Shown piece by piece: positions 1-64,000 of a DNA stretch of 64,000 nt. The stretch comes from Aequorivita marisscotiae (lineage in GTDB: Bacteria > Bacteroidota > Bacteroidia > Flavobacteriales > Flavobacteriaceae). The position numbers and the translations under genes were made by a program. Positions within the stretch are counted from its first letter, which is position 1. Each line of letters starts with the position of its first letter. The notes under the pieces were generated by a model. That model worked only from the letters and a program-made list of their open reading frames with translations, was not told the DNA's origin and made no database searches. The stretch spans positions 3,140,501 to 3,204,500 of the forward strand of contig NZ_CP122379.1 in the NCBI RefSeq assembly GCF_029814825.1. Direction: 5' to 3'.

Positions 1-1
1 C

Positions 2-832
2 GAATTGGGCGAAAAAGAATTGGGCAAAAAATGGGACAAAGAAATAGCCGCTTTAAACAAACAAGCCGATGTGGTTTTGCGTGTAAATACCTTAAAAACC
101 ACCGTAGAAGCTCTAAAAAATGAATTAGCCGACTTAGAAATTGAAACCGAAATTTTAAAGGAATATCCGCACGCCTTAAAACTAAAGGAACGCGCCAATG
201 TATTTACCACAGATGCCTTTAAAAATGGTCTTTTTGAAGTACAGGATGCCTCTTCGCAAAAGGTGGCAGAAATACTTGATCCGCAACCAGGACAACGCGT
301 AATTGATGCGTGTGCAGGGGCTGGCGGTAAAAGTCTTCATATCGCTACAATGATGGAGAACAAAGGCCAGTTAATTGCAATGGATATTTATGAAAATAAG
401 CTGAACGAATTAAAACGTAGAGCGCGAAGAAACGATATTTTTAATATTGAAACCCGGGTGATTGATTCTACAAAAGTGATTAAAAAATTAATTGAAAAAG
501 CCGATAAGGTTTTAATAGATGCGCCGTGCTCGGGCTTAGGGGTATTGCGAAGAAATCCCGATGCAAAATGGAAACTTCAACCCGAATTTATGGATAAAAT
601 CCGCGATACCCAAAAAGAGCTGCTCGATAGCTACTCGCGAATGGTAAAACCTGGCGGACAATTGGTTTACGCGACCTGTTCTATACTTCCCTCCGAAAAT
701 GAATTGCAGGTAAAGGCATTTCTTAAACGAGACGAGGGAAAAGATTTCACCCTTTTTAGAGAAGAGAAAATAATGCCGAGCAAAAGCGGTTTTGACGGAT
801 TTTATATCTCGCTTTTACAGCGAAAGGAGTAA
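2..832 (+). CDS. RsmB/NOL1-NOP2-Sun family rRNA cytosine-C5 methyltransferase (5' truncated by window)
   Basis: SAM-dependent m5C methyltransferase, probably acting on 16S rRNA. Visible are the SAM-binding loop DACAGAGGKS, the motif IV cysteine in DAPCSGLGVLRRNPDAKWK and the second catalytic cysteine in YATCSILPSENE. Both cysteines of the family are therefore present. The reading frame is open to the left edge and the first in-frame start-like codon is only a TTG at 5, so the N-terminal RNA-binding part lies outside the window; about 276 residues are seen, whereas full-length Bacteroidota homologues are around 400. A hairpin follows at 854-887. The exact rRNA position modified cannot be told from the sequence. 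Confidence 0.9.
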   Translation, partial: ELGEKELGKKWDKEIAALNKQADVVLRVNTLKTTVEALKNELADLEIETEILKEYPHALKLKERANVFTTDAFKNGLFEVQDASSQKVAEILDPQPGQRVIDACAGAGGKSLHIATMMENKGQLIAMDIYENKLNELKRRARRNDIFNIETRVIDSTKVIKKLIEKADKVLIDAPCSGLGVLRRNPDAKWKLQPEFMDKIRDTQKELLDSYSRMVKPGGQLVYATCSILPSENELQVKAFLKRDEGKDFTLFREEKIMPSKSGFDGFYISLLQRKE

Positions 833-853
833 CCCATTAAAAACAGAATGTTT

Positions 854-887
854 TAAAGGAGCGGGAAAATACCTGCTCTTTTTTTAT
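854..887 (+). terminator. Rho-independent-like terminator
   Basis: A 10-bp stem with minor mismatches (AAAGGAGCGG / CCTGCTCTTT) is followed by a run of T. It lies 22 nt after the methyltransferase stop codon and before the purL promoter. Confidence 0.6.
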
Positions 888-1010
888 TTCTGCAAAATTA
901 GAAGATAGCCATCGTTTTGTATTTGCTCGTAAAGAAATTGAACCGGTTATTTTATTAATATAAATAACAGGGTCTGTATTTTTTATGATTAAAATTCCTT
1001 CAGAATTGTT

Positions 1011-1018
1011 TACTTTTG
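1011..1018 (+). promoter_or_regulatory. Candidate promoter -7 box for purL
   Basis: TACTTTTG matches the Bacteroidota sigma-ABfr -7 consensus TAnnTTTG, 31 nt before the purL ATG. The T-rich stretch about 20 nt upstream could be a weak -33 element. The call rests on the match and position only. Confidence 0.4.
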
Positions 1019-1049
1019 CACCTTCAAAAATCACCAAATATTAAAAAGA

Positions 1050-4000
1050 ATGATTCACTTTTTTGGGAACGTTGAAACCACGGTTTTTGCAGTCCAAACC
1101 CACGGCAATATTTCAGAAGAAAACACTAAAAAGTTAGTGTGGCTTTTTGGCAACCAACCCAAAATAGCGCAATCCGTCCTGTTTATTAACGCGACGGATT
1201 TTTTTATTGGCCCGCGTGCCGCAATGGTTACTCCCTGGAGCACCAATGCCGTGGAAATTACCCAGAATATGGGTATTCCCGGAATAATTAGAATTGAGGA
1301 ATTTCACAACAGCACGGTAGAGAAAGATACTTTTGACCCTATGCTGTCGCAGAAATTTAAGCAATTGGACCAAGATATTTTTGATATCCATTTGCAGCCC
1401 GAGCCTGTTTTGGAAATTGAAAATATTTCGGAATACAACGAAAAAGAAGGCTTGGCATTAAATGCCGAAGAAGTTGAATACCTTGAAAACCTTTCAAAAA
1501 AATTAGAAAGAAATTTAACCGATAGTGAAGTTTTCGGTTTTAGTCAAGTTAATAGCGAGCATTGCCGCCACAAGATTTTTAATGGTGTTTTTGAAATTGA
1601 CGGCAAGGAAATGCCCTCTTCCCTATTTAAATTAATTAAAAAAACTTCGGCTGAAAACCCGAACGATATTGTTTCGGCATATAAAGATAACGTGGCTTTT
1701 GTAAAAGGCCCCAATGTAAAGCAATGGGCGCCAAAAAGCGCAGACAAACCCGATTGGTACGAAGAAAAGGATTTTGAGAGTGTTATTTCACTTAAAGCCG
1801 AAACGCACAATTTTCCAACTACTGTAGAGCCTTTTAACGGTGCCGCTACGGGCAGTGGGGGCGAAATTCGTGACCGACTGGCCGGAGGAAAAGGTTCGTT
1901 GCCATTGGCGGGAACTGCAGTTTATATGACCTCCTACTCGCGTTTAAACGAAGAGCGCCCTTGGGAAAAGGGAATGAAAGAACGCGATTGGCTTTACCAA
2001 ACGCCGCTCGATATTTTGATAAAAGCCAGTAACGGCGCATCAGATTTTGGAAATAAATTTGGACAGCCATTAATTGCCGGTTCGGTACTCACTTTTGAGC
2101 ACGAAGAAGATGCTCGAAGATTAGGCTTCGATAAAGTTATAATGCTTGCGGGTGGAATTGGCTACGGCAAAGCGAGCCAAGCCATAAAAGATAAACCTAA
2201 AGAAGGCGATAAAATTGTTGTTTTAGGTGGTGATAATTACCGAATTGGAATGGGCGGTGCCGCGGTTTCTTCGGCAGATACGGGTGAATTTCACAGTGGT
2301 ATTGAGCTAAACGCAATACAACGAAGCAATCCCGAAATGCAAAAACGCGCCGCAAACGCAATCCGCGCTATGGTGGAAAGCGACGTAAATCCGATAGTTT
2401 CTATTCACGACCACGGTGCTGGTGGGCATTTAAATTGCTTAAGCGAATTAGTTGAGGACACCGGCGGGCGTATTGAACTGGACAAACTCCCCATTGGCGA
2501 TCCGACCCTATCTGCAAAGGAAATTATGGGCAACGAGAGCCAAGAGCGTATGGGCTTGATTATAAATGACGCGCATATTCAAAAACTGCAAAAGGTGGCA
2601 GAACGCGAACGTTCTCCAATGTACGAGGTGGGACAAGTAACTGGCGATCAACGTTTCTGTTTTGAGAACGAAAAGGGTGAAAAACCAATGGATTTCGCTT
2701 TGGAAGATATGTTTGGCAGCTCACCAAAAACTGTAATGGTTGATAAAACCATTAATAGAAATTATAAAAACGCGGCTTACGATGTTTCAAAAATAAAAGA
2801 ATACGTTGCACAAGTGCTTCAATTGGAGGCAGTGGCTTGCAAAGATTGGCTTACCAATAAAGTAGATCGCTGCGTTACCGGACGAGTTGCCAAACAACAA
2901 ACTGCCGGGCCGTTGCAATTACCGTTAAACAATTGCGGCGTCATGGCGTTGGATTATCACGGAAAAGAAGGCGTTGCCACTTCAATAGGTCACTCGCCAT
3001 TAACCGCCTTGATTAATCCTGCAGCAGGTTCGCGCAATGCAATTACTGAATCTTTGACCAATATTGTTTGGGCACCATTAAAAGATGGTTTGAAAAGTAT
3101 TTCACTTTCTGCAAACTGGATGTGGCCTTGTAACAATGAAGGTGAAGACGCTCGTTTGTATGAGGCGGTAAAGGCAGTTTCAGACTTTTCAATAGAGTTA
3201 GGCATCAACGTTCCCACTGGAAAGGATTCACTTTCCATGAAGCAAAAATACAAGGATGGCGAAGTAATTTCTCCCGGTACAGTAATTATTTCGGCAGCAG
3301 GAAATTGTAACGACATTCAAAAAGTTGTTGAGCCAGTACTGCAAAGAAACGGGGGCAGCATTTATTACATTAATATTTCACAGGACACGTTTAAATTGGG
3401 CGGTTCATCTTTTGGCCAGGTTTTGAATTCCATCGGAAATGAAGCTCCAACAGTAAAAAGTGCACAATATGTAAAAACGGTTTTTAACACATTACAGCAG
3501 TTAATTCGCGATAAAAAAATACTTGCCGGACACGATGTGGCTTCGGGTGGATTGATTACCACTTTATTGGAAATGTGTTTTGCAGATGTGAATTTGGGCG
3601 CCAATTTAGATCTTTCAGGCTTAGGTGAAAGCGATTTGGTAAAATTACTTTTTGCTGAAAATGCAGGAGTTGTAATTCAAGCTTCGGAAGATGCCTCAGT
3701 TGAAAAAATACTTGCTTCAAAAAATATAGATTTTAAAAAGATTGGAACAGTTTCAAAAAATGAAATGCTTCAATTAAAAAGTAATTCCGAAGAGCTTAGT
3801 TTCAGCATTCCTGAAATGCGCGATACTTGGTATAAAACTTCGTATTTATTGGATAGAAACCAAAGCGGGGAAAAACTTGCGAAAGAGCGATTCAGCAATT
3901 ATAAAAATCAGCCGTTACAGTTTGAGTTTCCGAAGAATTTCACCGGAAAGTCCTCCCCCAACCCCTCCAAAGGAGGGGAGCGTCCGAAAGCAGCCGTTAT

Positions 4001-4730
4001 TCGCGAAAAAGGAAGTAACAGCGAGCGTGAAATGGCGTATATGATGCATCTCGCAGGTTTTGATGTAAAAGATGTGCATATGACCGACCTTATTGAAGGC
4101 CGCGAAACTTTGGAAGACATAAAATTGCTCGTTGCCGTTGGTGGTTTTAGCAATAGCGATGTTTTAGGCAGCGCCAAAGGTTGGGCCGGTGCATTTTTAT
4201 ACAACGAAAAAGCAAATACGGCATTAAAGAATTTCTTCGCAAAAGATGATACACTTTCCCTAGGGGTTTGTAATGGTTGTCAGCTTTTTGTGGAGCTTGG
4301 GTTGTTAAACCCCGAAGACGAAGAAAAACCAAAAATGCTTCACAATGACACTGGTAAGTTTGAATGTGTTTTTACTTCAGTAAAAATTCAGGAGAACAAT
4401 TCGGTAATGCTGTCATCCATGGCGGGAAGTACTTTGGGAATTTGGTCTGCACACGGCGAAGGGAAATTTAGTTTTCCCAAGGATGAAAACCATTATAATA
4501 TAGTAGCAAAATACGGTTACGATGCATTACCCGCAAACCCCAACGGTAGCGATTTTAACACCGCAATGATGACCGATAAAACGGGAAGACATTTAGTAAT
4601 GATGCCGCACTTGGAGCGTTCTACCTTCCCTTGGAATTGGGCCTATTATCCAAAAGATAGAAATGATGATAAGGTTTCGCCTTGGGTACAAGCTTTGGTG
4701 AATGCGCGGGAGTGGATTGAGAGAAAGTAA
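1050..4730 (+). CDS. purL: Phosphoribosylformylglycinamidine synthase, single-chain PurL/PurQ type
   Basis: Converts FGAR, glutamine and ATP to FGAM in purine synthesis. At 1226 residues it is the long form that carries its own glutaminase domain. The N-terminal/linker region includes NSEHCRHK; two AIR-synthase-like halves follow, with SLKAETHNFPTTVEPF and GGxGGEIRD-type loops. The C-terminal class I glutamine amidotransferase has its nucleophile in GVCNGCQLF near residue 1074 and the His/Glu pair in MPHLERSTF. ATG at 1050 follows a TAnnTTTG box. Between the synthase and glutaminase domains (about residues 968-978) the reading frame runs through a G/C-rich palindromic repeat that adds SSPNPSKGGER. 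This looks like an in-frame repeat insertion in a linker. It appears monocistronic, with a terminator after it. Confidence 0.97.
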   Translation: MIHFFGNVETTVFAVQTHGNISEENTKKLVWLFGNQPKIAQSVLFINATDFFIGPRAAMVTPWSTNAVEITQNMGIPGIIRIEEFHNSTVEKDTFDPMLSQKFKQLDQDIFDIHLQPEPVLEIENISEYNEKEGLALNAEEVEYLENLSKKLERNLTDSEVFGFSQVNSEHCRHKIFNGVFEIDGKEMPSSLFKLIKKTSAENPNDIVSAYKDNVAFVKGPNVKQWAPKSADKPDWYEEKDFESVISLKAETHNFPTTVEPFNGAATGSGGEIRDRLAGGKGSLPLAGTAVYMTSYSRLNEERPWEKGMKERDWLYQTPLDILIKASNGASDFGNKFGQPLIAGSVLTFEHEEDARRLGFDKVIMLAGGIGYGKASQAIKDKPKEGDKIVVLGGDNYRIGMGGAAVSSADTGEFHSGIELNAIQRSNPEMQKRAANAIRAMVESDVNPIVSIHDHGAGGHLNCLSELVEDTGGRIELDKLPIGDPTLSAKEIMGNESQERMGLIINDAHIQKLQKVAERERSPMYEVGQVTGDQRFCFENEKGEKPMDFALEDMFGSSPKTVMVDKTINRNYKNAAYDVSKIKEYVAQVLQLEAVACKDWLTNKVDRCVTGRVAKQQTAGPLQLPLNNCGVMALDYHGKEGVATSIGHSPLTALINPAAGSRNAITESLTNIVWAPLKDGLKSISLSANWMWPCNNEGEDARLYEAVKAVSDFSIELGINVPTGKDSLSMKQKYKDGEVISPGTVIISAAGNCNDIQKVVEPVLQRNGGSIYYINISQDTFKLGGSSFGQVLNSIGNEAPTVKSAQYVKTVFNTLQQLIRDKKILAGHDVASGGLITTLLEMCFADVNLGANLDLSGLGESDLVKLLFAENAGVVIQASEDASVEKILASKNIDFKKIGTVSKNEMLQLKSNSEELSFSIPEMRDTWYKTSYLLDRNQSGEKLAKERFSNYKNQPLQFEFPKNFTGKSSPNPSKGGERPKAAVIREKGSNSEREMAYMMHLAGFDVKDVHMTDLIEGRETLEDIKLLVAVGGFSNSDVLGSAKGWAGAFLYNEKANTALKNFFAKDDTLSLGVCNGCQLFVELGLLNPEDEEKPKMLHNDTGKFECVFTSVKIQENNSVMLSSMAGSTLGIWSAHGEGKFSFPKDENHYNIVAKYGYDALPANPNGSDFNTAMMTDKTGRHLVMMPHLERSTFPWNWAYYPKDRNDDKVSPWVQALVNAREWIERK
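3951..3980 (-). repeat. G/C-rich palindromic repeat inserted in frame in purL
   Basis: The core is an inverted repeat, CCCCTCC-AAA-GGAGGGG (3962-3978), inside a 30-nt G+C-rich stretch very unlike its surroundings. It is read in frame as SSPNPSKGGE. A related element in the opposite orientation lies at 17386-17415, in the aminopeptidase gene. Confidence 0.65.
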
Positions 4731-4775
4731 AATTCGAGAAAGATTTTAAAAACTGCTAGAATATTCAGTATCTTT

Positions 4776-4808
4776 AAGGAATGGCGCTATGAGCCATTCC
4801 TTTTTTAT
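4776..4808 (+). terminator. Terminator after purL
   Basis: A perfect 10-bp stem (AAGGAATGGC / GCCATTCCTT) with a 7-nt loop is followed by six more T residues, 45 nt after the purL stop. Confidence 0.8.
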
Positions 4809-4863
4809 TTTAAAAGCGAAACTAAAATAATTTTGTTATTTTCACTTCCTCAACATTACTATC

Positions 4864-6645
4864 ATGACAGAACCAAAAAGACTCTTCGACTTTCCATATT
4901 ATCAACTTGAAAATTATCCACAGGAAAAGGCTCTAGTTACTAAATACAACGGTACTTGGGTTGCTACTTCTACTCAAGAATATATAGATAAAGCCAATGC
5001 CATAAGCCGAGCTTTGATACAGATGGGCGTAAAACCCAACGATAAAGTTGCGTTAATCTCCACCACCAACCGCACCGAATGGAACATTTGCGATATTGGT
5101 ATTATGCAAACCGGTGCACAGGACGTACCTATTTATCCAACCATTTCGGAAACTGAATACGAATATGTGCTTAACCACAGTGAAGCTATGTATTGTTTTG
5201 TTTCCGATAAAGAAGTTTACGACAAATTAATGGCTATTAAGGCCAACGTGCCCACCCTAAAAGAGGTTTATACATTTGATGAAATTGAAGGTGCAAAAAA
5301 CTGGGCCGAGGTTTTGGAGAAGGGTAAAGACGAGTCTAACCAAGACGAAGTAGAGAAAAGAAAAGAAGCTATTAACGAAGACGATGTAGCTACCTTAATA
5401 TATACCTCTGGCACCACTGGCAAGCCAAAGGGCGTTATGCTCTCACATAAAAATATAGCGAGCAATGCAAAGTTTAGTGCCGAAAGATTGCCCATAGAAT
5501 TAGGTAAATCGTCGGCTTTGAGTTTTCTGCCCGTTTGCCACGTTTACGAACGCATGTTGCATTATATGTACCAATATTGTGGGGTGGAACTACATTTTGC
5601 CGAATCGCTTGAAACAATTAGCGACAACCTAAAAGAAGTAAAACCCGAAGTAATGACGGCCGTACCCAGACTTTTGGAAAAAGTGTACGATAAAATCTAC
5701 GCCAAAGGCGCCGAACTTACAGGAATTAAGAAAAAACTCTTCTTTTGGGCAGTAGATCTCGGACTTAAATACGAACCCTACAACGAAAACGGCTGGTGGT
5801 ACGAAAGTCAGCTTAAATTGGCCAACAAGCTTATTTTTAGCAAATGGCGCGAAGCTTTAGGTGGAAATTTAAAAGCCATAGCTTCGGGTAGTGCACCGTT
5901 GCAACCGCGATTGGCACGCGTATTTAATGCAGCGCAAATTCCGGTAATGGAAGGTTATGGGCTAACAGAAACTTCTCCCGTGGTATCGGTAAACGATATG
6001 CGTAACAAAGGTTTTAAAATTGGAACCGTGGGCAGGCCTCTAAGGGAAACGGAGGTTAAAATTGCCGAAGATGGCGAGATTTTGGTAAAAGGCCCACAAG
6101 TAATGGTTGGCTATTATAAGAATGAGGAGGAAACCGAAAAAGTAATGGAAGGCGGTTATTTCCATACGGGTGATATTGGTGAAATTGACAGCGACGGCTT
6201 TTTAAAGATCACCGATCGTAAAAAAGAAATGTTTAAAACCAGCGGGGGAAAATACGTGGCTCCACAAGTAATTGAGAACGTGATGAAACAATCGCGTTTT
6301 ATAGAACAAATAATGGTAATTGGCGAAGGCGAAAAAATGCCCGCCGCCCTCATTCAGCCAGATTTTGAGTTTGTAAAAGAATGGGGCGCACTAAAAAACC
6401 ACAACCTACCTTCAGACCCAAAGGAATTGGTAAAGAACAAAGAAGTAATTGCCCGCATACAAGAAGAAGTAGACCATTACAACGAAAAGTTCGGGCATTG
6501 GGAAAAAGTGAAAAAGTTTGAATTAACTCCCGAGGTTTGGAGCATCGAGGGCGGACAATTAACCCCAACGATGAAAATGAAACGCAAAATAATTAAAGCG
6601 GATTATATAGATTTGTATAACAAGATTTACGAACACACCTCATAA
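4864..6645 (+). CDS. Long-chain fatty acid--CoA ligase (AMP-forming)
   Basis: A 593-residue ANL-superfamily adenylating enzyme that activates fatty acids to acyl-CoA through an acyl-adenylate. The P-loop-like A3 motif LIYTSGTTGKPKGV lies near residue 180, GYGLTETSPV near 365, the hinge/ATP region YFHTGDIGEIDSDGFLKITD follows, and the C-terminal lysine is in the TPTMKMKRKII region. Length and the split between large N-domain and small C-domain fit the FadD/ACSL group. The enzyme would feed the beta-oxidation operon starting at 7763. The gdx gene starts only 6 nt downstream, so the two are probably co-transcribed. Confidence 0.93.
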   Translation: MTEPKRLFDFPYYQLENYPQEKALVTKYNGTWVATSTQEYIDKANAISRALIQMGVKPNDKVALISTTNRTEWNICDIGIMQTGAQDVPIYPTISETEYEYVLNHSEAMYCFVSDKEVYDKLMAIKANVPTLKEVYTFDEIEGAKNWAEVLEKGKDESNQDEVEKRKEAINEDDVATLIYTSGTTGKPKGVMLSHKNIASNAKFSAERLPIELGKSSALSFLPVCHVYERMLHYMYQYCGVELHFAESLETISDNLKEVKPEVMTAVPRLLEKVYDKIYAKGAELTGIKKKLFFWAVDLGLKYEPYNENGWWYESQLKLANKLIFSKWREALGGNLKAIASGSAPLQPRLARVFNAAQIPVMEGYGLTETSPVVSVNDMRNKGFKIGTVGRPLRETEVKIAEDGEILVKGPQVMVGYYKNEEETEKVMEGGYFHTGDIGEIDSDGFLKITDRKKEMFKTSGGKYVAPQVIENVMKQSRFIEQIMVIGEGEKMPAALIQPDFEFVKEWGALKNHNLPSDPKELVKNKEVIARIQEEVDHYNEKFGHWEKVKKFELTPEVWSIEGGQLTPTMKMKRKIIKADYIDLYNKIYEHTS

Positions 6646-6651
6646 TTTAAA

Positions 6652-6978
6652 GTGAATTGGCTCCTCCTAATTATCGGCGGCCTCTTTGAAGTTGGCTTTG
6701 CAGCTTGCCTCGGTAAAGTAAAGGAAACCACAGGCTGGGAAGCTAAATTTTGGTTCCTTGGGTTCCTGATTTGTCTCGCCATAAGTATGGCTTTTCTTAT
6801 AAAAGCATCAAAAACACTTCCCATTGGTACCGCCTATGCAGTCTGGACCGGCATTGGTGCTGTGGGAACTGTTTTAGTAGGAATTTTCTATTTTAACGAA
6901 CCAGCAACTTTCTGGCGGGTTTTCTTTCTTACTACGCTAATTGCTTCCATAGTGGGATTGAAATTTGTAGCCAATTAA
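6652..6978 (+). CDS. SMR-family exporter of the Gdx/SugE (guanidinium) subtype
   Basis: A 108-residue, four-helix inner-membrane transporter that works as a dual-topology dimer exchanging a cation for protons. Glu13, the coupling residue of the family, is in GGLFEVG. The stretch LPIGTAYAVWTGIGAVG is the signature that separates Gdx/SugE from EmrE-like multidrug members, so guanidinium is the likely substrate. The start is GTG at 6652. No in-frame ATG gives a full first helix. With only 6 nt after the acyl-CoA ligase there is no room for its own guanidine riboswitch. Confidence 0.85.
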   Translation: MNWLLLIIGGLFEVGFAACLGKVKETTGWEAKFWFLGFLICLAISMAFLIKASKTLPIGTAYAVWTGIGAVGTVLVGIFYFNEPATFWRVFFLTTLIASIVGLKFVAN

Positions 6979-7047
6979 AGTTCCGTTAAACTATTTTCTT
7001 ACCTCTACACATTTTTATATCTTTAAAAGAAAAGCTTTCTTTTTAAA

Positions 7048-7581
7048 ATGAAAACCATTTGGACCATAGGCCATTCCACCCGAAGCATCGACGAGTTTTT
7101 AAAATTATTGACCACCTTCAATATTAAGACACTCGTTGACGTACGCCATTATCCCGGTTCCAGAAAATTTCCGCAGTACAACAAAGACAGTTTAGAAATA
7201 TCACTTCCTGAAAACGGTGTTGAGTATGAACATTTGGTAGATTTAGGGGGTCGTAGAAAACCGATGCCAGAATCGAACAACGATGCCTGGCGATTAGATT
7301 CGTTTAAAGGCTATGCAGATTATATGGAAACCGAACAGTTTAAGCAAGCGTTAAAATCATTAAAGGAAATTGCCACAGTAAAACAAACCTCAATAATGTG
7401 TGCCGAAGCGGTTTGGTGGAGCTGCCATCGCTCTTTAATTGCAGATATTTTAAAAGCAGACGGTTGGAAAGTTTTGCACATTATGGGTGAAAATAATGCA
7501 ACAGAGCACCCCTACACCGCCCCCGCAAAAGTGATAAATGGGAAGTTAGATTATTCGAAGGAAAAAGAAATAAAGACGTGA
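7048..7581 (+). CDS. DUF488 family protein
   Basis: A 177-residue cytoplasmic protein of unknown biochemical function. Family features seen are TIGHSTRSIDEF at the N-terminus, LVDVRHYPGSRKFPQYN, and the C-terminal CAEAVWWSCHRSLIADIL with its conserved Cys and CHR. It begins 69 nt after gdx, so it could share that transcript. Its stop codon lies inside the first word of a 7-bp-repeat arm (7575-7606). Confidence 0.85.
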   Translation: MKTIWTIGHSTRSIDEFLKLLTTFNIKTLVDVRHYPGSRKFPQYNKDSLEISLPENGVEYEHLVDLGGRRKPMPESNNDAWRLDSFKGYADYMETEQFKQALKSLKEIATVKQTSIMCAEAVWWSCHRSLIADILKADGWKVLHIMGENNATEHPYTAPAKVINGKLDYSKEKEIKT

Positions 7582-7685
7582 GACGCGATGATGTAAGACG
7601 TGAGACTCGTGTACGTATCAGATAAAGTTTACTTCTTATATATTTAATAATTAGTCCTACGTCCTAAGTCCTACAGTTTTAAGTC
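7575..7685. repeat. ORF-less inverted pair of 7-bp repeat arms (solo S23-type element)
   Basis: The left arm, 7575-7606, carries the words GACGTGAGAC and GTAAGACGTGAGAC. The right arm, 7654-7685, is GTCCTAC, GTCCTAA, GTCCTAC, A, GTTTTAA, GTC, which is the complementary sense. The right arm aligns unit by unit, including the single extra base after the third unit, with the right arm of the S23 unit at 11167-11198. There is no gene between the arms, only about 48 AT-rich bases. The left arm overlaps the stop codon of the DUF488 gene. Confidence 0.7.
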
Positions 7686-7727
7686 AAACATTTTTCACAT
7701 ATACTATGCGTGCATAATAAAATTTTG

Positions 7728-7735
7728 TATCTTTG
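7728..7735 (+). promoter_or_regulatory. Candidate promoter -7 box for the marR/beta-oxidation operon
   Basis: TATCTTTG matches TAnnTTTG 27 nt before the marR ATG. No convincing -33 TTTG was found at the expected spacing. Confidence 0.4.
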
Positions 7736-7762
7736 GTTTTCCACTTTTTTCAGGAATATTAA

Positions 7763-8215
7763 ATGCAAGAAAAACATAAAGAGAAAACCATAGATTATAT
7801 ACTGCGTTCTACTTGGATAAATGTTTCAAAAATGTACAATGAAGAAGCAGGAAAAAAAGGAAGCACCATGGCCACGGGTTTTGCATTAATAAGTATAGAT
7901 CCGGAAGCAGGAACACCTTCTACCGCGCTCGGACCCAAAATGGGGATGGAGGCCACCAGCCTTTCGCGGACCCTTAAATCTATGGAGCAAAAGGGATTGA
8001 TAACACGCAAACCCAATCCAGATGATGGACGCGGCGTGCTCATACATTTAACGCCATTTGGAAAAGAAATGCGCGAATTTTCTAAAGGTGTTGTTTTAGG
8101 TTTTGATGAAGCGGTTCAAAAAAACGTATCGACCGAAGAACTGGAAACCTTTAAAAAAGTAGCAAATACAATAAACGAATTGATAAATTCAAAAAAAATA
8201 TACGAACAAGATTAG
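7763..8215 (+). CDS. MarR-family transcriptional regulator
   Basis: A 150-residue winged-helix regulator. The recognition region MEATSLSRTLKSMEQKGLI and the wing ITRKPNPDDGRGVLIHLT are typical of MarR proteins, with helices at both ends for dimerisation. It is the first gene of the run marR-HADH/ECH-thiolase-ACAD, 53 nt before the next gene, so it probably senses an acyl-CoA or fatty acid and controls its own operon. That role is inferred from context; the ligand is not visible. Confidence 0.9.
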   Translation: MQEKHKEKTIDYILRSTWINVSKMYNEEAGKKGSTMATGFALISIDPEAGTPSTALGPKMGMEATSLSRTLKSMEQKGLITRKPNPDDGRGVLIHLTPFGKEMREFSKGVVLGFDEAVQKNVSTEELETFKKVANTINELINSKKIYEQD

Positions 8216-8268
8216 GAACTGGAGGGCAGTATTTTACGCACTGAACTCATAATATATAACTAGAAAAA

Positions 8269-10677
8269 ATGTCAAAAAGAAGAATTAACAAAGTAGCGGT
8301 AATCGGTTCCGGAATAATGGGAAGCGGCATAGCTTGCCATTTCGCCAATATTGGTGTGGAAGTGCTTTTGCTAGACATTGTTCCACGCGAACTTACAGAT
8401 GCCGAAAAAAAGAAAGGGCTAACCCTGGAAGATAAAGTGGTGCGCAACCGTATTGTAAACGACGATTTGCAGAAAGCAATAAAAAGCAACCCTGCTCCAC
8501 TCTATCACAAGGATTTTGCAAAACGAATTTCCACCGGAAATTTAGAAGACGATATATCGAAAGTAAAAACTGCCGATTGGATAATTGAAGTGGTAATTGA
8601 ACGTTTGGATATCAAAAAACAAGTTTTTGAAAATCTAGACAAACACAGAAAGCCGGGCACGCTAATTACTTCCAATACTTCCGGTATTCCTATAAAATTT
8701 ATGAGTGAAGGGCGAAGTGAGGATTTCCAGAAACACTTCTGCGGAACACACTTTTTTAATCCACCGAGATATTTAAAATTATTTGAAATTATTCCAGGTC
8801 CAAAAACTTCACCCGAAGTATTGGAATTCCTAAATGGTTACGGTGAAAAATTTCTCGGAAAAACTTCCGTTGTCGCAAAAGACACCCCTGCATTTATAGG
8901 AAACAGAATTGGAATCTTCGGAATCCAAAGTCTGTTTCATCAAGTGAAGGAAATGGGGCTCACCATTGAAGAAGTAGATAAATTAACCGGCCCGGTAATT
9001 GGTCGTCCAAAATCCGCAACTTTCCGTACGGTAGACGTTGTAGGTTTAGACACATTGGTACACGTTGCAAAAGGTATTTATGACAACGTACCCGATGACG
9101 AGGAGCACGGCATTTTCCAAATTCCCGGTTTTATCGATACCATGATGGAAAAAAAATGGTTGGGTAGCAAAAGCGGACAAGGTTTCTACAAAAAGGTAAA
9201 AAATGACGACGGAAGTAGCGAAATTCTATCGCTTGATCTCGATACCATGGAATATCGAAAAAGCAAAAAAGCATCTTTCGGCACTTTGGAAAAAACAAAA
9301 TCGGTTGATAAAGTTACAGACCGTTTTCCAATTCTTATTAAAGGTGAAGATAAAGCTGGCGAATTTTACCGAAAAAACTTCGGCGCAATGTTCGCCTATG
9401 TTTCAAAACGAATTCCTGAAATAACCGACGAGCTTTACAAGATTGATGATGCCATGAAAGCTGGTTTTGGCTGGGATAACGGTCCATTTGAAATCTGGGA
9501 TGCCGTTGGCGTTAAAAAGGGAATTGAATTAATAAAAGATTTAGGGAAAGAACCAGCCGCTTGGGTTAATGAAATGCTTGACGCTGGCGTAGAGTCATTC
9601 TATACCGTAAAAGACGGAAACACCTATTATTACGATATTCCACAGAAAAAACATGTAAAAGTTCCCGGACAGGATTCGTTTATAATTTTAGACAACATCC
9701 GTAAAACTTCCGAAGTTTTTAGAAATAACGGGGTTATAGTTGAGGATCTGGGCGACGGTATCTTAAACGTAGAATTTATAAGTAAGATGAACGCCGTAGG
9801 TGGCGACGTTTTGGCTGGAATAAATAAAGCAATTGATTTGGCCGAAAAAGATTACGACGGTTTGGTAATTGCCAATAACGGCAAAAACTTTTCAGTTGGC
9901 GCCAATATTGGAATGATATTTATGATGGCCGTAGAGCAGGAATATGATGAATTGAACGCTGCGGTAAAATACTTTCAGGATACAAGCATGCGACTTCGTT
10001 ATTCGTCGATTCCCGTTGTGGTTGCGCCGCACGGAATGACATTGGGCGGAGGTTGTGAGTTTACATTACACGCAGATCGTGTGGTTGCAGCAGCCGAAAG
10101 TTACATTGGATTGGTTGAGTTTGGCGTTGGGGTTATTCCCGGCGGAGGCGGTTCTAAAGAAATGGCAATGCGTGCGAGCGATACATTTATGAAAGACGAT
10201 GTGGAGTTAAACAGACTTCAGGAATATTTCCTGACCATTGCAATGGCAAAAGTTTCCACTTCGGCTTACGAAGCTTACGATACGGGAATTCTTAAAAAAG
10301 GAAAAGATATCGTAATTGTTAATCAAAACAGACAAATAGCCGCAGCGAAGGAAGTAGCGCGTTTTATGGCCGATCAAGGATATACGAAACCAATACAAAG
10401 AACCGATGTAAAAGTACTCGGAAAACAGGCCTTGGGAATGTTCCTCGTAGGGACCGACCAAATGGTTGCCGGTAATTACATTAGCGAGCACGATAAAAAA
10501 ATTGCAAATAAGCTTGCCTACGTGATGGCGGGTGGTGATTTAAGCGAAGGAAGTTACGTAAGCGAGCAATATTTGCTAGATCTTGAAAGAGAAGCGTTCT
10601 TGAGCCTTACGGGTGAAAGAAAGACTTTGGAAAGATTACAACATATGATTCAGAAAGGGAAACCGTTGCGTAATTAA
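8269..10677 (+). CDS. 3-hydroxyacyl-CoA dehydrogenase / enoyl-CoA hydratase fusion
   Basis: An 802-residue two-activity beta-oxidation enzyme. The NAD-binding Rossmann loop VIGSGIMGSGIACHFA is at residues 9-24; the dehydrogenase core includes SNTSGIP and HFFNPP and extends to about residue 420. The crotonase (hydratase) domain follows, with the oxyanion-hole loop NFSVGANIG and MTLGGGCEFTLHADRV. This order is the reverse of E. coli FadB, where the hydratase comes first. It works with the thiolase at 11212 and the acyl-CoA dehydrogenase at 13019. An S23 unit separates it from the thiolase gene, its left arm starting 3 nt after this stop codon. Confidence 0.93.
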   Translation: MSKRRINKVAVIGSGIMGSGIACHFANIGVEVLLLDIVPRELTDAEKKKGLTLEDKVVRNRIVNDDLQKAIKSNPAPLYHKDFAKRISTGNLEDDISKVKTADWIIEVVIERLDIKKQVFENLDKHRKPGTLITSNTSGIPIKFMSEGRSEDFQKHFCGTHFFNPPRYLKLFEIIPGPKTSPEVLEFLNGYGEKFLGKTSVVAKDTPAFIGNRIGIFGIQSLFHQVKEMGLTIEEVDKLTGPVIGRPKSATFRTVDVVGLDTLVHVAKGIYDNVPDDEEHGIFQIPGFIDTMMEKKWLGSKSGQGFYKKVKNDDGSSEILSLDLDTMEYRKSKKASFGTLEKTKSVDKVTDRFPILIKGEDKAGEFYRKNFGAMFAYVSKRIPEITDELYKIDDAMKAGFGWDNGPFEIWDAVGVKKGIELIKDLGKEPAAWVNEMLDAGVESFYTVKDGNTYYYDIPQKKHVKVPGQDSFIILDNIRKTSEVFRNNGVIVEDLGDGILNVEFISKMNAVGGDVLAGINKAIDLAEKDYDGLVIANNGKNFSVGANIGMIFMMAVEQEYDELNAAVKYFQDTSMRLRYSSIPVVVAPHGMTLGGGCEFTLHADRVVAAAESYIGLVEFGVGVIPGGGGSKEMAMRASDTFMKDDVELNRLQEYFLTIAMAKVSTSAYEAYDTGILKKGKDIVIVNQNRQIAAAKEVARFMADQGYTKPIQRTDVKVLGKQALGMFLVGTDQMVAGNYISEHDKKIANKLAYVMAGGDLSEGSYVSEQYLLDLEREAFLSLTGERKTLERLQHMIQKGKPLRN

Positions 10678-10680
10678 AAA

Positions 10681-10719
10681 GACTTAAGACTATATGACGT
10701 AAGATATAGGACTTAAAAC
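10681..10719 (+). repeat. Left (purine-rich) 7-bp repeat arm of S23 unit 1
   Basis: Words GACTTAAGAC, GACGTAAGAT and GGACTTAAAAC share the unit GAC(T/G)TAA. The arm begins 3 nt after the dehydrogenase/hydratase stop codon. Its reverse complement matches the array at 11167-11198. Confidence 0.75.
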
Positions 10720-10761
10720 CCTTTAAAACTGAGGTTTAATTTGTTAATAAATATAGAAGAT

Positions 10762-11127
10762 ATGGCTGCAAAACATAATTTTAGAAAACTTACTATTTGG
10801 AATGAAGGTATTGAATTGGCGAAAGAAACATATGCCACCACTAAAATATTTCCAAAATCTGAAACTTATGGATTGTCTAATCAGATGCAGCGATGCGCAG
10901 TATCTGTACCTTCAAATATTGCAGAAGGAACTGCTAAAAGCTCCGATAAACATTTTCTTCAATATTTAGAAACAGCTTTGGGCTCAGCCTTTGAATGGGA
11001 AACACAACTAATTATATCTTATGAAATAGGATATATTTCGGAGGAAACGTTTACACATTTAGAAACTAAAATTCAGAAAATCCAAGGAATGTTAACGCGT
11101 TTTATGGAAAGTCTGTCAAATCACTAA
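10762..11127 (+). CDS. S23 / four-helix-bundle protein (23S rRNA intervening-sequence type), copy 1
   Basis: A 121-residue all-helical protein of the S23 family, whose members are encoded in intervening sequences of 23S rRNA and are related to the Avd accessory protein of diversity-generating retroelements. Family marks are FRKLTIWNEGIELAK, FPKSETYGLSNQMQRCAVS, the hallmark VPSNIAEG, and GSAFEWETQLI. ATG at 10762 was chosen over a TTG at 10741 because the protein then begins with the usual HNFRKL. The gene sits in the gap between two beta-oxidation genes, bounded by repeat arms (10681-10719 and 11136-11198). Its molecular role is unknown. Basic residues would allow nucleic-acid binding. Confidence 0.88.
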   Translation: MAAKHNFRKLTIWNEGIELAKETYATTKIFPKSETYGLSNQMQRCAVSVPSNIAEGTAKSSDKHFLQYLETALGSAFEWETQLIISYEIGYISEETFTHLETKIQKIQGMLTRFMESLSNH

Positions 11128-11135
11128 TATAAATT

Positions 11136-11198
11136 TAAGACTTAAAACAAAGGATTGTATAGTTTAGTCTTACGTCCTACGTCTTACCGTCTTAAGTC
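11136..11198 (-). repeat. Right repeat arms of S23 unit 1
   Basis: A short purine word, TAAGACTTAAAAC (11136-11148), is followed by a pyrimidine arm of 7-mers GTCTTAC, GTCCTAC, GTCTTAC, C, GTCTTAA, GTC (11167-11198), the complement of the left arm. The pyrimidine arm ends 13 nt before the thiolase ATG. It is nearly the same sequence as the right arm of the ORF-less element at 7654-7685. Confidence 0.78.
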
Positions 11199-11211
11199 AA
11201 AAATTAAAACT

Positions 11212-12408
11212 ATGAAACAAAGAACTGCTTATATTGTTAAAGCATACAGAACCGCAGTGGGTAAAGCACCCCGCGGAGTTTTCCGTTTTAAAAGACCAGA
11301 CGAACTGGCTGCGGAAACTATTAAATATATAATGAACGAATTGCCGCAACTCGACAAAAAACGAATTGACGACGTAATCGTGGGCAATGCAATGCCCGAA
11401 GCCGAGCAAGGTCTGAATATGGGTAGGTTGATTTCGTTGATGGGGCTTGATATTGTTGATATCCCCGGAATGACGGTAAACCGCTATTGCGCATCGGGAT
11501 TGGAGACAATTTCAATTGCAACAGCAAAAATTCAAAGTGGAATGGCAGATTGTATAATTGCCGGTGGTGCAGAAAGCATGAGCTTTATTCCTATGGGTGG
11601 GTACAAACCTGTTCCCGACTATAAAGTTGCCAAAGAAGGTAATGAAGACTATTACTGGAATATGGGGTTAACCGCCGAAGCTGTTGCAAAAAAGTACAAT
11701 GTTTCTCGTGAAGACCAAGACGAATTTGCCTATACAAGTCAGATGCGTGCTTTAAAAGCGCAAGATGAAGATCGTTTTCAAGATCAGATAGTTCCTATAG
11801 AGATTGAAGAAACTTTTGTGAATGATTCAGGTAAAAAAGAAACCAGAAAATATACGGTAACCAAAGACGAAGGTCCTCGAAAAGGAACCAATATTGAAGC
11901 ACTTTCAAAACTGCGTCCTGTTTTCGCCCAAGGCGGAAGTGTAACCGCGGGTAATTCCTCTCAAATGAGCGATGGTGCAGCTTTCGCCGTTATTATGAGT
12001 GAAGAAATGGTAAAAGAGCTAAACTTAGAACCTATAGCTCGTTTAGTGAGTTATGCAGCTGTGGGTGTAGAACCCAGTATAATGGGAATCGGGCCGCTTT
12101 ATGCAATTCCAAAAGCCTTAAAGCAAGCAGGTTTAAAACAGGATCAATTAGATTTAATTGAATTAAATGAAGCTTTCGCTTCACAATCCTTAGCCGTTAT
12201 TCGCGGACTTGGTTTAGACAAAGAAATTGTAAATGTAAACGGAGGCGCAATCGCCATGGGGCATCCGCTAGGCTGTACCGGCGCCAAGCTGTCCGTTCAA
12301 TTATTCGATGAAATGCAAAAACGAGATATGCAAGGCAAATACGGAATGGTTACAATGTGTGTGGGAACCGGGCAAGGGGCTGCGGGAGTTTACGAGTTTC
12401 TGAAGTAA
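11212..12408 (+). CDS. Acetyl-CoA C-acyltransferase (3-ketoacyl-CoA thiolase)
   Basis: Cleaves 3-ketoacyl-CoA with CoA to acetyl-CoA and a shortened acyl-CoA. The nucleophilic Cys is in [11 protein letters not shown], the His in [17 protein letters not shown], and the second catalytic Cys in [11 protein letters not shown]. With ATG at 11212 the protein is 398 residues, normal for the family. An upstream TTG (11155) would add a peptide encoded by the repeat array and is rejected. Third enzyme gene of the beta-oxidation operon; S23 units lie immediately before and after it. Confidence 0.95.
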
Positions 12409-12411
12409 TTT

Positions 12412-12446
12412 GACTCAGGAATAAAGGGAAACAGGAACCAAGACTA
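12412..12446 (+). repeat. Left repeat arm of S23 unit 2
   Basis: Five consecutive 7-mers: GACTCAG, GAATAAA, GGGAAAC, AGGAACC, AAGACTA. The arm begins 3 nt after the thiolase stop codon. The word type (GA-N-TCAG) differs from that of unit 1, but its complement is found in the right arm at 12976-13007. Confidence 0.65.
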
Positions 12447-12474
12447 AAGTACAAATAAGACTAAAAGTGAATAA

Positions 12475-12834
12475 ATGAAACGGCATAATTTTAAAAAACT
12501 TCAAATTTGGAATGATAGTATGTCAATTATTGATCGTACCTATAAGTTTACTTGTAGTTTTCCAGATTTTGAAAGATTCGGATTGCGTACTCAAATGAAC
12601 AGATGTTCAGTTTCAATGGCTTCAAATATTTCCGAAGGAAGTAGCAAGAGAACCGACACTCATTTCGCTAAATATTTAGATGATAGTTTAGGTTCAGCTT
12701 TTGAATGGGAAACACAGTTGATAGTTGCATATCGACAGAATTATATTTCCGAAGAACTTTTTAAAGAATTAGAAAAAGAAATAAACATATTGCAAAAGAA
12801 AATTTCAAAATTCATAGAAAGTCTTGATATCTAA
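12475..12834 (+). CDS. S23 / four-helix-bundle protein, copy 2
   Basis: 119 residues. Starts HNFKKLQIWNDSM, with FPDFERFGLRTQMNRCSVS, MASNISEG, and the GSAFEWETQLIVAY block shared almost exactly with copy 1. It is clearly paralogous to copy 1 but diverged over most positions, so it is not a recent duplication. ATG at 12475 is the only sensible start. It sits between the thiolase and acyl-CoA dehydrogenase genes, flanked by its own type of repeat arm. Function unknown. Confidence 0.88.
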   Translation: MKRHNFKKLQIWNDSMSIIDRTYKFTCSFPDFERFGLRTQMNRCSVSMASNISEGSSKRTDTHFAKYLDDSLGSAFEWETQLIVAYRQNYISEELFKELEKEINILQKKISKFIESLDI

Positions 12835-12838
12835 AAAA

Positions 12839-13007
12839 GAATCAAGACATAAGTGAAGCTAGAAACAAGGCAAAGAAAACAGCCACAAAATTAGTGTAAA
12901 ACGTACTGAGCCCTGAGTCTAAATGAAAAGGTAAAAATATTAAATAACCCGAATCAGTTTAATAACAGCACAATCTGTCCTGTTTCTTGAGTCCTGATTC
13001 CCGAATC
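12839..13007 (-). repeat. Right repeat arms of S23 unit 2
   Basis: Starting 4 nt after the S23 stop there is a purine stretch (12839-12880: GAATCAA, GACATAA and further words). Two pyrimidine arms follow, at 12906-12919 (complement GACTCAG, GGCTCAG) and 12976-13007 (complement GATTCGG, GAATCAG, GACTCAA, GAAACAG). The last ends 11 nt before the acyl-CoA dehydrogenase ATG. Confidence 0.65.
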
Positions 13008-13018
13008 AAATAAAAAAT

Positions 13019-14830
13019 ATGAGCACAACTGAAACAAAAAATAACGAACTTCTCCGCGGCGGACAATTTCTAGTAAAAGAAACAAAGGCCGAAGACATCT
13101 TCACACCAGAAGATTTTTCCGAAGAACAAAAAATGATGCGCGACTCTGTAAAGGAATTTGTAGATCGCGAAATCTGGCCAAATAAGGAACGTTTTGAACA
13201 ACACGATTACGCCCTAACCGAAGAAATTATGCGAAAGGCTGGAGAAATGGGCCTTTTGGGGGTTGCCGTTCCTGAAGAATATGGCGGCCTTGGAATGAGT
13301 TTCGTAACAACAATGTTGGTTTGCGACTATATTTCGGGAGCAAGCGGTTCGGTGGCAACAGCTTTTGGCGCGCACACCGGTATTGGAACATTGCCAATAA
13401 CCCTATACGGTACCGAAGAACAAAAGAAAAAATACGTGCCAAAACTTGCAACAGGCGAATGGTTTGGAGCATATGCCCTAACCGAACCGGGAGCAGGAAG
13501 CGATGCCAATAGCGGAAAAACAAAAGCCGTGCTTTCGGAAGATGGAAAAACATATTCCATTAACGGTCAAAAAATGTGGATTTCTAATGCAGGCTTTTGT
13601 AATACTTTCATCGTTTTTGCCAGAATTGAAGACGACAAAAACATAACCGGATTTATTGTAGAAAACGACGCTTCAAACGGAATTACATTTGGCGAGGAAG
13701 AAAAGAAATTAGGTATTCACTCCTCCTCTACCCGTCAGGTTTTCTTTAACGATACTAAAGTTCCCACAGAAAATATGTTAGGGGAACGTGGTGAAGGCTT
13801 TAAAATAGCGATGAATGCACTTAACGTTGGTCGTATTAAACTTGCTGCTGCAGGTCTTGACGGGCAACGTAGGGTAATTTCAAAAGCGGTGGAATACGCT
13901 AATGAACGAATTCAATTTGATGTGCCAATTTCATCTTTTGGTGCCATTAAACTCAAATTGGCCGAGATGGCAACCAATGCCTATGTAGATGAAAGTGCTT
14001 CGTATAGAGCCGCTAAAAATATTGAAGACAGAATCGCTCTTCGTATTAAAGCTGGTAATAGTCATCAAGAAGCCGAGCTAAAAGGCGTAGAGGAATACGC
14101 TATTGAATGTTCAATTTTAAAAGTAGCTGTTTCAGAAGACATTCAACATTGTACAGATGAAGGAATCCAGATTTATGGCGGAATGGGTTACAGTGCCGAA
14201 GCCCCCATGGAGTCTGCTTGGAGAGATGCGCGAATTACACGTATTTACGAAGGCACAAACGAAATTAACCGGATGCTTTCCGTTGGCATGCTTGTTAAAA
14301 AAGCAATGAAAGGCCACGTAGATCTTTTAGGACCTGCACAAGCCGTAGCTTCAGAATTGATGGGAATTCCTTCTTTTGAAACTCCCGATTTCTCCGAATT
14401 ACTTTCCGAAGAAAAAGCAATGATTGCCAAACTGAAAAAAGTTTTTCTAATGGTTGCCGGAAGCGCTGTTCAAAAATATGGTACTGAGCTTGAAGAGCAC
14501 CAACAAACATTATTGGCCGCTGCAGATATTTTAATTGAAATCTATATGGCTGAAAGTACAATTTTACGAACTGAAAAGAACGCAAAACGCTTTGGTGAAG
14601 AGTCGCAGGTAGAGCAAATTGCAATGTCTAAATTATACTTATACCACGCTGTAGATATCATTACGGTTAAGGCTAAGGAATCTATCCTCTCATTTGCAGA
14701 AGGCGACGAACAACGCGCTATGTTAATGGGCTTAAAACGATTCACTAAATATCAAAACATGCCAAATATTGGCGAATTGAGAAGAACGATTGCCGCCAAG
14801 GTAATTGCAGAAAACAAGTATCCGTTTTAA
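13019..14830 (+). CDS. Acyl-CoA dehydrogenase, long form
   Basis: A FAD enzyme making trans-2-enoyl-CoA, the first step of beta-oxidation. FAD/substrate motifs are GAYALTEPGAGSDA and KMWISNAGFCN; the catalytic base region is RITRIYEGTNEINRML near residue 420, after GIQIYGGMGYSAEAPME. At 603 residues it has about 170 extra C-terminal residues compared with 380-residue short-chain enzymes, as in VLCAD/ACAD9-like proteins. Last gene of the marR-led operon. The electron acceptor (ETF) genes are not in the window. Confidence 0.95.
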   Translation: MSTTETKNNELLRGGQFLVKETKAEDIFTPEDFSEEQKMMRDSVKEFVDREIWPNKERFEQHDYALTEEIMRKAGEMGLLGVAVPEEYGGLGMSFVTTMLVCDYISGASGSVATAFGAHTGIGTLPITLYGTEEQKKKYVPKLATGEWFGAYALTEPGAGSDANSGKTKAVLSEDGKTYSINGQKMWISNAGFCNTFIVFARIEDDKNITGFIVENDASNGITFGEEEKKLGIHSSSTRQVFFNDTKVPTENMLGERGEGFKIAMNALNVGRIKLAAAGLDGQRRVISKAVEYANERIQFDVPISSFGAIKLKLAEMATNAYVDESASYRAAKNIEDRIALRIKAGNSHQEAELKGVEEYAIECSILKVAVSEDIQHCTDEGIQIYGGMGYSAEAPMESAWRDARITRIYEGTNEINRMLSVGMLVKKAMKGHVDLLGPAQAVASELMGIPSFETPDFSELLSEEKAMIAKLKKVFLMVAGSAVQKYGTELEEHQQTLLAAADILIEIYMAESTILRTEKNAKRFGEESQVEQIAMSKLYLYHAVDIITVKAKESILSFAEGDEQRAMLMGLKRFTKYQNMPNIGELRRTIAAKVIAENKYPF

Positions 14831-14854
14831 ATAACCGGCTCCTAAATGTTTAAG

Positions 14855-14898
14855 CCGCGAATTCACAAATAAACTTTAAAGTTATTGTGAATTCGTGG
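14855..14898. repeat. Long imperfect inverted repeat
   Basis: CCGCGAATTCACAAATAA pairs with TTATTGTGAATTCGTGG around a 9-nt loop; only two positions break the pairing. It follows the beta-oxidation operon and could end its transcript, but there is no clean T-tract directly behind it. It may equally be a dispersed repeat. Confidence 0.6.
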
Positions 14899-14925
14899 TT
14901 TCCCTTTTTATGGCGCAGAGTTTGC

Positions 14926-14933
14926 TATTTTTG
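14926..14933 (+). promoter_or_regulatory. Candidate promoter -7 box
   Basis: TATTTTTG matches TAnnTTTG 18 nt before the ATG at 14952. Confidence 0.35.
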
Positions 14934-14951
14934 AAGAAAAACTGAATAATA

Positions 14952-15815
14952 ATGAAAAAGCTCCTTTTATTACTTTTTATATTCGTAACCCAATTCGCTT
15001 TCACGCAAACCAACACTGAAATTTATGTATTCGATATTGCTCCTGCATACGAAGGATTAGAATTGCGCAATGCCCGAAATATTTCTAACAACGAAGGTTA
15101 TGACAATCAGCCGTCATTTATATCGAACGAAACACTCGTTTTTGCGGGGAATAATGATGGGCAAACAGATATTTCGGAATACAACTTAACGTCAAAACTT
15201 CAAAAGTGGGTTAATAACAAAACCGAAGGCGGCGAATATTCACCGCAGAAATTCCCCACCAGCGAAGATTTTGCTGCCGTTAGATTAGACGAGGACGGTT
15301 TACAGCGTTTATACCGTTACAATGCTAAAACGGGTGCTTCTTCTGAAATAATTGAAGATTTACAAATTGCTTATTTTGCGTTTTATGACGACCAGAAAAT
15401 AGTAGCCACCGTTCTCAATGGCGACAATCTAGATTTGGTGCTAATTAATTTGAAATCAAAAACTGCCGATACATTATTTCAAAAGGCTGGAAGGTCCCTT
15501 CAAAAGGTTCCCAAAACCGAATCGATGAGCTATACATTGGTAAATGAAGAGGGTAATTTAGATTTATACCTGCTAGATATGAACAGTTCAGAAAATTATT
15601 TCGTTACCCAGCTTCCCATCGGAATTCAAGATTACGTATGGTTAAACGACACGCAAATACTTATTGGCAGTGGCAACAAACTTTACATGTACGATACTTT
15701 GGGTAATTCTGAATGGGCTCGAGTCGCATCCCTTGAAGAATATGGATTGAAAAATATTTCGCGAATGGCGATCAGCCCTAACGGAAAAATACTGGCCGTC
15801 GTGGGGGAAGAATAG
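14952..15815 (+). CDS. Exported TolB/WD40-like propeller protein, function unknown
   Basis: 287 residues with a clear Sec signal peptide (MKKLLLLLFIFVTQFAFTQ). The rest alternates short beta-rich blocks typical of TolB/PD40-like propellers: NQPSFISNETLVFAGNND near residue 55 and the C-terminal MAISPNGKILAVVG. It is probably periplasmic or surface-located. No catalytic motif is seen and no enzyme domain is attached. It lies before a run of secreted hydrolases, but a hairpin separates it from the next gene. Confidence 0.75.
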   Translation: MKKLLLLLFIFVTQFAFTQTNTEIYVFDIAPAYEGLELRNARNISNNEGYDNQPSFISNETLVFAGNNDGQTDISEYNLTSKLQKWVNNKTEGGEYSPQKFPTSEDFAAVRLDEDGLQRLYRYNAKTGASSEIIEDLQIAYFAFYDDQKIVATVLNGDNLDLVLINLKSKTADTLFQKAGRSLQKVPKTESMSYTLVNEEGNLDLYLLDMNSSENYFVTQLPIGIQDYVWLNDTQILIGSGNKLYMYDTLGNSEWARVASLEEYGLKNISRMAISPNGKILAVVGEE

Positions 15816-15852
15816 ATGTAAGTTTATATAATTTCAATATGCTCGATATTGC

Positions 15853-15885
15853 AAACCTAACAGGTTTTTAAAACCTGTTAGGTTT
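15853..15885. terminator. Perfect hairpin, terminator or dispersed repeat
   Basis: AAACCTAACAGGTTT and AAACCTGTTAGGTTT form a perfect 15-bp stem around TTA. It lies 38 nt after the propeller gene, with T-rich sequence behind it. Its near-perfect symmetry would let it work in both directions. Confidence 0.65.
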
Positions 15886-15946
15886 TATTTTAACCACGCA
15901 GGTCTTTATTTTCTTTTTGCTATTTTTAGCCAAAATTTTCTTCCCT

Positions 15947-17296
15947 ATGAAAATACTCTGTTTACTTCTTTTATTAATGCTCTCTTTTGCTTCTTTTTCA
16001 CAAACCAGTCAGAGAACACTTTCAGACGGAAAATTGTACGATATAATAAATTCAGTTTCTTCAGAGAGAATTGAAGCCGATATAACCACGCTTGCCAACT
16101 TTGGCACCCGAAATACGTTTAGTGACACCGTAAGCAATACTCGCGGAATAGGCGCAGCCCGAAGATTTATAAAAAATGAATTTGAAACTATTTCAAAAGA
16201 TTGCAATAACTGTTTAAATGTTTTTTATCAAAAATATTTCGTAAAAGCTGAAGGCAATGACCGTGTTTCCCAAGATACTTGGATTGTAAACGTGGCCGCT
16301 GTTCAAAAAGGAAGTAAATATCCAAACCGTTACATCATCATGAGCGGCGATATAGACTCCCGAAACAGCGACGGCAGCGATTTTACCAAAGATGCACCCG
16401 GCGCCAACGACAATGCCAGCGGAATGGCGGGTGCAATTGAAGCGGCACGCGTACTTTCAAATTATAAATTTGAAAGCAGTATTATTTATTTAGGATTGAG
16501 CGGCGAGGAACAGGGACTTTTTGGCGGCAAAGGTTTCGCAGACTATGCAAAAGCCCAAGACTGGGAAATCATCGGCGTTTTTAATAACGATATGATTGGA
16601 AACATTAAAGGCGTTGACGGGGTAATTAGCAATCGCGATTTTAGAATTTTTAGCGAACCCGTGCCCCCAACCGAAACAGAACACGAACGCCAAATGCGAC
16701 GCTTTTACGGAGGCGAGGTAGATGGTATTTCACGTCAGCTCGCTCGTTATGTTTATAAAACCACCAAAACATATATGCCAGAAATGAACCCAATGATGAT
16801 TTATCGTTTAGACCGTTTTGGCCGTGGTGGGCATCACCGTCCGTTTAACGATTTGGGTTGGGCAGGAATCAGAATTATGGAGGCCCACGAAAACTACAAT
16901 CAACAACATCAGGACATACGCACCGAAAACGGCATTGAATACGGCGATAAACTAAAATTCGTAAACTTTGATTACGCCGCAAAACTAACCGCAGTAAACG
17001 CTATAAATTTAGCAAGCCTTGCCTGGGCACCACCTGCACCAAAAAATGTGGCCATTGGAGGTGTTGTAGAACCTTCAACAAAATTAAAATGGGACAAAGT
17101 TGACGGTGCCATTGGCTATAAAATCTATTGGCGGGACACCACCAGCCCCACTTGGGACCACAGCCGTTACGTAGGTAATGTTTCAGAATTTACGTTGGAT
17201 GGAATAGTAATAGACAACTATTTTTTTGGGGTTGCAGCCATTGGAGAAAATGGGTTTGAAAGTGTTGTTGTTTTCCCTAATTCGGTTTTTAGGTGA
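15947..17296 (+). CDS. Secreted M28-family metallopeptidase with C-terminal fibronectin-III-like domain
   Basis: 449 residues from the ATG at 15947, which gives a clean signal peptide (MKILCLLLLLMLSFASFSQ); a TTG 30 nt upstream is less likely. The zinc aminopeptidase core shows GDIDSR, the aspartate in GANDNASGMAGAIEA, the catalytic Glu pair in LGLSGEEQGLFGG, the aspartate in NNDMIGN and a final His in IMEAHENYNQQHQ. Residues after about 375 (PAPKNVAIGG to the end) look like a fibronectin type III repeat for carbohydrate or protein contact. It probably clips N-terminal residues from peptides outside the cytoplasm. Confidence 0.88.
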   Translation: MKILCLLLLLMLSFASFSQTSQRTLSDGKLYDIINSVSSERIEADITTLANFGTRNTFSDTVSNTRGIGAARRFIKNEFETISKDCNNCLNVFYQKYFVKAEGNDRVSQDTWIVNVAAVQKGSKYPNRYIIMSGDIDSRNSDGSDFTKDAPGANDNASGMAGAIEAARVLSNYKFESSIIYLGLSGEEQGLFGGKGFADYAKAQDWEIIGVFNNDMIGNIKGVDGVISNRDFRIFSEPVPPTETEHERQMRRFYGGEVDGISRQLARYVYKTTKTYMPEMNPMMIYRLDRFGRGGHHRPFNDLGWAGIRIMEAHENYNQQHQDIRTENGIEYGDKLKFVNFDYAAKLTAVNAINLASLAWAPPAPKNVAIGGVVEPSTKLKWDKVDGAIGYKIYWRDTTSPTWDHSRYVGNVSEFTLDGIVIDNYFFGVAAIGENGFESVVVFPNSVFR

Positions 17297-17352
17297 AATG
17301 AACAACGTGCGCTATTTACCTCACGAAATTAAAATAGAAATGCAAAACAAAT

Positions 17353-19035
17353 ATGACAAAAATTTTAATCAAAGCACGAACCATTTCCCCCTTTGAAGGA
17401 GGATTAAGGGGGATGTGCACACTAGTGACCCTACTCCTAATTTCCACTATTTCCATTGCCCAAGAATTAACCCATGCCGACACCCTCCGCGGTAGTATAA
17501 CCCCCGAACGTGCGTGGTGGGACGTTACCCATTATGATTTAAAGGTAACTGTAAACCCTTCCGAAAAAACCATTAAAGGCAGTAATACGATTACGTATAA
17601 AGTTTTAGACGAAAACGACCTTATGCAAATAGACCTGCAAAGCCCGATGACGATTGACAAAGTACTTCAAAATAAAAAGGAAATTCCAGTTACTTCCGAA
17701 GGAGATGCACATTTTTTAAAACTGCAACAAAAGCAAGAACCAGGCGAGGAAAACGAAATAACCATCTATTTTTCCGGGAAACCGAAAGTGGCCGTACGTC
17801 CGCCGTGGGATGGAGGATTTACATGGAATACAGACAGCAACGGCAATCATTTTATTGCAACTTCTAACCAAGGTATTGGTGCCAGCGTTTGGTGGCCGCT
17901 AAAAGATCATCCTTCCGAAGAAGCCGATAACGGAGTTACAATTGCAGTTACAACACCTAAAAACCTAATGGATGTTAGTAATGGCCGCTTAAAGAATGTA
18001 ATTGAAAACAACGATTCCAAAACGTGGGTATGGGAAGTTGTAAACCCTATAAATAGCTATGGCGTAAATATAAATATAGGCGATTATATACATTTTGGCG
18101 AAAAGTATAAAGGCGAAAAAGGAATGCTGGACATGGATTATTACGTACTTCGTGAAAATGAAGCTAAAGCCAAAAAACAATTTAAACAAGCCCCAATGAT
18201 GATGGAAGCTTTTGAACACTGGTTTGGGCCTTACCCTTTTTACGAAGACGGCTACAAACTCGTGGAAGCGCCCTATTTGGGAATGGAACACCAAAGTAGC
18301 GTAACTTATGGCAACAATTTTAAAAACGGTTATTTAGGCAGTGATGTGTCTGGTAGTGGCTGGGGAATGAAATTTGATTTTATTATAATTCACGAAAGTG
18401 GGCACGAATGGTTTGCAAATAACATCACCAATAAAGACGTAGCCGATATGTGGGTGCATGAAGGTTTTACCAGTTATTCGGAGAATATTTATTTAGATTA
18501 TCACTTCGGAAAAAAAGCTTCTTCGGAATATGTAATTGGTGTTCGCAATAATGTGGTTAACGACACCCCAATTCTTGGTCGTTATTACAACGTAAATAAA
18601 TCTGGCAGTAGCGATATGTATTACAAAGGTGCAAATGTGCTGCATACAGTGCGGCAATTGATTGCAGACGATGAAAAATGGCGGCAGATTTTAAGGGGAT
18701 TAAATAAAGAGTTTTACCATCAAAATGTAACTACCCAGCAAGTTGAAAATTATATCAGTGACAAAAGTGGAATTGACTTATCAACCTTTTGGGATCAATA
18801 TTTACGCACCACGATGATTCCCACGGTAGAATATTTAATAGATGGAAATACCTTGAAATTTCGCTATGTTGAAACGGTAGAAAACTTCAAAATGCCTATA
18901 ATTGCAGTAGTCAATGAAACTGAAACTTGGATTACCCCTACCGCCCAATGGCAAACCAAGGAACTTCCTACTACAATTAAAACATTTCAGATTAAAAAAG
19001 ATTTTTATGTAAATACCATACACGTGAAAAAATAA
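17353..19035 (+). CDS. M1-family (gluzincin) metallopeptidase, exported
   Basis: 560 residues. The zinc site is HESGHEWFANN with the third ligand 18 residues on in WVHEGFTSYSE; the substrate N-terminus motif appears as LGMEHQSSV in place of GAMEN. The N-terminal beta domain covers roughly residues 50-230. The annotated ATG at 17353 leads into a G/C-rich repeat (SPFEGGLRG) before the hydrophobic segment. An ATG at 17413, at the end of that repeat and behind a purine-rich GGAGG-containing stretch, would give a more regular signal peptide (MCTLVTLLLISTISIAQ). The start is therefore uncertain. Confidence 0.88.
   Translation: MTKILIKARTISPFEGGLRGMCTLVTLLLISTISIAQELTHADTLRGSITPERAWWDVTHYDLKVTVNPSEKTIKGSNTITYKVLDENDLMQIDLQSPMTIDKVLQNKKEIPVTSEGDAHFLKLQQKQEPGEENEITIYFSGKPKVAVRPPWDGGFTWNTDSNGNHFIATSNQGIGASVWWPLKDHPSEEADNGVTIAVTTPKNLMDVSNGRLKNVIENNDSKTWVWEVVNPINSYGVNINIGDYIHFGEKYKGEKGMLDMDYYVLRENEAKAKKQFKQAPMMMEAFEHWFGPYPFYEDGYKLVEAPYLGMEHQSSVTYGNNFKNGYLGSDVSGSGWGMKFDFIIIHESGHEWFANNITNKDVADMWVHEGFTSYSENIYLDYHFGKKASSEYVIGVRNNVVNDTPILGRYYNVNKSGSSDMYYKGANVLHTVRQLIADDEKWRQILRGLNKEFYHQNVTTQQVENYISDKSGIDLSTFWDQYLRTTMIPTVEYLIDGNTLKFRYVETVENFKMPIIAVVNETETWITPTAQWQTKELPTTIKTFQIKKDFYVNTIHVKK
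17386..17415 (+). repeat. G/C-rich palindromic repeat in the start region of the M1 peptidase
   Basis: The element runs TCCCCCTTTGAAGGAGG, ATTAA, GGGGG and ends in ATG. It is related, in opposite orientation, to the repeat in purL (3951-3980). Read in frame it adds ISPFEGGLRGM. It also supplies a purine-rich stretch and an ATG that could serve as a new start. Confidence 0.65.
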
Positions 19036-19070
19036 AACCCAATTGTCCAGAATATAGAATCCGAAAAACA

Positions 19071-22000
19071 ATGAAATTACTTACAACTATTGCCCTTCTT
19101 GCCTGTTCGTTAACATTAACCGCACAAAAGAAAAACAAAAAAGACCCAGAAAAGGAAACCACCAAATGGGAAGTGGCCAATCCCGGGAAAGATTTTAATT
19201 ACAAAACACATACTTTCACTACAAACGAAGGTACGTGGATGAACCTAGACGTGAGCCCAGATGGGCAAACCATCGTTTTTGATATGGTGGGCGATATTTA
19301 CACTTTGCCTATCTCGGGCGGCACGGCCAAAGCCATTAGAACTGGAATTCCCTTTGAAATCCAGCCCAGATTTAGTCCCGATGGCACTAAAATTACCTTT
19401 ACAAGCGATGCCGGTGGCGGAGACAATATTTGGGTAATGAACGCCGATGGAAGCGATGCAAAGCAAATTACCAAGGAAGATTTTAGGCTTTTAAACAACG
19501 CCGTTTGGAGCGCAGATGGCAAGTATTTAATTGCCCGAAAGCATTTTTCTTCAAGTAGAAGCCTGGGTGCAGGCGAAATGTGGCAATATCACAAAACTGG
19601 CGGCACAGGCTTACAACTAACAAAACGAAAAAACGACCAACAGGATGTAAATGAACCTTTTGTATCGCCAGACGGAAAATATCTGTATTACAGTGAAGAT
19701 ATGTACCCGGGCGGCTATTTTCAGTACAACAAAGACCCAAACAGTCAGATATATGTTATAAAGAGGTACGAATTTGAAACCGGCGAAACCAAAACTATTA
19801 CCGGAGGTCCCGGAGGCGCCGTGCGACCAACAATTTCCCACGACGGCAAAAAATTGGCATTTATAAAAAGAGTACGTACCAAAAGTGTATTGTTTCTCCA
19901 CGATTTAGAAACAGGGGAAGAATATCCTATTTATGATAAATTGAATAAAGATCAGCAGGAAGCTTGGGCTCTTTTCGGAGTATATCCAAATTTTAGTTGG
20001 ACGCCCAACGACCAAGAAATTATTTTTTGGAGCGGTGGAAAAATCAATAAAATTGATGTTACCACTTTGGCGGTAACAGCTATTCCGTTTACCGCCGAAG
20101 TAAACATTGATTTAGCGGAAACAGTTCATTTCAACAATAAAATTGAAACCGAAACTTTTACGCCTAAAATGATTCGCCATGCTGTAACGTCGCCAGATGG
20201 CGAATTTATTGTTTTCAGCGCATTGGGTCATCTTTATAAAAAAACCTTGCCAAATGGTGAGCCAATACGATTAACGCAAAGTACCCACTTTGAATTTGAG
20301 CCCACCTTCTCCCCCAACGGAACTGATATAGTTTACGTTAGTTGGAGCGATTTGGAAAAAGGAGCCATAAATAAAATTTCGGCAAATGGCGGGACCCCGG
20401 TAAAATTGACTTCAGAAAAAGGAATTTACAGAACGCCGTCGTTTTCGCAAAACGGTACGCAAATAGTTTTCCGAAAAGAAAAAGGTAACACGGACCAAGG
20501 TTTTACTTACACCAAAAATCCCGGTATTTACACCATGAATGCCAATGGCAGTGATATAAAATTTGTAATAGACAAAGGCGAATACCCAATGTTTACGAAG
20601 GATGGAAAACGAATTTTTCTACAAACCGGCGGAACCTATTTTGGAGATATTGAAAAAAAACTAATTAGTGTAAATTTAAATGGTAATGATGAAAAAACAC
20701 ACCTTACCTCTAAATATGCAAATAGATTAATACCCAGCCCCGATAATGAGTGGATCGCATTTACCAACCTTCACAAGTTGTTTGTTGCACCATTGTTGCT
20801 AAATGGGCATACAATAGATTTGGACGATAAAACAAAAGCACTTCCAGTTTCCCAGCTTGCGAAAGACGCGGGAATAAATATTCATTGGTCGCCAACGAGC
20901 AAAAAAATAATGTGGACGTTGGGTGATGAATATTTTAGCAATGAACTCAAAAACCGCTTTACTTTTTTATCTGGTTCGCCTGAAAAAGTACCCGAAATAA
21001 CGTTAGAAGGAACAAAAATTGGTCTGCAAGCCAAAGTTGACAAACCCAGTGGAAAAATAGCCTTTACCAATGCGCGCATCATTACTATGGAAGGCGATAA
21101 TGTAATTGAGAATGGAACCATTGTAATTAATGGTAATATCATTGAAGCTATTGGTGCAGCCGATAAAGTTTCTGTTCCCGCGGGCACCAAGGTATATTCC
21201 GCAGAAGGGCAAACCATTATGCCCGGAATGGTAGATGCACACGCACACGTGGGCGCTTTCCGTTATGGGTTGCCATCGCAACAATACTGGCCGTTTATGG
21301 CAAATTTAGCTTTTGGAGTAACTACCTCGCACGATCCTTCGGCAAATACTGAAACGGTATTTACACTCTCCGAGCTTCAAAAGAGCGGACAATTAGTGGG
21401 GCCGCGTTTGTTTTCAACAGGTTTTATTCTTTACGGTGCCGATGGCGATTTTAAAGCGGTAATCAATAATTTGGAAGATGCGCGTAGCAGTATTCGCCGT
21501 ACAAAAGCATTTGGTGCAAAAAGTGTAAAAAGTTACAATCAACCCCGCAGGGATCAACGCCAGCAAGTATTGCAGGCCGCCCGTGAATTAGGAATTAACG
21601 TGGTTCCAGAAGGTGGGTCAACATTTTATCACAATATTACCCAGGTAATTGATGGCCATTCCGGTATTGAACACAACATTCCGGTAGCTCCTGTTTATAA
21701 GGATATTCTGGAAATTTGGGGTGAAAGTGGCACTGGCTACACACCAACCCTAATTGTAAATTACGGCGGAATGAATGGCGAATTTTACTATTATGAACGC
21801 GATAACGTTTGGGAAAATAAAAAGCTACTTACGTTTAGTCCACGTAGTATTATAGATAGTCGCTCTCGCCACCGAATGAAAACCCCGCAGGAGGAATATA
21901 AAAACGGTCATATTTTAGTCTCTGAAACCGTGAAAAGCTTGAGTGATGCGGGAGTAAAAGTAAATATGGGCGCACACGGACAGTTGCAAGGTTTGGGTGC

Positions 22001-22361
22001 ACACTGGGAAACGTGGATGTTGCAACAAGGCGGAATGAGCAACTTGGAAGCATTAAAGGCTGCCACCATTAATTCGGCCGAATACATTGGAGCAGGTAAC
22101 GATATTGGATCGTTGAAGGTTGGCAAGCTTGCCGATTTAATTGTAATGGACAAAAATCCGTTGGAAGATATAGAAAACACCGAATCAATAAAAATGGTAA
22201 TGATAAACGGCAGATTGTACGATGCCGCGACCATGAATGAAATAGGCAACAATCCTAAAGAACGTTTGCCATTTTTCTGGGAAATGGACAATTACAACCA
22301 AGCATTTCCGTGGCATCAAGAAACGCACGGTTTTATGGATGGTGGTTGTAGCTGTCATTAA
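19071..22361 (+). CDS. TolB-like propeller fused to an amidohydrolase, exported
   Basis: 1096 residues with signal peptide MKLLTTIALLACSLTLTAQ. Residues about 50-640 carry repeated PD40 blades (PDGQTIVFD, SPDGTKITFTSD, NADGSDAKQI, SPNGTDIVYVSW). Residues about 660-1070 form an amidohydrolase barrel with metal ligands in MPGMVDAHAHVG, later His residues in GHSGIEHN and GAHGQLQGLGAH, and the usual closing GSLKVGKLADLIVMDKNPL. The substrate is unknown; related proteins are annotated as imidazolonepropionase-like or prolidase-like. It starts 36 nt after the M1 peptidase and is probably co-transcribed. The C-terminus GGCSCH has an unusual Cys pair. Confidence 0.87.
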   Translation: MKLLTTIALLACSLTLTAQKKNKKDPEKETTKWEVANPGKDFNYKTHTFTTNEGTWMNLDVSPDGQTIVFDMVGDIYTLPISGGTAKAIRTGIPFEIQPRFSPDGTKITFTSDAGGGDNIWVMNADGSDAKQITKEDFRLLNNAVWSADGKYLIARKHFSSSRSLGAGEMWQYHKTGGTGLQLTKRKNDQQDVNEPFVSPDGKYLYYSEDMYPGGYFQYNKDPNSQIYVIKRYEFETGETKTITGGPGGAVRPTISHDGKKLAFIKRVRTKSVLFLHDLETGEEYPIYDKLNKDQQEAWALFGVYPNFSWTPNDQEIIFWSGGKINKIDVTTLAVTAIPFTAEVNIDLAETVHFNNKIETETFTPKMIRHAVTSPDGEFIVFSALGHLYKKTLPNGEPIRLTQSTHFEFEPTFSPNGTDIVYVSWSDLEKGAINKISANGGTPVKLTSEKGIYRTPSFSQNGTQIVFRKEKGNTDQGFTYTKNPGIYTMNANGSDIKFVIDKGEYPMFTKDGKRIFLQTGGTYFGDIEKKLISVNLNGNDEKTHLTSKYANRLIPSPDNEWIAFTNLHKLFVAPLLLNGHTIDLDDKTKALPVSQLAKDAGINIHWSPTSKKIMWTLGDEYFSNELKNRFTFLSGSPEKVPEITLEGTKIGLQAKVDKPSGKIAFTNARIITMEGDNVIENGTIVINGNIIEAIGAADKVSVPAGTKVYSAEGQTIMPGMVDAHAHVGAFRYGLPSQQYWPFMANLAFGVTTSHDPSANTETVFTLSELQKSGQLVGPRLFSTGFILYGADGDFKAVINNLEDARSSIRRTKAFGAKSVKSYNQPRRDQRQQVLQAARELGINVVPEGGSTFYHNITQVIDGHSGIEHNIPVAPVYKDILEIWGESGTGYTPTLIVNYGGMNGEFYYYERDNVWENKKLLTFSPRSIIDSRSRHRMKTPQEEYKNGHILVSETVKSLSDAGVKVNMGAHGQLQGLGAHWETWMLQQGGMSNLEALKAATINSAEYIGAGNDIGSLKVGKLADLIVMDKNPLEDIENTESIKMVMINGRLYDAATMNEIGNNPKERLPFFWEMDNYNQAFPWHQETHGFMDGGCSCH

Positions 22362-22363
22362 TA

Positions 22364-22389
22364 AAAAAAGCCCCAAACTGGGGCTTTTT
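22364..22389. terminator. Bidirectional terminator between convergent genes
   Basis: AAAAAGCCCC and GGGGCTTTTT form a perfect stem around AAACT. It lies 3 nt after the amidohydrolase stop and 20 nt from the stop of the fasciclin gene on the other strand. Confidence 0.9.
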
Positions 22390-22409
22390 AATTTATATAT
22401 AATATTGAG

Positions 22410-23042
22410 TTACATTTTTGGCATTAGCACTTTATCAATTACGTGTACTGTACCGTTAGACGCTTCCATATCAGCACTTGTTACTGTAGCTGTATTTCCT
22501 TTGGCATCTTTAATCATCACTTTACCTCCTTTTTCGGATAAAGTTAAAACTTCACCGTTTAAAGTAGTAACCTCTAACTTGTTATTAGCTTCCTTAATTT
22601 TCGCCAATACGTCGGCAGCAGGCAATTTACCTTGAAGTACGTGGTACTTTAATAAACCTTGAAGCTGCTCTTTGTTTTCTGGCATCATTAAATTATCCAT
22701 AGTTGCCTTGGGTACTTTATTAAAAGCTTCATTAGTTGGAGCAAATACGGTGTACTCGCCTTCAGATTTTAACGTCTGTGCCAAATCGGCTGCTTGAAGT
22801 GCGCTAACCAATGTTGATAAATCTGAATTACCCATCGCTTTTGCAGCAATTGAATTGGCTTCCATTTCTGCCATTTTAGCTTGGTTATCGGCTTCAATTT
22901 GCATTAATGAATCCTTTTCGCGCTCCATACGCATCTGTTCTGCTTGTGCTTGCGCTTCAGCTTCTTTCTTTTTCGAGTCTTCACAGCTTGCAAAAAGCAT
23001 TGTTACTACTGCAAGAGACATTACAATTGTTTTTAGTTTCAT
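22410..23042 (-). CDS. Fasciclin (FAS1) domain lipoprotein
   Basis: 210 residues from the ATG at 23042, giving an SPII signal MKLKTIVMSLAVVTMLFASC with the lipobox Cys at residue 20; upstream Met codons are rejected. A charged coiled-coil linker rich in Glu, Gln and Lys (about residues 22-70) is followed by a single FAS1 domain with LVSALQAADLAQTL, the TVFAPTNEAF core, the YHVLQGKL motif and GTVHVIDKVLMP. FAS1 domains mediate adhesion or matrix contact. It is probably anchored in the outer or inner membrane. Confidence 0.92.
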   Translation of the reverse strand: MKLKTIVMSLAVVTMLFASCEDSKKKEAEAQAQAEQMRMEREKDSLMQIEADNQAKMAEMEANSIAAKAMGNSDLSTLVSALQAADLAQTLKSEGEYTVFAPTNEAFNKVPKATMDNLMMPENKEQLQGLLKYHVLQGKLPAADVLAKIKEANNKLEVTTLNGEVLTLSEKGGKVMIKDAKGNTATVTSADMEASNGTVHVIDKVLMPKM

Positions 23043-23251
23043 AATAGTTTTTGTTGATTTAAAGTTTTGCATCAAAGATATTTCAAGTGCCGGTAACTTT
23101 TTCACAATTGAGATTAATCTTTAGTTAAATATTTTGTAAATTTTCAAGAAGAAGTTCAATATAACACCCCTATTACTAAAGTTTTGCTAATTCAGAAATT
23201 GGAAGCCATAAAATACTATCTTTAATAATTAATTTTTAAATTTTTTACAAA

Positions 23252-23629
23252 ATGATCAAATCAAAATACCAAAGTGTTCTCGATTTAGGAGAAAAACTGA
23301 ACATCCAAAATGGCGATGTAAAAGAAGAAAACGGCCAACTAAAAGTTTGGGGTACAGCTAAAAATCAATACGAAAAAAATCTTCTTTGGGATGAAATTAA
23401 ACGTGTGGGTGGCGAAAATCCAACCGATATAATGGCAGATATTAAAGTTGCCGATACTTCTGCCTTTGCCCACCATACCGTAAAAAGCGGTGAATCGCTT
23501 AGTAAAATTGCAAAACAGTATTACGGCAATGCCAATAAATACAATGCTATTTTTGAAGCCAACAAAGGAAAGTTGAAGTCTGCAGATTTAATTCATCCTG
23601 GAGACGAGTTGGTTATTCCGAATATTTAA
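23252..23629 (+). CDS. BON/LysM domain protein (YgaU-like)
   Basis: 125 residues without a signal peptide. The N-terminal part (about 1-68) resembles a BON domain (INVQ-type fold, VKEENGQLKVWGTA). A LysM module follows at about residues 76-123: HTVKSGESLSKIAKQYYG and HPGDELVIPN. E. coli YgaU/Kbp has the same arrangement and binds potassium ions. A peptidoglycan-linked role is the alternative. It is monocistronic, with its own terminator. Confidence 0.85.
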   Translation: MIKSKYQSVLDLGEKLNIQNGDVKEENGQLKVWGTAKNQYEKNLLWDEIKRVGGENPTDIMADIKVADTSAFAHHTVKSGESLSKIAKQYYGNANKYNAIFEANKGKLKSADLIHPGDELVIPNI

Positions 23630-23642
23630 TATTTCTTACTAT

Positions 23643-23680
23643 AAAAAACCGCCAGCTTTGTATAGTTCTGGCGGTTTTTT
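23643..23680. terminator. Terminator between convergent genes
   Basis: AAAAAACCGCCAG and CTGGCGGTTTTTT form a stem with a 12-nt loop and a T-run. It serves the LysM gene and, on the other strand, lies 19 nt past the end of the MoxR gene. Confidence 0.88.
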
Positions 23681-23698
23681 ATTTATTGAAATTTTCAA

Positions 23699-25162
23699 TT
23701 AAAGTTTGCTTATATAACTTCCGTATAAATCCTTGAAGTGCAAACCATTGCCTACACTGAATTTGCTCAGTTTTTTATTTTCGGCCAATGCCCACAAAAC
23801 AACTTCTTTTAAAAAATAACTATCATTTTTTGAGGTCTCGGGCTGGTATTTTTCTATCAATTGTTGCAATGGAATAATTCGGTCCAGTTCATTCTTATAT
23901 TCCTCATCGGAATAGGAATCTAGCAATTCAAAATCATTCTCCTCAAAAAACCAAGCAACTATTTCGGTATACGGGTCTGGATCATTTTCCTTGGTTAGCT
24001 TTTCAATTTTTGGAAACTTATTCTTAAAAATAGTATCCACGGCATCGGCAATTAACTGTTGTGCAACCTGCGAAACGCCTTCCTGCTCTCCTTCATAAAC
24101 CAATTCAATCTTCCCGGTGATGGATGGAATAATACCTACAAAATCGCCTAACCGCACGCTGGTATTTTCTTCGCCATTGTGAAGGGCTCGTCTTTCCGCC
24201 GTGCTCAATAGATTCTCAAAGGCGGTAATACTTAATCGGGCACTTACCCCACTTTTGGCATCTATAAAATCATTTTCGCGGGCCTCAAAACTTATCTGTT
24301 CTAAAATATCCTTGGCCAAATCGGGCACATAAACATTTTCTTTAGCTTTAATGGCCTCGGCAGTTTCCTGTTCCGTAATCGTTCGGGCTGTTTCAATATC
24401 CTCGGGATAATGCGTTAAAATCTGGGAGCCAATTCTATCTTTTAGCGGTGTAACAATACTTCCGCGATTGGTATAATCTTCTGGATTGGCGGTAAAAACA
24501 AATTGAATATCCAGCGGCAAGCGTACGGCAAAACCGCGAATCTGAACGTCGCCTTCCTGCAAAATATTAAAAAGTGCCACTTGAATTCGCGGTTGTAAAT
24601 CGGGCAATTCATTAATTACGAAAATGCAACGATTACTTCGCGGAATCATTCCAAAATGAATCACACGATCATCAGCGTAAGTCAGTTTTAGATTTGCCGC
24701 TTTTATGGGGTCAACATCGCCAATAATATCGGCAACTGTTACATCTGGCGTTGCAAGTTTTTCTGAAAAACGATCGTTGCGGTGAAGCCAACTAATTGGC
24801 GTATCGTCTCCCTTTTCTTGCATTAAATTTTTGGCATAACGCGAAATTGGGTTAAAAGGATCGTCGTTAATCTCACTGCCTTCAACAACGGGAATATACT
24901 CGTCCAAAAGCCCAACCATTTGGCGTGCCAACCGGGTTTTTGCTTGCCCGCGAAGTCCTAATAGATTGATGTTGTGTTTTGAAAGGATTGCGCGCTCCAA
25001 CTCAGGGATTACGGTAAGTTCGTAGCCGTGAATACCTACGAAGGGCGTTTCTTTCTTCATTATTTTTTGAAGTAGATTCCTACGCAATTCTTCTTTGATT
25101 GATTTTGATTCGTAACCTGCTTTTTTTAGGTCGCCGAAGGTTTTAATTTTTTCTATTTTCAT
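23699..25162 (-). CDS. MoxR/magnesium-chelatase-like AAA+ ATPase
   Basis: 487 residues. The Walker A variant GLRGQAKTR is at 69-77; the Walker B/sensor region includes IFVINELPDLQPRIQVALF, and VFTANPEDYTNRG is the sensor 1 block. Length and the ChlI-like start suggest the magnesium-chelatase clade. It is transcribed after the VWA gene (25666-26787). Such ATPase/VWA pairs act together as chaperone-like modules for metal insertion or complex assembly; the client is not identifiable here. A third S23 unit lies between the two genes. Confidence 0.9.
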   Translation of the reverse strand: MKIEKIKTFGDLKKAGYESKSIKEELRRNLLQKIMKKETPFVGIHGYELTVIPELERAILSKHNINLLGLRGQAKTRLARQMVGLLDEYIPVVEGSEINDDPFNPISRYAKNLMQEKGDDTPISWLHRNDRFSEKLATPDVTVADIIGDVDPIKAANLKLTYADDRVIHFGMIPRSNRCIFVINELPDLQPRIQVALFNILQEGDVQIRGFAVRLPLDIQFVFTANPEDYTNRGSIVTPLKDRIGSQILTHYPEDIETARTITEQETAEAIKAKENVYVPDLAKDILEQISFEARENDFIDAKSGVSARLSITAFENLLSTAERRALHNGEENTSVRLGDFVGIIPSITGKIELVYEGEQEGVSQVAQQLIADAVDTIFKNKFPKIEKLTKENDPDPYTEIVAWFFEENDFELLDSYSDEEYKNELDRIIPLQQLIEKYQPETSKNDSYFLKEVVLWALAENKKLSKFSVGNGLHFKDLYGSYISKL

Positions 25163-25173
25163 AAGTTTTATTA

Positions 25174-25204
25174 GATATAAGAGAAAAGAAGAAAGATAAA
25201 AGAC
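25174..25204 (+). repeat. Repeat arm of S23 unit 3 (moxR side)
   Basis: 7-mers on the + strand: GATATAA, GAGAAAA, GAAGAAA, GATAAAA, GAC. They are complementary in sense to the array at 25609-25664. The arm ends 11 nt before the moxR ATG and starts 2 nt after the S23 stop in transcription terms. Confidence 0.72.
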
Positions 25205-25206
25205 TA

Positions 25207-25563
25207 CTAACGCAATGTTTTTTGAAAACCTGAGGTCATCATTTGCAATTCTGTTATATTATTTTCCAACTTTTCCAATTCTGCATCATTAATATATTTT
25301 TTGTGATGTGCGATTAATAATTGAGTACTTAATTCATAAGATGATCCCAAAGAAATATCTAGAAAATGATTAAAAGATTTATCGGTTCGGGAAGATCCCT
25401 CTGCGATATTACTTGGAATTGAGATTGAACATCGACTCATTTGAGAAGTCAAGTTATACTGTTCTTTCTGCGGAAAAGCTTCTAAGATATCCGATGTATC
25501 AAAAGCAATATTCAAGGCCTTCTGCCATATTTTTAAATTTTTATAATTGTGTTTGATTTTCAT
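25207..25563 (-). CDS. S23 / four-helix-bundle protein, copy 3
   Basis: 118 residues from the ATG at 25563. Family marks are YKNLKIWQKALNIAF, FPQKEQYNLTSQMSRCSIS, IPSNIAEGSSR and SLGSSYELSTQLL. It is more distant from copies 1 and 2 than those are from each other: GSAFEWETQL is replaced by GSSYELSTQL. It lies between the VWA and moxR genes in the same direction and is bounded by 7-bp arrays of a third sequence type. Confidence 0.88.
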   Translation of the reverse strand: MKIKHNYKNLKIWQKALNIAFDTSDILEAFPQKEQYNLTSQMSRCSISIPSNIAEGSSRTDKSFNHFLDISLGSSYELSTQLLIAHHKKYINDAELEKLENNITELQMMTSGFQKTLR

Positions 25564-25608
25564 AGGATGCATATTTTAGAATTAAATAAATCTGTTTTTC
25601 ACTTTTTC

Positions 25609-25664
25609 TTTCCTCTTTATTCTTTCTTCTTTATTCTTTCCTCTTTATTCTTTCTCCTTTATTT
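25609..25664 (-). repeat. Eight-unit 7-bp array of S23 unit 3 (VWA side)
   Basis: On the + strand: TTTCCTC, TTTATTC, TTTCTTC, TTTATTC, TTTCCTC, TTTATTC, TTTCTCC, TTTATTT, with no slips. Complement consensus GA-N-N-AAA. The array ends one base before the VWA stop codon (25666-25668, read on the minus strand), so it starts directly behind that gene. Confidence 0.85.
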
Positions 25665-25665
25665 T

Positions 25666-26787
25666 TCAACGCAATCGTTTTGTTCTGTTGGTTTCATAAT
25701 CACTAAAAATCATTTCGCCCAAACCTTTTAATCCTGTGTAAAAAGCTTTGCCTTTATTGGCTGCGGTAAATTCTTCTACAAACTGCATTAAATAAGGGTC
25801 TTCAGCAATCATAAAAGTTGTAATCGGGATGTGAAGTTTTCGCGCTTGCGCAGCCATGGAGTAACATTTATTCACAATATAACTGTCCAGACCATTGCTG
25901 TTTTTATAATAGCGCCCATTGGGAAGCCTTACACAACTTGGCTTGCCATCGGTTATCATAAAAATCTGTTTATTGGTGTTTCGTTTTCTTCGCAATAAAT
26001 CCATTGCCAATTGAAGTCCCGCAACCGTATTTGTGTGATACGGCCCCACATTTAAATACGGCAAATCCTTAATTTTAATGGGCCAGGCATTGTTTCCGAA
26101 GACTAAAATATCCAACGTATCTTTTGGGTAGCGCGTGGTAATAAATTCTGAAAGTGCCATCGCCACCTTTTTTGCGGGCGTTATGCGATCTTCGCCGTAA
26201 AGAATCATGCTGTGGCTTATATCAATCATCAGCACTGTACTCATCTGGGTTTTATACATGGTTTCTTCAACCACCAAATCGTTTTCAGACAGTGTAAAAT
26301 CGCCCAAACCGTGATTTATCTGTGCGTTTTTAAAACTTTCGGTCATTGAAATTTGTTCCAGCGAATCGCCAAAACGGTAGTCGCGAAACTCGCCGGCTTG
26401 CTCATCTCCCCTACCCGTTTGTTTTGTTCGGTGGTTGCCTGCCCCGCTTTTTCGGAGTTTCCCGAAAATTTGTTCCAAAGCCCGCTTCCGGAGTGCTCTT
26501 TCGGTTTTTTCGGTGATTGCCAAACCGCTTTTACCATCAATTTTAATTTCTTCGCGCAGGTAGCCTTTCTTTTTTAAATCTTCCACAAAATCGTCTAAAG
26601 TATAATCGTCTGTAGTAAGATTATATTCTTCATCTAACTGCTTTAGCCAGTCCATCGCTTCATCAAAATCACCGGAGGTATGGGTAATTAGTTCCTGAAA
26701 AACATCAAAAAGTTTCTCGAATGGCGATTGGTCTTTGGGAGTGTGTTTTGTGAAAATAAATCCGCTCTTTGCCTCTTTTCTATTCAT
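25666..26787 (-). CDS. VWA-domain protein, partner of MoxR ATPase
   Basis: 373 residues, no signal peptide. The N-terminal helical region (1-150) is followed by a von Willebrand A domain with the MIDAS motif DISHS at residues 189-193, a Thr in the HTNTVAGLQ block and the Asp in FMITDGKPS. A stretch rich in G, K and R (about 108-135) links the two parts. It is first in the minus-strand operon with S23 copy 3 and the MoxR ATPase, and probably binds metal and serves as the ATPase's substrate-facing partner. Confidence 0.9.
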   Translation of the reverse strand: MNRKEAKSGFIFTKHTPKDQSPFEKLFDVFQELITHTSGDFDEAMDWLKQLDEEYNLTTDDYTLDDFVEDLKKKGYLREEIKIDGKSGLAITEKTERALRKRALEQIFGKLRKSGAGNHRTKQTGRGDEQAGEFRDYRFGDSLEQISMTESFKNAQINHGLGDFTLSENDLVVEETMYKTQMSTVLMIDISHSMILYGEDRITPAKKVAMALSEFITTRYPKDTLDILVFGNNAWPIKIKDLPYLNVGPYHTNTVAGLQLAMDLLRRKRNTNKQIFMITDGKPSCVRLPNGRYYKNSNGLDSYIVNKCYSMAAQARKLHIPITTFMIAEDPYLMQFVEEFTAANKGKAFYTGLKGLGEMIFSDYETNRTKRLR

Positions 26788-26899
26788 AATCTAAAAATAA
26801 AACAATCCTTGTTTAAAAAAAAAGTCGAAACGTTAAACTCCTACCAAAAAAAGCGATTTATGAAATAAAAAATTTAATGTGAGCAAAATAAAAATTCAG

Positions 26900-26907
26900 T
26901 AGATTTG
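26900..26907 (+). promoter_or_regulatory. Candidate promoter -7 box for the S9 peptidase
   Basis: TAGATTTG matches TAnnTTTG, 35 nt before the ATG at 26943, in the region shared with the divergent VWA gene. Confidence 0.35.
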
Positions 26908-26942
26908 TTTTGAAAATCAACTGCCTATTAAAAATCAGCATT

Positions 26943-28883
26943 ATGAAAAATTATAGTTTAATTCTGTTAGCACTTGTATTTTTTGTTGGGTGTAAGGACA
27001 CCCCGAAAGACGACATTAAAGAAACTGCTGTAGTAAAAACCTACACCATTAACCAATTTATGGCGAATGAAAATGCGTTCGCAAATGGGTTTTCGCCAGA
27101 TAAATCGCGGGTTTTAATGACCAGCAACCGATCTGGAATTTACAATATGTACACCGTGCCTACCGAAGGTGGCGAGTTTTTGCCCGTAACCCAATCTGAT
27201 AGTGCATCGGTTTATGGAATCTCGTACTTTCCGGAAGATGAAAGAATTCTCTTTAGAATGGATGGCAATGGCGATGAAATTTTTAAAATCTTTCTGAAAG
27301 ACAGCAGTGGAATTAAAAGGTTGACGCCGGAGAAAAATGTTAGAGCACTATTTCAGGGTTGGGCAAAAGACGGAAAAAGTTTTTACTACAGTAGCAACGA
27401 GCGCGATCCACAGGCGATGGATATATTTGAAATGGACGTTGCCTCCTTTAATACGAAGCTAATTTTCAAGAATGTGGATGCAATGGATTTTGGCGGGATT
27501 TCAGCCGATAAAAATTATATGTTGCTTTCTAAATCCATCAATACAAACGATAGTGATTTGTTTCTTTTGAATCTAAAAACGAACGAAAAAACTAAGATTA
27601 ATGAAACGGTGAGTAAGAATTCGCCCGCCGATTTTTCGCCAAATAATAAATCATTTTACTACACTACCGATGCCGATGCTGAATTCAGTTATTTAATGAA
27701 ATACAACATTGAAGATGGCAGCAAAGAAAAAGTTTTGGAGAAAGATTGGGACATCAATGCTTTCTATTTCACCCATAACGGCAAATATCAAGTTATGTTT
27801 ACCAACGAAGATGCCAAAACTAAAATGTACGTAACCGAAGTTGCCACGGGAAAAGAAGTGGATTTCCCTGAAATAGACGGACAGGCAATAAATGGAGCAA
27901 GTTTTTCGAGGGACGAAACGATGGCACTTTTGACCGTGGGCAGCTCCCAGCTTCCAACAAATACGTATTCGTACAATATTGCTTCGGGAGAATATCACAA
28001 ACTTACCGATGTTTTAAACAATGAAATAAATCCAAACGATTTGGTGGAAGCCACGGTTGTTCGTTATAAATCGTTTGATGGATTGGAAATTCCAGCAATT
28101 TACTACCAGCCAAAACAAGCGAGTGCAACTAATAAAGTTCCGGCGTTGGTTTGGGTTCACGGGGGGCCGGGCGGTCAATCTCGACAAGGTTTTAGCTCTT
28201 TTATTCAATATCTTGTAAATCACGGTTATGCAATTTTGGCTGTAAACAATCGTGGCAGTAGCGGTTACGGAAAAACATTTTTCCGGATGGACGATCAAAA
28301 CCACGGCGATAAGGATTTAAAAGACTGTATTGCCGGAAAAGATTGGTTGGCAAGCCAAGACTATATTGATAAAGATAAAATAGGAATTATAGGTGGCTCT
28401 TACGGAGGCTATATGACGATGGCAGCACTTACCTATGCCCCCGAGGAGTTTGAAGTAGGCGTAAATATTTTTGGGGTTACCAACTGGATTAGAACGTTAA
28501 ACAGTATTCCGCCGTGGTGGGAATCATTCAAAGATGCACTTTACTTAGAAATGGGCGATCCAAATACTGCAGATTCCGTGCGTTTAAAGCAAATTTCACC
28601 CTTATTCCATACCGAAAATGTTACCAAACCTTTAATGGTATTGCAGGGGGCACAGGATCCACGGGTGCTTAAGATTGAATCGGATGAAATTGTGGAAGGC
28701 GTTAAAAAGAATGGTGTTCCCGTAGAATATGTTGTATTTGACGATGAAGGCCATGGCTTTGTAAAAAAGGAAAATGAAATAGTTGCCTACGGACGAATTT
28801 TAAAGTTTTTAGACAAATATTTAAAAGGTGAAGACAAATTGAATTTGGAAGCTGAAAAAGAGGATTCGACCGAAGTAAATTAA
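26943..28883 (+). CDS. S9-family prolyl oligopeptidase-like lipoprotein
   Basis: 646 residues from the ATG at 26943, giving an SPII signal (MKNYSLILLALVFFVGC). A seven-bladed propeller region (about 40-380) is followed by an alpha/beta hydrolase with oxyanion-side WVHGGPGGQSRQGF, nucleophile Ser in GGSYGGYMTMAAL (near 484), Asp in LQGAQDPRVL (near 569) and His in DDEGHGFVKKEN (near 602). It is a dipeptidyl/acylaminoacyl peptidase type acting outside the cytoplasm on short peptides. It ends 4 bp from the convergent App1 gene. Confidence 0.93.
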   Translation: MKNYSLILLALVFFVGCKDTPKDDIKETAVVKTYTINQFMANENAFANGFSPDKSRVLMTSNRSGIYNMYTVPTEGGEFLPVTQSDSASVYGISYFPEDERILFRMDGNGDEIFKIFLKDSSGIKRLTPEKNVRALFQGWAKDGKSFYYSSNERDPQAMDIFEMDVASFNTKLIFKNVDAMDFGGISADKNYMLLSKSINTNDSDLFLLNLKTNEKTKINETVSKNSPADFSPNNKSFYYTTDADAEFSYLMKYNIEDGSKEKVLEKDWDINAFYFTHNGKYQVMFTNEDAKTKMYVTEVATGKEVDFPEIDGQAINGASFSRDETMALLTVGSSQLPTNTYSYNIASGEYHKLTDVLNNEINPNDLVEATVVRYKSFDGLEIPAIYYQPKQASATNKVPALVWVHGGPGGQSRQGFSSFIQYLVNHGYAILAVNNRGSSGYGKTFFRMDDQNHGDKDLKDCIAGKDWLASQDYIDKDKIGIIGGSYGGYMTMAALTYAPEEFEVGVNIFGVTNWIRTLNSIPPWWESFKDALYLEMGDPNTADSVRLKQISPLFHTENVTKPLMVLQGAQDPRVLKIESDEIVEGVKKNGVPVEYVVFDDEGHGFVKKENEIVAYGRILKFLDKYLKGEDKLNLEAEKEDSTEVN

Positions 28884-28887
28884 ACGG

Positions 28888-29853
28888 TTATGCAATTCCT
28901 ATTTTTTCGGAATGAGCAATGGCCTTTTCACTAGTGCTAAAATAGCAGGTTGCCACATTCATAGATTCAATGTTATCTAAAATTTTTTGGGTTGCAGACT
29001 TTTTGTGTTTTGAAGTCTGCCGAATGTAAATAGCCTTTATATTCTGAGGAAATATTTTTACGATCCTTTCATATAAATAGGGATCTTTTTGCGAATCGTC
29101 GCCCAATAATACATAGAGTAGATTGGGGTAAAACATTATAATATCTTTAATTTTTTCAAATTTATGGTCGTGGCTTCCCCTACCGGTAAATAGAAAATCG
29201 GAGATTCCGGTTTTAATTTTTTTTAGTTTTATCACTGCTTTTGGAAGTTCGTGCAAACGTGCGAAAGCATCTATAAATTCATATAAATTCCATTCGCTGC
29301 TAGAAACATAAAAGAATGAATTGGAAGCCGTTTCGTTTTCCTGTCCTGCCCGACTCAACGCTTGGTAGTGCGGCACCACGTCTTCAAAAACCTTACGTTT
29401 ATTGATATTTTTAAGAAGAAGAACATAGAGTTTTTTTAAAAAATTTCCGCTGTGCGAAACTAAAAAAGTATCGTCAATATCTGAAATAACCCCAACCTTG
29501 CTTTCAAAAGGCTTCAATAATTCTGAATTTTCTACGATGCCGTAATCGTAATACTTACAAACAACTTCATACGGATGCCAGCCGCTTTTGAGCTTTTCGG
29601 TATACGGAATTGTAAATCGAAAATAACCGTCGGCTAAGGTTTTGGTGGTAACTTCTAGGTTTTTAAATTTTAATTTTACCTCAACATTTTCCAAAGGTTT
29701 TATTCTAAACATATGTATAACCGATGCTGCGTGCCTAATTCCCTTCCGATCCAATCGATACTTATCTGGTGCCCACGACTTAAAAACATGCCCGAATACC
29801 ACCAATTCATCGGCATTGGCGTAGCCTCGATACAATTTTAAATCTAGTTTCAC
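28888..29853 (-). CDS. App1-family phosphatidate phosphatase (DUF2183)
   Basis: 321 residues. The HAD-type catalytic motif DIDDT is at residues 125-129 (VGVISDIDDTFLVSHSG), with the later acidic motif in LLGDDSQKDPYLYERIV. This fits App1-like phosphatidate phosphatases that convert phosphatidic acid to diacylglycerol. A beta-rich region (about 15-110) precedes it, as in the family. It diverges from a diacylglycerol kinase-like gene across only 65 bp, which carries out the opposite reaction. Confidence 0.85.
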   Translation of the reverse strand: MKLDLKLYRGYANADELVVFGHVFKSWAPDKYRLDRKGIRHAASVIHMFRIKPLENVEVKLKFKNLEVTTKTLADGYFRFTIPYTEKLKSGWHPYEVVCKYYDYGIVENSELLKPFESKVGVISDIDDTFLVSHSGNFLKKLYVLLLKNINKRKVFEDVVPHYQALSRAGQENETASNSFFYVSSSEWNLYEFIDAFARLHELPKAVIKLKKIKTGISDFLFTGRGSHDHKFEKIKDIIMFYPNLLYVLLGDDSQKDPYLYERIVKIFPQNIKAIYIRQTSKHKKSATQKILDNIESMNVATCYFSTSEKAIAHSEKIGIA

Positions 29854-29918
29854 TTATTGAGATTTCGTTAACGGTTTTGTATTTCCAAAATAGGTATTTT
29901 TAAAATCAATCTTTACTA

Positions 29919-30839
29919 ATGAAATCAGAAAATTATATTTTGCTGGTTGTTAACCCGATAGCTGGCGATTCAGAAAAGGACACAATAATTGCAGCTGTTG
30001 AAAGCGAAGCTATAAAAAGAAACTATAGTTTTCAACTATACAAAACCTCGGGAAAGGCAGATAAAAAAGCTATTAACGCTTTAATCGAAAAATTAAAACC
30101 AACGCGTGTTTTGGTTGCCGGTGGCGACGGAACCATTTCAATGGTGGCAGATTGCGTACTTAAAAAAGACATAATTTTAGGAATTATCCCCGCCGGATCT
30201 GCGAATGGCATGGCGGCAAATTTTGAACTTCCACAAACCCTTTCCCAACAAATTGAGATTGCATTTTCAGATATTGCACTCGCAATAGATATTTTAATTA
30301 TCAATGAAAGAATTTGCCTGCACATTGCCGATTTAGGTATTAATGCCGAATTGATTAAAAATTACGAAAACTCGGGAATACGGGGAAAGCTGGGTTATTT
30401 TTTACAATCAATACCTACGCTTATAAATTCGGAACACCCCTTTTATTTTTCAATAGAAACTGAAGAAGGAATTATAGAAGAAAGCGGTATTTTACTGGCT
30501 ATTGCCAATGCCAATAAATTTGGTACCGGCGCCACGATTAATCCCCACGGCAAAATAAACGACGGTAAATTTGAAGTGTTAATTTTTAAAAATCTAGATT
30601 TTTTTGAAATCGTTAAAACCATTCAGGAAAAGCCAGAAATGTCTTCCGATTTTGTTCGCGTAATTTCTACCAAAGCCGCAAAAATTAGTTGCAAGACAAA
30701 AATTCCGTTCCAAATTGATGGTGAATTTTTAGAAGAAATTACATCGGTAACGGCAATTGTTTCAAAAAACAAGCTAAAAGTGGCAGTACCCGAAAAATTC
30801 TGTAATTTACATACGATAAACGCAAATTATGAATATTGA
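29919..30839 (+). CDS. Diacylglycerol kinase family lipid kinase (YegS/DgkB type)
   Basis: 306 residues. Signature positions: VVNPIAGDSEKD at the N-terminus, the nucleotide loop GGDGT at 68-72, GSANGMA and the C-terminal half with NPHGKINDGKFEVLIF and FQIDGEF. It phosphorylates diacylglycerol or a related lipid in the cytoplasm. It overlaps the next gene by 11 bp, which indicates translational coupling. Confidence 0.9.
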   Translation: MKSENYILLVVNPIAGDSEKDTIIAAVESEAIKRNYSFQLYKTSGKADKKAINALIEKLKPTRVLVAGGDGTISMVADCVLKKDIILGIIPAGSANGMAANFELPQTLSQQIEIAFSDIALAIDILIINERICLHIADLGINAELIKNYENSGIRGKLGYFLQSIPTLINSEHPFYFSIETEEGIIEESGILLAIANANKFGTGATINPHGKINDGKFEVLIFKNLDFFEIVKTIQEKPEMSSDFVRVISTKAAKISCKTKIPFQIDGEFLEEITSVTAIVSKNKLKVAVPEKFCNLHTINANYEY

Positions 30840-32046
30840 AAAAGTATCATTTACAAACAAAGACCAAGAGCAATTGGCGGGAAGGTTAGAATTGCCCTTA
30901 AATCAGAAACCGCATAACTTCGCAATTTTTGCGCATTGTTTTACGTGCACAAAAAATTTAATTGCCGTTAAAAATGTAAGTCGCGCCCTTACTGCTGCAG
31001 GCTTTGCAGTTTTGAGATTTGATTTTACAGGTTTGGGTGAAAGTGAAGGCGATTTTGAAAACACCAACTTCTCCGGAAATGTGGACGATTTAATTGAGGC
31101 TGCAAATTTTTTAGAAAAAAACTATGCTGCCCCCACGCTTATAATTGGTCATTCTTTGGGTGGAGCGGCGGCCATTTTTGCAGCAGATAAAATTGCTTCA
31201 ATAAAGGCTGTAGCAGTTGTGAATGCTCCGAGCGACCCTTCGCATGTTAAAAATTTATTGCGCGATAGCACACAGGAAATTAATAAAAATGGAAAAGCAA
31301 AAGTAAATTTAGGCGGAATAGATTTCACCATAAAAAAACAATTTTTAGACGATCTTAAAAATAAAACACTCAAAAACATAGTTGGAAGCTTTAGAAAAGC
31401 ACTATTAATTTTACACGCGCCCCAAGACAAAGTGGTGGGAATAAAAAATGCCGAAGATTTATATATCGCTGCGCATCACCCCAAAAGTTTTGTCTCGTTA
31501 GACGGGGTTGATCATCTTTTAAGCAATAAAGAAGACTCTTCCTATGTTGGGCAAGTAATTGCAGGTTGGGCAGCGCGCTATGTTACGCTTCCCGAAAAAA
31601 AGGAATTGAAAAGTAAAAGTAAAGTTGTGGCAAGCCTAAACGGCGACGATAAATTTACTACGCGAATGAAGCTTGGCGATCACGATATTATTGCCGATGA
31701 ACCCACAAATTTTGGAGGTAATAACTTTGGGCCTTCCCCCTACGAGTTGCTTTCTGCGGGTCTTGCCGCTTGTACGGTTATGACAATACAAATGTATGCC
31801 CGAAGAAAAAAATGGGAGGTTGAAAATGTGAGTTGCCATATAGACTATTCAAAGGATCATGCAGTAGATTGTGAACATTGCGAAGATGATTCGGCTAAAA
31901 TTGACACTTTTAAACGCAAATTAATTTTAAAGGGAAACCTTACCGAAAAACAAAAAGCCAGACTGCTTCAGATTGCTGATAGATGTCCTGTACATAAAAC
32001 GCTACATTCCAAAACGCAGATTATAACTATTTTGGAAGAATACTAA
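30829..32046 (+). CDS. Alpha/beta hydrolase fused to OsmC-like domain
   Basis: 405 residues. The hydrolase domain (1-250) has the nucleophile elbow IGHSLGG with Ser109 and a terminal His in SLDGVDHLLS. The OsmC/Ohr-like domain (about 265-405) has its peroxidatic Cys in AGLAACTVMT and the second Cys in ADRCPVHKTL. The hydrolase may cut an ester and the OsmC part reduce an organic peroxide, but the substrate is unknown. It overlaps the lipid kinase gene, so a role in damaged membrane lipid handling is possible (inference). Confidence 0.88.
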   Translation: MNIEKVSFTNKDQEQLAGRLELPLNQKPHNFAIFAHCFTCTKNLIAVKNVSRALTAAGFAVLRFDFTGLGESEGDFENTNFSGNVDDLIEAANFLEKNYAAPTLIIGHSLGGAAAIFAADKIASIKAVAVVNAPSDPSHVKNLLRDSTQEINKNGKAKVNLGGIDFTIKKQFLDDLKNKTLKNIVGSFRKALLILHAPQDKVVGIKNAEDLYIAAHHPKSFVSLDGVDHLLSNKEDSSYVGQVIAGWAARYVTLPEKKELKSKSKVVASLNGDDKFTTRMKLGDHDIIADEPTNFGGNNFGPSPYELLSAGLAACTVMTIQMYARRKKWEVENVSCHIDYSKDHAVDCEHCEDDSAKIDTFKRKLILKGNLTEKQKARLLQIADRCPVHKTLHSKTQIITILEEY

Positions 32047-32104
32047 ATTAAGATTTATTTATATTTATCTATTTCGTAAACTTGTAGTACAAAAACTAAA
32101 ATTT

Positions 32105-32638
32105 ATGACTAATATTTTTAAAATACTACTTTTTACGGTAGGTATTGCTACGTTACAAAGTTGCTGTAGGAGTGGCGATTGTGATGAAACAGACGACTTT
32201 CCCGGCACTATGGTAGTTTCGGCCTATGAGCCAGTGTATATGGAGCGACCAGCTTTTGAAACGAGTGTGGAGCTATCTGCTCCCAAACCAGTGCTAAATG
32301 CTGGAAAAATATACGTACAGGGTTCATATCTATTTATAAATGAAAAAAACGAAGGATTTCATGTTTTTAATAATTCTGATCCATCCAATCCGTTGCCCAT
32401 TCACTTTTTGGCATCGCCTGGCGCAACAGATTTGGCCATAAGAGAAAACGTATTTTTTATAAATCAGGCAACCGATCTTATTGCAGTTCAAGTAGATTTG
32501 GAAGGCGGCAATTTAACCGTTTCAAAACGAATAAAGGAAACATTTCCCGTAATGCTATCTCCAGATGGATTTTTCCCTTATGAACTTCCCGAAAATAATG
32601 TAATTGTAAATTGGATTCCTAAAACCAACACGCCATGA
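32105..32638 (+). CDS. LVIVD-like lipoprotein, function unknown
   Basis: 177 residues with an SPII-type start MTNIFKILLFTVGIATLQSC. One propeller-like block is visible (IYVQGSYLFINEKNEGFHVFNNSDPSNP), like the LVIVD repeats of surface proteins. It overlaps the next lipoprotein gene by 4 bp (ATGA), so the two are made together. A 177-residue propeller would be incomplete on its own; it may pair with its neighbour. Confidence 0.72.
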   Translation: MTNIFKILLFTVGIATLQSCCRSGDCDETDDFPGTMVVSAYEPVYMERPAFETSVELSAPKPVLNAGKIYVQGSYLFINEKNEGFHVFNNSDPSNPLPIHFLASPGATDLAIRENVFFINQATDLIAVQVDLEGGNLTVSKRIKETFPVMLSPDGFFPYELPENNVIVNWIPKTNTP

Positions 32639-33381
32639 AAAAAGTAACTTTTATACTATTAACGGTACTATTGGCTATGGGTTGTAGCCAAGACGGAAAC
32701 GATGGTGCGGCAAACGAAATGATGAGCAATGGCGACGGGCAGGGAGGTTCTTTGGCGCGGTTTTCTATGTTGGGCGATTATTTATACACCGTAGATGAAT
32801 ACGGTTTAAATGTTTATAATATTGCAACACCCTCAGATCCCGTGTTTGTTAATAATGTACCCATTGGCTTTAGAATAGAGACACTTTTTAATTACAAAGA
32901 ATTTTTATATATAGGTTCACAAAACGGGATGTTTATCTACAGTGTGGCAAATCCTGAATTTCCTGAATATCTTTCAGATGTAGCGCATTTTACTGCCTGC
33001 GATCCTGTAGTTGCAAACGCTACTACTGCATTTGTAACCCTCTGGTCTGAATTGGGTTGTGGTACCACCGTAAATCAGTTAGAGATTTATGATATTACCG
33101 ATGTTGTAAACCCAACATTGCTAAGCGTTAGAAACCTAGCCTTCCCAAAAGGTTTGGGACTTTACGGAAATTATCTAATTGTATGCGACGACGAGATTAA
33201 GGTTTTTGATGTTTCGGACCCTACCAATTCAGTGTTGGTTCACAATATAGACAGGCTTGCTTTTGATGTTATAATTCAAAATAATGTACTTATTGCAATC
33301 GGACAAAACGGAATATATCAATACCAATTAAATCCAAATAATATTACAGATACTTCAGAATTGAGTACTATAAACTTTTAA
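32635..33381 (+). CDS. LVIVD repeat lipoprotein
   Basis: 248 residues, signal MKKVTFILLTVLLAMGC. LVIVD-type repeats are clear: LGDYLYTVDEYGLNVYNIA, LYIGSQNGMFIYSVANPE, GNYLIVCDDEIKVFDVSDP, each a beta-propeller blade ending in a 'DVSDP'-like turn. It is probably exported to a membrane surface. Translationally coupled to the preceding gene. Function not known. Confidence 0.78.
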   Translation: MKKVTFILLTVLLAMGCSQDGNDGAANEMMSNGDGQGGSLARFSMLGDYLYTVDEYGLNVYNIATPSDPVFVNNVPIGFRIETLFNYKEFLYIGSQNGMFIYSVANPEFPEYLSDVAHFTACDPVVANATTAFVTLWSELGCGTTVNQLEIYDITDVVNPTLLSVRNLAFPKGLGLYGNYLIVCDDEIKVFDVSDPTNSVLVHNIDRLAFDVIIQNNVLIAIGQNGIYQYQLNPNNITDTSELSTINF

Positions 33382-33461
33382 ATAAGTCTTAAATAATTGT
33401 GTTCGCATAAAAACTATTGTACCTTTAATTATAAAACTAAAAGTAAACCAAAATATAAATC

Positions 33462-34052
33462 ATGAAAAAAATTAGTTTAGTTTGTAGCCTATTTGCTTTG
33501 TTGGCATTTGTAGGTTGCAAAAATGAAAAAAAAGATGCTGAAAATTTAGATACTATGAATGATACCATTCAGGTAGAAGCACCAGCAGAAACCGAAGTAA
33601 CTAAAAGCGTTTCAGTAACCATGGAGCCAAAGAGTAAAAGTACCGCACAGGGCGAAGTTTATTTTAGCGAAACAAATGGCGTGGTAACACTTGAAGCTAA
33701 ATTTAGCGGCTTAACCCCGGGCACGCACGCAATCCACCTGCACGAAAAGGCAGATTGTAGCGCCGAAGATGCAACATCGTCAGGCGGACATTGGAATCCC
33801 ACACATTCCAAACACGGTAAATGGGGCGATGCAGAGGGCTATCACAAAGGCGACATTGGTAACTTTGAGGTAGGCGAAGATGGAAACGGAAAGATTACCA
33901 TGCTTACAGATCAATGGTGCATAGGATGCGGCGATGAAGATAAAGATATAATTGGCAAAGCCGTAATTGTTCACGAAGGACAAGACGATTTTAAAACGCA
34001 ACCTACTGGCGATGCTGGAGGAAGAGTTTCCTGTGGTGGAATAATTAAATAA
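33462..34052 (+). CDS. sodC: Cu/Zn superoxide dismutase, lipoprotein
   Basis: 196 residues; SPII signal ending LLAFVGC, then a Glu/Thr-rich linker. The SOD fold shows metal ligands in HAIHLHEKADC, GGHWNPTHSKHG, and VIVHEGQDDFKTQ, the aspartate in DIGNFEVGEDG, and the disulfide and active-site Arg in GDAGGRVSCGGI. It removes superoxide in the periplasm or at the surface. It has its own terminator. Confidence 0.93.
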   Translation: MKKISLVCSLFALLAFVGCKNEKKDAENLDTMNDTIQVEAPAETEVTKSVSVTMEPKSKSTAQGEVYFSETNGVVTLEAKFSGLTPGTHAIHLHEKADCSAEDATSSGGHWNPTHSKHGKWGDAEGYHKGDIGNFEVGEDGNGKITMLTDQWCIGCGDEDKDIIGKAVIVHEGQDDFKTQPTGDAGGRVSCGGIIK

Positions 34053-34070
34053 TAGTACTATACATTTTGT

Positions 34071-34106
34071 AAAAGCCATCTTAATTTTTAAGGTGGCTTT
34101 TTTTTA
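34071..34106 (+). terminator. Terminator after sodC
   Basis: AAAAGCCATCTT and AAGGTGGCTTTT (one G-T pair) form a stem, followed by a T-run. Confidence 0.85.
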
Positions 34107-34193
34107 TTTCACTTTTTGAAGGAGTAAAATAATTAAAATGAATTTTAAATTTATTAATATTGAAAACAACTAATAAAACACACCCAGCCCCTT

Positions 34194-37100
34194 ATGCATA
34201 CTTCGCCACAATATTACTTATTTACTATTTTACTTCTTTTTGCGCTAAACATTGGTTATTCCCAAGATAGAAGTAAATATGAATTGCTCTGGGAGATTAA
34301 GCACAAAAATAGCGACAAAAAATCGTATCTGTTCGGTACCCTTCACCTTAAGGATGCTCGTGCCTTTAGCTTTAGTGATTCCGTAATACCTGCTATACAA
34401 CGTTCTGAAGTGTTCGCTTTGGAAATTCATCCCGATTCTGCAGTAAGTGGCTTTAGTGAAAAATTTTACAGTACCGAAAAAGAAAATATTTATAAAAAAA
34501 TTCTTGCAGAAGAAGAATATCAAAAATTGAAAGATCGTCTTTTTGAGGCAAAACAAATTAATTTGGATAGTTTCCCAATGAAAGATCCGAGTTTAATAAA
34601 ATCTATGTTAACCAATACTGTAGGCAGGTCTGACGACAGACGTACTTTTTTAGATGCCTATTTATACGGAATTGCGTACAACAGCAAAAAAGAAATAACC
34701 GGTCTTGAAGATGTTGCAGATCAAATGTACATATTTAATGACCAAAACGATATAACGTTGCGCGAGAGTATTTTATCTATTTTGGACGATACCCAGCGAA
34801 ATACGAATAATCAAATTAACCACATAACACAGTTATATTACGAAGGCGATTTAGAAAAAATACTAGATTATGTAAGCGACAGGGCTACGGATTCTATCAT
34901 GGTTAAGCGAAACCTCGTTATGCGCAACAGTATTGAAAACATTATAAAAACCAAGACCTTATTTGCCGCTGTTGGCGCAGCTCATTTACCTGGCGAGCAA
35001 GGTATAATTGCTATGCTTCGCCAAGATGGATATGAGGTAAATAAAGTAAAGGCCACCTTTAACAATACTGAAGCACAGTACAGTATAACCCCCGATTTAG
35101 ACAGATGGGTGCTAGATCGCGACGAATCTATGGGTTATAGTGTTTTAACGCCCAACAAGGCAACCCCAATTGCAATTAATGAAGCCGTAAACGCCATGAC
35201 CAGTACCGATTTAATTTACGGCGGAAGTTTTATGTATATGATTGGCGATTTAAGAAATCAGGTGTTAAAAGAAGGGTATGATTTTCTGGGTAATATTATA
35301 GCCAGTCAGACCCGTATGCCCACGGATTCAATAATAAGTAAAGAAACTTTTGTAAAAGACGATGTTCAATTTACCGAAGTGCTTATAGCAAAAGGCAGTG
35401 AATATGTACGCATGCGCTTAGCCATGAAAGATAAAATAGTATATACTTTTATGACTGAAAATACTTTAGACGAAATTAATTCGGCCTACGCAAATGCATT
35501 TTTTAATTCTATTAAAATTTTTAAACCCAAGGTACAACCATCTATCTGGAAAACACATACAGATAGCATTGGTGCGTTTAGCATTCGCGTGCCAGGCAAG
35601 ATTTTAGATAGGAGCCAGACAAAAGACAATCCGGACGGAAATGATAATTCGCCCTACATAATTAATATTTTTTCGGCAGAAGACAAGGCTAACAATTCTA
35701 TTTATCTGATTCGTTATAACGATCAACCGGTGGGTTATTATTTAGATCAAAAAGAAGTATATTTTAACGAGTTCGACACCTATTTTAAAGCGAGTGGAAG
35801 CTACGTATCAGAGCCTAAAAAAATAATGATGGATGGAAATGAGGGTAGAAAATATGAACTTTTATTTTCAGGAAAACACCATACTATTGCAAAGCTATTT
35901 TTACGCGGAAACAGGACATACCTGCTCATGGCACAAAGTTTTAATGAAGAAGAAAAAATTTCAGCAGATAATGAATTCTTTAAGTCGTTTACATTTTTAC
36001 CATTTACCGATGCAGCTTTTGATACTATTGTAAACATTCAAGATAAATATTTGTTTACGGCACCGAGCAAAAATGTGCTAACCGAAGACGAACCCCAAGA
36101 TGCCTATTCGGAATACAGTTCCGTAAAAAATTACAGCTCGCTGGACCCAACCTCATCGGGTACGTATTTGGTTCAACAAATGAAATTAAAACCGTATTAC
36201 AGAAAAAAATCGCTCGATGCGTTTTATAAAGATTACGCTGAGCTACTTATTGCCAACAACGATAGTATTACAAGCAATGTGAGCACTACTCTGGGAGGAA
36301 AACCCGCGCGCGAAATTTTTATGCAAAATACAAATACCCACGTAAAGCAGCGGATGAAGATTGTGTTGGATGACGATACTATCCTTTTAATGCTTACCTA
36401 TTTAGGCGATGAAGAAATTACTAAACCCCGTGTTGAGCAATTTTTCAATTCCTTAAAAATTAAACATAACTCCAAAAATTTTGATCTTTCGGCTTCAAAA
36501 GCAGATTTAATTTTTAAACACTTAAAATCCGAGGACACCACAAAATTTGCTGAAGCTAGTGGTGCTTTGGGGTATTACGATTTTGATGCTTCGGAATACA
36601 AATATTTGGAAAAGCATTTAAAACACAATTTTCCAGACGACTCTATCTATTACGGTGCAAAATATTATATAATCAATGCCATGGCTCAACTTGAAAAACC
36701 AGAGACGCTAAAAACGTTTTCTTCATTCTATAAAAATGAACAAAACAGTTATGAAGCACGTATAGAAATTCTTGAGCAGCTTCCAAAACTAAAAAATACT
36801 GAGGCTATGGCAACTTATTTTAATCTTTTAAAGAGGCACAAACTCAATCATCCGCCAAACAAGAACTATGATATTATGACTTCGTTTTTAGATACTATTC
36901 CGCTGTTGGTTGAAAACGATGCACAGTTTGCCGAACTTGCAGAAATAGACGATTACAGAGCCGAAATAGCATCAATGTATTCCTACTACGTCATGGAAGA
37001 TAGTATTTATAAAGATAGGATGCCATTACTAAAAAATAAGCTTTTAAGGCATATGTACGAAGATGCAGCCCTATATGTTGATACAATTGCACGAAAAGGG

Positions 37101-37664
37101 AATTTGCTTATTACCGACGGACTTATGTACAGTTATATTGAATTTGCAAAAGGTTTTAAAAATATTCCGCAGGAAGTTTCAAAAACATTAAAACTAATTT
37201 CCGAACAAGTAAAAGATGATAATTGGTTGCAAGCTCAGGCATTAATGGCAGCAATTGAATTAAATATTGAAATAAATCCTCAAATTGTAAAATCTGTTTT
37301 AAAAGAACTATATGTGCGTTTTGAATTGATGGAGAGTTTAGTAAAGGCAGAAAAATCATATTTAATTCCCGAAGAATATTTAGCCCCTTTAGCGTTTGCC
37401 AAGCTATCACTCTACAACATGGTTGGGGCCGAATACGATGGCTACCCTGAAATTATAGACTATTTAGACCAATTGACCATAAACAACAAAAAATACTTCG
37501 CTTTTCAATTTTCGTATTCAGAAGACGACACTACTAAGTACTTGGGAATTGTACTGCAGGAGCCAATAAACTTTACAGATTTTAAAATGGCAGAAGCGTT
37601 TACAGATCACGAAATTATGGAGGAGGATTGGAGAGACCAAGCACTAAACATAATAGTCCCATAA
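34194..37664 (+). CDS. Large exported TraB/GumN-like protein
   Basis: 1156 residues with signal peptide (ends ALNIGYSQ). Residues about 25-285 match TraB/GumN (PF01963-like): SYLFGTLHLKDARAF, VFALEIHPDS and the closing TLFAAVGAAHLPGEQGI. In that family the GxxH and GxxH motifs form a putative metalloprotease-like site. The following 850 residues contain two or three stretches of a repeated module (SIGAFSIRVPGKIL with later YLFTAPSKNVL) and then an alpha-helical repeat region with Leu/Glu/Lys-rich segments. No second enzyme domain was recognised. It is monocistronic. Confidence 0.8.
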   Translation: MHTSPQYYLFTILLLFALNIGYSQDRSKYELLWEIKHKNSDKKSYLFGTLHLKDARAFSFSDSVIPAIQRSEVFALEIHPDSAVSGFSEKFYSTEKENIYKKILAEEEYQKLKDRLFEAKQINLDSFPMKDPSLIKSMLTNTVGRSDDRRTFLDAYLYGIAYNSKKEITGLEDVADQMYIFNDQNDITLRESILSILDDTQRNTNNQINHITQLYYEGDLEKILDYVSDRATDSIMVKRNLVMRNSIENIIKTKTLFAAVGAAHLPGEQGIIAMLRQDGYEVNKVKATFNNTEAQYSITPDLDRWVLDRDESMGYSVLTPNKATPIAINEAVNAMTSTDLIYGGSFMYMIGDLRNQVLKEGYDFLGNIIASQTRMPTDSIISKETFVKDDVQFTEVLIAKGSEYVRMRLAMKDKIVYTFMTENTLDEINSAYANAFFNSIKIFKPKVQPSIWKTHTDSIGAFSIRVPGKILDRSQTKDNPDGNDNSPYIINIFSAEDKANNSIYLIRYNDQPVGYYLDQKEVYFNEFDTYFKASGSYVSEPKKIMMDGNEGRKYELLFSGKHHTIAKLFLRGNRTYLLMAQSFNEEEKISADNEFFKSFTFLPFTDAAFDTIVNIQDKYLFTAPSKNVLTEDEPQDAYSEYSSVKNYSSLDPTSSGTYLVQQMKLKPYYRKKSLDAFYKDYAELLIANNDSITSNVSTTLGGKPAREIFMQNTNTHVKQRMKIVLDDDTILLMLTYLGDEEITKPRVEQFFNSLKIKHNSKNFDLSASKADLIFKHLKSEDTTKFAEASGALGYYDFDASEYKYLEKHLKHNFPDDSIYYGAKYYIINAMAQLEKPETLKTFSSFYKNEQNSYEARIEILEQLPKLKNTEAMATYFNLLKRHKLNHPPNKNYDIMTSFLDTIPLLVENDAQFAELAEIDDYRAEIASMYSYYVMEDSIYKDRMPLLKNKLLRHMYEDAALYVDTIARKGNLLITDGLMYSYIEFAKGFKNIPQEVSKTLKLISEQVKDDNWLQAQALMAAIELNIEINPQIVKSVLKELYVRFELMESLVKAEKSYLIPEEYLAPLAFAKLSLYNMVGAEYDGYPEIIDYLDQLTINNKKYFAFQFSYSEDDTTKYLGIVLQEPINFTDFKMAEAFTDHEIMEEDWRDQALNIIVP

Positions 37665-37805
37665 CAGCCAACAATTAAAATCTTGTTAATCATTTTTTAG
37701 TGCGTTATTTCAATAATTAGATCAATATAAAGTAATCATTCTAATTATGTTTCTATTATTTTAGTAACATTTTATACTTTTATGGAAATTATATATCCCA
37801 AATTT

Positions 37806-39251
37806 ATGAAAGTAACATTACCTCAGTTATTACTCGCTATTTCTCTACTTCTTTCACTTTCTTTACATGCCCAAGTGGGTATAGGAACAACAAACCCAAA
37901 GAGTGCGCTAGACATTACGGCCTCTGATTCGGCAGATCCTTCAAATACAGATGGTATTTTAATTCCCCGAATTAATAGGTTTCCCACTACAAATCCAACA
38001 GCAGATCAAGATGGGATGTTAGTGTTTTTAAATCAAGATATTGTTGGGTATAAAAAAGGATTCCACTATTGGGACAATGCAAATTCACGCTGGATATCTT
38101 ATGGAGGTGAATGGAAAGATGGTGCAAATTCAAATGGAGATAATTTAATCTATGCGCAGCAAGCTAGTGCCAATAATGTAGATGTTGTGGTTTATGATTC
38201 TGGCAGAATGGGTCTTGGCACCGATAGGCCGGAAGAAAGTTTAGAGATAAAATTACCGGGCGATAATGATATACAAATATCAAGTGTGGCTCCTCCAAAT
38301 GCTCCAAACTTAATATTTTACACTACAAATGGAACCGATTTTGCCAATAGAGATTTTTTAACCGATAATGAACCCATAGGCTATATTACTGCAAAAGCCT
38401 ATAATGGTACAGGGAAGTCTGGAGATCTCGCCAATATTCAGATTAAATCTGATGGCGTTCACACCGCAGCTAGCCTTCCTACTAAAATAGAATTTGCAGT
38501 AACGGCAACAAATGAAACCGGTATTGATTCATCTAATCCACAGATGGTCATTAAAAACAATGGCAATGTGGGAATTGGGGTTAATGATCCTATTCTGCCC
38601 TTAGATGTAAATGGCTCAGCAATTATTAGAGATAGTTTTATTGTGGGCAGTAATGCTGGTATTGTAGGAAGTACTGCATTAGTGGGAAAAGTAACCATTG
38701 GAAATGTGCCAACTCCTAATGCAACCGATCTTTTGGAAGTAGGTGGAAATAGTTATTTAAGGGGTGCTTTAAAGGTTTCTGGAAATTCAACATTTGGCGG
38801 TAAGGTTAAAATTGGCACAACCGGCACCCCTACGGCAACTTTAGAAATTGCTCCAGGAACTGCGGGTGTAGGCGGCGCTCCTTTTAAATTAGCATCAGGT
38901 ACAGTGACCACTACTCCGGAGACAGGGGCGATAGAATATGATGGTACACAATTGTATTTTACACCATCTAACTTGCGCAAGACCGTTTTAACTGCGATAG
39001 AATTTTCATATTCCGGTCTTAGTCTTGGAAACATACCCGCACATGGTACGGTAGAAGTAGGATCTGTTCCAATTAATGGTGTAAGGTTAGGTGATATATG
39101 TTCCTGCTCTCCATATCCTAACATTGAAGCTTCACTGATTTGGCAATGTTTCGTTAATGCTGATAATCAAATTACTTTTAGGCTTTCAAATATTAGTACT
39201 TCACAAGTTTATAATAATTCAACAAATTGGAAGGTTATTATATATAATTGA
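37806..39251 (+). CDS. Secreted QVGIGTTNP-type surface protein, copy A
   Basis: 481 residues from the ATG at 37806 (signal MKVTLPQLLLAISLLLSLSLHAQ). The mature start QVGIGTTNPKSALDI is a common Bacteroidota signature, and the repeated GRMGLGTDRPEESLEI and NVGIGVNDPILPLDV blocks resemble phage tail-fibre/adhesin shafts. The C-terminal 80 residues differ from copy B and hold CSCSPY and WQCF cysteines. No Por-secretion tail was recognised. It is a paralogue of 39565-40752 in tandem. Confidence 0.75.
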   Translation: MKVTLPQLLLAISLLLSLSLHAQVGIGTTNPKSALDITASDSADPSNTDGILIPRINRFPTTNPTADQDGMLVFLNQDIVGYKKGFHYWDNANSRWISYGGEWKDGANSNGDNLIYAQQASANNVDVVVYDSGRMGLGTDRPEESLEIKLPGDNDIQISSVAPPNAPNLIFYTTNGTDFANRDFLTDNEPIGYITAKAYNGTGKSGDLANIQIKSDGVHTAASLPTKIEFAVTATNETGIDSSNPQMVIKNNGNVGIGVNDPILPLDVNGSAIIRDSFIVGSNAGIVGSTALVGKVTIGNVPTPNATDLLEVGGNSYLRGALKVSGNSTFGGKVKIGTTGTPTATLEIAPGTAGVGGAPFKLASGTVTTTPETGAIEYDGTQLYFTPSNLRKTVLTAIEFSYSGLSLGNIPAHGTVEVGSVPINGVRLGDICSCSPYPNIEASLIWQCFVNADNQITFRLSNISTSQVYNNSTNWKVIIYN

Positions 39252-39564
39252 CAATTCCGAAAGTTATATGGTATATAAATGATAACCCCTTGGATCTTCA
39301 AAGAGGTTTTTAATATATGGTATTCGTGTAATTTATGTCTCAAATTCTTTTTTATTTAATGATTATTGCAAAATAAATTTCTTTAAAAATTAAATAATCT
39401 GTCATTTTTTGAAACATGAAAATAATAAAAGACACTCTTTAGCAGAAAGACATACAATTCATATAAACGTTAAATTATGCATTTAATCGATAAAAATATC
39501 GGTTAAAATGTTAATTGTTAAATATTTTACCATAGATTTGCCATAAACATATACCCCAAATAAT
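39252..39564. other. Intergenic region between the two QVGI surface genes
   Basis: 313 nt, strongly AT-rich. It holds a weak hairpin at 39284-39308 (AACCCCTT / AAGAGGTT) followed by T residues, a plausible terminator for copy A. The rest would contain the promoter of copy B. No ORF, tRNA or repeat was recognised. Confidence 0.5.
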
Positions 39565-40752
39565 ATGGAAAAAGCAATTTTAAAACTGAGCGTTGTTCTT
39601 TTACTGGTTTCAGCACCACTTCAAGGTCAGGTAGGTATAAATAATACGGATCCGAAAAGTACTTTAGATATTTCGGCCTCTAGTATTTCTGCTCCTTCAA
39701 ATACAGATGGTATTTTGATACCAAGAGTAAACGATTTTCCATCAGTAGATCCTGGAGGAAATCAAAACGGAATGATGATTTTTCTGCAAAATGCAGTTGG
39801 TTTAAATGATAAAGGATTTTATTATTGGGACCACCCCAATAGCAGATGGTTTTCCATTGGCGCAGAAGAATGGAAGGCAGGAACGAACATCAGTGGCGAC
39901 AATCTAATTTATGCTACCCGGGCTAAATTAACAGGAACCGATGTAGTTATTACAGATGATGGCCGTATTGGTTTTGGAACAAGTGATCCAATAGAAAGAT
40001 TTGAATTTAAGGGGCCCGGTGATAACGATTTTCAAATAACAAGTGCTAATACCAATCCGCCAAATTTAATTTTATACAATACAGCAGGGACATTGGAAGA
40101 ACCTTTACCACTTCCATTAAATCAGGAAATTGGTTCTTTTATCGTAAAAACATTCGATGGTAGTAGAATAAGAGAACCTGGAGGTGTTCGTTTTTATATA
40201 GATAGTGTAGCGGTATCGGCAGGAAATGTTCCCACTAGATTTGTAGTAGAAACTACGCCTGTGGGTAGCTCATCAGATGTAGAAAGACTCGTTATAAAAA
40301 ATGACGGTAAAACAGGCATTGGAACATCCGAACCAACTCAAACCTTGGACGTAAATGGTAGTACAAGAGTTAGATCTTTAACCGCCGGTCCGGTTTATAC
40401 TGATGCAAATGGAAATTTATCAAATACTGGTCCTGCGATAGTTGCTTCGGGAAAAGTAGCTTATGATGGTACTGCTATAAAAATTACAGGAGCAACTGTT
40501 TCAAAAATAGGCACAGGTAATTACAGCATTACTTTTTCAACTAGTAGAGACCATAGTAATTATATAATTCAGTTAGCATATCTAGAATGTACTGGAACAG
40601 GTGCTGATTGTCAAGGTGATAACAGTATTAATATTTCCTATAGTAGCCAATCAACCAGCGGCTTTAACGTTGGAATTGGCTCCAACGACAATGGTGGGAC
40701 TGCAAGAGTGCCAAGAGATAGAGAATTTATGTTTACGGTTATAGATTTTTAA
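39565..40752 (+). CDS. Secreted QVGIN-type surface protein, copy B
   Basis: 395 residues, signal MEKAILKLSVVLLLVSAPLQGQ. It shares with copy A the N-terminal block (DPKSTLDISAS, SNTDGILIPRV, FYYWDHPNSRWFS) and a shaft-like RIGFGTSDPIERFEF and KTGIGTSEPTQTLDV, then departs into a different C-terminal beta-rich domain (about 300-395, with LECTGTGADCQGD). This pattern, common stem and variable tip, resembles an adhesin or fibre family. Confidence 0.75.
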   Translation: MEKAILKLSVVLLLVSAPLQGQVGINNTDPKSTLDISASSISAPSNTDGILIPRVNDFPSVDPGGNQNGMMIFLQNAVGLNDKGFYYWDHPNSRWFSIGAEEWKAGTNISGDNLIYATRAKLTGTDVVITDDGRIGFGTSDPIERFEFKGPGDNDFQITSANTNPPNLILYNTAGTLEEPLPLPLNQEIGSFIVKTFDGSRIREPGGVRFYIDSVAVSAGNVPTRFVVETTPVGSSSDVERLVIKNDGKTGIGTSEPTQTLDVNGSTRVRSLTAGPVYTDANGNLSNTGPAIVASGKVAYDGTAIKITGATVSKIGTGNYSITFSTSRDHSNYIIQLAYLECTGTGADCQGDNSINISYSSQSTSGFNVGIGSNDNGGTARVPRDREFMFTVIDF

Positions 40753-40767
40753 AAAACACCCGATACC

Positions 40768-40799
40768 AAAAAAGCCGATATTTAACTTATCGGCTTTTT
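40768..40799. terminator. Bidirectional terminator
   Basis: AAAAAGCCGATA and TATCGGCTTTTT form a perfect stem around a 7-nt loop, between convergent copy B and lpd genes. Confidence 0.9.
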
Positions 40800-40821
40800 C
40801 TGGTAATAATCAACACGTTCA

Positions 40822-42225
40822 TTAAATATGCAAGGCTCTATCGTCAGTCGCAGCAAGCGCCGCTTCTTTAACAGCTTCGGCATAGGTTGGATGTGCGTGG
40901 CTCATACGTGCAATATCTTCGGCGCTAGCGCGGAATTCCATTGCTACAACGGCTTCGGCAATTAAATCAGCTACCCTTGCTCCTACCATATGTACTCCTA
41001 AAACCTCATCGGTTTTTTTATCTGAAAGTATTTTTACAAAACCATCAATATCACCACTTGCACGGCTTCTACCCAAAGCACGCATAGGAAATTGTCCCGC
41101 TTTGTATTCTACATTAGCGTCCTTTAATTGTTCTTCGGTTTTACCTACTGAAGCAACTTCGGGCCACGTGTAAACAACGCCTGGAATTAGATTATAATCA
41201 ATATGCGGCTTTTGTCCGGCGATAATTTCGGCAACTAAAGTTCCTTCTTCTGAAGCTTTATGTGCCAGCATTGCTCCGCGAATTACATCGCCAATGGCAT
41301 AAATGTTTTTAATATTTGTTTGGAGATGATCGTTAACGTCAATCATGCCGCGTTCGGTAATTTTTATACCAGCATTTTCAACTTTTAAACCGTCGGTATA
41401 TGGTTTTCTTCCAACGGAAACCAAGCAATAATCCCCTTTAAATGTTACTTCTTTATCCTTTTTATCGGTAGCAGTAATGGTTACTTCTTTTCCTTTTTTT
41501 GAAACTGCAGAAACTTTATGCGACAAGTAAAACTTAACACCTTGCTTCTTCATTGCCTTCATTAGTTCCTTACTTTGCGCGGCATCCATCGTTGGGATAA
41601 TGCGATCCATATATTCCACTACAGAAACCTCGGCACCTAAACGACTGTACACTTGGCCCAATTCTAAGCCAATTACGCCACCACCAATTACAACCAAATG
41701 TTTTGGAATTTCCTTTAAGCTCAAAGCTTCTGTTGAAGTAATAATTCGTTCTTTATCCAGTTTTATAAACGGAAGTGTAGCGGGCTTACTGCCGGTTGCA
41801 ATAATTGTGTTTTTTGCTTCAATGGTTTGTTTTTTTTCTCCTTCTGTAATTTCAATATGGGTTGCATCTTTAAAAGCCCCCATTCCGGTAAAAACATCAA
41901 TTTTGTTTTTATTCATTAAAAACTCAATTCCTTTGGTGGTTTGCTCTACTACCGAAGCTTTGCGTTCTACCATTTTTTTGAAATTCACCTTTATATCGCC
42001 GGGAATTTCAATTCCGTGATCTTCAAAATGTTTTATGGCTTCTTCGTAATGATGCGACGAATCTAGCAATGCCTTACTGGGAATACAGCCTACATTTAGG
42101 CAAGTGCCGCCTAAAACATTATATTTTTCAATGATCGCGGTTTTCATACCCAATTGTGCGCAACGGATGGCGGCTACATAGCCACCGGGACCCGATCCAA
42201 TTATTGCTACATCATAAGTGCTCAT
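40822..42225 (-). CDS. lpdA: Dihydrolipoyl dehydrogenase
   Basis: 467 residues. The FAD fingerprint GSGPGGYVAA is at residues 10-19; the redox disulfide is GTCLNVGCIPSKA with Cys42 and Cys47. The NAD domain has VIGGGVIGLELG, and the C-terminal HAHPTYAEAVKEAAL has the His-Glu pair. It reoxidises lipoyl groups of pyruvate/2-oxoglutarate dehydrogenase complexes or the glycine cleavage system. No other complex genes are nearby, so it probably serves several complexes. Confidence 0.96.
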   Translation of the reverse strand: MSTYDVAIIGSGPGGYVAAIRCAQLGMKTAIIEKYNVLGGTCLNVGCIPSKALLDSSHHYEEAIKHFEDHGIEIPGDIKVNFKKMVERKASVVEQTTKGIEFLMNKNKIDVFTGMGAFKDATHIEITEGEKKQTIEAKNTIIATGSKPATLPFIKLDKERIITSTEALSLKEIPKHLVVIGGGVIGLELGQVYSRLGAEVSVVEYMDRIIPTMDAAQSKELMKAMKKQGVKFYLSHKVSAVSKKGKEVTITATDKKDKEVTFKGDYCLVSVGRKPYTDGLKVENAGIKITERGMIDVNDHLQTNIKNIYAIGDVIRGAMLAHKASEEGTLVAEIIAGQKPHIDYNLIPGVVYTWPEVASVGKTEEQLKDANVEYKAGQFPMRALGRSRASGDIDGFVKILSDKKTDEVLGVHMVGARVADLIAEAVVAMEFRASAEDIARMSHAHPTYAEAVKEAALAATDDRALHI

Positions 42226-42401
42226 AAAATATTTCTTTTAAATTGAAGTGCAAATTTAACAGTTAAAGCTTAGATAGTAAAAGTTATAATCAATAAAGTT
42301 TAGGCATTTTTCGAAACGATTTTTTTAAAAGGAATTGGCTTATAATTTTACCACTCATTTTAATTTTTGCAAATTTGTCAAACAATCTAAACAATTCAAT
42401 T

Positions 42402-43601
42402 ATGGCTTTTAAACCAGCAGATAAAATACAGGATTTACAATATTTCGGTGAGTTTGGAGGAGTTAATCCCTCTATTTCCGATTCTTCGACCTATACGTTT
42501 CTTTCGGCAAAAACAATGTTTGATACTTTTGAAGGCAATGCCGAAGGCTGTTACTTATATTCGCGCCACTCTACCCCTTCCAATTTATACTTGGGCGAAG
42601 CTTTGGCAGCAATGGAAGGAACCGAGACCGCAAATGTTGCCGCCAGTGGAATGGGCGCAATTACACCTGCAATTTTACAGCTGTGCAAAGCTGGCGATCA
42701 CGTAGTTTCCAGCCGAACTATTTATGGCGGAACCTATGCTTTTTTAAAGAATTTTGCGCCGCGATTAAATATTGAAACTTCATTTGTAGATATTACAAAG
42801 CTAGATATCGTAGAAGCTGCGATTACCCAAAATACAAAAATATTGTACTGCGAAACGGTTAGCAATCCACTTTTGGAGATAGCCGATATTGAAGCACTTT
42901 CAAAAATTGCCAAAAAACATGGCCTACAATTTTTAGTTGATAATACTTTTTCGCCCTTAAGCATTTCACCTGCCAAATTGGGTGCCGATGTGGTGTTGCA
43001 CAGTTTAACAAAATTTATAAACGGGAGCAGCGATACTATGGGCGGTGTTGCTTGCGGCACACAGGATTTTATTGATACGCTTCGCAATGTAAACGATGGG
43101 GCAAATATGCTACTTGGTCCGGCAATGGACAGTTTGCGGGCAGCTTCAATATTAAAGAATTTACGCACGCTTCATATTCGGATAAAACAACATAGCGAAA
43201 ATGCTATGTATTTAGCCGAAAAATTTGAAGCCGACGGCCTAAAAACAGTTTATCCCGGATTAAAATCGCACAGTGGTCATGAGCTTTTTAAAAAAATGAT
43301 GAACGCAGAATACGGTTTCGGCGGAATGTTGACAGTAGATGTAGGTGGAATTGATAAAGCCAATGAGTTAATGGAGCTAATGCAGGAAAAAAACCTCGGC
43401 TATTTGGCGGTGAGTTTAGGTTTTTACAAAACATTATTTAGTGCGCCTGGTTCTTCTACTTCATCAGAAATACCTGAGGAGGAACAAAGAGAAATGGGCC
43501 TTAGTGATGGATTAATACGTTTTTCAATAGGATTGGATAACGACATAGCACGCACCCATCAAATAATGAGGAAATGTATGGTTGAAGTCGGGATTTTGTA
43601 G
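42402..43601 (+). CDS. Cys/Met-metabolism PLP enzyme (trans-sulfuration family)
   Basis: 399 residues from the ATG at 42402. The PLP lysine is Lys204 in LHSLTKFINGSSD; other family motifs are SRHSTPSNLYL, MAASGMGAI-type ASGMGAITPA, and ETVSNPLLEIADI. This is the gamma-family fold (cystathionine gamma-synthase/lyase, methionine gamma-lyase, O-acetylhomoserine sulfhydrylase). Which reaction is catalysed cannot be decided from motifs; the methionine gamma-lyase-like group is likeliest by general appearance. It is divergent from lpdA and followed by its own terminator. Confidence 0.88.
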   Translation: MAFKPADKIQDLQYFGEFGGVNPSISDSSTYTFLSAKTMFDTFEGNAEGCYLYSRHSTPSNLYLGEALAAMEGTETANVAASGMGAITPAILQLCKAGDHVVSSRTIYGGTYAFLKNFAPRLNIETSFVDITKLDIVEAAITQNTKILYCETVSNPLLEIADIEALSKIAKKHGLQFLVDNTFSPLSISPAKLGADVVLHSLTKFINGSSDTMGGVACGTQDFIDTLRNVNDGANMLLGPAMDSLRAASILKNLRTLHIRIKQHSENAMYLAEKFEADGLKTVYPGLKSHSGHELFKKMMNAEYGFGGMLTVDVGGIDKANELMELMQEKNLGYLAVSLGFYKTLFSAPGSSTSSEIPEEEQREMGLSDGLIRFSIGLDNDIARTHQIMRKCMVEVGIL

Positions 43602-43623
43602 ATGCGTAACGTAGTATAACCAG

Positions 43624-43653
43624 AAACTCCCGAAGATGATCCGGGAGTTTTTT
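43624..43653 (+). terminator. Terminator after PLP enzyme gene
   Basis: AAACTCCCG(G) pairs with CCGGGAGTTT, followed by a T-run, 22 nt after the stop codon. Confidence 0.88.
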
Positions 43654-44533
43654 ATATGTCACTTCAAGTTTTTAGGTTGCTATAATTATCCCAATTTTTA
43701 GATATTTGTAATTGGTAGATTTTTTTACATTTTCCTTTGATCGACTTCTATATATAAAGGTTATTGGCACGCACTTAAATGTTTTTATTTTTGAAGTGTA
43801 GCTAAAAAATTGACTTTAATTAAAATAAAAAATAGCAAATCCCGGAAATACAATCGCTTTCACTCAGCTAGTCTAAATTTTACCCCTAACCTCTCTCTTA
43901 TCTTCCTATTTTCCATAAACAGTGTAAATGTTTGCGGTTTTTTCCTGTTTTAGCAACTTGTACATTTTTTGAATTATCATTTATAGTGATTACGTGGAAG
44001 GGGGAGACCACAGGTTATTATATTTGTAAACAATCTATAATACGCTATATACACGCTATAAACATACTATAAATACGCTATAAATACACTTTATACACAC
44101 TTTATATACGCAATATTAGAAAATGGTAAGAGAGTATTACTGAATCGGGTATTGGCATCCAGTATTTTGGTGGATTTATTATATTCTGAAACCCTTCTAA
44201 TGATCAATGATCCGTTGACATAACAATTAATCTTCAAGAAATTTTTTGAATAAACCACCTTTTATAAGGGAATCGGGCTGTGTTTTTTGTAATTGGTTTT
44301 GGTATGGGATGCATTCGTACAGTAGCATGGTTACAAATATCCTTTACTTCGGAAATGAACGGAATGCCTGCATTGGTTAAGCAGTTGCAAGGCAGCGCGA
44401 TTTAACAAGCCCAAATAAGAATTGCGGCAAATAAAAAGTCCATTAAATTCTACATTAAATAGCTTATATTTATCGGATAACCACAACAAATGACTTGGTT
44501 TAGACTAGCATAGGCTCGGTATAACCAAGATAA
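43654..44533. other. Long non-coding, AT-rich stretch at the left end of the accessory island
   Basis: About 880 nt without a convincing gene. It contains the 11-bp tandem array (44042-44118). An open frame at about 44268-44405 (translated end MPALVKQLQGSAI, 45 codons, no good start) may be a gene remnant. Near the right end there is a small inverted repeat CTTGGTT / AACCAAG (44494-44529) that could be the start-side junction of the first cassette-like gene. No tRNA or integrase was seen. Confidence 0.5.
44042..44118 (+). repeat. Seven 11-bp tandem repeats (iteron-like)
   Basis: Units: ACGCTATATAC, ACGCTATAAAC, ATACTATAAAT, ACGCTATAAAT, ACACTTTATAC, ACACTTTATAT, ACGCAATATTA. The period is exact with no indels, near one DNA helical turn, so the T-A-T-A steps fall on the same face of the helix. 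A further weak unit may precede it. Confidence 0.82.
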
Positions 44534-44563
44534 ATGTTTGGATATAACATATTGCCACACATT

Positions 44564-45196
44564 TTGAAAAAAATCGTCATCATATTAATAATTGCCAATT
44601 TGTTTTGCAATTGCGAAACGAAGAAGCATAAAGTGGCATTAAAGAAAACGGAATTCTATTATCCTCGAATTTCTAACTTTAAATCTGATTCTTCATTGAT
44701 TAAAATATATTTGGACTCTATAGAAAATTATGGAGAATTAACAAAGATAGCCGACAAAATCGCTTGTGACGTAAAAGAACCTTTATTGAGGTTCGGAAAT
44801 GAAAAAACGGACTTTAATCTGATTATTTATAAAGAATGTTCTGAATCAAATGACATTGTCGATTTTTCTGGTAGAAATGTGATTTCGATAGAGAATGAAA
44901 CAATAATAATAAATGACGAAATTGAAAAACCATTTGATAGCCTAAAATCCGTTTTAGAAAACCACATACTAAATCCGAAAAAAGTTTTCGACTATTCAAC
45001 TGATATAGAGAAAGCTTTAATAATGTATTACCAAAATAGTTCGTATAGCTCGAAAGATATTAAGAAACAGCTAATTCAAATTGTTACTGAATTTAATAAT
45101 TTGAATACAAAACATTCTGACAGTTTACCGCTTAAAATTAAATTAAATGAATATCCGTATATTCGAATTGAAAAACCGCCATTTCCAACGAACTGA
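44564..45196 (+). CDS. Hypothetical lipoprotein (cassette-like gene 1)
   Basis: About 210 residues, not recognised. A TTG start at 44564 gives a regular lipoprotein signal (KKIVIILIIANLFCNC); an ATG at 44534 would add ten residues lying in the junction sequence, so TTG is preferred but uncertain. The rest is charged and alpha/beta mixed, with no motif seen. Low G+C and Lys/Asn/Ile-rich composition resembles other island genes more than the flanking core genes. Flanked downstream by an attC-like palindrome. Confidence 0.6.
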   Translation: MKKIVIILIIANLFCNCETKKHKVALKKTEFYYPRISNFKSDSSLIKIYLDSIENYGELTKIADKIACDVKEPLLRFGNEKTDFNLIIYKECSESNDIVDFSGRNVISIENETIIINDEIEKPFDSLKSVLENHILNPKKVFDYSTDIEKALIMYYQNSSYSSKDIKKQLIQIVTEFNNLNTKHSDSLPLKIKLNEYPYIRIEKPPFPTN

Positions 45197-45203
45197 AAAA
45201 AAA

Positions 45204-45338
45204 ACGTGTGGCAACACAGTATATAAGCTATGGCTTGGTCTGTCCTCACTTGGAAAATCCTGCGGATTTTCCAAAGTCAGTTTTTATTTGGAGAGGTCTG
45301 TGCCGAGACACGCCACAGCTCATAAACGTTGGCATTGT
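45204..45338. repeat. attC-like imperfect palindrome E1
   Basis: About 135 nt between two small genes. The outer arms TATAAGCTATGGC and GCCACAGCTCATA are complementary with two mismatches. The centre is a perfect 11-bp stem, TTGGAAAATCC-TGC-GGATTTTCCAA (45250-45274). The edges carry GTGGCAACAC (left) and AACGTTGGCATTG (right). The same central stem type recurs at 48082-48106. Confidence 0.65.
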
Positions 45339-45359
45339 AAAACATTTAAAACAAACATT

Positions 45360-45869
45360 GTGAAAAACAAAATAACACTCATCATATTTCTTATATCTAT
45401 CGGAATTAGCTTTGGGCAAAACGAAAAGCCGAATAGAGAACCATTCGTTTTAAAATTAGCGGTAGATAGCGTCAATTATTATCAACAAGAAATACAAAAG
45501 TCACCATATTTTGTAAAAGACAATATCCTTCAAATATTTCCGTCCGAAAAAATAAATATCGAAGTTGAAATTGAAAATGATAGCATAATATCAATGAAAA
45601 CAGTTGAAAAAGTTGAGTTTCCTGAAAAAACAATAACAATTGACTTTAAGCAAGAGGTTAAAGATAGAAAAAGCGAAATGATGATGCTGACCGTAAAAAA
45701 TCCTTTTGATAAAACTATGACTTATGATGCGAGAATGTTTATTGTAGGACGAGAAGAACTATTAAAAACAAGTATAATTCCTATTAGACCAAAACTTACG
45801 AATTTCGAAATGTGGAATGATGTCATTATCACGCTGATATTAGATAATTGGGAATGGACAGCGAAATAA
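45360..45869 (+). CDS. Hypothetical exported protein (cassette-like gene 2)
   Basis: 169 residues from a GTG at 45360, giving signal peptide KNKITLIIFLISIGISFGQ. The frame is open further upstream through the palindrome E1, but that part is not credible protein. The mature part is beta-rich with repeated Glu/Lys; no family recognised. The stop codon lies 7 nt before the next junction element. Confidence 0.6.
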   Translation: MKNKITLIIFLISIGISFGQNEKPNREPFVLKLAVDSVNYYQQEIQKSPYFVKDNILQIFPSEKINIEVEIENDSIISMKTVEKVEFPEKTITIDFKQEVKDRKSEMMMLTVKNPFDKTMTYDARMFIVGREELLKTSIIPIRPKLTNFEMWNDVIITLILDNWEWTAK

Positions 45870-45876
45870 AAACGTT

Positions 45877-45905
45877 TTACAACAATGTATAACCGTTGTG
45901 TGTCA
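45877..45905. repeat. Minimal junction element E2
   Basis: TTACAACAATGTATAACC followed by GTTGTGTGTC: the ACAAC / GTTGT arms match the ends of the longer palindromes but the large central stem is missing. It lies between two cassette-like genes. Confidence 0.45.
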
Positions 45906-45919
45906 TTAAAAACAAGAAA

Positions 45920-46612
45920 ATGAGAATGTCAAAAAGGTCTATTTTAAAATATTTTTCTGGCATTAAAACCATAGAAATGAAGATAAATAAAAAGTCTGTA
46001 TTAAAATATATACTTGAATTGTTGATTGTTGCTTTTGGAGTTTTTTTAGGGATAGAAGTGAGTGAATACAAGTCTGATAAAAAAATGAAAGAAAATGTTA
46101 TAGAATCTTTGGACTTAATAACAAAAGAGTTGCAATCAAACTCATTAAGATTAGAAGAATCTATTATTTATCATCAAAACATTAAAGTAGGATTTGATAG
46201 TATTAGAAAAAATATTTCAATGGAAAATGCATATTTACCATATTTTTCAAATACTGTATTTAGACATAATTCTATTCCAAATTGGAATGGGCTTGGAATT
46301 CCTGGTATTGAAGACATAGCATTTGAAAGTGCAAAAATTGGCGGAATTTTTCAAGAATTAGATATTGAGAAAATAAAACTAATATCGAATGCTTATAAAA
46401 AATTAAATTCAAATACTGAATTAGGAAGAAGTTTAACTACTAAATTTATCGGAATAGATTCAAATACGAAAATTTTGGATATAATCGGAATTTTTGAATT
46501 GCTAACCAATGACGTATTAATGACAGAAATATATTTAAAGAAAGAATTGGATAAAACGATTGAAAAACTTAATAATGCCACACAATCAATAGACGGTTCC
46601 GCTCCTAAATAG
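45920..46612 (+). CDS. DUF6090-like membrane protein (cassette-like gene 3), 3' end possibly interrupted
   Basis: About 230 residues from the ATG at 45920. After a basic start there is one transmembrane helix (LELLIVAFGVFLGIEV), then a charged helical region (KENVIESLDLITKELQ), as in small Flavobacteriia proteins annotated DUF6090; family assignment is by resemblance only. The last codons (after about 46575) run through a junction-like TGCCACACAATC and into the end of the group II intron remnant, so the natural C-terminus may have been lost or replaced. Confidence 0.6.
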   Translation: MRMSKRSILKYFSGIKTIEMKINKKSVLKYILELLIVAFGVFLGIEVSEYKSDKKMKENVIESLDLITKELQSNSLRLEESIIYHQNIKVGFDSIRKNISMENAYLPYFSNTVFRHNSIPNWNGLGIPGIEDIAFESAKIGGIFQELDIEKIKLISNAYKKLNSNTELGRSLTTKFIGIDSNTKILDIIGIFELLTNDVLMTEIYLKKELDKTIEKLNNATQSIDGSAPK

Positions 46613-47165
46613 GAACGGAGTGCACCTCTCACACCACCCAGCGTACAGGTTTCGTACTGGGTGGTTCGCAGTCCATATTTCCAATCGCTCTTTACACCAA
46701 TTGGAACTATTGCGTACTTTAAGAAAAGGCTACAGATATTTCCGTTCCTTATCTAATTTCCGAAAAGATTGCGTTCAGTCCTTCCCCACCCGTGAGACCT
46801 ATGCAGTTTGCTGCACCTCGTTTCCCGTGAGTACTATGACCTCTGCTGACTTCTCCATTATGCCAATACGTGGCTATGGAGACCTCCCAAGGTAATGGCA
46901 TCTTCTTTCTCTCGATTCCTGCCGTATCTACATATATGCACTTTTGGTTTTCTTGGGGCCTTACAATTATGTGGTTGCTTACCCGTGCACAAATGCCTCT
47001 GTATACGGTTCCTGCTTGGTTTATCCTGAGCGCAGCCGAAGGGTCAGTACCGAGATTGTAGTCCTGCTTCTTTCACTCCTCACCTCACGATAAACGAGCT
47101 TGCAGCTTACTAATGATTCAAGGCATTACTCCTGCCCATAAGGGACTTGGACCCTCTAGATTAAT
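46598..47165 (-). mobile_element. Group II intron remnant lacking reverse transcriptase
   Basis: Read on the minus strand, 46633-46667 is a 35-nt hairpin beginning GAACCACCCAGTACGAAA and ending GGGTGGT, with the form of domain V of bacterial group II introns; TGTGAGAGG follows, then a domain VI-like stem around 46600-46618. Upstream (to about 47165) is structured non-coding RNA-like sequence, with GTCAGCAGAGGTCATAGTA and GGGGAAGGACTGAAC, like the leader before intron RT genes. Only a few codons resembling an RT C-terminus (YGLRTTQYETCTLGGV) remain. The RT gene itself is absent. Class not certain. Confidence 0.6.
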
Positions 47166-47211
47166 TAGTTACCTTTCGGTAAAGTAAAAGATGTCCATGC
47201 TGGGTACACAC

Positions 47212-47350
47212 ACTGTATAACAGCAATTACGGCGTCCCGATGCTTCGGGAGACTGCGTCCGAATCCACGCGTAATTGCTACCGTCGGTGCTTAGCCGAAA
47301 AAGTTTAATTTTAATCCCGTAACTGACGGTTATGCAAAACCATTGTGATG
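47212..47350. repeat. attC-like palindromic element E3
   Basis: About 139 nt. It contains the perfect small hairpin TCCCGATGCTTCGGGA, the arms ACTGTATAACAGCAATTAC and GTAACTGACGGTTATGCA, and inner words CGCGTAATTGC and GTGCTTAGCCGAAAA. It is a near copy of E4 (48842-48977), with about 18 differences over roughly 136 aligned positions by eye. It precedes the first toxin-antitoxin module. Confidence 0.75.
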
Positions 47351-47440
47351 CATTTTGGCAAACCTTTCGTATAAAACAATTTCCTCTTTCCGTATCCAAT
47401 AAATTAATTATATTTGTATCTAAATGGATACAACTCTTAA

Positions 47441-47743
47441 ATGATAATTACCGAAAAAACATCTGAATTCGATAAGTGGATTAGAAAGCTAAAAGACATT
47501 CGGGCAAAATCTAAAATACTTTTCCGAATTCAAAAACTTGAAACGGATGAACACTTCGGAGATTGTAAACCTATCGGTGACGGAATTAGTGAGATGAGAA
47601 TTAATTATGCTAAAGGCTACCGACTATATTTTAAAGAAAAAGACAACAAAATCGTAATCCTTTTAATTGGTGGAGATAAAGCAAGTCAACAAAAGGACAT
47701 AGAGAAAGCGAAAAAAATCTGGAACAGAATAAAAAATGATTGA
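47441..47743 (+). CDS. RelE/ParE-superfamily toxin (HigB/Gp49-like)
   Basis: 100 residues with the pattern of addiction-module killer proteins: EFDKWIRKLKDIRAKSKI, RIQKLETDEHFGDCKPIGDGISEMRINYAKGYRLYF and ILLIGGDKASQQKDIEKAKKIW. The K/R-rich active face and the conserved G(D/G)K near the end are visible. It overlaps the antitoxin gene by 8 bp. As a type II toxin it would cleave mRNA at the ribosome. Confidence 0.88.
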   Translation: MIITEKTSEFDKWIRKLKDIRAKSKILFRIQKLETDEHFGDCKPIGDGISEMRINYAKGYRLYFKEKDNKIVILLIGGDKASQQKDIEKAKKIWNRIKND

Positions 47744-48029
47744 TATGGAAACCACTAAATTTGACATAGCGGACTATTTGGACAGCGAAGACATGATTGC
47801 TGAATATCTCAATACAGTTCTCGAAGATGGAGACAGTGCTGATTTGATAGTAGCGATCGGGCATATTGCAAAGTCAATCGGAATGACCAAAATTGCGGAG
47901 AAAACTGGAATGAGCAGACCAAGTCTATACAAAGCATTATCCGATGGGGCGAAACCACAATTTGGAACAATAATGAAGGTGCTGAAAGCCATTGGTGGTC
48001 AAATCAACGTGAAACCAATATCAGCGTAA
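47736..48029 (+). CDS. Addiction-module antidote protein (HigA-like, XRE HTH)
   Basis: 97 residues. N-terminal IADYLDSEDMIAEYLNTVLEDGD is characteristic of this antidote group; a helix-turn-helix is at about 50-90 (GMTKIAEKTGMSRPSLYKALSDG, KPQFGTIMKVLKAIGG). The order toxin then antitoxin is the HigBA order. It neutralises the upstream toxin and probably represses the pair. Translation is coupled by the 8-bp overlap. Confidence 0.88.
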   Translation: MIDMETTKFDIADYLDSEDMIAEYLNTVLEDGDSADLIVAIGHIAKSIGMTKIAEKTGMSRPSLYKALSDGAKPQFGTIMKVLKAIGGQINVKPISA

Positions 48030-48039
48030 AAAAAATGAC

Positions 48040-48180
48040 ACCACATCATTGGCCCTAAGTACTTGCTTTTTCTCGCGTACTTTGGAAATTCCGCAGGAAT
48101 TTCCAACTTGGTACGTAGTTGCAAAGTTAAATGCTAAACCACGCAACTACTCATAGCCGAGACCGTTATTAAGCAGCATT
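48040..48180. repeat. attC-like palindromic element E5 (between the TA modules)
   Basis: The centre is a perfect 11-bp stem TTGGAAATTCC-GCA-GGAATTTCCAA (48082-48106), the same design as in E1. Flanks GTACTT / ACTTGGTAC extend it. The right edge carries ACTCATAGCCGAGACCGTTATTAAGC, close in form to the right edge of E1 (GCTCATAAACGTTGGC). Confidence 0.62.
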
Positions 48181-48245
48181 TAAAAAAACACTCCACGAAC
48201 AATCAAAAATTTCACTTACCTTTAACGTTAGTAACGTGAAAAGAT

Positions 48246-48527
48246 ATGATATTATCCTTTGGTTCAAAAGAAACCGAACAAATCCGGAACGGAATCCGAG
48301 ATAAGAAAATGCCGATCGATATTCAAAGTGTAGGACGTCGAAAATTGAGAATGTTAAATAACTCGCAAGACATTTCCGATTTGCGAATTCCACCATCGAA
48401 CCGACTTGAAAAACTGACCGGGAAATTAAGTGATTTTTACAGTATTCGGATTAACAAACAATGGAGGATTATTTTCGTTTGGGATAATGGAAACGCGAGT
48501 GCAGTGGATATAATTGATTATCATTAA
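48246..48527 (+). CDS. higB: HigB-type toxin (plasmid maintenance killer family)
   Basis: 93 residues: MILSFGSKETEQI, VGRRKLRMLNNSQDISDLRIPPSNRLEKL and the active-site strand YSIRINKQWRIIFVWDNGNASAVDIIDYH are textbook HigB/PF05015 features. A ribosome-dependent mRNA nuclease. Its 3' end runs to 10 nt before the antitoxin ATG. Confidence 0.93.
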   Translation: MILSFGSKETEQIRNGIRDKKMPIDIQSVGRRKLRMLNNSQDISDLRIPPSNRLEKLTGKLSDFYSIRINKQWRIIFVWDNGNASAVDIIDYH

Positions 48528-48537
48528 AAATAAAAAA

Positions 48538-48840
48538 ATGGAAAAATTAGCAAATATTCATCCTGGAGAAATATTGAATTCTGAATTTCTTGAGCCTTTG
48601 GAAATTACGGCATATCGACTTTCCAAAGATTTAAAAATACCTCAAACCCGCATCTCGGAGATTATAAAAGGAAACCGGAGAATTACGGCAGACACCGCCT
48701 TACGTTTAAGTAAATATTTTGACAATTCGGCAAAATTCTGGCTCGGTCTCCAAAACGATTTTGATATCGAAGAAGAAAAAGAAAATAAGGAAAAAGAACT
48801 TAACGAAATAAAGCAACACGCGGGTAAAAACGTTGCCTAA
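48538..48840 (+). CDS. higA: HigA antitoxin (XRE family)
   Basis: 100 residues from the ATG at 48538; an upstream ATG at 48514 inside higB is less likely. It has HPGEILNSEFLEPLEITAYRLSKDLKIPQTRISEIIKGNRRIT, the HigA signature, then TALRLSKYFDNSAKFWLGLQ. The stop codon TAA is part of GCCTAAC at the edge of the E4 palindrome, that is, the reading frame ends inside the junction element. Confidence 0.93.
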   Translation: MEKLANIHPGEILNSEFLEPLEITAYRLSKDLKIPQTRISEIIKGNRRITADTALRLSKYFDNSAKFWLGLQNDFDIEEEKENKEKELNEIKQHAGKNVA

Positions 48841-48841
48841 C

Positions 48842-48977
48842 ACTGCATAACCACAATTACAGCGTCCCGATGCTACGGGAAACTGCGTCCGAATTCACGC
48901 GTAATTGCATCCGTAGGTGCTTAGCCGAAAAGCATTAAATTTAATCCCGTAACTGTGGTTATGCGAAACCATAGTGG
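48842..48977. repeat. attC-like palindromic element E4
   Basis: About 136 nt, starting right after the higA stop. The outer arms GCATAACCACAATTAC and GTAACTGTGGTTATGC are complementary with one mismatch. It has inner hairpin TCCCGATGCTACGGGA and left edge GCCTAAC, which fits RYYYAAC. It is a near copy of E3. Confidence 0.78.
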
Positions 48978-49036
48978 CAAACATTTACAAAAAACTGAAC
49001 GTTAAAAATTAAACTGAAGAGAATATTAGAAAAAAT

Positions 49037-49414
49037 ATGAAATTTTACACTTCAATACCTGAAAGTCTGAATCCATATTATAAAGCGGAATTGGAAAAAT
49101 ACCGAGCTGAATACTCAAACGGAAATTTAAAAAATGCGTGGAATCATTTGGAAAGAGCACATATAATTGGACAAAAATATCCATACGCTCATACATTTGT
49201 ACATTGGAAAATGTTACAATTCGGAATTAGAATCAAAAGCGGAAAAGAAGTTATTGGACAAATTCCACGTCTGATTTTTGGAGGCGTAAAATCCTTTGTT
49301 GGAAAAATTCCCATTGGAAATCCTGGAGGAGCAAATGTTCCACCATTAAAACCATTTCCGATTGAAAAAGAACTAGAGAATGTTTTTATAAAAGCTGGAA
49401 TAGAATTAAACTGA
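49037..49414 (+). CDS. DUF3703 family protein (cassette-like gene)
   Basis: 125 residues, no signal peptide. Family pattern: AWNHLERAHIIGQKYPYAHTFVHWKML, with conserved His residues that could bind a metal, and a Gly/Pro-rich region (IPIGNPGGANVPPLKPF). Homologues occur near metal-resistance genes in other bacteria, but none are nearby here. Last cassette-like gene of the island, after E4. Confidence 0.78.
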   Translation: MKFYTSIPESLNPYYKAELEKYRAEYSNGNLKNAWNHLERAHIIGQKYPYAHTFVHWKMLQFGIRIKSGKEVIGQIPRLIFGGVKSFVGKIPIGNPGGANVPPLKPFPIEKELENVFIKAGIELN

Positions 49415-49550
49415 AAATAAAAAATTGGGTACCCCCATAATTAATGGCTAGTTTGAGCTTGCTTAAGCAACATCTTGCGCAAACATCTCTGAAATATTAT
49501 CAAAAGAAATTGGCCAAATGCTCGGATGAACCCAAAGAGAGAAGTTAAAA

Positions 49551-49612
49551 TTTGCATAGGTTTTAACAAAATCGTAACATTACATTTCAATTTTAAAACT
49601 TCCCTATGCAAA
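49551..49612. promoter_or_regulatory. 10-bp inverted repeat spanning the nhaC start codon
   Basis: TTTGCATAGG (49551-49560) and CCTATGCAAA (49603-49612) are perfectly complementary, 42 nt apart. The right arm contains the start ATG of the antiporter gene. If both arms are in the mRNA, pairing would hide the start codon; alternatively they are operator half-sites. Confidence 0.5.
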
Positions 49613-51102
49613 GTCAGGATATAAAGCCCACAAACCCAAAAGATGATCAAGTAGTAGAAAACAAAGAACTGAATATTTGGGAAGCTTTAATACCTGTTTT
49701 TGCACTTATTATAATGCTTTTTTATAATGTATTCTTCGCTTATGGGGAAGATGCTTTAGAAGGTAGCAACCAGTTTATTCTTTTAATGGGTGGCGCCGTT
49801 GCTGCAATTGTTGGCTTTTTCAACAAAGTGAAATTTGAACAAATGTTGGAAGAAGTTGCATTAAACATTAAATCTACCGCTGGCGCTATTTTAATTCTGT
49901 TATTGGTTGGTGCACTGGCAGGAACCTGGCTGATAAGCGGAATAATACCAACAATGATTTATTATGGATTACAAATTTTAAATCCAACCATATTTTTAGC
50001 ATCCTGTGTAATTATTTGCGCAATTATTTCGGTAGCTACCGGTAGTAGTTGGACTACTTCGGCCACCGTAGGTATTGCTTTAATTGGAATTGCAAATGCA
50101 TTGGGTATTTCTGTGGGGATGACGGCCGGTGCTATACTTTCTGGCGCTTATTTTGGTGATAAAATTTCACCATTGAGCGACACTACAAACCTCGCTCCTG
50201 CTATGGCTGGTACAGATTTATTTACTCATATTAGGTATATGCTGTACACAACAGTACCCACTTTAACCATTACACTTTTAGTATTTATAATAATAGGTTT
50301 TTCTTTAGACACTTCTGGAACTGCAGATACCCATTTAATTTTAGCAGCTGTAAAAGATTCAATAAATGTAAGTCCGTGGTTGTTTGTGGTGCCTCTGATT
50401 GTAATCATTTTAATTGTAAAAAAAACCCCTCCATTAATAGCGCTATTATTAGGCACACTTTTGGGCGCAGTTGCCGCTTTACTATTTCAACCTAATATTG
50501 TAGCCGCCATTGGAGGAAGCTCGTCGCTTACCTTTGAGAGTGGATATAAAGGAATAATGAACGCCATAACCGTTGATAGCGCGATTCCTACAGAAAATGA
50601 AGCTTTAAAAGAATTGTTTTCTGCTGGCGGGATGTCAGGAATGTTAAAGACCATTTGGCTCATATTATGCGCTATGGTTTTTGGAGGTATAATGGACGGG
50701 ATTGGCGCACTTTCTGCCATTAGTAAAGCGCTATTAAAATTGTTTCACACTACTTTCGGGCTATTTGCAAGTACCGTGGCCAGCTGTTTGGCGCTGAACC
50801 TGACTGCCAGTGATCAATATTTGGCTATTGTGGTTCCGGGAAAAATGTATTCACAAGCCTTTAAGGACAAGGGCTTAGCACCGGAAAATCTTTCACGAAC
50901 GCTTGAGGATTCAGGTACGGTAACTTCGGTGTTGGTTCCTTGGAATACCTGTGGCGCCTATCACAGTGGCGTCTTGGGTGTAGATACACTTCATTATGCC
51001 GGCTACGCCATCTTTAATTGGCTAAGTCCATTTATGACGTTGCTCTTCGCTGCTTTTAGAATTAAGATTAGAATGCTAACAACTTCTTCGGCGAAGGCCT
51101 AA
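49606..51102 (+). CDS. NhaC-family Na+/H+ antiporter
   Basis: 498 residues, about 11-12 transmembrane helices. Characteristic stretches: ATGSSWTTSATVGIALIGI, GAYFGDKISPLSDTTNLAPA (the DK and D residues used for ion exchange), and LNLTASDQYLAIVVPGKMY with EDSGTVTSVLVPWNTCGAYH near the C-terminus. Exchanges Na+ or a metabolite such as malate/lactate for protons in the inner membrane. It lies just past the accessory island and may mark the return to core genome. Confidence 0.92.
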   Translation: MQSQDIKPTNPKDDQVVENKELNIWEALIPVFALIIMLFYNVFFAYGEDALEGSNQFILLMGGAVAAIVGFFNKVKFEQMLEEVALNIKSTAGAILILLLVGALAGTWLISGIIPTMIYYGLQILNPTIFLASCVIICAIISVATGSSWTTSATVGIALIGIANALGISVGMTAGAILSGAYFGDKISPLSDTTNLAPAMAGTDLFTHIRYMLYTTVPTLTITLLVFIIIGFSLDTSGTADTHLILAAVKDSINVSPWLFVVPLIVIILIVKKTPPLIALLLGTLLGAVAALLFQPNIVAAIGGSSSLTFESGYKGIMNAITVDSAIPTENEALKELFSAGGMSGMLKTIWLILCAMVFGGIMDGIGALSAISKALLKLFHTTFGLFASTVASCLALNLTASDQYLAIVVPGKMYSQAFKDKGLAPENLSRTLEDSGTVTSVLVPWNTCGAYHSGVLGVDTLHYAGYAIFNWLSPFMTLLFAAFRIKIRMLTTSSAKA

Positions 51103-51209
51103 AACCCATCATCACTTTTATTTATCGTTAAAATTTTAACCTATTGTTAAAATCTATTGTTTTATAAGTTAATCCATTCAAGATTTCATTCTTTTTTTAA
51201 GGTACTTTC

Positions 51210-51217
51210 TATCTTTG
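51210..51217 (+). promoter_or_regulatory. Candidate promoter -7 box for the peroxiredoxin operon
   Basis: TATCTTTG matches TAnnTTTG, 37 nt before the ATG at 51255. A T-rich stretch about 20 nt upstream could be the -33 element. Confidence 0.45.
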
Positions 51218-51254
51218 TAGTAGAAAAATATTAACCTTAAAAATAAATAAAACT

Positions 51255-51890
51255 ATGGCTATAGTAGGAAAACAATTTCCAAACATTTCAGTTGATGCAA
51301 TGAACGAAATGGGAGATACTTTTAAATTAAATGTGCTTGAAGAAGCTAAGAAAAACAACAAAAAAGTATTGCTTTTCTGGTATCCAAAAGACTTTACATT
51401 TGTATGCCCAACTGAAATTCACTCTTTCCAAGAAGTACTTTCAAAATTTGAAGACAGAAACACAATGGTAATCGGAGCATCTTGCGATACTCCCGAGGTA
51501 CACTTTGCGTGGTTAAACACACCGAAGGACAACGGCGGGATTGAAGGAGTAACTTACCCCCTATTGGCAGATACAAACCGCAACTTATCTAACGCCCTTG
51601 GAATTCTGGATATTACCAATGAGCGTTACGACGAAGAAACCGGATTGTTAACTGTAGATGGCGATAACGTTACATACCGTGCAACATATTTAATTGATGA
51701 AGAAGGAAAAGTATTCCACGAAAGCGTAAACGATATGCCATTGGGAAGAAATGTAAATGAATTTCTTAGATTAATTGATGCATATACGCACGTTCAGAAA
51801 AACGGTGAAGTTTGTCCAGCAAACTGGGAAGAAGGAAAAGATGCTATGCAAGCAACGCGCGAAGCAGTAGCCACATATTTAAGAAATTAA
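51255..51890 (+). CDS. Typical 2-Cys peroxiredoxin (AhpC/Prx1 group)
   Basis: 211 residues. The peroxidatic Cys51 is in FTFVCPTEIHSFQ and the resolving Cys in GEVCPANWEEG near residue 178. It reduces hydrogen and organic peroxides and needs a thiol donor; the thioredoxin 3 nt downstream is the obvious partner. The GGIEGVTYPLL segment is in the place of the sensitivity motif of the family. Confidence 0.95.
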   Translation: MAIVGKQFPNISVDAMNEMGDTFKLNVLEEAKKNNKKVLLFWYPKDFTFVCPTEIHSFQEVLSKFEDRNTMVIGASCDTPEVHFAWLNTPKDNGGIEGVTYPLLADTNRNLSNALGILDITNERYDEETGLLTVDGDNVTYRATYLIDEEGKVFHESVNDMPLGRNVNEFLRLIDAYTHVQKNGEVCPANWEEGKDAMQATREAVATYLRN

Positions 51891-51893
51891 GAT

Positions 51894-52208
51894 ATGGTAG
51901 TTGAGTTAAAAGATGATAGTCTGCAGCAGCTAATTTCTGAAGAAAAGAACGTAGTAGTTCAGTTCTCGGCAGGATGGTGCGGCAATTGCAGAGTGATGAA
52001 ACCGAAATTCAAAAAGTTGGCTTCGGAAACTGATAATTTAAAATTTGTTTTGGTAGATGCCGAAAAGTTTCCTGAAAGTAGAAAAATGGCGAATGTTGAT
52101 AATTTGCCAACCTTCGCAACTTTCAAGAATGGCGAACTGGTAAACCAAGTTCAGACCAACAAATTTGAACTTTTAAAAGATCTAGTAGATGAAGTTGCCA
52201 GTAATTAG
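51894..52208 (+). CDS. Thioredoxin-family protein
   Basis: 104 residues, cytoplasmic. Active site WCGNC (Cys29 and Cys32), with the cis-Pro in DNLPTFATFKNGE. CGNC in place of CGPC suggests a shifted redox potential. It starts 3 nt after the peroxiredoxin and overlaps the next gene by 20 bp. It is probably the electron donor to the peroxiredoxin. Confidence 0.92.
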   Translation: MVVELKDDSLQQLISEEKNVVVQFSAGWCGNCRVMKPKFKKLASETDNLKFVLVDAEKFPESRKMANVDNLPTFATFKNGELVNQVQTNKFELLKDLVDEVASN

Positions 52209-52437
52209 ACATATTCAACGCAACAATTCCATAGCGCAGATTGAAAGCTGCGTTGAAGTTTTGGAATCGTTCAGCGAGTACAACCGAATTACGGATGAAG
52301 AAATGGACGTCATTGGCGAACTTATTACCAACCTTTGCGGGGCGGTAGAAGTACACAAGATGATTGATGACGGTATGCCGGAGCGCGACGCTGCAAATGC
52401 TTTTGCACAAAAAGTTTTGGGAAGTATAGACCGATAA
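52189..52437 (+). CDS. DUF6952-like small protein
   Basis: 82 residues, no signal or membrane segment; two or three helices (SIAQIESCVEVLESF, TDEEMDVIGELITNLCGAVEVHKMI). It overlaps the thioredoxin gene by 20 bp in another frame, so the two are translationally coupled. Homologues of this type sit in the same place in other Flavobacteriia. Function unknown; one Cys is in each of the two main helices. Confidence 0.8.
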   Translation: MKLPVIRHIQRNNSIAQIESCVEVLESFSEYNRITDEEMDVIGELITNLCGAVEVHKMIDDGMPERDAANAFAQKVLGSIDR

Positions 52438-52456
52438 TTATTTGAAGTATATTTTA

Positions 52457-52494
52457 TAAAGGTCCCTTTGCAATTATTTGCAAAGGGACTTTTT
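52457..52494 (+). terminator. Terminator after the peroxiredoxin operon
   Basis: AAGGTCCCTTTGCAA pairs with TTGCAAAGGGACTT, followed by TTT. Confidence 0.88.
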
Positions 52495-52647
52495 ACATGT
52501 TTACCACGCCACCAAATGGTATCTAAAGTAACTTTAATTCCTCTAACGGTACTCGTGTTATTTTAAAACAATTTTATCTTATTTTAGAAATAACGGCATT
52601 TATTTAAAAGATATTTTCGTAACTTTCAATAAACAAACACTTTACGA

Positions 52648-55600
52648 ATGAGATGTTTATTGTTTCAAGTATTGTTTTTTCTTGGTTTTGTTGGGGTTTT
52701 TTCGGCTCAAAATCACCTTTCCTTTCAGCATTTCGGTGTGGAAGAAGGATTGTCAGGCTCAAATATTACCGCATTTTTTCAAGACAGCCGTGGTTATATG
52801 TGGATTGGCACGGCAAACGGCTTAAACAAAGGCAATGGAAAGCATTTTAAGATTTTTACCGTTTCGCGGGATAGTACGAAAAATGGACTTCCCAACCCCA
52901 AAATTAGAAGCATCATTGAGGATAAAAACAAAATGATCTGGATTGGCACCTCGGGTGGACTTTCAAAATACGACCCGCAACTTGAAGCGTTTACAAACTT
53001 TACAGAAATAGGTGATTGTAAAAATTGTCTGGCAGGCCGAATAATAAAGGTAATTAAGGAAGACGGTGACTATCTTTGGCTCGGCACCAACGGGGGGCTT
53101 TCAAAAATAAATACCAAAACCCATCAAATTGCTACTTGGTGGCACAAGGAGGATAATTCAGAAATACCAAATATCTACTCAATTATAGATATACTTCTTC
53201 TTAAAAATGGCTCGCTACTTTTGGCTACAGATGAAGGTTTAGTTGCATTCAATCCAAAAAATGATAATTTTAAACAAATAGCCATTCCCCTGAAAATGCG
53301 TGAAAAAGGGTTATGGAGCTTGTTTAAGGATTCCAATGACAAAATATGGATTGCTACCAATTATGATGGGGTGATACAAATGTCAGGAAATATAGATAAC
53401 CCCAAATTTAAGGAGTTTCCCCAACTCACTCACCCAAAAGAAGAAAAAACCACAGTTTACGATTTTGAAGAGGATGCCTCGGGAAAATTGTGGATTGCCA
53501 GTTATGAAGGTTTAGCCGTCTTTGACCAAAAAACCAATAAAATAAATTACTACCGAAGTGAAACCGACAACTCAAATTCCATTTCACAAAACGCAATAAA
53601 AAAATTGTACCAAGACCAGCAAAATAGAATGTGGATTGGTTCTGCTGCCGGCGTAGATCTGTATGATCCCTACCTTAACCAATTTGAAATATTAAAACAC
53701 CAAAACGGAAATCCACAAAGCATTTCAAGCAATAATACTTTCTGCATTTTGGAAGATTCTAAAGGATATCTCTGGTTTGGTTTTATGGATAGCGGCATAA
53801 CCATTCTTTGGAAAAACGAGGATGGCGAACAAAAATTTCATCACATAACTAAAGGTGCTGGCAACAAACATCTGCGCAGTAGCGCTATATATTCTTTAGC
53901 CGAAGATAAAAAAGGCAATATTTGGATAAGCAGCCCCGGCGGTCTGCATATCGTTAATTGGCCAGATAGAAGCAACTTTAATTACACAATTACTACCGTT
54001 CCAGAAGGTCCGATCGCAGCTAACAAACTTCCCGAAAAACGAATTTACGAGATTAAAAATGATGCTGAAAACCGAACTTGGTTGGCAACCCACGGAGCAG
54101 GGGTCATTACCTTTGATGCCGCCGGAAAAGCACAGCAATATCGCTATGAAGATCAAAATCCCGAAATGAGTTCCAAAGACTTTGTTGTTACGCTTCAAAT
54201 AGACGATAAAAAAAGAGTTTGGTTGGGTAATTTCAATCTGGGCGGGGCTGTAGTAGAAAATCCTACTTCAGAAACTTCTTTTAAAAAAATAAAGGGCGAT
54301 AAACCCTTCCATTTAAAAGTGGTAAACGACTATTTTTTTAGTGGAAAAGAGGCCTTACTTACAACAGAAGCAGGGGTGTTCCATTTTCCAAATGCAGAAC
54401 AACTGCTCACTACCGAAAACCCCGATTACACATTATATACTACGGAAAATGGGCTTTCAAGCGATTTTACCTCGGAAATAATAAAGACAAAAAACAACGA
54501 ATATTGGATAAGTACCGGGAACGGAATTTCAAAAATAAATACTGCTGAAAAAAAAGCCACTTCGTATAAAAGAATAATGAACGCTCGTAACTTTGAGTTC
54601 AATCACAACGCGGCAACGCTCACTAAAGACAGCGTTATATATTTCGGAGGAACGAATGGTATTGTTCGTTTTAGACCTTCAGAAATATATAAAAACCAAT
54701 TTCCACCGCAAGTTTCATTTTCAGACTTTCGAATTGTGAATGTTCCCGTTGCCATTTCAAATAAAAAAACCAAGAACACGTTAATCCCAAAAAATATAGC
54801 ATATGTTGAAAAGGTAACCCTAAATCCATCCGATAAAATAATTTCCTTTAGTATTGATGCAGTAAACTTCACACTCCCCGAAGAAACCCGTTACGCCTAC
54901 AAACTGGAAGGATTTGATGACGATTGGATTGAATCTAAAAGCCCTGTAATTACACGGTCAAACCTCGGTGCTGGAAACTATACATTGTTGGCCAAGGCAG
55001 CAAACAACGATGGCGTTTGGAGCGAAACGGCTACTCTTGAACTGGAAATGCTCGCCCCCTGGTTCCAAAGTTGGTGGGCGTATATATTGTATTTTTTCCT
55101 TGCCATTGCAACCGTGTATTTACTCCTTAAATTACGTTTGCAGCAGGAACGTAGGTTAGAATTAGCCCGGGCGCAGGAACGCGATATTTTTAGAAAGCGA
55201 AGCTCACGCGATTTTCACGACGAAGCTGGCACCCGAATTACGCGTATCGCATTGATAACTGAACTTGCAAAAATGAAGTCTGACAATGACCCCGAAATGC
55301 TCGAATACCTGGCACAGATTGATACGAACCTTCAGGACCTCAATGGAGGAATGCGCGATTTTATTTGGGCTTTGGACCCAAGTAAAGACAATGCTTTTGA
55401 TACACTAACTCGTTTTGTGGAATTTGCCGCAAAGTTCTGTGAATTCGGAAATATTCAGTTTAAGTCACAGAATATTTCTGAAAATTTAAAAAAGAAAGAA
55501 CTCAATATGGCTGAAAGAAGGCATCTGCTACTTATTTTAAAAGAAGCGATAAACAATAGTGTAAAGCACGGTAACTGTACAGAAATAAGTTTTAAAATAA

Positions 55601-55800
55601 ATTCGAGACCCGGAATGCTACAACTAAGCTTAGCAGACAACGGTAAAGGCTTTAACAGCAATACAACTACCCGTGGCAACGGATTAACAAATATGAAAGA
55701 GCGCGCCGAAGCACTAGGCGGTGCATTGAAAATAAAATCGGAAACCAATGGCGGCACCAAACTTACTCTAACACTGGAAACTACCCGCTTGGGTAATTGA
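52648..55800 (+). CDS. Sensor histidine kinase with reg_prop propeller, Y_Y_Y and HisKA_3 domains
   Basis: 1050 residues, signal peptide ending GFVGVFSAQ. A large periplasmic region (about 20-700) has repeated two-component propeller blades (SRGYMWIGTANGLNKG, NKMIWIGTSGGLSKYD, DYLWLGTNGGLSKIN), then Y_Y_Y (near 730-800). One transmembrane helix (WWAYILYFFLAIATVYLLL) precedes HisKA_3 with the phospho-accepting His near 857 (RDFHDEAGTRITR). The HATPase has KEAINNSVKHGN and LADNGKGFN. There is no AraC or receiver domain, so it is not a one-piece hybrid. It signals to the NarL-type regulator that starts 36 nt downstream. Confidence 0.95.
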   Translation: MRCLLFQVLFFLGFVGVFSAQNHLSFQHFGVEEGLSGSNITAFFQDSRGYMWIGTANGLNKGNGKHFKIFTVSRDSTKNGLPNPKIRSIIEDKNKMIWIGTSGGLSKYDPQLEAFTNFTEIGDCKNCLAGRIIKVIKEDGDYLWLGTNGGLSKINTKTHQIATWWHKEDNSEIPNIYSIIDILLLKNGSLLLATDEGLVAFNPKNDNFKQIAIPLKMREKGLWSLFKDSNDKIWIATNYDGVIQMSGNIDNPKFKEFPQLTHPKEEKTTVYDFEEDASGKLWIASYEGLAVFDQKTNKINYYRSETDNSNSISQNAIKKLYQDQQNRMWIGSAAGVDLYDPYLNQFEILKHQNGNPQSISSNNTFCILEDSKGYLWFGFMDSGITILWKNEDGEQKFHHITKGAGNKHLRSSAIYSLAEDKKGNIWISSPGGLHIVNWPDRSNFNYTITTVPEGPIAANKLPEKRIYEIKNDAENRTWLATHGAGVITFDAAGKAQQYRYEDQNPEMSSKDFVVTLQIDDKKRVWLGNFNLGGAVVENPTSETSFKKIKGDKPFHLKVVNDYFFSGKEALLTTEAGVFHFPNAEQLLTTENPDYTLYTTENGLSSDFTSEIIKTKNNEYWISTGNGISKINTAEKKATSYKRIMNARNFEFNHNAATLTKDSVIYFGGTNGIVRFRPSEIYKNQFPPQVSFSDFRIVNVPVAISNKKTKNTLIPKNIAYVEKVTLNPSDKIISFSIDAVNFTLPEETRYAYKLEGFDDDWIESKSPVITRSNLGAGNYTLLAKAANNDGVWSETATLELEMLAPWFQSWWAYILYFFLAIATVYLLLKLRLQQERRLELARAQERDIFRKRSSRDFHDEAGTRITRIALITELAKMKSDNDPEMLEYLAQIDTNLQDLNGGMRDFIWALDPSKDNAFDTLTRFVEFAAKFCEFGNIQFKSQNISENLKKKELNMAERRHLLLILKEAINNSVKHGNCTEISFKINSRPGMLQLSLADNGKGFNSNTTTRGNGLTNMKERAEALGGALKIKSETNGGTKLTLTLETTRLGN
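55779..55798. promoter_or_regulatory. 20-bp inverted repeat, site 1 (before response regulator gene)
   Basis: AACTACCC-GCTT-GGGTAATT. It falls inside the last codons of the sensor kinase gene, 38 nt before the regulator ATG. Same arms as the site at 61332-61351. Confidence 0.6.
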
Positions 55801-55836
55801 AAAAGCCTTGAAAGTAACGTATCTTTCTACAAGACA

Positions 55837-56469
55837 ATGACTGTACAGCCCACCATAAAAATTTGTATCATAGAAGATGATGCCTTGATTTTAAAATCGC
55901 TACAACAAGTATTGAATAATGCTGACGGTTTTAAAGTAATAGGCACGTATTTTTCTGCGGAAGAGGCACTCGAAAACTTTAGTGAAAACTACCCCGATGT
56001 GCTTCTATTAGATATTGATCTTCCAGGCATAAGCGGTATTGAGGCTATTGCGAAGTTAAAAAAAATACAGCCTGACCTAAACATTGTAATGCTTACGATA
56101 CACGAGGAATCTGAACACGTTTTTTCCGCGTTACGGCAAGGAGCTGTGGGATATTTGGTAAAGGGCAATCATTCAAAATTGCTGCTCGATGGCATACGTG
56201 AAGTTTTTGAAGGCGGCGCGCCTATGAGTCCTTCTATTGCTAGAGAAGTAATTACTTCGTTTAAGCCATCGTACGAAACTATTTTAAGCGAACGGGAATT
56301 GGAAGTTTTGGAAAAGCTGAGCAATGGCACCAACAACAGCCAGATTGCAGATGAGCTCTTTGTTTCGGTTAACACCATTAAAGCACATGTAAAAAATATC
56401 TATAAAAAGCTGCACGTTAATTCACGAGCGGAGGCAGTAAAGAAAGGGTTTCGCAAGGGACTCTTTTGA
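55837..56469 (+). CDS. NarL/LuxR-family response regulator
   Basis: 210 residues. Receiver domain with acidic pocket EDD (13-15), phospho-acceptor Asp59 in DVLLLDIDLPG, and Lys in GYLVKGNH. The C-terminal helix-turn-helix reads LSERELEVLEKLSNGTN, then VSVNTIKAHVKNIYKKL. It pairs with the sensor upstream. The 20-bp inverted repeat found before this gene and before the OmpA and VWA genes is the natural candidate for its binding site (inference). Confidence 0.94.
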   Translation: MTVQPTIKICIIEDDALILKSLQQVLNNADGFKVIGTYFSAEEALENFSENYPDVLLLDIDLPGISGIEAIAKLKKIQPDLNIVMLTIHEESEHVFSALRQGAVGYLVKGNHSKLLLDGIREVFEGGAPMSPSIAREVITSFKPSYETILSERELEVLEKLSNGTNNSQIADELFVSVNTIKAHVKNIYKKLHVNSRAEAVKKGFRKGLF

Positions 56470-56500
56470 AGTTTACATTTATAAATTTAAAATAATACAG

Positions 56501-57187
56501 ATGAAACAATTAATAGCCACCACCGTATTTATAATTATATCGCAATTTGTTTTTGCGCAAAATTTTACCGGCAGTTTTGACCTCGTTATTGGCCCGGAAA
56601 ATCCCGACGTCAATAGCCGCAGCGATACGTTATCCTTCTTTTTTGGAGAAAACAAAAAGGCGCTTATCATTCACGCCCGTGGCAACCAACCCGATCTGCG
56701 CTTGGTTTTTAGTCCGAAAGACAGCACTATTACCGGGTTATTTATAGTGAATGAAAAAAAAGGTGGCTATATATTGCCGATGAACAAAAAGTATTGGCCC
56801 TCAATGGATTATGCGCTTAGGGATTACGGCACAGGTCCAAGAAAACAGTTGAACACGGCCAACGAGCAAAAAGAAATAAATGGTTACTTGTGTAATAAAA
56901 TGGTTTGTAGCTTCGATAAATTGGAAGCTACTTTTTGGATTGCCAACGAAATTGAATTGAGTTTGGTACAAGTGTTGGCCTACCAAACCGTAGGTGCCGG
57001 AAAAGATGATAGTGCGGTAGAAATGCTAGCAAACTGCGGAATACAGGGATTTTCGATGCTTGCGAAAATTCACGTGCGGGAAAGGAAAGATCCAGTACTG
57101 TTATCAATACTTAATTTGAACGATACCTTTGACGATGCAATTTTTAGTACCGAGGGCCATACGCTTGCCGATATGACGGAGCAATAA
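56501..57187 (+). CDS. Exported DUF4412-like protein
   Basis: 228 residues with signal peptide MKQLIATTVFIIISQFVFAQ. The mature part begins NFTGSFDLVI and contains the pattern of small secreted proteins of the DUF4412 type (INGYLCNKMVCSFDKLEATFWIANEI). The two Cys in YLCNKMVC could form a disulfide. It follows the regulator by 31 nt, so it may share the transcript. No function known. Confidence 0.65.
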   Translation: MKQLIATTVFIIISQFVFAQNFTGSFDLVIGPENPDVNSRSDTLSFFFGENKKALIIHARGNQPDLRLVFSPKDSTITGLFIVNEKKGGYILPMNKKYWPSMDYALRDYGTGPRKQLNTANEQKEINGYLCNKMVCSFDKLEATFWIANEIELSLVQVLAYQTVGAGKDDSAVEMLANCGIQGFSMLAKIHVRERKDPVLLSILNLNDTFDDAIFSTEGHTLADMTEQ

Positions 57188-57232
57188 ATATGCTTTCCCT
57201 TTATGCATTCACTACTGAACAATTACGCCCAA

Positions 57233-57278
57233 AAATTGAAAATCCCGCTTGTATTATATACGAGCGGGACTTCAATTT
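57233..57278. terminator. Bidirectional terminator between convergent genes
   Basis: AAATTGAA-AATCCCGCT pairs with AGCGGGAC-TTCAATTT with a small internal bulge; T and A runs on the two sides. Confidence 0.7.
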
Positions 57279-57331
57279 AAAAGCACTTCAACAAAACTTA
57301 TTTTTCAAATTATTTTATATAGACTTCAAGG

Positions 57332-58897
57332 TTATTTAAACAAACAATTGGCTACACCCACATTATCACTTACGTCCAAACCCGATTTAAATGGTACCGT
57401 TCCCGAAGGCAATGAAGAAATAGGATAACCTTTAAATCGCAATCCATTTATTGATATCGCTCCCCCACCTGATATTTTAATTGCTGAAGGGAACACAGAA
57501 ACTTCGGTATTTGAGCTTGATGGCGCAGCCCCATTTTTAGGATGTACCATTGTAATTTGCGGTGAAACAAAATAGCTGCCGGCGGTTTGCTGGACTGCTT
57601 GGGTAAAATTTAGAACTTCGCCATTCATCAGCAAAGCAGGTACTGAATTTTGATAAGGGTTAGAATAATCCGTAACTGCCTCAACCATATTTGGATGTAA
57701 TTTGGCATTGGAGGCTTTATAAATATCCTGACCAAAATTTTGCCAAGAAATATTACCGGAAATCTTTTCAGACCCCACAAAAATAGCTTGATGTTCATTT
57801 TCAGCCTTTATTTTGAGCGGCGGCAAACTTGAAGTTCCCCATTGCACCGAAGCTGCTTGTTTATAGGTACCATCCCTTACAATTATAGTTGCATTTTTTC
57901 CTTGTTGCCGTTTGCCATTGGCAACATCCAACGCTTTTTGAAGTGTTGCAAACGGATTGGTTTTACTACCAGAATTGGCGTCGTTACCATCCATTGCAAC
58001 ATATAGGTTTTCTGGATGATCATCATCACCGTTAGTTCCGTCGTCATTTGGGTTTTGCCCTATTGAGCCTCCCCCTGTATCAATTCCATCTAAAATAGGA
58101 TCATCTTCAGCTATATAATCTGCTTCCCCACAAAAACACAGTTCGTCTATAAACACTTCACTGCCATCAGTACTGGGGTATTTTTGTGCGAGTTCCACCG
58201 CATTCATTCCATAGGGCGGCGTAACGGGAAAGCCACTATTTACCATTTGCAGCTGTATTGCTGCTTTAGCCACTTTTCGGTTTGGCAAAATGCGAAGTGG
58301 AATTCTGAAAGGAGTCCAATCGCCAGTACTTTTTGAAATTACTGAAGCAGTTTCTCCCGGCATCACACCACCTGCAAAGTTTTTGTTTTCCATAAATAAT
58401 ATGGGCCAAAGCCATAGCTTATCGCCTTCTTTTAAATTAGCTTTATAATAGCCACATAATGCGCCGGGAGCTTTTTCCACGGGAAAACTCATGTTTTCGC
58501 GCATAAAAATTTCGTTTTCTGCTAAGACAGCTCCTTCACAATTGCCTTGACAGGTAAATAATGACCCGCTAAAGGAACTCTTCCGGAGTTGCTCTTTAAT
58601 TGATGCTGGTAATTTTGCATACTCTGCCGGTTTTTCATTTTTAAGCATTTCAAGTATTGAAGCATTTTTTATCCGAACTCCAAAGCCGAATTTTCCCGGA
58701 GTTTGGAATACATTCCGCATATCAAAATTAATGTTTGGCGTGCCGTATTTATCGCCCATATTTGTAGTGAGCCAGTTTTTGGGGTTGTCGGTTCCAGACC
58801 ATTCCTGAAAATTTCCGTTGGGAATAGGTATGCAATCGTCTTGGGCAATTGCGACCGTAAAGAACAAAAAGCTGATGATATAGAGTAATTTTTTCAT
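57332..58897 (-). CDS. Secreted beta-helix protein, possibly shortened
   Basis: 521 residues with signal peptide MKKLLYIISFLFFTVAIAQ. Residues about 25-265 look like a carbohydrate-binding-like domain (IPNGNFQEWSGTDNPKNW). A linker rich in G, N and D (about 268-300) follows, then the start of a right-handed beta-helix of the DUF1565 kind (YVAMDGNDANSGSKTNPF, LQKALDVANG). It stops in SDNVGVANCLFK, where related proteins usually continue through many more helical coils, so the 3' end may have been lost. It starts 12 nt after the OmpA gene and is co-transcribed with it. Confidence 0.72.
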   Translation of the reverse strand: MKKLLYIISFLFFTVAIAQDDCIPIPNGNFQEWSGTDNPKNWLTTNMGDKYGTPNINFDMRNVFQTPGKFGFGVRIKNASILEMLKNEKPAEYAKLPASIKEQLRKSSFSGSLFTCQGNCEGAVLAENEIFMRENMSFPVEKAPGALCGYYKANLKEGDKLWLWPILFMENKNFAGGVMPGETASVISKSTGDWTPFRIPLRILPNRKVAKAAIQLQMVNSGFPVTPPYGMNAVELAQKYPSTDGSEVFIDELCFCGEADYIAEDDPILDGIDTGGGSIGQNPNDDGTNGDDDHPENLYVAMDGNDANSGSKTNPFATLQKALDVANGKRQQGKNATIIVRDGTYKQAASVQWGTSSLPPLKIKAENEHQAIFVGSEKISGNISWQNFGQDIYKASNAKLHPNMVEAVTDYSNPYQNSVPALLMNGEVLNFTQAVQQTAGSYFVSPQITMVHPKNGAAPSSSNTEVSVFPSAIKISGGGAISINGLRFKGYPISSLPSGTVPFKSGLDVSDNVGVANCLFK

Positions 58898-58908
58898 ATT
58901 CTTTCGTT

Positions 58909-60225
58909 TTATAAAAGTTTGAATTCCGTTCTACGGTTTTTCGCCTTATTAAGTGCAGTATCATTAGAAGCCACTGGGTCGCTTTCTCCTTTTCCCTGGG
59001 TTGTTAACCGAGCTTCAGAAACTCCAAACTCGTTTACCAACGCATTTTTTACCGATGCCGCACGACGGTTGGAAAGATCCATATTGTGCTCATCGGATCC
59101 ATCGGAATCCGTGTGGCCGGTAATCAATATATTTTTTCCCTGTTCAGAATTTATCGCTTCCGCAATTTCCTTTAGAATACCATAAGCTTCAGGTTTCAAT
59201 TTATCGCTATCTACATCAAACGTGATGGCGGTGGTAGAATAGCTTCCCGTTTTAAACAACTTGGTCCGTGGTTCTGGCAAACCTTCGGCCACACGTAAGT
59301 TAGTTAACAAAATGGCCTGATCGTCCTTCAGCCCATAACTGTCAAAAATGATACTGCCAAAATTTTTAGAGTCGTTGATGGCTCGTGGCGCATCAAAAAT
59401 TTTCTCACCATTCACATACATTCTATAGCGTTTCTCTTTAACTGAAATAGCCACATGCATCCCTTTCTGAAAAGCTTGGCGTATATCTCTTTCGGTTCGC
59501 CCTACGGCCATTTCACCCTCACCTTGGTGATCTATCGATTTTAAGTTTTGGGCTTTAACCCAATTGGGATATGGTGAGAAATAGCTATACACATATCGCT
59601 GGCCTAATTTTAGAGGTTTAACCCCATCGGCTAAATACACATAAAAGCCTGCTGTTTGTGAAGTATTATTATTCTTTAAATTAAAAGCTCTAACATCAAA
59701 TTCAACAGTAAAATCCTTTGGCAGATTCTTTGGTAAATCTGGTTCGTACTTTGTATAATTGTACATTTTCAACCATTTTTGTTTCGGATTGTCACTCAAA
59801 GTAACAAGCTCACCAGAACCTTTGGTATTCCATAATTGCGGAAAATCGCCCACGGGGTCATCGGCAAAATCGTCAAAAAGAATGATATCCTCTCCCGGCA
59901 CCCAATCGCTTTTTTTGTACATGGTTACCGTGGCGGTCTCGGTTTGAGCTACTTCGGTGTTGCTTCCACTATCGGGTTCGCCACTATTACCATTTGAGGT
60001 TCCATCATTAGAAGTGCCACTGGAGCTACTTCCGCCATCGTTGCCCAAAAGGGTATCCATTGCTTTCCCGGTATCTTTTTCAACTTTTTTCTCTAATTTT
60101 CTGGTGATGACATCTTCAGATTTTTTTCCTAATTTTTTCCAGATCTGTGCTTCGGCTGTTTGTACGCCCAAAAACGCCACCAATACCGACACGATAAGTG
60201 CTGTAATAAAGTTTTTGTTTTTCAT
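58909..60225 (-). CDS. OmpA-family outer-membrane protein
   Basis: 438 residues from the ATG at 60225 (signal MKNKNFITALIVSVLVAFLGVQTAEAQ); an upstream start at 60291 would run through the operator-like repeat. A Ser/Gly/Asn-rich linker (about 60-90), a beta-sandwich-like domain (about 100-310) and a C-terminal OmpA peptidoglycan-binding domain (about 325-438) with ITGHTDSDGSDEHNMDLSNRRA and NRRTEFKL. It anchors the outer membrane to peptidoglycan. It is preceded by inverted-repeat site 2. Confidence 0.9.
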   Translation of the reverse strand: MKNKNFITALIVSVLVAFLGVQTAEAQIWKKLGKKSEDVITRKLEKKVEKDTGKAMDTLLGNDGGSSSSGTSNDGTSNGNSGEPDSGSNTEVAQTETATVTMYKKSDWVPGEDIILFDDFADDPVGDFPQLWNTKGSGELVTLSDNPKQKWLKMYNYTKYEPDLPKNLPKDFTVEFDVRAFNLKNNNTSQTAGFYVYLADGVKPLKLGQRYVYSYFSPYPNWVKAQNLKSIDHQGEGEMAVGRTERDIRQAFQKGMHVAISVKEKRYRMYVNGEKIFDAPRAINDSKNFGSIIFDSYGLKDDQAILLTNLRVAEGLPEPRTKLFKTGSYSTTAITFDVDSDKLKPEAYGILKEIAEAINSEQGKNILITGHTDSDGSDEHNMDLSNRRAASVKNALVNEFGVSEARLTTQGKGESDPVASNDTALNKAKNRRTEFKLL

Positions 60226-60289
60226 AATTTGAAGTTTAAAATGGGGAGAGTTAATACGTCCAAATCTACTATACACGTAAACGCCAGTC

Positions 60290-60309
60290 AATTACCCGTC
60301 TGGGTAATT
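60290..60309. promoter_or_regulatory. 20-bp inverted repeat, site 2 (before ompA-like gene)
   Basis: AATTACCC-GTCT-GGGTAATT: perfect 8-bp arms with a 4-nt spacer, 65 nt before the start of the minus-strand OmpA-family gene. Confidence 0.65.
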
Positions 60310-60429
60310 TAAAAAATGACAAACCGAATGTTACCACATTGCAAAGGCACTAAAAACCTTTAGGAAGACTTTTAGAATCATTGTGAATTTGATTTCTTAT
60401 TTTTAAGCAAATAAATTTTAAAAGAAATT

Positions 60430-60930
60430 ATGGCAGAAATAAAATTAGGTGACAACACCATTGAAACATTCGGAACCCTTCCAAAAGTGGGAGAAAAAGC
60501 TCCAGATTTTGAATTAACCACGCGCGATTTAAGTTCAAAAAAACTCTCCGATTACAAAGGGTCGCGAGTGGTAATGAATATTTTTCCGAGCATAGACACT
60601 AATGTTTGTGCCACCTCGGTTAGAAAATTTAATGAAAAAGCAACTGGATTGGAAAACACAAAAGTGCTTTGTATTTCTAAAGACCTTCCCTTTGCCCAAC
60701 AACGTTTTGTAAATGATGAGGAATTAAATAACGTTACAAATCTGTCTGATTTTCGCGATGGCAACTTCGGAAAAAATTACGGGGTTGAAATGACCAGCGG
60801 CGCGCTTAGAGGGCTTCATTCCCGTGCCGTAGTTGTTTTAGATGAAGATGGGAAAGTAATTTACAACCAGCAGGTACCTGCCATTGGTGAGGAGCCCGAT
60901 TATCTTTCCGCATTAAAAACTCTTTTATAA
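60430..60930 (+). CDS. tpx: Thiol peroxidase (Tpx) without the usual resolving cysteine
   Basis: 166 residues, atypical 2-Cys peroxiredoxin family. The peroxidatic Cys60 is in DTNVCATSVRKF and a second Cys81 in VLCISKDLPFAQ. In E. coli Tpx the resolving Cys95 follows in LPFAQKRFC; here the same position is Val (LPFAQQRFV). Cys81 corresponds to the non-resolving Cys82 of E. coli. Either this enzyme acts as a 1-Cys peroxidase or uses another thiol. It overlaps the dgkA start codon by one base (TAATG). Confidence 0.9.
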   Translation: MAEIKLGDNTIETFGTLPKVGEKAPDFELTTRDLSSKKLSDYKGSRVVMNIFPSIDTNVCATSVRKFNEKATGLENTKVLCISKDLPFAQQRFVNDEELNNVTNLSDFRDGNFGKNYGVEMTSGALRGLHSRAVVVLDEDGKVIYNQQVPAIGEEPDYLSALKTLL

Positions 60931-61289
60931 TGAGGAATTCATTTTTAGGAAAGCGCCTTAAAGCATTTCGGTATGCATTCAAAGGTGCTTTTCTATTAAT
61001 TCGCAATGAAGCGAGTATTCAGGTGCAAACCGCTCTGGCGATAATAATGACCATTGCGGGTTTTTATTTTGAAATTACTACCGTTGAATGGATGTTTCAA
61101 ATATTCGCAATAGGATTAGTACTCAGTATTGAAGGCTTAAATACAGCTGTGGAAGAAATTGCGGATTTTGTGCATCCCGATTTCCACAATAAAATTGGAT
61201 TAATTAAAGACATTGCGGCGGGTGCTGTTTTTTTTGCGGCCGTTACTGCGATAATCATTGGGTGCTTTATTTATATCCCGAAATTTTAA
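60930..61289 (+). CDS. DgkA-type diacylglycerol/undecaprenol kinase
   Basis: 119 residues, three transmembrane helices. Motifs RNEASIQVQTALAI and EGLNTAVEEIADFV are the ATP- and metal-binding parts of the DgkA family. Phosphorylates diacylglycerol or undecaprenol in the inner membrane. It is translationally coupled to tpx by a one-base overlap. It is a different family from the soluble lipid kinase at 29919. Confidence 0.92.
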   Translation: MRNSFLGKRLKAFRYAFKGAFLLIRNEASIQVQTALAIIMTIAGFYFEITTVEWMFQIFAIGLVLSIEGLNTAVEEIADFVHPDFHNKIGLIKDIAAGAVFFAAVTAIIIGCFIYIPKF

Positions 61290-61331
61290 CTTCTTATACG
61301 CATTCCTTCCCGTTAAGGCTTAAGGCTTTAA

Positions 61332-61351
61332 AACTACCCAATTGGGTAATT
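61332..61351. promoter_or_regulatory. 20-bp inverted repeat, site 3 (before VWA gene)
   Basis: AACTACCC-AATT-GGGTAATT, same arms as site 1; one mismatch between the arms. It lies 78 nt before the VWA gene ATG. Confidence 0.65.
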
Positions 61352-61429
61352 ACATTTTCTCTGATTTGGTTGTAAGTTTATTTTTTGAATTAATTTTCAC
61401 TAAATTTAACACAACCAAACTTATTGATT

Positions 61430-62833
61430 ATGAAACAATTAGTTACTATTTTCTGCATTTTGCTTTTCACTTTCCAAAGTGAGGCGCAGACCAAGCAAGC
61501 TCCAGAAGTTCCTTCCCCCATTATTTTTATTTATGATGCCAGTGGCTCTATGTGGGGCCAAATGCAAGGCAAAACGAAGATGGAAATTGCATCAACGGTG
61601 CTTTCCAATTCCATTAACGATTTTGCCGAAAACCAAAAAATTGGGCTCGTTGCTTACGGACATCGTAAAAAGGGAGATTGCCGAGATGTAGAAACATTGC
61701 TTCCTATTAGCAATACTTCAAAAAGCGAAGTAGCACTGGCCGTTAAAAACATCAAACCCTTGGGGATGACCCCCCTCGCCTATTCCGCAGAAATGGTTAT
61801 GGAACAGCTTCGGAAAAGTAAGGAAAAAGCGACCATCGTTTTAATAACCGACGGTATAGAATCCTGCGACGGCGATATCTGCGATGTGGTAAAAGCCGCC
61901 AAAAAAGAAGGAATTGATTTTAAATTGCACATAGTAGGTTTCGGCTTAAAAGCTGGAGAAACCAAGCAGTTGGAATGTGCTGCAAAAGCCGGTGATGGCA
62001 ACTATTACGACGCCGCCGATGCCAGTGGCTTAAGTGAGGCAATGACCGAAGTAGCATCAGAAACTGTAGATAAGCCAAAGGGAAATCACGGAGTTTATGC
62101 TACAATGAACGGTAAAGCCATAGATGCCTTGGTTACTGCATATAAAGCAGGCACCAAAAATAAAGCCGGAGGCACGCGCACCTATCGCGACACTTCCTTT
62201 GTGTATTTACCGCAAGAAACCTACGACCTTGAAATACGTCCCTTAGAAAATTCAAGAGTAGAACCCATTATTTTAAAAGGAATTAGAACCTCCAACGATA
62301 ACAAAACCTATAGTATTATAAGTTTTGATGGTGGCAAGTTTGCCGTAACCTCTACCAATAATGGGGAAGGCTGGGATAGTACCGTAAAGATTCTGGATGC
62401 CGATGGAAAAACAGTTGGCGGTGGTCGTACTTACGGCAGAACTAAGGAATTTGAATTAAACGCAGGCACATACAGCGTTGTATTGCAAGCTATTAAACTA
62501 AATGGAATACATACCAAAGCCAAGGTAGAAAATCAAGTTGTAACCGCCGGGCAAACCACTGCTGTAGATTATAATTTTGAGTCGGGCACCCTAGAAGTTG
62601 TGCCAATGGGCGGAGGTAAAAATATAGATGCCACAGTTAATATTATTGAGGTAAACTCCCGTACTAGCGTAGGCGGCGGAAGATCATACGATCGAGGTGT
62701 AAAAATGAATATAAACCCAGGAACTTATGAAATAAAAGTCCGAGCACTGAAAAAAACAGGTTTTAGCGGCGATAAATCGGCGACGGTAACTGTTAAAAAA
62801 GGGGAAGCTATAAAGCAAACGTTCAACTATTAA
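61430..62833 (+). CDS. Exported VWA-domain protein
   Basis: 467 residues from the ATG at 61430 (signal MKQLVTIFCILLFTFQSEAQ). The VWA domain (about 28-210) has MIDAS motif DASGS (IFIYDASGSMWGQMQGKTK), a Thr in LGMTPLAYS and Asp in VLITDGIESCDGD. Two similar beta modules follow (KTVGGGRTYGRTKEFELNAG and TSVGGGRSYDRGVKMNINPG), an internal duplication. It probably acts in the periplasm or at the surface. It is preceded by site 3 of the inverted repeat. The next gene is 9 nt downstream. Confidence 0.9.
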   Translation: MKQLVTIFCILLFTFQSEAQTKQAPEVPSPIIFIYDASGSMWGQMQGKTKMEIASTVLSNSINDFAENQKIGLVAYGHRKKGDCRDVETLLPISNTSKSEVALAVKNIKPLGMTPLAYSAEMVMEQLRKSKEKATIVLITDGIESCDGDICDVVKAAKKEGIDFKLHIVGFGLKAGETKQLECAAKAGDGNYYDAADASGLSEAMTEVASETVDKPKGNHGVYATMNGKAIDALVTAYKAGTKNKAGGTRTYRDTSFVYLPQETYDLEIRPLENSRVEPIILKGIRTSNDNKTYSIISFDGGKFAVTSTNNGEGWDSTVKILDADGKTVGGGRTYGRTKEFELNAGTYSVVLQAIKLNGIHTKAKVENQVVTAGQTTAVDYNFESGTLEVVPMGGGKNIDATVNIIEVNSRTSVGGGRSYDRGVKMNINPGTYEIKVRALKKTGFSGDKSATVTVKKGEAIKQTFNY

Positions 62834-62842
62834 TTGTGAAAC

Positions 62843-63472
62843 ATGAATTATAATATATGTACTTTTTTTATAGTATTCTTTGGTTCACTACTTACTGTGG
62901 GAGCCCAAAGTGAATTGGGTGAAGGTTTTTTTTCACCAAATACAACAGAAGCCGAAACACTCTATTTATACGACATTCCAAACAGCAGAGCGGGCAGTCA
63001 GGAACGCCCTATAGACAGCATTACATTTATAAAGCGATATGCCAATCATGTGGATGGCATTGGTTACGCTCCTGAAGGTTTTGCTCCATTTAACGAAAAG
63101 TTGGATTATGGTGTTTTTTTAATTAGAGTAAAGCGATTGGGCCGGGATTATCACGAAATTATCATCAATGAAGAAACTGGCAAAACGGCTTATGTATCTG
63201 CTTGGCAAGGGAATTTCATAACCTGGGGCGAGTTTTTATTAAATTGCCATTCGGTGGAATTTATAGACAAAAATCAAAAAGTATTCGATAATCCAATGAT
63301 AAAATCTGCCGGAAGAGTGGTGAGTCCCACAAATTTTAGGGCTCGCTACATTATGGGCGATTGGATGGAAGTAGAAATATTGGCAGACGATTACAACACT
63401 GTAAAGGGAAAAGGCTGGATACGTTGGAAAAAGGACGACAAACTGCTGATTAATTCAAATTTATTTTCCTGA
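62843..63472 (+). CDS. Hypothetical exported protein
   Basis: 209 residues, signal MNYNICTFFIVFFGSLLTVGAQ. The mature part (LGEGFFSPNTTEAETLYLYD, YISAWQGNFITWGEFLLN-like stretch) is beta-rich and matches no family I recognise. It begins 9 nt after the VWA gene and is very probably in the same transcript, hence under the same inverted-repeat site. Confidence 0.7.
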   Translation: MNYNICTFFIVFFGSLLTVGAQSELGEGFFSPNTTEAETLYLYDIPNSRAGSQERPIDSITFIKRYANHVDGIGYAPEGFAPFNEKLDYGVFLIRVKRLGRDYHEIIINEETGKTAYVSAWQGNFITWGEFLLNCHSVEFIDKNQKVFDNPMIKSAGRVVSPTNFRARYIMGDWMEVEILADDYNTVKGKGWIRWKKDDKLLINSNLFS

Positions 63473-63562
63473 TTTCAACTCAGACCTACGAGGAAGTTTT
63501 GCAGAAAAGCAACACAATGCCTTGCAGGTAAATACATTCAAAAAAAATATCACGTCTCACAT

Positions 63563-63600
63563 CTAATGTCTAATGTCTAATGTCTAATGTCTAATGTCTA
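63563..63600 (-). repeat. 7-bp tandem array CTAATGT x5
   Basis: Five exact copies of CTAATGT (63563-63597) with diverged units before them (CACGTCTCACAT). The reverse complement GACATTA has the same 7-bp GAC-start form as the S23 arms. The array ends 4 nt before the ATG at 63605. No S23 gene is attached. Confidence 0.85.
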
Positions 63601-63604
63601 AAAA

Positions 63605-64000
63605 ATGAAAAACTTCTTTAAACCCGCCAAAATCGCCTTTTATATTTTAATGCTTATTACCTTTTTTATTGCTGGGCTGTATTTTGCCGGACTTATAGGA
63701 GCAGGGAAAGGACAAGGTTTGGCAGGCGGTGCCATTGTTTTGGGTTATGGGGTTCTCTTTGGGGGTATCGCTTTTATTGCTTCATTTTTTATTGCCTACT
63801 TTGTTTCCCATAAATTTATTGTAAACGCCAATATTGTATTGCTGGTAATAATTATAATTTCCTACGGTATAACCCATTACCGGTACAAACAGCGCCAAAA
63901 AGAAAAGGATAAAACCGAACAATTTCAATCTATTCCCACTACGCCAACCAAGCAGACGGAGCCCATTGGTATGGTAACATATTATAAAAATGATGCATCT
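63605..64000 (+). CDS. Membrane protein, 3' truncated by window end
   Basis: 132 residues seen. Starts MKNFFKPAKIAFYILML with three transmembrane helices (YILMLITFFIAGLYFAGLI; AIVLGYGVLFGGIAFIASFF; VNANIVLLVIIIISYGIT), then a charged KQRQKEKDK stretch. It is not recognised as a named family. It follows the CTAATGT array directly. Confidence 0.75.
   Translation, partial: MKNFFKPAKIAFYILMLITFFIAGLYFAGLIGAGKGQGLAGGAIVLGYGVLFGGIAFIASFFIAYFVSHKFIVNANIVLLVIIIISYGITHYRYKQRQKEKDKTEQFQSIPTTPTKQTEPIGMVTYYKNDAS

Follow-up and report, generated by a model that had tools for sequence, protein, structure and literature searches.

S23 genes framed by inverted heptamer arrays in a beta-oxidation operon of Aequorivita marisscotiae are candidates for homing-like cassettes between protein genes

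The stretch of DNA analysed here, referred to as the window, comprises 64,000 nucleotides of Aequorivita marisscotiae (contig NZ_CP122379.1, positions 3,140,501 to 3,204,500). Genes for S23 four-helix-bundle proteins are present in the window, framed by inverted arrays of short words. The following features were identified, with positions counted from the start of the window:

7575..7685, no strand assigned: gene-less hairpin with unit 1 words, at 7575-7606 (+ strand) and 7654-7685 (complement), between DUF488 and MarR genes
8269..10677, + strand: host gene 5' of unit 1, 3-hydroxyacyl-CoA dehydrogenase/enoyl-CoA hydratase fusion (3HCDH), profile match
10681..10716, + strand: 5' arm of unit 1, words GAC(T/G)TAA/GTAAGAT
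10762..11127, + strand: S23 four-helix-bundle gene 1, PF05635 match, E 1.4e-37
11163..11198, + strand: 3' arm of unit 1, complementary words GTCTTAC, GTCCTAC
11212..12408, + strand: host gene separating units 1 and 2, thiolase, profile match
12412..12436, + strand: 5' arm of unit 2, words GACTCAGG/GGAAACAGGA
12475..12834, + strand: S23 four-helix-bundle gene 2, PF05635 match, E 1.2e-31
12978..13007, + strand: 3' arm of unit 2, complementary words TCCTGATTC
13019..14830, + strand: host gene 3' of unit 2, acyl-CoA dehydrogenase, profile match
25173..25205, - strand: 3' arm of the third S23 unit, read from the sequence
25207..25572, - strand: third S23 gene (L004), S23 match
25602..25667, - strand: 5' arm, in the sense of the gene, of the third S23 unit, words GAATAAAG/AAGAAAG

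The coordinates of S23 genes 1 and 2 and the word types of their units, as given in an initial annotation of this DNA, proved correct when the sequence was read again, and the neighbouring 3HCDH/enoyl-CoA hydratase fusion, thiolase, and acyl-CoA dehydrogenase genes confirmed that one beta-oxidation operon hosts both. Also as described there, the arms start 3 nt past the upstream stop codons (at 10681 and 12412) and end 13 nt (unit 1) and 11 nt (unit 2) before the next ATG, and the inverted arrays of 7-nt words are complementary within each unit but differ between the two. The third unit, spanning 25173-25667, and the hairpin at 7575-7685, which has the words of unit 1 but no gene, were absent from that annotation. 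With one mismatch allowed, GACNTAAGAC occurs 18 times in the window against 7.1 occurrences expected, a number reached in none of 100 shuffles. The stem score, calculated with 300-nt flanks, was 32 for unit 1 and 24 for unit 2. Since the 95th and 99th percentiles of 345 control genes (200-nt flanks) were 24 and 29, unit 1 alone is beyond chance, while unit 2 alone is borderline.

PF05635 is the sole Pfam match in both proteins (128.6 and 109.5 bits for S23-1 and S23-2, cut-off 33.8), and no nuclease or recombinase domain was found in them with Pfam. The predicted model of S23-1 consists of four helices (mean pLDDT 95.7) and resembles the four-helix bundles 2gsc and 2rld, with TM values of 0.84-0.90 to 2gsc. 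S23 genes, known as rRNA-intron-like oddities, were detected in 157 of the 198 Bacteroidota genomes sampled; few small genes of unknown function are as common in this phylum. Phages as carriers were rejected, as S23-1 had no S23 match among 50,697 phage records.

The survey of arms was based on 133 of 180 S23 matches, partial, edge, or duplicate ones being left out. Mispaired S23 arms had to be dropped as a null because words are common to several loci, and the control genes were taken instead. The median stem score was 32 for the S23 genes and 18 for the controls; 81 of the 133 genes exceeded the 99th percentile of the controls in arm complementarity and 15 their maximum. Autocorrelation of the arms peaks at exactly 7 nt, with 17.2 lag-7 matches compared to 12.9-13.2 in controls. 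Scores above 29 were obtained for 24 of 38 Bacteroidota and 21 of 38 non-Bacteroidota S23 loci (76 of 80 loci scored; L186, L196, L234, and L255 left out), as well as for 19 of 21 further loci (26 available) from seven genomes of other phyla, a set partly overlapping the preceding one. Stems of 50-63 were detected at four of five S23 loci on cyanobacterial plasmids. In a sample of Xanthomonadaceae merely 10 of 29 scored loci (31 in total) were above 29, and some S23 genes are devoid of a clear stem, among them five of 13 in the window's genome with scores below 29. At one locus of this genome, L009, the arrays are in the same orientation rather than inverted. Overall, an S23 gene with inverted word arrays is a recurrent unit found in many phyla. 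S23 genes elsewhere mostly lacking arms, or 7-bp arrays being equally frequent without S23, had been named initially as observations that would speak against such a unit. In the sets tested, arms were present at most S23 genes, and gene-less gaps with period-7 arms were rare, one among 223 sampled gaps in a screen that misses some. The idea of a self-contained unit exclusive to S23 was not supported, since PD-(D/E)XK 'GxxExxY' genes (PF13366), specifying an unrelated protein of nuclease fold, are also located inside inverted word arms. They scored above 29 at 18 of 24 loci, with a median of 35.5 (30 loci fetched; four partial and two short ones left out), and their arm words are about 9 nt long by eye, the lag signal being weak.

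Comparisons of S23 genes among each other revealed that the word type follows S23 kinship, as had been anticipated: for 39 pairs with 70-80% identity in unrelated contexts, arm similarity was 33/29 against a background of 16. All 113 pairs that are at least 80% identical have flanking genes in common, and none was found at a new site. Lock-step co-evolution of both arms, part of the initial proposal, was not apparent inside orthologous groups (10 of 22 positive, p 0.61). The arms are imperfect and variable in copy number. By these sequence comparisons, arms and S23 gene constitute one evolutionary unit.

On a tree of 28 genomes of the genus, the fewest changes in S23 presence at four gene gaps were 10, 10, 9, and 7, with states assigned by eye and decayed (G023), frameshifted (G019), and remnant (G024) S23 genes scored as S23. 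Occupancy of the gaps turns over fast, also between sister species, and sequence comparison shows that a given gap contains in one relative or another an S23 gene of a different clade, a hairpin without a gene, some other small gene, or bare spacer. One and the same gap can hold S23 genes of different clades, PD-(D/E)XK genes, or DUF559 genes, and the cysD-cysN gap is also occupied by a PF13366 gene. Clean empty sites, which the initial annotation had named as support, were not what was encountered; unoccupied gaps appear replaced rather than cleanly interrupted. Decayed S23 remnants were detected in the thiolase gap of G023 and in the sufC gap of G024, and four of seven gene-less hairpins share a word with the S23 unit of an adjacent gap in the same genome.

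In 11 of 134 orthologous pairs, cassette identity was 95% or more although the flanks on both sides reached only 80-87%; these pairs amount to 10 distinct ones, as L001/L032 is counted twice (as L032 and via L049). The same pattern was found in none of 988 pairs of coding controls. Unit 1 of the window is one of these islands (G000/G027). The island pairs are few and mutually related; the islands are bimodal and take in the non-coding arms. A local identity excess of at least 0.10 was observed in 20 of 157 pairs and a deficit in 31. Edges of the exchanged tract could be placed for three events, at distances of 6-80 nt from the gap. The cassette of G014 is 99% like that of G002, whereas its flanks resemble the sister from 9 nt upstream and 6 nt downstream onwards; G027 is donor-like merely to 12 nt upstream and 15 nt downstream of the gap; in G007 the tract reaches about 80 nt upstream and 27 nt downstream. 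A fifth trio (G000) was only partly clear, and four of ten trios were mixed and revealed no edges (G002/G023/G014, G026/G023/G014, G026/G023/G019, and G011/G013/G002). Islands and edges agree with the earlier view that the unit passes between species as one piece, and they show that species have exchanged whole cassettes at corresponding gaps, the tracts ending near the cassette. Judged from sequence comparison only, the units are intergenic, exchanged at the same site, and accompanied by local co-conversion, as is characteristic of free-standing homing endonuclease elements.

On balance, the units are probably homing-like mobile cassettes akin to rRNA intervening sequences, set between protein genes. 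Such a cassette would consist of an S23 gene with an array of a short word, usually of 7 nt, on either side, the two arrays being inverted relative to each other, and would fill a co-directional gene gap from the upstream stop codon to about 12 nt short of the next start codon. It may spread through homing-like replacement of the spacer allele, in which S23, a ring-forming relative of Avd, could bind the nucleic acid of its own word arrays and help to bring about the exchange. The arms would mark the ends of the cassette and, as a co-transcribed hairpin stem, might lessen the damage to the host operon, in the way known from 23S rRNA intervening sequences. Hairpins without a gene could represent decayed or non-autonomous copies. 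That S23 drives the exchange we infer; the driving activity is unseen, as S23 is without a nuclease or recombinase domain in Pfam.

Part of the data could also be obtained if the units were RNA elements of the intervening-sequence kind, in which RNase III cuts the stem of the arms and frees the S23 stretch from the operon mRNA, S23 binds the stem, and ordinary homologous recombination in the flanks carries the cassette along. In predicted RNA folds the arms close the unit, in unit 1 the whole of it (z -5.5 for unit 1, 100 shuffles; z -4.0 for unit 2, 20 shuffles), and S23 genes are strongly biased towards the direction of both neighbours (177 of 196; L197 was also left out of this and the mismatch counts). 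In the Coxiella intervening sequence, according to passages of PMC4990558, RNase III cuts a 28-bp stem, and tandem heptamers precede the S23 gene. Against this reading, G.U-type mismatches in the arms (100) do not outnumber those of A.C type (124) on the sense strand (p 0.12), and no RNA wobble signature of the RNA-processing element considered initially was found. Moreover, two S23 units on cyanobacterial plasmids are oriented against their neighbours, and tract edges 6-15 nt from the gap are not predicted by ordinary recombination. We regard such an RNA element as rather unlikely. It is still less probable that S23 is simply a host gene like any other, such as a regulator of its operon, with arms grown by slippage and made complementary through replication template switching, and islands due to constraint or chance. 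A median dN/dS of 0.09 for 133 S23 pairs, which indicates strong purifying selection on the protein, would fit, as would the constant context of genes at least 80% identical and the imperfect arms of variable copy number. Occupancy turnover between sister species, different S23 clades, PD-(D/E)XK and DUF559 genes in one gap, bimodal islands including the non-coding arms, and the rarity of gene-less arms in sampled gaps all argue against it.

Inverted ends, multiple copies, and gene-less derivatives with common words are reminiscent of a DNA transposon or MITE moved in trans, and five matches to Y1 transposases (IS200-like/RAYT) are present in the window's genome. The three of these five loci that were read bear palindromes of their own and not the unit words, by which these transposases were rejected as movers. 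The units contain no transposase, close copies are at the same site in all 113 pairs, and no target-site duplication was seen, by eye only, at the loci inspected; movement of this kind is very improbable. Hardly to be expected is retrohoming, with S23 acting like its fold relative Avd and a reverse transcriptase supplied in trans. The S23 model does resemble Avd (4dwl) and also 8ube, a retroelement RNP, with TM values of about 0.76-0.78, and Avd is described as essential to retrohoming and similar to PF05635 in passages of PMC10053308. The reverse transcriptase partner was rejected, as PF00078 had no match in the window's genome (G000, 99.93% complete); it is absent from 19 of 28 genomes, and genomes lacking it hold 13 S23 matches.

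Among known systems, rRNA intervening sequences come close to the homing-like cassette, with inverted ends that enclose an S23 gene in their loop. The likeness, already pointed out in the initial annotation, is strengthened by the tandem heptamers GACAGAT in the 5' end of the Coxiella 23S rRNA intervening sequence, before its S23 gene, in passages that call it a selfish element (PMC4990558). In contrast to it, the units described here are located between protein genes and not within a 16S/23S rRNA gene, are many per genome with different words, and are exchanged gap for gap between species. Free-standing homing endonuclease genes of T4-like phages are also small, intergenic, replaced by others in relatives, and associated with flanking co-conversion, according to passages of PMC2988022, but S23 is without a nuclease domain, has repeat arms, resides in bacterial chromosomes, and shows edges within 6-80 nt. 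With Avd of diversity-generating retroelements, S23 shares the four-helix fold by structure comparison, yet the window's genome lacks a reverse transcriptase. Searches of the open-licence PMC literature turned up no account of S23 genes framed by repeat arms at sites other than rRNA genes; as homing-like mobile elements, the units would be of a widespread kind not described before.

More tentatively, word-armed intercistronic homing cassettes may exist bacteria-wide, in which unrelated small proteins (S23 rings, PD-(D/E)XK, and DUF559 nucleases) recognise their own arm words and replace the spacer at matching gaps. In that case S23 would home although it has no nuclease itself, rRNA intervening sequences would form one special case, and a large part of the orphan heptamer repeats in Bacteroidota, Cyanobacteria, and Xanthomonas would be what is left of such cassettes. 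If S23 genes prove to be exchange cassettes that bring along word arms of their own, S23 gains a testable role, rRNA intervening sequences join a much larger class, and a source is offered for unexplained heptamer arrays. Gene gaps would then be exchanged between species in an unusual way, inside essential operons and with edges that measure from a few nucleotides to some tens. Orphan arrays of TAACTGA (PMC4679880) and GGGAATC/GGGGA(C/T)T (PMC4692102) have been described between genes in Bacteroidetes, Cyanobacteria, and Xanthomonas, the Xanthomonas heptamers as inverted pairs that are G-rich on the sense strand near stop codons (PMC4692102); the passages on these arrays in both reports do not mention S23. 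A link to S23 arms is suggested by (TAGGGAG)n and (GGTGACA)n in arms of cyanobacterial plasmid S23 genes and by GGGAATC-like arms at the S23 loci L393 and L395.

The operon of the window, which encodes a 3HCDH/enoyl-CoA hydratase fusion, thiolase and acyl-CoA dehydrogenase, contains one S23 gene (PF05635) in each of its two gaps. As described in the initial annotation, both genes lie between the enzyme genes and are framed by arrays of 7-nt words, the right-hand array is the complement of the left-hand one within each unit, and the words differ, being of the GAC(T/G)TAA type in unit 1 and of the GACTCAGG type in unit 2. These units and similar arrangements in the window are:

10762-11127, S23 gene of unit 1
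12475-12834, S23 gene of unit 2
25173-25667, third S23 unit: gene at 25207-25572 on the minus strand, arms at 25173-25205 and 25602-25667 composed of AGATAAA/CTTTCTT heptads
7575-7685, gene-less hairpin between the DUF488 and MarR genes, both arms with the word of unit 1
14852-14901, hairpin AAGCCGCGAATTCACAAATAA/TTATTGTGAATTCGTGGTTT on the 3' side of the acyl-CoA dehydrogenase gene

The word of the last hairpin resembles the arms of PD-(D/E)XK (PF13366) genes, for example at loci L333 and L338. In the whole genome (3.45 Mb), 13 S23 matches were detected.

Stems were scored as complementarity between 200-nt flanks, with 345 genes from the window and 20 sampled stretches as controls; scores of 29 and 24 correspond to the control 99th and 95th percentiles. 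From 180 S23 matches at genus and phylum loci, 133 unique, full-length ones with flanks were kept. Their median score was 32 versus 18 for the controls, 81 of them exceeded the control 99th percentile and 15 the control maximum. Comparison with the 151 controls having gaps on both sides gave a Mann-Whitney p of 3e-33. Autocorrelation was maximal at lag 7 (17.2 of 28 on either side of S23, 12.9 and 13.2 in controls), and S23 flanks showed a second peak at lag 14. The stem of unit 1 on its own lies above the control 99th percentile and that of unit 2, scoring 24, at the 95th; RNA folding was favourable for both units (z -5.5 and -4.0, respectively). In the genome of the window, stems reached at least 29 in eight of the 13 loci and were lower in five; at L009, an S23 locus of this genome, long arrays are present on both sides in the same orientation. 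Period-7 arms without a gene were rare: they were found in one of 223 sampled gaps (two if the stem criterion is dropped), which is a lower bound because the screen overlooked the window's own gene-less hairpin.

The units share a common layout. The left arm is rich in G (G > C in 116 units, C > G in seven). In 62 units with both neighbours found, the median distance is 1.5 nt from the stop codon to the beginning of the left arm and 12 nt from the end of the right arm to the start codon. Of 196 units, 177 have S23 co-directional with the genes on either side and three have it opposed to them; for background gaps, the co-directional share is 74% (n=223). Two cyanobacterial units run against the neighbouring genes. 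Word length is not always seven, with 8-10 nt in some units. S23 itself is under purifying selection (median dN/dS 0.09; below 0.5 in 133/133 pairs). Among arm mismatches, a sense-strand preference for G.U was absent (100 vs 124, p 0.12), which argues against an RNA stem being tightly selected.

S23 genes are widespread. All 28 genomes of the genus contain 5-21 matches, and of 198 genomes sampled across the phylum, 157 have one or more. In a scan of named genomes, 76 loci among the best 80 of more than 580 matches were scored; stems above 29 occurred in 24 of 38 Bacteroidota loci and 21 of 38 from Clostridia, Cloacimonadota, Planctomycetota, Betaproteobacteria, Acidobacteria, candidate phyla and more. 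Additional loci from other phyla, some shared with this earlier set, gave 19 of 21. A counter-example is provided by the Xanthomonadaceae, with just 10 of 29. On cyanobacterial plasmids, stems of 50-63 were obtained for four of five S23 loci, situated in an nrdB/nrdA gap, in cas6/cas4 gaps (twice) and next to an integrase gene. Among these are a unit that separates the two genes for ribonucleotide reductase on a Nostoc plasmid (L350, arms (TAGGGAG)n) and the cas6-cas4 units of two plasmids (L352 and L353, arms (TTAGCTT)n and (GGTGACA)n).

Comparison of the same gaps within the genus revealed a rapidly changing picture. The thiolase locus was located in 27 of 28 genomes. Upstream of thiolase, 14 genomes have an S23 gene in the gap, and sequence and word divide these genes into four kinds; the remaining 13 have a gene-less hairpin. 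Downstream, 15 genomes have S23, with five of the genes belonging to a distant PF05635 clade and some being decayed; seven have a gene-less hairpin and five a bare spacer of 27-35 nt. The sufC-sufD gap harbors S23 in nine of 28 genomes and a remnant in one. In the cysD-cysN gap, readable in 25 genomes, S23 is present in nine, PD-(D/E)XK genes in six and a DUF559 gene in one, according to Pfam searches with one gene per kind. Several of these genes have their own arms: the PD-(D/E)XK genes (GxxExxY-type; L294, L295, L298, L299, L302, L303) lie in repeat arms where other species have S23 units, and the DUF559 gene (L305) has CCCCAACCCTAAAGGG-type palindromes. With states set by eye and without shuffles, S23 presence at four gaps requires at least 10, 10, 9 and 7 changes on the 28-genome tree, and the first gap, with eight states, 21 changes. 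Precise empty sites, anticipated for a mobile element, were not observed; unoccupied gaps differ over the whole spacer rather than showing the surroundings of a unit interrupted once, and no target duplication was seen by eye.

Exchange of whole cassettes, each taken as an S23 gene extended by 50 nt at either end, was examined in 134 pairs from orthologous sites whose two flanks were both 0.70-0.90 identical. In 11 pairs, of which 10 are distinct and which come from five gaps and six gap/clade sites, identity was at least 0.95 for the cassette and 0.80-0.87 for the flanks. Among 988 pairs for thiolase, sufC or cysD, none had a 460-nt window that behaved likewise. Unit 1 of the window (genome G000) is such a case, with 0.96 identity to genome G027 against flanks of 0.80 and 0.84. 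Over 157 pairs, the average excess was about zero, with an excess of at least 0.10 and both flanks below 0.90 in 20 and a deficit in 31, as expected if most cassettes are old. Of ten trios, five had clear edges (three events), one was partly clear and four were mixed. The cassette of G014 is 99% like that of G002, its sister G007 lacks the unit, and G014 matches G007 from 9 nt before the gap and again from 6 nt beyond it. G027 resembles G000 no farther than 12 nt upstream and 15 nt downstream; for G007, the edges are about 80 nt upstream and 27 nt downstream.

Co-evolution of arms and protein was also proposed initially. Inside orthologous groups, own and swapped arms did not differ in fit (10/22 groups positive, p 0.61). 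For unrelated S23 (<50% identity), swapping the arms worsened the fit in 99.3% of 900 sampled pairs; for genes of 60-80% identity found in different contexts, it did so in 70% (92 pairs). The word is thus inherited within a clade, with both arms changing over longer times. Arms of 39 pairs of 70-80% identity in unrelated contexts were still similar (medians 33 and 29, background 16), and flanking genes were common to both in 113/113 pairs with identities of 80% or more. Cassettes have therefore moved to new sites either long ago or seldom, and turnover within a site is rapid.

From these sequences we infer a homing-like element, in which a cassette-bearing allele would replace the other allele at the same gap. 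S23 consists of its own domain alone in Pfam, and its structure model matches 2gsc and 2rld and, with a lower score, Avd (TM about 0.78). For solved S23, a ring of five has been described (PMC4990558). Such a ring would probably bind the word arrays and either assist exchange or protect the cassette. No reverse transcriptase was found in the window's genome. Y1 transposases were rejected as movers, the Y1 loci read having other palindromes. The window's genome has three consecutive Y1 transposase genes (L070-L072), and GTCCCGTTAGGGAC palindromes surround the ones that were read. PD-(D/E)XK genes have similar arms (stem >29 in 18/24 loci), which suggests a wider class of armed cassettes, some with their own nuclease. 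The hairpins without a gene resemble decayed or non-autonomous copies: in the thiolase-acyl-CoA dehydrogenase gap, four of seven share their word with the S23 unit of the adjacent gap (rank 1-3 of 26), and the 21 filled gaps taken together give a modest signal (six at rank 3 or better, 2.4 expected).

By anatomy, the nearest known kind are rRNA intervening sequences. That of Coxiella is described as having a 28-bp stem cleaved by RNase III and tandem heptamers ahead of the S23 gene (PMC4990558), and candidate phyla are reported to have S23 genes within inserts of 16S and 23S (PMC11270868). By behaviour, free-standing homing endonuclease genes are nearest (PMC2988022). Intergenic heptamer arrays have been published, S23 being unmentioned in the portions available (PMC4679880, PMC4692102), and the open-licence literature yielded no description of S23 cassettes with arms inside protein operons. 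In a CRISPR survey, the 23S rRNA IVP domain is named in a figure legend (PMC10910872); as a guess, the listing may reflect S23 cassettes in cas operons, as at L352 and L353. Two further observations concern repeats: the arm core of an Aequorivita aurantiaca unit (L197) is the same as in the S23 unit L016, and a perfect 7-nt tandem array of TCTAATG (5.7 copies) is located at 63562-63601 of the window.
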